This document shows positions 1-10,639 of a stretch of DNA of 10,639 nt, in pieces (position 1 is the first letter of the stretch; the number at the start of each line of letters is the position of its first letter). The position numbers were made by a program, and so were the translations under genes. Origin of the DNA: Pseudomonadota bacterium (GTDB lineage: Bacteria; Pseudomonadota; Gammaproteobacteria; Burkholderiales; SG8-39). The notes beneath the pieces are model-generated. The model was not told the origin of the DNA, searched no databases, and saw only the letters and a program-made list of their open reading frames with translations. The stretch lies in assembly GCA_021825225.1 (NCBI GenBank), contig JAKAIH010000044.1, positions 1 through 10,639 of the forward strand, in the 5' to 3' direction.

Positions 1-300
1 CGCGCTGACGATGGCCTGCATGCCGCTGCCGCACAGGCGGTTGAGCGTCATCGCCGGGGTGTGGTGGGCGAGGCCGGCGTTGATCATGGCCACGCGCGAC
101 AGGTACATGTCCTTGGCTTCGGTATGAATGACATTGCCGAACACCACGTGACCGACTTCATTCGGGTCGATCTTGGCCCGCGCCACCGCTTCGCGCGCGA
201 CCCTGGCCGCGAGTTCGGTCGGCGCCAGATCCTTCAGTGCGCCGCCGTAATCGCCGATTGCGGTGCGCACACCGCTCACCACCACGACTTCTCTGCTCAT
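1..300 (-). CDS. bktB: Acetyl-CoA acetyltransferase / beta-ketothiolase, N-terminal 100 residues (cut by window edge)
   Basis: Thiolase condensing two acyl-CoA units (or cleaving 3-ketoacyl-CoA), cytoplasmic, typically feeding polyhydroxyalkanoate or fatty-acid metabolism. Seen: the ATG is at 300-298, preceded by a good ribosome site (GAGGAG, 7 nt before the ATG). The protein opens MSREVVVVSGVRTAIG, the usual thiolase start. NRLCGSGMQAI at about residues 87-97 carries the nucleophilic cysteine (Cys90) that forms the acyl-enzyme. The middle stretch with VGHVVFGNVIHTE resembles BktB of Cupriavidus more than PhaA or FadA, from memory of the family. The C-terminal His and second Cys lie outside the window. 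It is transcribed divergently from olsA and is probably not part of the phosphorus genes. Thiolase is near certain; the BktB subtype is less so. Confidence 0.9.
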   Translation of the reverse strand, partial: MSREVVVVSGVRTAIGDYGGALKDLAPTELAARVAREAVARAKIDPNEVGHVVFGNVIHTEAKDMYLSRVAMINAGLAHHTPAMTLNRLCGSGMQAIVSA

Positions 301-432
301 GCGGATTCTCCTCGAATAGGCGCGGCGCATCGCCGTGCCTGCACGCGCAACGATGCCGCTGTCCGATGTTACGCCTTTTGTCGCAGGTCAAACCGGCACA
401 GGAAAGTCCGTGGTCGTATCGTGCCCGCCGGG

Positions 433-477
433 CATTCACGCCGGCGTCGACGAACTGTCATTTTCCAGCGCTATCCT
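433..477 (+). promoter_or_regulatory. Candidate tandem Pho box and promoter for olsA
   Basis: Three 7-bp half-sites spaced 11 bp apart start at 433 (CATTCAC), 444 (GCGTCGA) and 455 (CTGTCAT). The last is a perfect match to the E. coli Pho half-site CTGTCAT. Ten bases after it lies TATCCT (472-477), a 4/6 match to the -10 hexamer. Ten bases between Pho box and -10 is the arrangement known from phoA-type promoters. A start near 484 would leave a leader of about 60 nt before the olsA ATG at 544. The middle half-site is poor (core GTC only). The rest of 301-543 shows nothing else convincing. Confidence 0.45.
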
Positions 478-543
478 GGGCTTCCCGCGGCGGACCGGCG
501 AACGCGGTGTCGGCCGCGATCCGGCATGCATCAGGAGCAGACC

Positions 544-1407
544 ATGGTCGAGCAAGACAGCCGCTTTGAGCGCGCCGCGCGGGCCGGCACTTCGCCGCCT
601 GACGCAACGGGCGACCGAAGCCTGGAGCACGGCACCGGCCATGTCGTCCGCGCGGTCCGCATGCTGCGCCTCGGTCTGCATCTGGCGCGCGGCGTCTGGC
701 TCGCGGCGCTGGTATATCCGCATTGCCCGCCCGAGCGGCAGCACGCGATGATTCAAGACTGGTCGAGACGCCTGCTGCATATCCTCAACATCGAACTGCG
801 CTGCTACGGCCAGCCGAGCGCGCTGCCGGCGAAATGCCTGCTGGTAGCGAACCATGTTTCCTGGCTCGACATCTTCGCCATCAGTGCGGTGTTCCCCGCG
901 ACCTTTGTTGCCAAGGCTGAAGTACGCGGCTGGCCTTTCGTCGGAACGATATGCGAGCGGACCGGAACCATATTCGTCGATCGCGGCAGCGCGCGCGGCG
1001 CACGCCGCGCGAACCGTGAAATTGCGCATGCGCTCGATCGGGGAGCGCGGCCGGTGGTGGTCTACCCGGAGGGAACGACCACCCTGGGGGCCGGACTCAT
1101 GCCGTTCCGCCCCGCGCTGCTGCAATCGGCGGTGGACACCGCTGCGTCGGTGCGCCCGCTGGCGCTGCGCTACGTCGACCCTCAGGGCGCGCGCACCGAG
1201 GCGCCGGCCTGGGTCGGCGACGCCACTTTGCTCGACTCGATAATCGCGCTGGTGAAGCTGCCCGGGATCGTGCTCGAGTTGCACTTTCTCGCGGCGTGGT
1301 CCGGCGGCGGCCATACGCGCGCTGAAATCGCAATACGGGCGCAGACGGTCATTGCGCGCGCGCTCGGAATCGAGAGCGAGCCTGCGCCTTGCGCGGAATC
1401 GGCCTGA
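544..1407 (+). CDS. olsA: Lyso-ornithine lipid O-acyltransferase (PlsC/LPLAT family)
   Basis: Membrane-associated acyltransferase expected to put the second (ester-linked) fatty acid on lyso-ornithine lipid, using acyl-ACP. Seen in 287 residues: the family motif I HVSWLD (His104, Asp109; HX4D), substrate-binding block FVAKAEVRGWPFVG (121-134), and motif III VVVYPEGTTT (171-180, Glu176). A hydrophobic segment near 40-60 may anchor it. The start at 544 is chosen because AGGAG at 533-537 sits 6 nt upstream; an in-frame ATG at 526 is possible but has no ribosome site. The open frame continues far upstream only because of high GC. The PlsC family also includes the glycerolipid enzyme 1-acylglycerol-3-phosphate acyltransferase, so family membership alone does not settle the substrate. 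The OlsB-like gene directly downstream makes OlsA the better reading. Confidence is high for the family, about 0.75 for olsA. Confidence 0.85.
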   Translation: MVEQDSRFERAARAGTSPPDATGDRSLEHGTGHVVRAVRMLRLGLHLARGVWLAALVYPHCPPERQHAMIQDWSRRLLHILNIELRCYGQPSALPAKCLLVANHVSWLDIFAISAVFPATFVAKAEVRGWPFVGTICERTGTIFVDRGSARGARRANREIAHALDRGARPVVVYPEGTTTLGAGLMPFRPALLQSAVDTAASVRPLALRYVDPQGARTEAPAWVGDATLLDSIIALVKLPGIVLELHFLAAWSGGGHTRAEIAIRAQTVIARALGIESEPAPCAESA

Positions 1408-1468
1408 TTCCAAGGCGCGACCATGCCAGCCGCGGCGCGGGCCTGATGGTAAGGAAAACTTAACTTTG

Positions 1469-1502
1469 CGGTCACGCCGGCGTAATGCCGCACTCCTAAA
1501 TT
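1469..1502 (+). promoter_or_regulatory. Candidate Pho box and promoter for olsB
   Basis: In the 127-nt gap between olsA and olsB, CGGTCAC (1469-1475) and GCGTAAT (1480-1486) form an 11-bp-spaced pair matching the Pho box CTGTCAT-N4-CTGTCAY at about 6/7 and 4/7. Exactly 10 nt later is TAAATT (1497-1502), 4/6 to TATAAT. A start near 1509 would give a leader of about 25 nt, with the ribosome site GGGGGA (1525-1530) in place. It implies that olsB can be transcribed independently of olsA. Confidence 0.45.
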
Positions 1503-1534
1503 GGCTTCCGCATTCATCACCTATGGGGGAAGCG

Positions 1535-2293
1535 ATGCTAAACCGTGAACTGCAAGGTGTGAGCAAGCCGCGGCGCAGCTTGAGTGTGGGCTTGGCGCGT
1601 AACGAAAATGAAATCGTCGAGGCGCAGCGCCTGCGTTATGCGGTATTTGCCGGGGAAATGGGGGCGCACATCGAGACCGGCCGCCCCGGCGTCGATCACG
1701 ATCGATTCGATGCGCACTGCGAGCACCTGCTGGTGCGCGATGCCGAGACGAACGAAGTGGTGGGAACCTACCGCATTCTGCCGCCGCGCAACGCCGATCG
1801 CATCGGCAGCTATTACTCGGAGCAGGAGTTCGATCTGGCGCGCCTTGCGCACCTGCGCCACAATCTCGTGGAAGTCGGGCGTTCCTGCATTCGCTCGGAC
1901 TACCGTTCCGGCGGCACGATTTTGCTGCTGTGGGCGGGACTGGCGCGTTACATGATGGAGAACCATTACGAGCACATGATCGGCTGCGCCAGTCTGAGCA
2001 TGGGCGACGGCGGCCATGCCGCGGCATCGATTTACCGGCGCATCAAGGAGCGGCATTTGTGCCCGCTCGAATACCGCGCGTTTCCGCGCTGCCCGCTGCC
2101 GCTCGAGCGCCTCGACGCATCGCGCCAAGCGGACCTCCCGCCGCTGGTAAAAGGATACCTCAACGTCGGCGCCTGGATTTGCGGGGAACCGGCGTGGGAC
2201 CCGGACTTCAACGTCGCCGATTTGCTCATCCTGCTGCCGCTGGCCAACGTCAATGCGCGTTACGCGCAGCACTTTCTGGCGCAGGCCGCATGA
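1535..2293 (+). CDS. olsB: L-ornithine N-alpha-acyltransferase (GNAT-like, OlsB family)
   Basis: Catalyses the first step of ornithine-lipid synthesis: transfer of a 3-hydroxyacyl group from ACP to the alpha-amino group of ornithine, giving lyso-ornithine lipid for OlsA. Seen in 252 residues: a hemolysin-like acetyltransferase fold signature, with NEIVEAQRLRYAVFAGEMGA (25-44), the DHDRFDAHCEHLLV block (54-67), VVGTYRILPP (75-84), and LVEVGRSCIRSDYRSGGTI (111-129), the most conserved part of OlsB proteins. IGCASLSMGDGG follows at about 149-160. Length agrees with the family (about 250-300). Start 1535 is chosen because GGGGGA at 1525-1530 precedes it at proper distance; an in-frame ATG at 1523 lacks a ribosome site. 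It has its own candidate Pho promoter, and a terminator follows at 2400-2427. In Sinorhizobium OlsB is phosphate-regulated (family knowledge). The main alternative, a generic hemolysin-type acyltransferase, is unlikely beside olsA. Confidence 0.88.
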   Translation: MLNRELQGVSKPRRSLSVGLARNENEIVEAQRLRYAVFAGEMGAHIETGRPGVDHDRFDAHCEHLLVRDAETNEVVGTYRILPPRNADRIGSYYSEQEFDLARLAHLRHNLVEVGRSCIRSDYRSGGTILLLWAGLARYMMENHYEHMIGCASLSMGDGGHAAASIYRRIKERHLCPLEYRAFPRCPLPLERLDASRQADLPPLVKGYLNVGAWICGEPAWDPDFNVADLLILLPLANVNARYAQHFLAQAA

Positions 2294-2399
2294 GAGTGTT
2301 CAGAACCTGCAATTTCACCTGGATTCCAAGAAGAATGGCGGTTTGAGCGCCAACGATCACCGCCCTTCTTTCCTCTCCTCCTTGGGAGGGCGGAATTAC

Positions 2400-2427
2400 G
2401 CCGCGGCTTCGGCTGCGGCTTTTTTTT
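2400..2427 (+). terminator. Intrinsic terminator after olsB with UUCG tetraloop
   Basis: An 8-bp stem (2400-2407 with 2412-2419, one G-U pair) encloses the loop TTCG, an exceptionally stable tetraloop, and is followed directly by eight T (2420-2427). It lies 107 nt after the olsB stop and separates olsAB from the downstream genes. Just upstream, 2360-2366 and 2387-2393 (CCGCCCT / AGGGCGG) can form a further stem around a pyrimidine-rich loop. Nothing coding was found in 2294-2399. Confidence 0.9.
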
Positions 2428-2516
2428 GGGCACTATCGGCCGAAGTGCGACGGATCTGCGCGCCGCCGCCAAGGCGCGAGTGCGGAAACGGCAGCGGCGC
2501 CGGTCGGGATCGAGCG

Positions 2517-2550
2517 CCGTCATCTTCCCGTAACAAACTTCGTGTCAGAT
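2517..2550 (+). promoter_or_regulatory. Candidate Pho box upstream of the 82-aa gene
   Basis: CCGTCAT (2517-2523) and CCGTAAC (2528-2534) are two half-sites 11 bp apart, matching CTGTCAT and CTGTCAY at 6/7 and 5/7. The hexamer exactly 10 nt further is TCAGAT (2545-2550), only 3/6 to TATAAT, so the box is stronger than the -10. It sits 90 nt after the terminator, where a new transcription unit is expected. The leader to the ATG at 2776 would be about 220 nt and contains the dyad at 2616-2652. Confidence 0.4.
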
Positions 2551-2615
2551 CATTCTTTGAGCAGGAGCAAAAAACGCTTGCGCGTCGCCGGCTTGCGTGC
2601 CTGCAGCGAAGATGT

Positions 2616-2652
2616 GCACAGTTATATCCACAGAATCTGTGGACAATTGTGC
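2616..2652. repeat. Long interrupted inverted repeat containing two DnaA-box-like 9-mers
   Basis: Inner arms TCCACAG (2627-2633) and CTGTGGA (2637-2643) are perfect around AAT. Outer arms GCACAGTT (2616-2623) and AATTGTGC (2645-2652) pair with one G-U, leaving ATA against C as an internal loop. Two head-to-head 9-mers inside it, ATATCCACA (2624-2632) and TTGTCCACA on the other strand (2638-2646), each differ from the DnaA box TTATCCACA at one position. There is no T-run, so it is not a simple terminator. Function unknown: operator, leader RNA structure, or DnaA site. Confidence 0.6.
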
Positions 2653-2775
2653 GCGCGTCGCGCATTGCAGCCCTCGTAAGGAATTCGCGCCGTTCGCAGG
2701 ATGCTGCAGATGTCGCTCGGCGCGATGCTGCGACGCAGCGCGATGGCGGCGGATGGTCAGGCAAACGGAGGGGGC

Positions 2776-3024
2776 ATGAAAGAGATCAGGGTCACCGGCG
2801 CGCAGCACAAGGTATTGCGGATCCTTTCGCGCAAGGACATTTCCGCCATACGCAGAAATCCCAAACTCATCGCGGGCGCGAAGCATTTGCTGCTCGCATG
2901 CAAGAAGACCATCAGGAAAGTCGAGGAAATCCCGCAGTACGCCTCGCGCAGGAAGCGCGAGACCGCCTACCGGCGCATCGTCGCGCTTTGCCGCAAGGCG
3001 ATAGCCGAGATCGAGCACAGTTAG
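2776..3024 (+). CDS. Small, highly basic protein of unknown function (82 aa)
   Basis: Not recognised. The ATG at 2776 is preceded by GGAGGGGG (2767-2774), a strong ribosome site; an in-frame ATG at 2701 would add 25 residues but has only a weak AGG before it. The protein has about 22 Lys/Arg against 7 Asp/Glu, no signal peptide and no membrane segment. Residues 30-50 (LIAGAKHLLLACKKTIRKVE) and 65-80 (YRRIVALCRKAIAEIE) look like amphipathic helices. It could bind nucleic acid or an acidic membrane surface; this is a guess from charge only. It lies downstream of the 2517 Pho-like box and upstream of the methyltransferase remnant and plcP. Confidence 0.6.
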   Translation: MKEIRVTGAQHKVLRILSRKDISAIRRNPKLIAGAKHLLLACKKTIRKVEEIPQYASRRKRETAYRRIVALCRKAIAEIEHS

Positions 3025-3069
3025 CCGCTTGTGCGCGAAATGCCGGTCGCCGGATTGCGCGCCGCCACG

Positions 3070-3087
3070 CGTTCACGCTGCTGTCAT
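3070..3087 (+). promoter_or_regulatory. Candidate Pho box before the methyltransferase remnant and plcP
   Basis: CGTTCAC (3070-3076) and CTGTCAT (3081-3087) are half-sites 11 bp apart, about 5/7 and a perfect 7/7 against the E. coli Pho consensus. It is the best-matching box in the window. Unlike the others, the hexamer 10 nt downstream (TGACGC, 3098-3103) is a poor -10, so a promoter here is uncertain. It lies 35 nt before the truncated front of the methyltransferase frame and about 410 nt before plcP. Confidence 0.35.
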
Positions 3088-3121
3088 GCAGGCGCGCTGA
3101 CGCTGCGCGCGCTGGCCCGGC

Positions 3122-3496
3122 GTGGCCGTTACGGTCGAGGCCGACGCCACCAGCTACCGCCCGGCGCAGCCTGTCGACTGCGTCTACTTCTCCTACGCGC
3201 TTACCATGATTCCGGACTGGCGCGCCGCCGTCGACAACGCGCTCGCCATGCTGCGCCCGGGCGGCTTGCTGGGAGCGGTCGATTTCTACGCCGCGCCGCA
3301 CCACGCCGGCCGCGCGCGCAGTTTCTGGCGGCGCTGGTTCAGGCACGACGGCGTGCACCTCGATCCCGGGCATCTGCCTTATCTGCTAGAGCATACCGAA
3401 CCGGTTTGCTGCGAGGAACGCCGTGCCGGCGTGCCTTACCTGCCCGGACTGCGGGTGCCCTATTATCTTTTCATCGGGCGCAAGCCAGCCCCCTAG
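3122..3496 (+). pseudogene. Remnant of a BtaB-like diacylglyceryl-homoserine N-methyltransferase (C-terminal half)
   Basis: BtaB methylates diacylglyceryl-homoserine three times with SAM to give the betaine lipid DGTS. Seen: an open frame of about 124 codons from a GTG at 3122 encoding VDCVYFSYALTMIPDW, LRPGGLLGAVDFY, then FWRRWF, and ending VPYYLFIGRKP. That order (FSY-LTMIPD, VDFY, PYY-F-G) matches the methyltransferase half of BtaB/BTA1 proteins as remembered. The SAM-binding glycine-rich motif I and everything before it are missing. An in-frame TGA stands at 3098-3100 and no ribosome site precedes 3122. The other forward frame just upstream reads LRALARRG at about 3100-3121, which would continue naturally into VAVTVEADAT, hinting at a frameshift. 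It stops 2 nt before the plcP ATG, consistent with a former btaB-plcP operon. A short translated protein cannot be excluded. Confidence 0.65.
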
Positions 3497-3498
3497 CC

Positions 3499-4320
3499 AT
3501 GCACCGGGTACGGTCGATTTTTCTCTCCGACATCCATCTCGGCACCCGCGCCTGCCAGGCCGAACGCCTGCTCGACTTTCTGCGCACCTACGACGCCGAA
3601 TATGTGTATCTGCTCGGCGACATCGTCGATTTCTGGTCGCTGCGGCGCGGCATCTACTGGCCGGCGCCGCACAACACCTTCGTGCAAAAGATGTTGAAGC
3701 GCGCGCGCCACGAGGTAAAGGTGGTGCTGGTGCCGGGCAATCACGACGAGGCCCTGCGCGAATATGCCGGCAGCGAGTTCGGCGATATCCGCGTGCTGAA
3801 AGAGGCGGTCCATGCTGCGGCCGACGGCCGGCGCTATCTGCTGATGCACGGCGACGAATTCGATCAGGTCACGCGCTATCACCGCTGGGTGGCGCTGTCG
3901 GGCGACTTCGCCTACGGCCTGCTGCTGCGCCTCAACGGACTCCTGTCCTGGATCAGGAGGAAATTGCATCTGAGCGGCTATTGGTCGCTGGCGGGCTATG
4001 CCAAGCGCAGGCTCAAGGGAGCGCTAGAGTTCATATACGGCTTCGAGGAATCGGTGGCGCACCACGTGCGCCAGATGGGATTGGACGGGGTCGTCTGCGG
4101 CCATATTCACAGCGCGGCCATCAAGTCCATCGGCGGCATCACCTACATCAACTGCGGCGACTGGGTCGACAGTTGCACCGCCATCGTCGAACACGCGGAC
4201 GGACGCATGGAACTGGTGCACTGGCGCGAAAGCGAAGCGCCGGAAGTGGAATTGCTGCAGGAAACCGCTGCGGTGGAATCGTCACAACTGGCGCGGGTAC
4301 TGCCGCTGCAGCGGCGCTGA
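3499..4320 (+). CDS. plcP: PlcP-type phospholipase C (calcineurin-like metallophosphoesterase, LpxH-related)
   Basis: Predicted intracellular phosphodiesterase that splits phospholipid head groups, giving diacylglycerol for phosphorus-free lipids and a phosphate ester for reuse. Seen in 273 residues: the full dimetal set LSDIHLG (Asp11, His13), LLGDIVDFW (Asp41), VPGNHDE (Asn81, His82), LMHGDEFD (His117) and CGHIHS (His202, His204). No signal peptide. The middle segment 135-190 is longer than a bare phosphoesterase core, as in the UDP-2,3-diacylglucosamine hydrolase-like proteins. PlcP of Sinorhizobium (SMc00171) was annotated that way before its role was shown. The start at 3499 directly follows the methyltransferase stop (2-nt gap) and has no clear ribosome site, suggesting translation coupled to the upstream frame. 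LpxH-like activity in lipid A synthesis is the main alternative; context with olsAB and the btaB remnant favours PlcP. Confidence 0.75.
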   Translation: MHRVRSIFLSDIHLGTRACQAERLLDFLRTYDAEYVYLLGDIVDFWSLRRGIYWPAPHNTFVQKMLKRARHEVKVVLVPGNHDEALREYAGSEFGDIRVLKEAVHAAADGRRYLLMHGDEFDQVTRYHRWVALSGDFAYGLLLRLNGLLSWIRRKLHLSGYWSLAGYAKRRLKGALEFIYGFEESVAHHVRQMGLDGVVCGHIHSAAIKSIGGITYINCGDWVDSCTAIVEHADGRMELVHWRESEAPEVELLQETAAVESSQLARVLPLQRR

Positions 4321-4387
4321 CGCGCTCGGCCGCCCGGAATCTGTTTGACCGCTGCGCACGGGTGCTGCAGCGCACGCCGGCGCAAAC

Positions 4388-4432
4388 AATTCACACTTCC
4401 GTCAACGCCGCGTAATTTTCCCGAGCTATCTT
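4388..4432 (+). promoter_or_regulatory. Candidate tandem Pho box and promoter for the 102-aa gene
   Basis: Three half-sites with 11-bp period begin at 4388 (AATTCAC), 4399 (CCGTCAA) and 4410 (GCGTAAT). Exactly 10 nt after the last one is TATCTT (4427-4432), 4/6 to TATAAT. The 10-nt spacer and -10 resemble those before olsA (TTTCCNGNGC then TATCYT). A start near 4439 gives a leader of about 60 nt. The preceding 4321-4387 shows no clear terminator for plcP. Confidence 0.45.
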
Positions 4433-4499
4433 GAATCCTGTGCGGCGGACCTGGGGCGGCCCGCCTTGGGTACGAAGCAATATGCAGGAGGAAATGATC

Positions 4500-4808
4500 A
4501 TGATAGACCAGGAAATGGATTCGCCGATTCCCGAGCGCCTGGACCGGTTGGAGCGGCCTGCCGATATCGAGCAGGCCCTGGCGGCGATAGTAGCAACGAC
4601 CCGGCGCGAGTGGATGTCGGCGCAGCCCTCTGCGCAAGCGCCCGATGACACCACGGTCAAGCGCGCCCGGCTCGCGCACCCCTTGATCAGATTTGCGCTG
4701 GATGCAAAGCGCAGCACTGCCTGGCGTTTGCGCGTCGGCCGGCAGGCGTGGATCCAGAGCGTGGTGCAGTTTGCGGAATTGGATCGCACGCCGGAGGGCA
4801 CGTCCTAG
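4500..4808 (+). CDS. Small protein of unknown function (102 aa)
   Basis: Not recognised. The ATG at 4500 lies 8 nt after a very strong ribosome site AGGAGG (4486-4491). The in-frame ATG at 4494 is too close to it, so 4500 is chosen. The N-terminal 25 residues are acidic (MIDQEMDSPIPERLDRLERP), the centre holds a helix-like DIEQALAAIVATTRREW (22-38), a Pro/Ala/Gln linker follows, and the C-terminal half is basic with three Trp in the whole protein. No signal peptide or membrane span. It is transcribed alone, downstream of a Pho-like promoter, and convergent with pit (88-nt gap). The strong translation signal and promoter argue for a real gene; function open. Confidence 0.65.
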   Translation: MIDQEMDSPIPERLDRLERPADIEQALAAIVATTRREWMSAQPSAQAPDDTTVKRARLAHPLIRFALDAKRSTAWRLRVGRQAWIQSVVQFAELDRTPEGTS

Positions 4809-4895
4809 AACACGCACGGATCTCGCGATGCGCAGGCTTGCACCGGTCGGGATCCGCGAGGACCGGCTCCGCTGATGCGACGCAGAAAGCGTCTC

Positions 4896-5888
<993 letters not shown>

Positions 5889-5919
5889 CGGCGTATATCG
5901 CGCTTATTCCGGGCCACGC

Positions 5920-6546
5920 TCAGCCGTTTTCGATCACGATGCCCTGGATGATGTTGGCCACGTCCTCGCAGTGGTCGGTCACCGTCTCCAGATGCTCGTA
6001 CACGGTGCGCAGCTTGATCAGTTCGCGCACGTCGGGCTCGTCCCGGAACAGGCGGCCGATGGCCGCGCGCATGACGTGGTCGGCTTCCGACTCGAGCCGG
6101 TCGATGTCCTGGCATATGGCCATGATCGCGTCGGCGTTGTCCATGCTGGAGAGCAGCGCCACCGCGCTTTTCACCTTGTCGCAGCACTCCACGCAGATGT
6201 CCGCGAGCTTCCTCGCGTCCGGCGGCAGCGTGCGCACGTCGTACAGGAACATGAGCTGCGCCGAATCCTCGATCAGGTCGAGGATGTTGTCCATTTCCGA
6301 GATCAGCTGGTGAATGTCGTCGCGGTCGATCGGCGTGATGAAGGTCTTGTGCAGCAGTTCGATCGTCACGCGGGTGATTTTATCGCCGCGCTTTTCGATC
6401 GACTCGACGTTGTGCGCGCGCCGCTCCAGGTCATCGCCGCTGGCCATCAGTGCGGCCAGTTCGCGGCTGCCTTCCAGGATCAGCGCCGCGTGTTCGTTGA
6501 ACAAATCGAAGAATTTGCCTTCGCGCGGCATGAAGCGACTGAACAT
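5920..6546 (-). CDS. PhoU-like DUF47 protein, Pit accessory
   Basis: All-helical protein of the DUF47/TIGR00153 family, structurally related to PhoU and nearly always encoded beside Pit, where it is thought to modulate transport. Seen in 208 residues: start MFSRFMPREGKFFDLFNEHA, typical of the family, then PhoU-like metal-binding acidic repeats. These are VESIEKRGDKIT (47-58), the helix IHQLISEMDNILDLIED (78-94), DIDRLESEADHVMR (147-160) and LETVTDHCEDVAN (186-198). Start at 6546 is chosen because GAGGT lies just upstream at normal spacing; the frame stays open 40 codons further without a better start. It is first in the operon with pit. In Sinorhizobium the equivalent orfA-pit pair is repressed by PhoB under phosphate limitation (family knowledge); no Pho-like box was found upstream here. 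Confidence 0.92.
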   Translation of the reverse strand: MFSRFMPREGKFFDLFNEHAALILEGSRELAALMASGDDLERRAHNVESIEKRGDKITRVTIELLHKTFITPIDRDDIHQLISEMDNILDLIEDSAQLMFLYDVRTLPPDARKLADICVECCDKVKSAVALLSSMDNADAIMAICQDIDRLESEADHVMRAAIGRLFRDEPDVRELIKLRTVYEHLETVTDHCEDVANIIQGIVIENG

Positions 6547-6629
6547 CGCGACCTCGGCTGGAAAATGGAGTGGAGTAATTGATTGTGATTTATGGGCGCC
6601 GCAGCGGACTTGCGCCTCTTCGGAGCCGG

Positions 6630-6660
6630 ATTGTAACAATAGGCGTGGGCGCTGTGCGAA
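6630..6660 (-). promoter_or_regulatory. Weak promoter candidate for the DUF47-pit operon
   Basis: Read on the minus strand, TACAAT (6635-6630) is 5/6 to the -10 consensus, about 85 nt before the DUF47 ATG. The best -35 match, TTCGCA (6660-6655), is 19 nt away, which is wide. The 11-mer ATTGTAACAAT (6630-6640) is a perfect palindrome about a central base and could be an operator instead. The gap 6547-6720 between ppk and the DUF47 gene shows nothing else I can support. Confidence 0.2.
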
Positions 6661-6720
6661 AAACAACGCGGCGGCGCAGCTTTCGCGATAAAGCGACGGG
6701 CAAGGTGCCCGCGCCGGAAA

Positions 6721-8808
6721 TCACTCGCGCGCGAGTTCGCCCAGCAGCGACTGTTGCGCCGATCGCGGCAGGGTGCCGCGGGAGTTCTTGCGCTTGTATA
6801 CGCCGTCGCCGTCCATGTCCCAGGCCTGGCGGTTGTCGCGCAGATACGGCATCAGCCCTTCCTTGATCACGCGCTGCCTGAGTTTTTTGTCGAGCACGGG
6901 GAAGCACAACTCGACGCGGCGGAAGAAATTGCGGTCCATCCAGTCGGCGCTCGAAAGATACACGTTCTCCTTGCCGCCGTTGAGGAAATAGAAAATGCGC
7001 GTGTGTTCGAGAAAGCGGCCGACGATGGAGCGCACGCGGATGCCTTCCGAGAGCGCGGGGACGCCAGGGCGCAGCGCGCATACGCCGCGCACGATCAGGT
7101 CGATGCGCACGCCCGCCTGCGAGGCGGTGTACAGCGCTTCGATCACCGTCGGCTCGAGCAGGGCATTCATCTTGGCGATGATGCGCGCGGGCTTGCCCGC
7201 CTTGGCGAGCCGGGTTTCGTTCTTGATCGCGGCCATGACGTTCGCGTGCAGGGTGAACGGCGCCTGCCACAGATGGTGCAGCATTCCGGCCTTGCCCAGG
7301 CCGGTCAGCTGCTTGAACACTTCGTTGACGTCGGCGCAAACGTCGGCGTTGCAGGTGAACAGGCCGAAATCGGTGTACAGGCGCGCGGTGCGCGCATGAT
7401 AATTGCCGGTCCCCAGGTGCACGTAGCGGCGCAGCTTGCCGTCCTCGCGCCGCACCACCAACGCCATCTTGGCATGGGTCTTGTGCGCGACCACGCCGTA
7501 GACCACGTGCGCGCCGACCTCTTCCAGCCGCTCGGCCCAGTTGATGTTGGCTTCTTCTTCGAAGCGCGCCATCAGTTCGACCACCACCGTCACCTCCTTG
7601 CCGCTGGCGGCCGCGTCGATCAGGGCTTCCATGATGGCGGAGTCGGTGCCGATGCGGTAGACGGTTTGCTTGATCGCGACCACTTGCGGGTCCTGCGCCG
7701 CCTCCTGGATGAAATTGACCACCGGCGTGAACGACTGGAATGGATGGTGCAGCAGCACGTCGCTTTTGCGCACCGCGGCGAAGATGTTGGAGCGTTTTTC
7801 CAGGGCCGCGGGACGGCCGGGACGGAAAGCGGGAAACTGAAGGTCGGGGCGGTTGACCAGATCGGGGATCTGCATCAGTCGGACCAGATTTACCGGCCCG
7901 TTGACCTGATACAGATCCTCGGCGCCGAGTTCGGTCTGCTGCAGCAGGAATTCGGCCATGGCCTGGGTGCAGTTGTCGGCGACTTCGAGACGCACCGCGG
8001 CGCCGAGGTTGCGCTGCGGCAGTTCGCCCTGCAGCGCGGTGCGCAGGTTCTTCACTTCCTCCTCGTCCACGAACAGATCGCTGTTGCGGGTCACGCGGAA
8101 CTGGTAGCAGCCGCGCACGCTCATGCCGGCGAACAGTTCGGACGCGTGTTCGTGCAGCACGGACGAAAGGAACACGAAGCTCTGCTCCTTGCCCTGGCGC
8201 AGTTCGCGCGGCAGCTTGATCATGCGCGGCAGGATGCGCGGTGCCTGGACGATGGCGGCGCGTGAGGCGCGGCCGAAGGCATCGCGCCCCTCCAGCTCCA
8301 CCGCGAAATTCAGGCTCTTGTTGAACACGCGCGGGAAGGGGTGCGCCGGGTCCAGGCCGATCGGCGTGAGCACCGGCATCATTTCATTGAAGAAGTACTC
8401 GCGGACCCAGGTGCGCTGCGCTTCGTTGAGGTCGTTGCGGCGCAGGAAGCGCACACCGGCCTTTTCCAGTTCCGGCAGGATATTTTCGTTGAGCAGCCGG
8501 TACTGGCGCTCCACCAGTTCGTGCGCGATGCGGCTGACGGCGCCAAAAACCTCGCGCGGATTCATCCCGTCGCGTCCCGCGGCGGATACATTGACGCGGA
8601 TCGTTTCCTTGAGTTCGGCGACGCGAATCTCGAAGAATTCATCCAGATTGCTGCTGACGATGCAAAGAAAGCGCAGGCGTTCGAGCAGCGGCGTGTCCGC
8701 GTCCTCGGCCTGCGCCAGCACGCGGCGGTTGAATTCGAGGATGCCGATTTCCCGGTTGAGGAACAGCGCCTGCGTGGGGAGCATTGAGGCTTTCTTGTTG
8801 AAATACAT
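6721..8808 (-). CDS. ppk: Polyphosphate kinase 1
   Basis: Reversibly polymerises the gamma-phosphate of ATP into inorganic polyphosphate, the cell's phosphate store. Seen in 695 residues (family about 690): N-terminal domain with FLNREIGILEFNRRVL (16-31) and FLCIVSSNLDEFFEIRVAEL (48-67), middle head domain with LTPIGLDPAHPFPR (147-160), then two PLD-like catalytic domains. His445 in KTHAKMAL corresponds to the autophosphorylated His435 of E. coli, and His602 in LEHTRIFYF to His592. GTGNYHARTARLYTDFG (467-483) and VYLSSADWMDRNFFRRVE (616-633) are further signatures. The start at 8808 has only AGG close by; Met9 (8784) is an alternative with no better site. It is divergent from phoU across a 118-nt gap. 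No key residue is missing. Confidence 0.97.
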   Translation of the reverse strand: MYFNKKASMLPTQALFLNREIGILEFNRRVLAQAEDADTPLLERLRFLCIVSSNLDEFFEIRVAELKETIRVNVSAAGRDGMNPREVFGAVSRIAHELVERQYRLLNENILPELEKAGVRFLRRNDLNEAQRTWVREYFFNEMMPVLTPIGLDPAHPFPRVFNKSLNFAVELEGRDAFGRASRAAIVQAPRILPRMIKLPRELRQGKEQSFVFLSSVLHEHASELFAGMSVRGCYQFRVTRNSDLFVDEEEVKNLRTALQGELPQRNLGAAVRLEVADNCTQAMAEFLLQQTELGAEDLYQVNGPVNLVRLMQIPDLVNRPDLQFPAFRPGRPAALEKRSNIFAAVRKSDVLLHHPFQSFTPVVNFIQEAAQDPQVVAIKQTVYRIGTDSAIMEALIDAAASGKEVTVVVELMARFEEEANINWAERLEEVGAHVVYGVVAHKTHAKMALVVRREDGKLRRYVHLGTGNYHARTARLYTDFGLFTCNADVCADVNEVFKQLTGLGKAGMLHHLWQAPFTLHANVMAAIKNETRLAKAGKPARIIAKMNALLEPTVIEALYTASQAGVRIDLIVRGVCALRPGVPALSEGIRVRSIVGRFLEHTRIFYFLNGGKENVYLSSADWMDRNFFRRVELCFPVLDKKLRQRVIKEGLMPYLRDNRQAWDMDGDGVYKRKNSRGTLPRSAQQSLLGELARE

Positions 8809-8821
8809 AGCCTAAGCTTTG

Positions 8822-8863
8822 AATGTTGCAGCAATATTACCCGATTCGAAGGGGAGCAACATT
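8822..8863. repeat. Inverted repeat in the ppk/phoU divergent promoter region
   Basis: AATGTTGC (8822-8829) and GCAACATT (8856-8863) are perfect 8-bp inverted copies with 26 nt between them. The left arm overlaps a second small palindrome (TTGC-A-GCAA, 8827-8835). It lies between the divergent ppk and phoU starts, so it may be an operator or a hairpin in the ppk leader. There is no T-run. Confidence 0.45.
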
Positions 8864-8887
8864 GTTGTCATATTGGTTTGCTAGCAT
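8854..8887 (+). promoter_or_regulatory. Weak Pho-box-like promoter candidate for phoU
   Basis: TTGTCAT (8865-8871) matches the Pho half-site at 6/7, but the partner 11 bp upstream (GAGCAAC) is poor. Ten nt after the half-site is TAGCAT (8882-8887), 4/6 to TATAAT. The geometry equals that of the boxes before olsA, olsB and the 102-aa gene, which is the main reason to list it. A start near 8894 would give a leader of about 33 nt. Confidence 0.28.
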
Positions 8888-8926
8888 CGATAGACCGAAA
8901 GGACCACCGGATCGAATCGTCGCCCC

Positions 8927-9631
8927 ATGCAGCACAACCATATTTCCACGCAGTTTGACGTCCAGCTGGAACAGGTCCGCAGCAGAGTCCTGCACATGGG
9001 CGGCGCGGTCGAGAATCAATTGTCCCTGGCGGTGCGCGCGCTGCAGGACGGCGAGACCTTCCTTATCGACCGGGTGCTGGATGTGGAACAGCAGGTGAAC
9101 GCGCTGGAAATGGAGATCGATGAGTTGTGCACCAACATCATCGCGCGCCGCACGCCGACCGCAATCGATTTGCGCGTGCTGACTATGGTGGTGAAGACCA
9201 TCACCGACCTCGAGCGCGTCGGCGACGAGGCAAAGAAGATTGCCCTGATGGCGCGCGAGTTTTTCCGCAGCGGCCGCGCCCACATGCCGCGCTATGCGGA
9301 GATCCAGCGTATGTCGGTGATCGTCATCGAGATGCTGCGCCAGGCCCTGGATGGATTTGCCCGCCTGGATGCTGAAGCGGCGCCGGCGATCGCGCGCCGC
9401 GATCTGGAGGTTGACGATGCGTTCCGCGCAGTGCTGCGCGAGCTGCTCACCCACATGATCGCGGATCCGCGCACCATATCCGCTACGCTGGACATCCTGT
9501 TCATCTCCAAGGCGCTGGAGCGGGTGGGCGATCACGCCAAGAACATTTCCGAGTACGTGGTTTACATGATCAAGGGCAAAGACGTGCGCCATCTCAGCAC
9601 GGAAGAAATCGAGCAGGTGGTGAGGTCCTAG
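8927..9631 (+). CDS. phoU: Phosphate signalling regulator PhoU
   Basis: Cytoplasmic helical-bundle protein that links the Pst phosphate transporter to PhoR and keeps the Pho regulon off when phosphate is ample. Seen in 234 residues: HISTQFDVQLEQVRSRVLHMGG (5-26), typical PhoU start; IIARRTPTAIDLR (71-83); and the two metal-binding ExxxD repeats TDLERVGDEAKKIA (93-106; Glu96, Asp100) and ALERVGDHAKNISEYVVYM (196-214; Glu198, Asp202). The start at 8927 aligns with the E. coli N terminus; an in-frame stop at 8891 allows no longer form. No ribosome site is near the ATG; AAGGA at 8899-8903 is too far. Here phoU is apart from pstSCAB and sits between ppk and ppx, so regulation may be separate from pst. 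Confidence 0.97.
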   Translation: MQHNHISTQFDVQLEQVRSRVLHMGGAVENQLSLAVRALQDGETFLIDRVLDVEQQVNALEMEIDELCTNIIARRTPTAIDLRVLTMVVKTITDLERVGDEAKKIALMAREFFRSGRAHMPRYAEIQRMSVIVIEMLRQALDGFARLDAEAAPAIARRDLEVDDAFRAVLRELLTHMIADPRTISATLDILFISKALERVGDHAKNISEYVVYMIKGKDVRHLSTEEIEQVVRS

Positions 9632-9726
9632 GGCGGACGCGGCTCCGCTCGGGTTCGGCGCTGCCGCGCCGCACGGGGCCTATTCGTCGCGGCATGCGTT
9701 GCGGCGTTTTGATTCCGGCATTTTCG

Positions 9727-9755
9727 TTGCGCGCCGATGGCCCAAGTGCTAAGGT
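9727..9755 (+). promoter_or_regulatory. Candidate sigma-70 promoter for ppx
   Basis: TTGCGC (9727-9732), a 17-nt spacer, then TAAGGT (9750-9755) preceded by TGC, an extended -10. The start of transcription would fall near 9762, only a few bases before the ppx ATG at 9765. The transcript would then be leaderless or nearly so, and AAGG in the -10 could not serve as ribosome site. The remainder of the gap after phoU (9632-9726) is GC-rich with no clear terminator. Confidence 0.35.
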
Positions 9756-9764
9756 AATCCGGCC

Positions 9765-10639
9765 ATGCAATACGAGACCCTAGCCGCGGTCGATCTGGGC
9801 TCCAACAGTTTCCACCTGCAGATCGGCCGCATTGTCGAGGACCAGATCTATCTGCTCGACGCCTTGCGCGAGCCGGTGCGTTTGGGCGCGGGCCTGACGC
9901 GCGACAAGCGCATCGACCGTGCCACCCAGGTGCGTGCGCTCGAAGCCCTGCGGCGCTTTTCCGACCGGCTGCGCGGCTTTCCCGCCGAGGCGGTGCGCGT
10001 GGTCGGCACCAATGCGCTGCGCGTGGCCAAGAATTCGCGCCAGTTCCTGGCCGAGGCCAAGGAGGCGCTGGGGTTCCCGATTGAAATCATCGCCGGGCGC
10101 GAGGAAGCGCGGCTGATTTACCTCGGCGTGGCGCACAGCCTGCCGCTCAGCCGCGACAAGCGACTGGTGATGGACATCGGTGGCGGCTCGACCGAGTTCA
10201 TCATCGGCGTGGGGGTGGAGCCGGTGCTCATGGACAGCCTGTACATGGGCTGCGTCAGCTTCAGCATGAAATATTTCCCCGACGGCAGGATCGAGAAGTC
10301 CGCGTTCAAACAGGCCGAACTCGCCGCCAGGAACGAACTGCAGACCATCGTGAAGCAGTACACCCGGCACGGCTGGGCCGAGGCCGTGGGTTCGTCCGGA
10401 ACCGCACGCTCTATCGCCGCCACGCTGGAAGCCAACGGCTGGAGCGAGCACGGCATTTCGGCCTCCGGCCTGGACAAGTTCCGGAGCGCTTTGCTCAAGG
10501 CGGGCGAGGTCGAGCGGCTGAGCTTGCCCGGTCTGCGCGAGGACCGCATGTCCATCCTGCCGGGGGGGCTCGCCATCATGTGCGCCGCATTTGCCGAACT
10601 GGGCATCGATCACCTGAGCGTGTCCGACGCCGCTTTGCG
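9765..10639 (+). CDS. ppx: Exopolyphosphatase (Ppx/GppA family), N-terminal 291 residues (cut by window edge)
   Basis: Hydrolyses terminal phosphates from polyphosphate, opposing Ppk; the family also includes GppA, which acts on pppGpp. Seen: an ASKHA-fold phosphatase with AAVDLGSNSFHLQIG (7-21, phosphate loop 1), VVGTNALRVAKN (79-90), IIAGREEARLIYLGV (108-122, containing the catalytic Glu), LVMDIGGGSTEFIIG (134-148, phosphate loop 2) and GSSGTARSI (209-217). The last residues (VSDAAL) are where the family continues into REG. Start is the ATG at 9765, which fits the family N terminus. AAGG at 9751 is 10 nt upstream, a marginal ribosome site. It is co-directional with phoU, 133 nt apart. Ppx is preferred over GppA because of the neighbouring ppk; the C-terminal domain needed to tell them apart is outside the window. 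Confidence 0.93.
   Translation, partial: MQYETLAAVDLGSNSFHLQIGRIVEDQIYLLDALREPVRLGAGLTRDKRIDRATQVRALEALRRFSDRLRGFPAEAVRVVGTNALRVAKNSRQFLAEAKEALGFPIEIIAGREEARLIYLGVAHSLPLSRDKRLVMDIGGGSTEFIIGVGVEPVLMDSLYMGCVSFSMKYFPDGRIEKSAFKQAELAARNELQTIVKQYTRHGWAEAVGSSGTARSIAATLEANGWSEHGISASGLDKFRSALLKAGEVERLSLPGLREDRMSILPGGLAIMCAAFAELGIDHLSVSDAAL

Follow-up and report, generated by a model that had tools for sequence, protein, structure and literature searches.

PHO boxes of Escherichia coli consist of 11-bp direct repeats with seven conserved (CTGTCAT) and four variable bases, and the excerpts of the sources considered here describe multiple boxes at ugp and an extra half-site beside the phoB box (PMC4415409, PMC6194859). 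In Burkholderia sensu lato, according to the excerpted report, 18-bp Pho boxes are predicted upstream of olsB in 21 of the 43 genomes, or in 43/43 with a second matrix, and P. xenovorans is mentioned, as data not shown, to exchange PE for ornithine lipids when phosphate is low (PMC7814305). In marine PlcP/BtaAB clusters, plcP adjoins btaA/btaB with putative Pho boxes (excerpt of PMC4796936).

The window analyzed here, that is, the whole stretch of 10,639 nt from a 544-contig metagenome assembly that is 84.7% complete, is very probably a PhoB-type phosphate-starvation island with seven separate promoters, one of them decayed (Table 1). The conclusion that this is a known kind of promoter island to which two orphan small protein families are added is well supported. 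Compared with the excerpted descriptions, the half-sites favour TGTMAY and there are conserved arrays of three or four units that differ by gene, unlike the E. coli PHO box; in contrast to the 18-bp olsB boxes described for Burkholderia, there are two tandem boxes (four half-sites) with a fixed -10 and other Pho promoters nearby; and, unlike in the marine clusters, the genomes are betaproteobacterial MAGs in which olsAB, ppk, phoU and a pair of orphan small genes are also present, with btaAB eroded in the genome of the window. The initial annotation had proposed several independent promoters rather than one operon, and this proposal is borne out by the motif, the spacing, the match to the phoB and pstS promoters of the same genome, conservation in the genus and the P-free lipid genes. 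We count about seven such promoters because of the sites themselves, their conservation in relatives and the layout of the genome's own phoB and pstS promoters.

Table 1. Predicted Pho promoters and genes of the window, with half-site and -10 positions.
Feature	Coordinates	Strand	Details
Pho promoter before olsA, three half-sites	433..477	+	CATTCAC (433-439), GCGTCGA (444-450), CTGTCAT (455-461); -10 TATCCT (472-477)
olsA-like lyso-ornithine-lipid O-acyltransferase	544..1407	+	PF01553, 4.7e-23
Pho array before olsB, four half-sites	1447..1502	+	1447, 1458, CGGTCAC (1469), GCGTAAT (1480); -10 TAAATT (1497-1502)
olsB-like ornithine N-acyltransferase	1535..2293	+	PF13444, 7.8e-37
Pho box before smallA, two half-sites	2517..2534	+	CCGTCAT (2517), CCGTAAC (2528); TCAGAT (2545-2550); pstS and relatives-only matrices
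smallA, basic orphan protein, 82 aa	2776..3024	+	strongly conserved; 94 homologues
Putative relict btaA Pho promoter	3070..3103	+	CGTTCAC (3070), CTGTCAT (3081); box kept, -10 decayed to TGACGC (3098)
btaB C-terminal remnant (betaine-lipid methyltransferase)	3122..3496	+	77% identity to residues 96-241 of G018 BtaB
plcP-like calcineurin-type phosphoesterase	3499..4320	+	PF00149, 2.3e-12
Pho promoter before smallB, three half-sites	4388..4432	+	AATTCAC (4388), CCGTCAA (4399), GCGTAAT (4410); -10 TATCTT (4427-4432)
smallB, orphan protein, ~102 aa	4494..4808	+	43 homologues
Pho promoter of ppk	8809..8842	-	GGGTAAT-N4-CTGCAAC-N10-TAGGCT
Divergent Pho promoter of phoU-ppx	8854..8887	+	GAGCAAC-N4-TTGTCAT-N10-TAGCAT

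Pho sites of the window and their recurrence in relatives

The pstS matrix (box, N10 and -10) was trained on pstS promoters of related genomes, with the window sequence excluded and the genome's own site left out, and its scores are set against the matches expected per window in 100 dinucleotide-shuffled windows. The genus relatives-only matrices, trained on 9/10 smallB-type, 4 btaA-type and 6 smallA-type promoters from outside the window, were compared with 300 Markov-resampled windows. The thresholds of 5 and 8 bits are our own, uncalibrated choice. The box is found in 30/30 pstS upstreams of the family (a set that contains the genome's own and to which the matrix was fitted), with TANNNT exactly 10 bp past the box in 26 of the 30, the -10 having been kept out of this fit; with the pstS box matrix, none of 30 coding stretches reaches 8 bits. 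The genome's own phoB promoter (contig C112, the single PhoB match over the curated cut-off in the assembly) and own pstS promoter (the locus on C89) match the window sites in box, N10 spacing and -10. A substrate-binding protein on C116 was dropped as a pstS candidate; in our reading, its locus (L001) resembles a tungstate-type transporter.

All five boxes of the initial annotation (433, 1469, 2517, 3070 and 4388), direct repeats of 7-bp half-sites with an 11-bp period, are present in the sequence, and the letters of the four hexamers placed 10 bp after 433, 1469, 2517 and 4388, as well as the local variant CNGTCA-N6-CGTAA at 1469, 2517 and 4399, read as described. A -10 at 10 bp occurs at 433, 1469, 4388, 8842(-) and 8854 and is absent at 3070, whereas the hexamer after 2517 has the right spacing but is poorly conserved as a -10. 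Four of the five boxes precede a gene, as had been claimed for each, but 3070 precedes a gene remnant. The suggested weight-matrix scan ranked 1469 second and 2517 third in the window and also detected the divergent ppk/phoU pair that had been missed, with 8842(-) at the top (23.9 bits) and 8854 completing the top four (17.1 bits). In all 4 genus genomes that carry this phoU, the window's among them, the reverse-strand ppk box scores 10.1-23.9 bits and the phoU box 17.1-22.3 bits; among upstreams from outside the genus plus the window, at least 8 bits are reached by 3/6 for ppk and 2/4 for phoU, so that neither is general.

The olsB array scores 19.6 bits (1469-1502) with 0.00 matches expected per shuffled window. 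Among the non-redundant olsB upstreams of the order, 40 of 44 carry a box and 30 of these 40 the four-half-site array, whose second unit is weak (TTCAC/TTAAC) in most of the promoters examined in the order; the TANNNT hexamer in 36/40 boxed upstreams is not an independent count because the -10 belongs to the matrix that chose the sites. The box at 2517 scores 17.1 bits (0.00 expected) and ranks first by the smallA-type relatives-only matrix, with 3/300 null windows as good. Its N10 hexamer is weak and not of the TA type in 6/6 genus sequences, and CATTCT at N16 (2551-2556; TATT-like in relatives) is a candidate alternative -10; the -10 of this site is doubtful.

The claim that the sites exceed chance held for 1469 and 2517 individually with the pstS matrix but not for 433, 3070 and 4388, and all three were recovered through the relatives-only matrices. 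By the pstS matrix, the two-half-site box at 444 (0.7 bits, 3.6 expected per shuffle) is not significant, and the one at 4399 reaches a weak 6.1 bits (0.46 expected). At 3070, the box by itself scores 11.0 bits (0.60 expected) and the box plus -10 scores -3.5 bits (13.9 expected), neither value being significant; scored on the box alone, position 1597 within the coding frame of olsB gives 13.6 bits and so exceeds 3070. Nor do loose consensus patterns prove enrichment, a line of evidence that was dropped: SNGTCAN5SNGTMAY has 7 matches genome-wide against 7 in the reversed control, 3 of the 7 being the window sites that served as the model for the pattern, and GTMAYN6GTMAY has 16 against 16, of which 2 are in the window, along with the boxes of phoB and pstS in the same genome. 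These results would fit chance matches, for some or all sites, in GC-rich DNA chosen by eye, an explanation that we nevertheless regard as extremely improbable given the relatives. The smallB-type matrix places 4388 first (45.0 bits) and 433 second (33.7 bits) in the window, with 0/300 null windows as good in either case; the btaA-type matrix places 3070 first (2/300 for the box only, 3/300 with the -10); the footprints in the gaps agree with those of G017 and G018 (only G018 is comparable at 3070); and the olsB array recurs across the order. Alternatively, the repeats might be bound by another OmpR/PhoB-family regulator with similar half-sites, with genes that respond to something other than phosphate: the assembly holds several OmpR-type regulators under the PhoB cut-off, and half-sites at 433 and 4388 (CGTCAA, ATTCAC) depart from the pstS consensus. 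We consider this very unlikely, since the genome's own phoB and pstS and all the family pstS upstreams examined share the motif and spacing and the targets are phosphate genes.

A single three-half-site cassette has been duplicated and is present at both 433 and 4388; its middle half-site is degenerate at 433 (CGTCAA in relatives). The three-unit pattern is found before 11/11 smallB/B2 copies of the genus; by the pstS matrix, the G018 and G012 smallB copies score under 5 bits.

Gene identities and deletion scars

Gene identities are based on homology: the best NCBIfam matches of the olsA-like protein are OlsA models, under the equivalog cut-off, and those of the olsB-like protein are OlsB models (down to 1.5e-49), also under the cut-offs. 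In the G017/G018 alignment, the front of olsA corresponds to the start of smallB2 followed by a gap, and the first ~13 codons of olsA resemble what a smallB paralogue would leave behind on deletion. BtaA (PF11899) has no match in the 84.7% complete assembly, and of btaAB only the C-terminal btaB remnant is left in the window. A box precedes btaA in 16/20 upstreams (two of which are one locus), and by comparison with relatives 3070 is evidently the leftover promoter of btaA, a gene apparently lost together with the front of btaB.

As the metagenome assembly is incomplete and in many contigs, the deletions could be artefacts; the btaAB deletion and the smallB2-olsA fusion would then be misassemblies of a mixed population, and the window a mixture of two true arrangements. 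We view this as unlikely: G012/L103, which was assembled separately, shows an internal btaA-btaB deletion of its own, btaAB and plcP are both missing between smallA and smallB in G017, BtaA is found in 2/13 genus genomes searched (G018 and G019), the window's genome not among them, and the -10 at 3098 is decayed also in G013, which has no BtaA match.

The product of plcP is, by context, a phospholipase C of lipid remodelling. The gene follows btaAB in G018, L107 and L053, and none of 6 upstreams has a box of at least 8 bits directly before plcP. The would-be promoter of plcP in the window, 3070, has lost its -10.

Predicted operation of the island

We infer that PhoB is the binder, that a shortage of phosphate induces the promoters, and what this does to the cell. 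When phosphate is low, phosphorylated PhoB would bind the NTGTMAY direct repeats, whose 11-bp-spaced units would stand in for a -35 element, and recruit sigma-70 RNA polymerase to the -10 hexamer 10 bp downstream. The seven promoters, those of olsA, olsB (with its four half-sites), smallA, the former btaA-btaB-plcP unit (now the btaB remnant and plcP, with a decayed promoter), smallB, ppk and phoU-ppx, would act separately. As a result, ornithine lipid would replace phospholipids, PlcP would release phosphate from phospholipid, and polyphosphate and Pho signalling would be reset.

A tentative and rather doubtful extension is that the number and strength of half-sites form a conserved gene-specific timing code, with two strong half-sites at pstS (phosphate uptake), three at the orphan small genes and four at olsB. 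Longer arrays might fill cooperatively, making lipid replacement late and switch-like, with smallA and smallB as dedicated helpers of this replacement. Whether array length determines the sequence of events in the PhoB response could be tested with the arrays of two, three and four units that occur naturally. The analysis also yields a lineage-specific definition of the Pho promoter (2 x NTGTMAY at 11 bp, N10, TANNNT) for scanning uncultured betaproteobacteria, and the promoters that survive where genes were deleted illustrate the shrinking of a Pho island.

The two small protein families, otherwise blank, are putatively linked to phosphate starvation. Searches of Pfam and NCBIfam gave no family match for either protein, and the structure models (mean pLDDT 65.5 for smallA and 61.1 for smallB) are too uncertain to use. 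A hairpin conserved in the 5' leader of smallB was considered and dropped: 89.3% of cells are paired versus 21.4-53.6% when slid, but the covariation score is reached by 312/500 shuffles, and for seven leaders the folding z-scores lie between -2.25 and +0.79. The start of smallB in relatives corresponds to the ATG at 4500. The smallA family comprises 94 homologues, most of them 74-86% identical, and is represented by 5 loci in the genome_contigs set.

Predicted Pho boxes of the window

The window very probably holds a Pho regulon island whose kind is known, some of its detail being new, and the initial annotation, which had described Pho-box-like sites before the genes for lipid synthesis and two small genes, was right in substance and understated the extent. 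All five boxes and the four proposed -10 hexamers lie exactly at the positions assigned to them in the sequence, and the divergent box pair between ppk and phoU had not been listed. Putative Pho boxes have been described in plcP clusters, one cluster type with btaAB (excerpts of PMC4796936), and were predicted upstream of olsB in 21, and then in all, of 43 Burkholderia s.l. genomes (excerpts of PMC7814305).

Features of the window. Scores are from a window scan with a 34-base pstS-derived matrix, own pstS excluded; expected, matches per shuffled window
Feature	Position	Strand	Bits (expected)	Remark
Thiolase	300-1	minus		frame as read by the authors
Box before olsA	433 (core 444)		0.7 (3.6)	pstS matrix
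olsB array	1447-1486			four half-sites
Box before olsB	1469		19.6 (0.00)	rank 2
Box before smallA	2517		17.1 (0.00)	next in rank, with 8854
Box before btaB remnant	3070		-3.5 (13.9)	34-base pstS matrix
Box before smallB	4388 (core 4399)		6.1 (0.46)	pstS matrix
smallB leader hairpin	4441-4466			GC-rich
ppk -10 hexamer	8814-8809			adjoins listed ATG at 8808
ppk box	8842	minus	23.9 (0.00)	rank 1
phoU box	8854		17.1 (0.00)	next in rank, with 2517
olsA-like and olsB-like acyltransferases; smallA; btaB remnant; plcP-like phosphoesterase; smallB	in window			homology
pit and PhoU_div/DUF47 gene		minus		homology
phoU		plus		homology
ppk, presumably		minus		sequence resemblance
ppx, presumably		plus		sequence resemblance

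The matrix was derived from pstS upstream regions, so that the boxes in question were not scored by their own consensus, at 30 loci (the best 30 matches; pstS was matched in 64/97 genomes of the family), and its fitting was seeded with an E. coli-like consensus. NTGTMAY-N4-NTGTMAY or a near form is present in 30/30 of these upstreams, on which the matrix was fitted, and TANNNT, which lay outside that fit, follows exactly 10 bp past the box in 26; none of 30 coding controls exceeded 8 bits. The assembly's own pstS (contig C89) has this promoter type (box, 10-bp spacing, -10), as does its single PhoB match over the curated cut-off (contig C112). By this matrix 1469 and 2517 stand alone, and 433, 3070 and 4388 do not. 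Genome-wide, two loose consensus patterns were no commoner than reversed controls, giving no sign of enrichment; thus, consensus alone proves nothing, and position and conservation carry the proof.

Conservation and half-site number

The gaps at 433, 1469, 2517 and 4388 align with those of the genus relatives G017 and G018 (OlsB 85% and 82% identical to that of the window), including the downstream hexamers, with some changes. With second matrices, trained on relatives alone and compared with 300 null windows, 4388 ranked first (45.0 bits) and 433 second (33.7), with no null window as good; 3070 and 2517 each ranked first, with 2/300 and 3/300 null windows as good, respectively. The proposed -10 at 2517, TCAGAT, is doubtful because the hexamer at this spacing has C at position 2 in 6/6 smallA-group sequences (window included); TATT-like letters lie 6 bp beyond it in the five relatives.

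Half-site number is gene-specific: two at pstS, three at smallB and four at olsB. Longer arrays might set timing. Excerpts of PMC4415409 define the PHO box and describe multiple boxes at ugp, and those of PMC6194859 describe extra half-sites at E. coli phoB; a four-unit olsB array is absent from the titles in the literature searched, chiefly open-access. Among 47 olsB upstreams (18 family and 29 order-level best-scoring loci; 148/200 genomes matched), 3 near-duplicates were dropped, and 40 of the remaining 44 have a box scoring 5 bits or higher (misses: L117, L111, L050, L053). Of the boxed upstreams, 32 have a further half-site at -22, 32 have one at -11 and 30 have the two together, compared with 51/1800 at other offsets, 0/40 at -33 and 0/40 at +22; position 3 of the -11 unit is T instead of G in 68%. 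At least one of the outer units is missing in 10/40, for example, in L119, L122, L123, L128, L033 and L034. For btaA, a box that reaches 8 bits precedes 16/20 genes (L107 and L142 represent a single locus; another two loci lack upstream sequence, and 2 of the 4 misses are only 28% identical), and no box was found in 6 plcP upstreams.

Duplicated and probably deleted cassettes

The smallB promoters, including those of the paralogue smallB2, contain three half-sites (AATTCAC, CCGTCAA, CTGTCAT or near forms) in 11/11 genus copies read, one a partial gene, with the orphaned promoter at 433 counted extra; G018 smallB and the G012 copy score below 5 bits with the pstS matrix. The cassettes at 433 and 4388 have box, leader letters and gene in common and are, judging by these similarities, duplicates, so the 'identical geometry' noted initially is in part explained by copying. 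The hairpin in the smallB leader is conserved in sequence, with a non-significant covariation test.

Between the 433-type promoter and olsA, G017 and G018 carry a smallB paralogue; of this gene the window has the start codon and about 13 codons, which lead directly into olsA. Past smallA, G018 and L107 (a locus of G019, going by contig coordinates) have a Pho box, btaA, btaB and plcP; in the window, the 3070 box leads into the second half of btaB, with plcP next. The -10 is TAACCT or TAATCT before btaA in G018, L107 and G012, TGACGC after the 3070 box and TGGCCT in G013, where no BtaA match was found. No btaA was found in the assembly (3.13 Mb, 544 contigs, 84.7% complete), and only 2/13 genus genomes, G018 and G019, have it; G012 (L103) shows a different internal btaA-btaB deletion. 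These deletions might instead be misassemblies; both sides of the comparisons are metagenome assemblies. Also in G012, a smallB-type three-half-site promoter directly precedes smallA (L103:5873-5991), apparently post-deletion, and in G018 a gene that we read as phasin-like (L048:7084-7734), missing there in the window, lies between olsB and smallA.

Small genes and the ppk/phoU pair

SmallA (82 aa) has 94 homologues, mostly 74-86% identical, and smallB 43, with a precomputed Pfam domain in 0/94 and 0/43, respectively; predicted structures of both were too poor for use. All five named smallA records are MAGs, under the titles Betaproteobacteria, Burkholderiales or Proteobacteria bacterium. SmallB matches occur in 8/97 family genomes, 7 within the genus (7/13) and one weak match outside (G077, L099), with no box of 5 bits.

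In the genus, 4/4 genomes that carry this phoU, that of the window among them, have the divergent ppk/phoU pair, and its lowest-scoring box has 10.1 bits (G017); beyond the genus it is not general, with at least 8 bits in 3/6 ppk and 2/4 phoU upstreams (window included). On the plus strand of L107, a strong two-half-site box (10833, 16.4 bits) lies between the DUF47 gene and ppk, and the matching place in the window has one clear half-site only. Since its -10 hexamer abuts the listed ATG, ppk probably starts at the Met of codon 9, about 8784.
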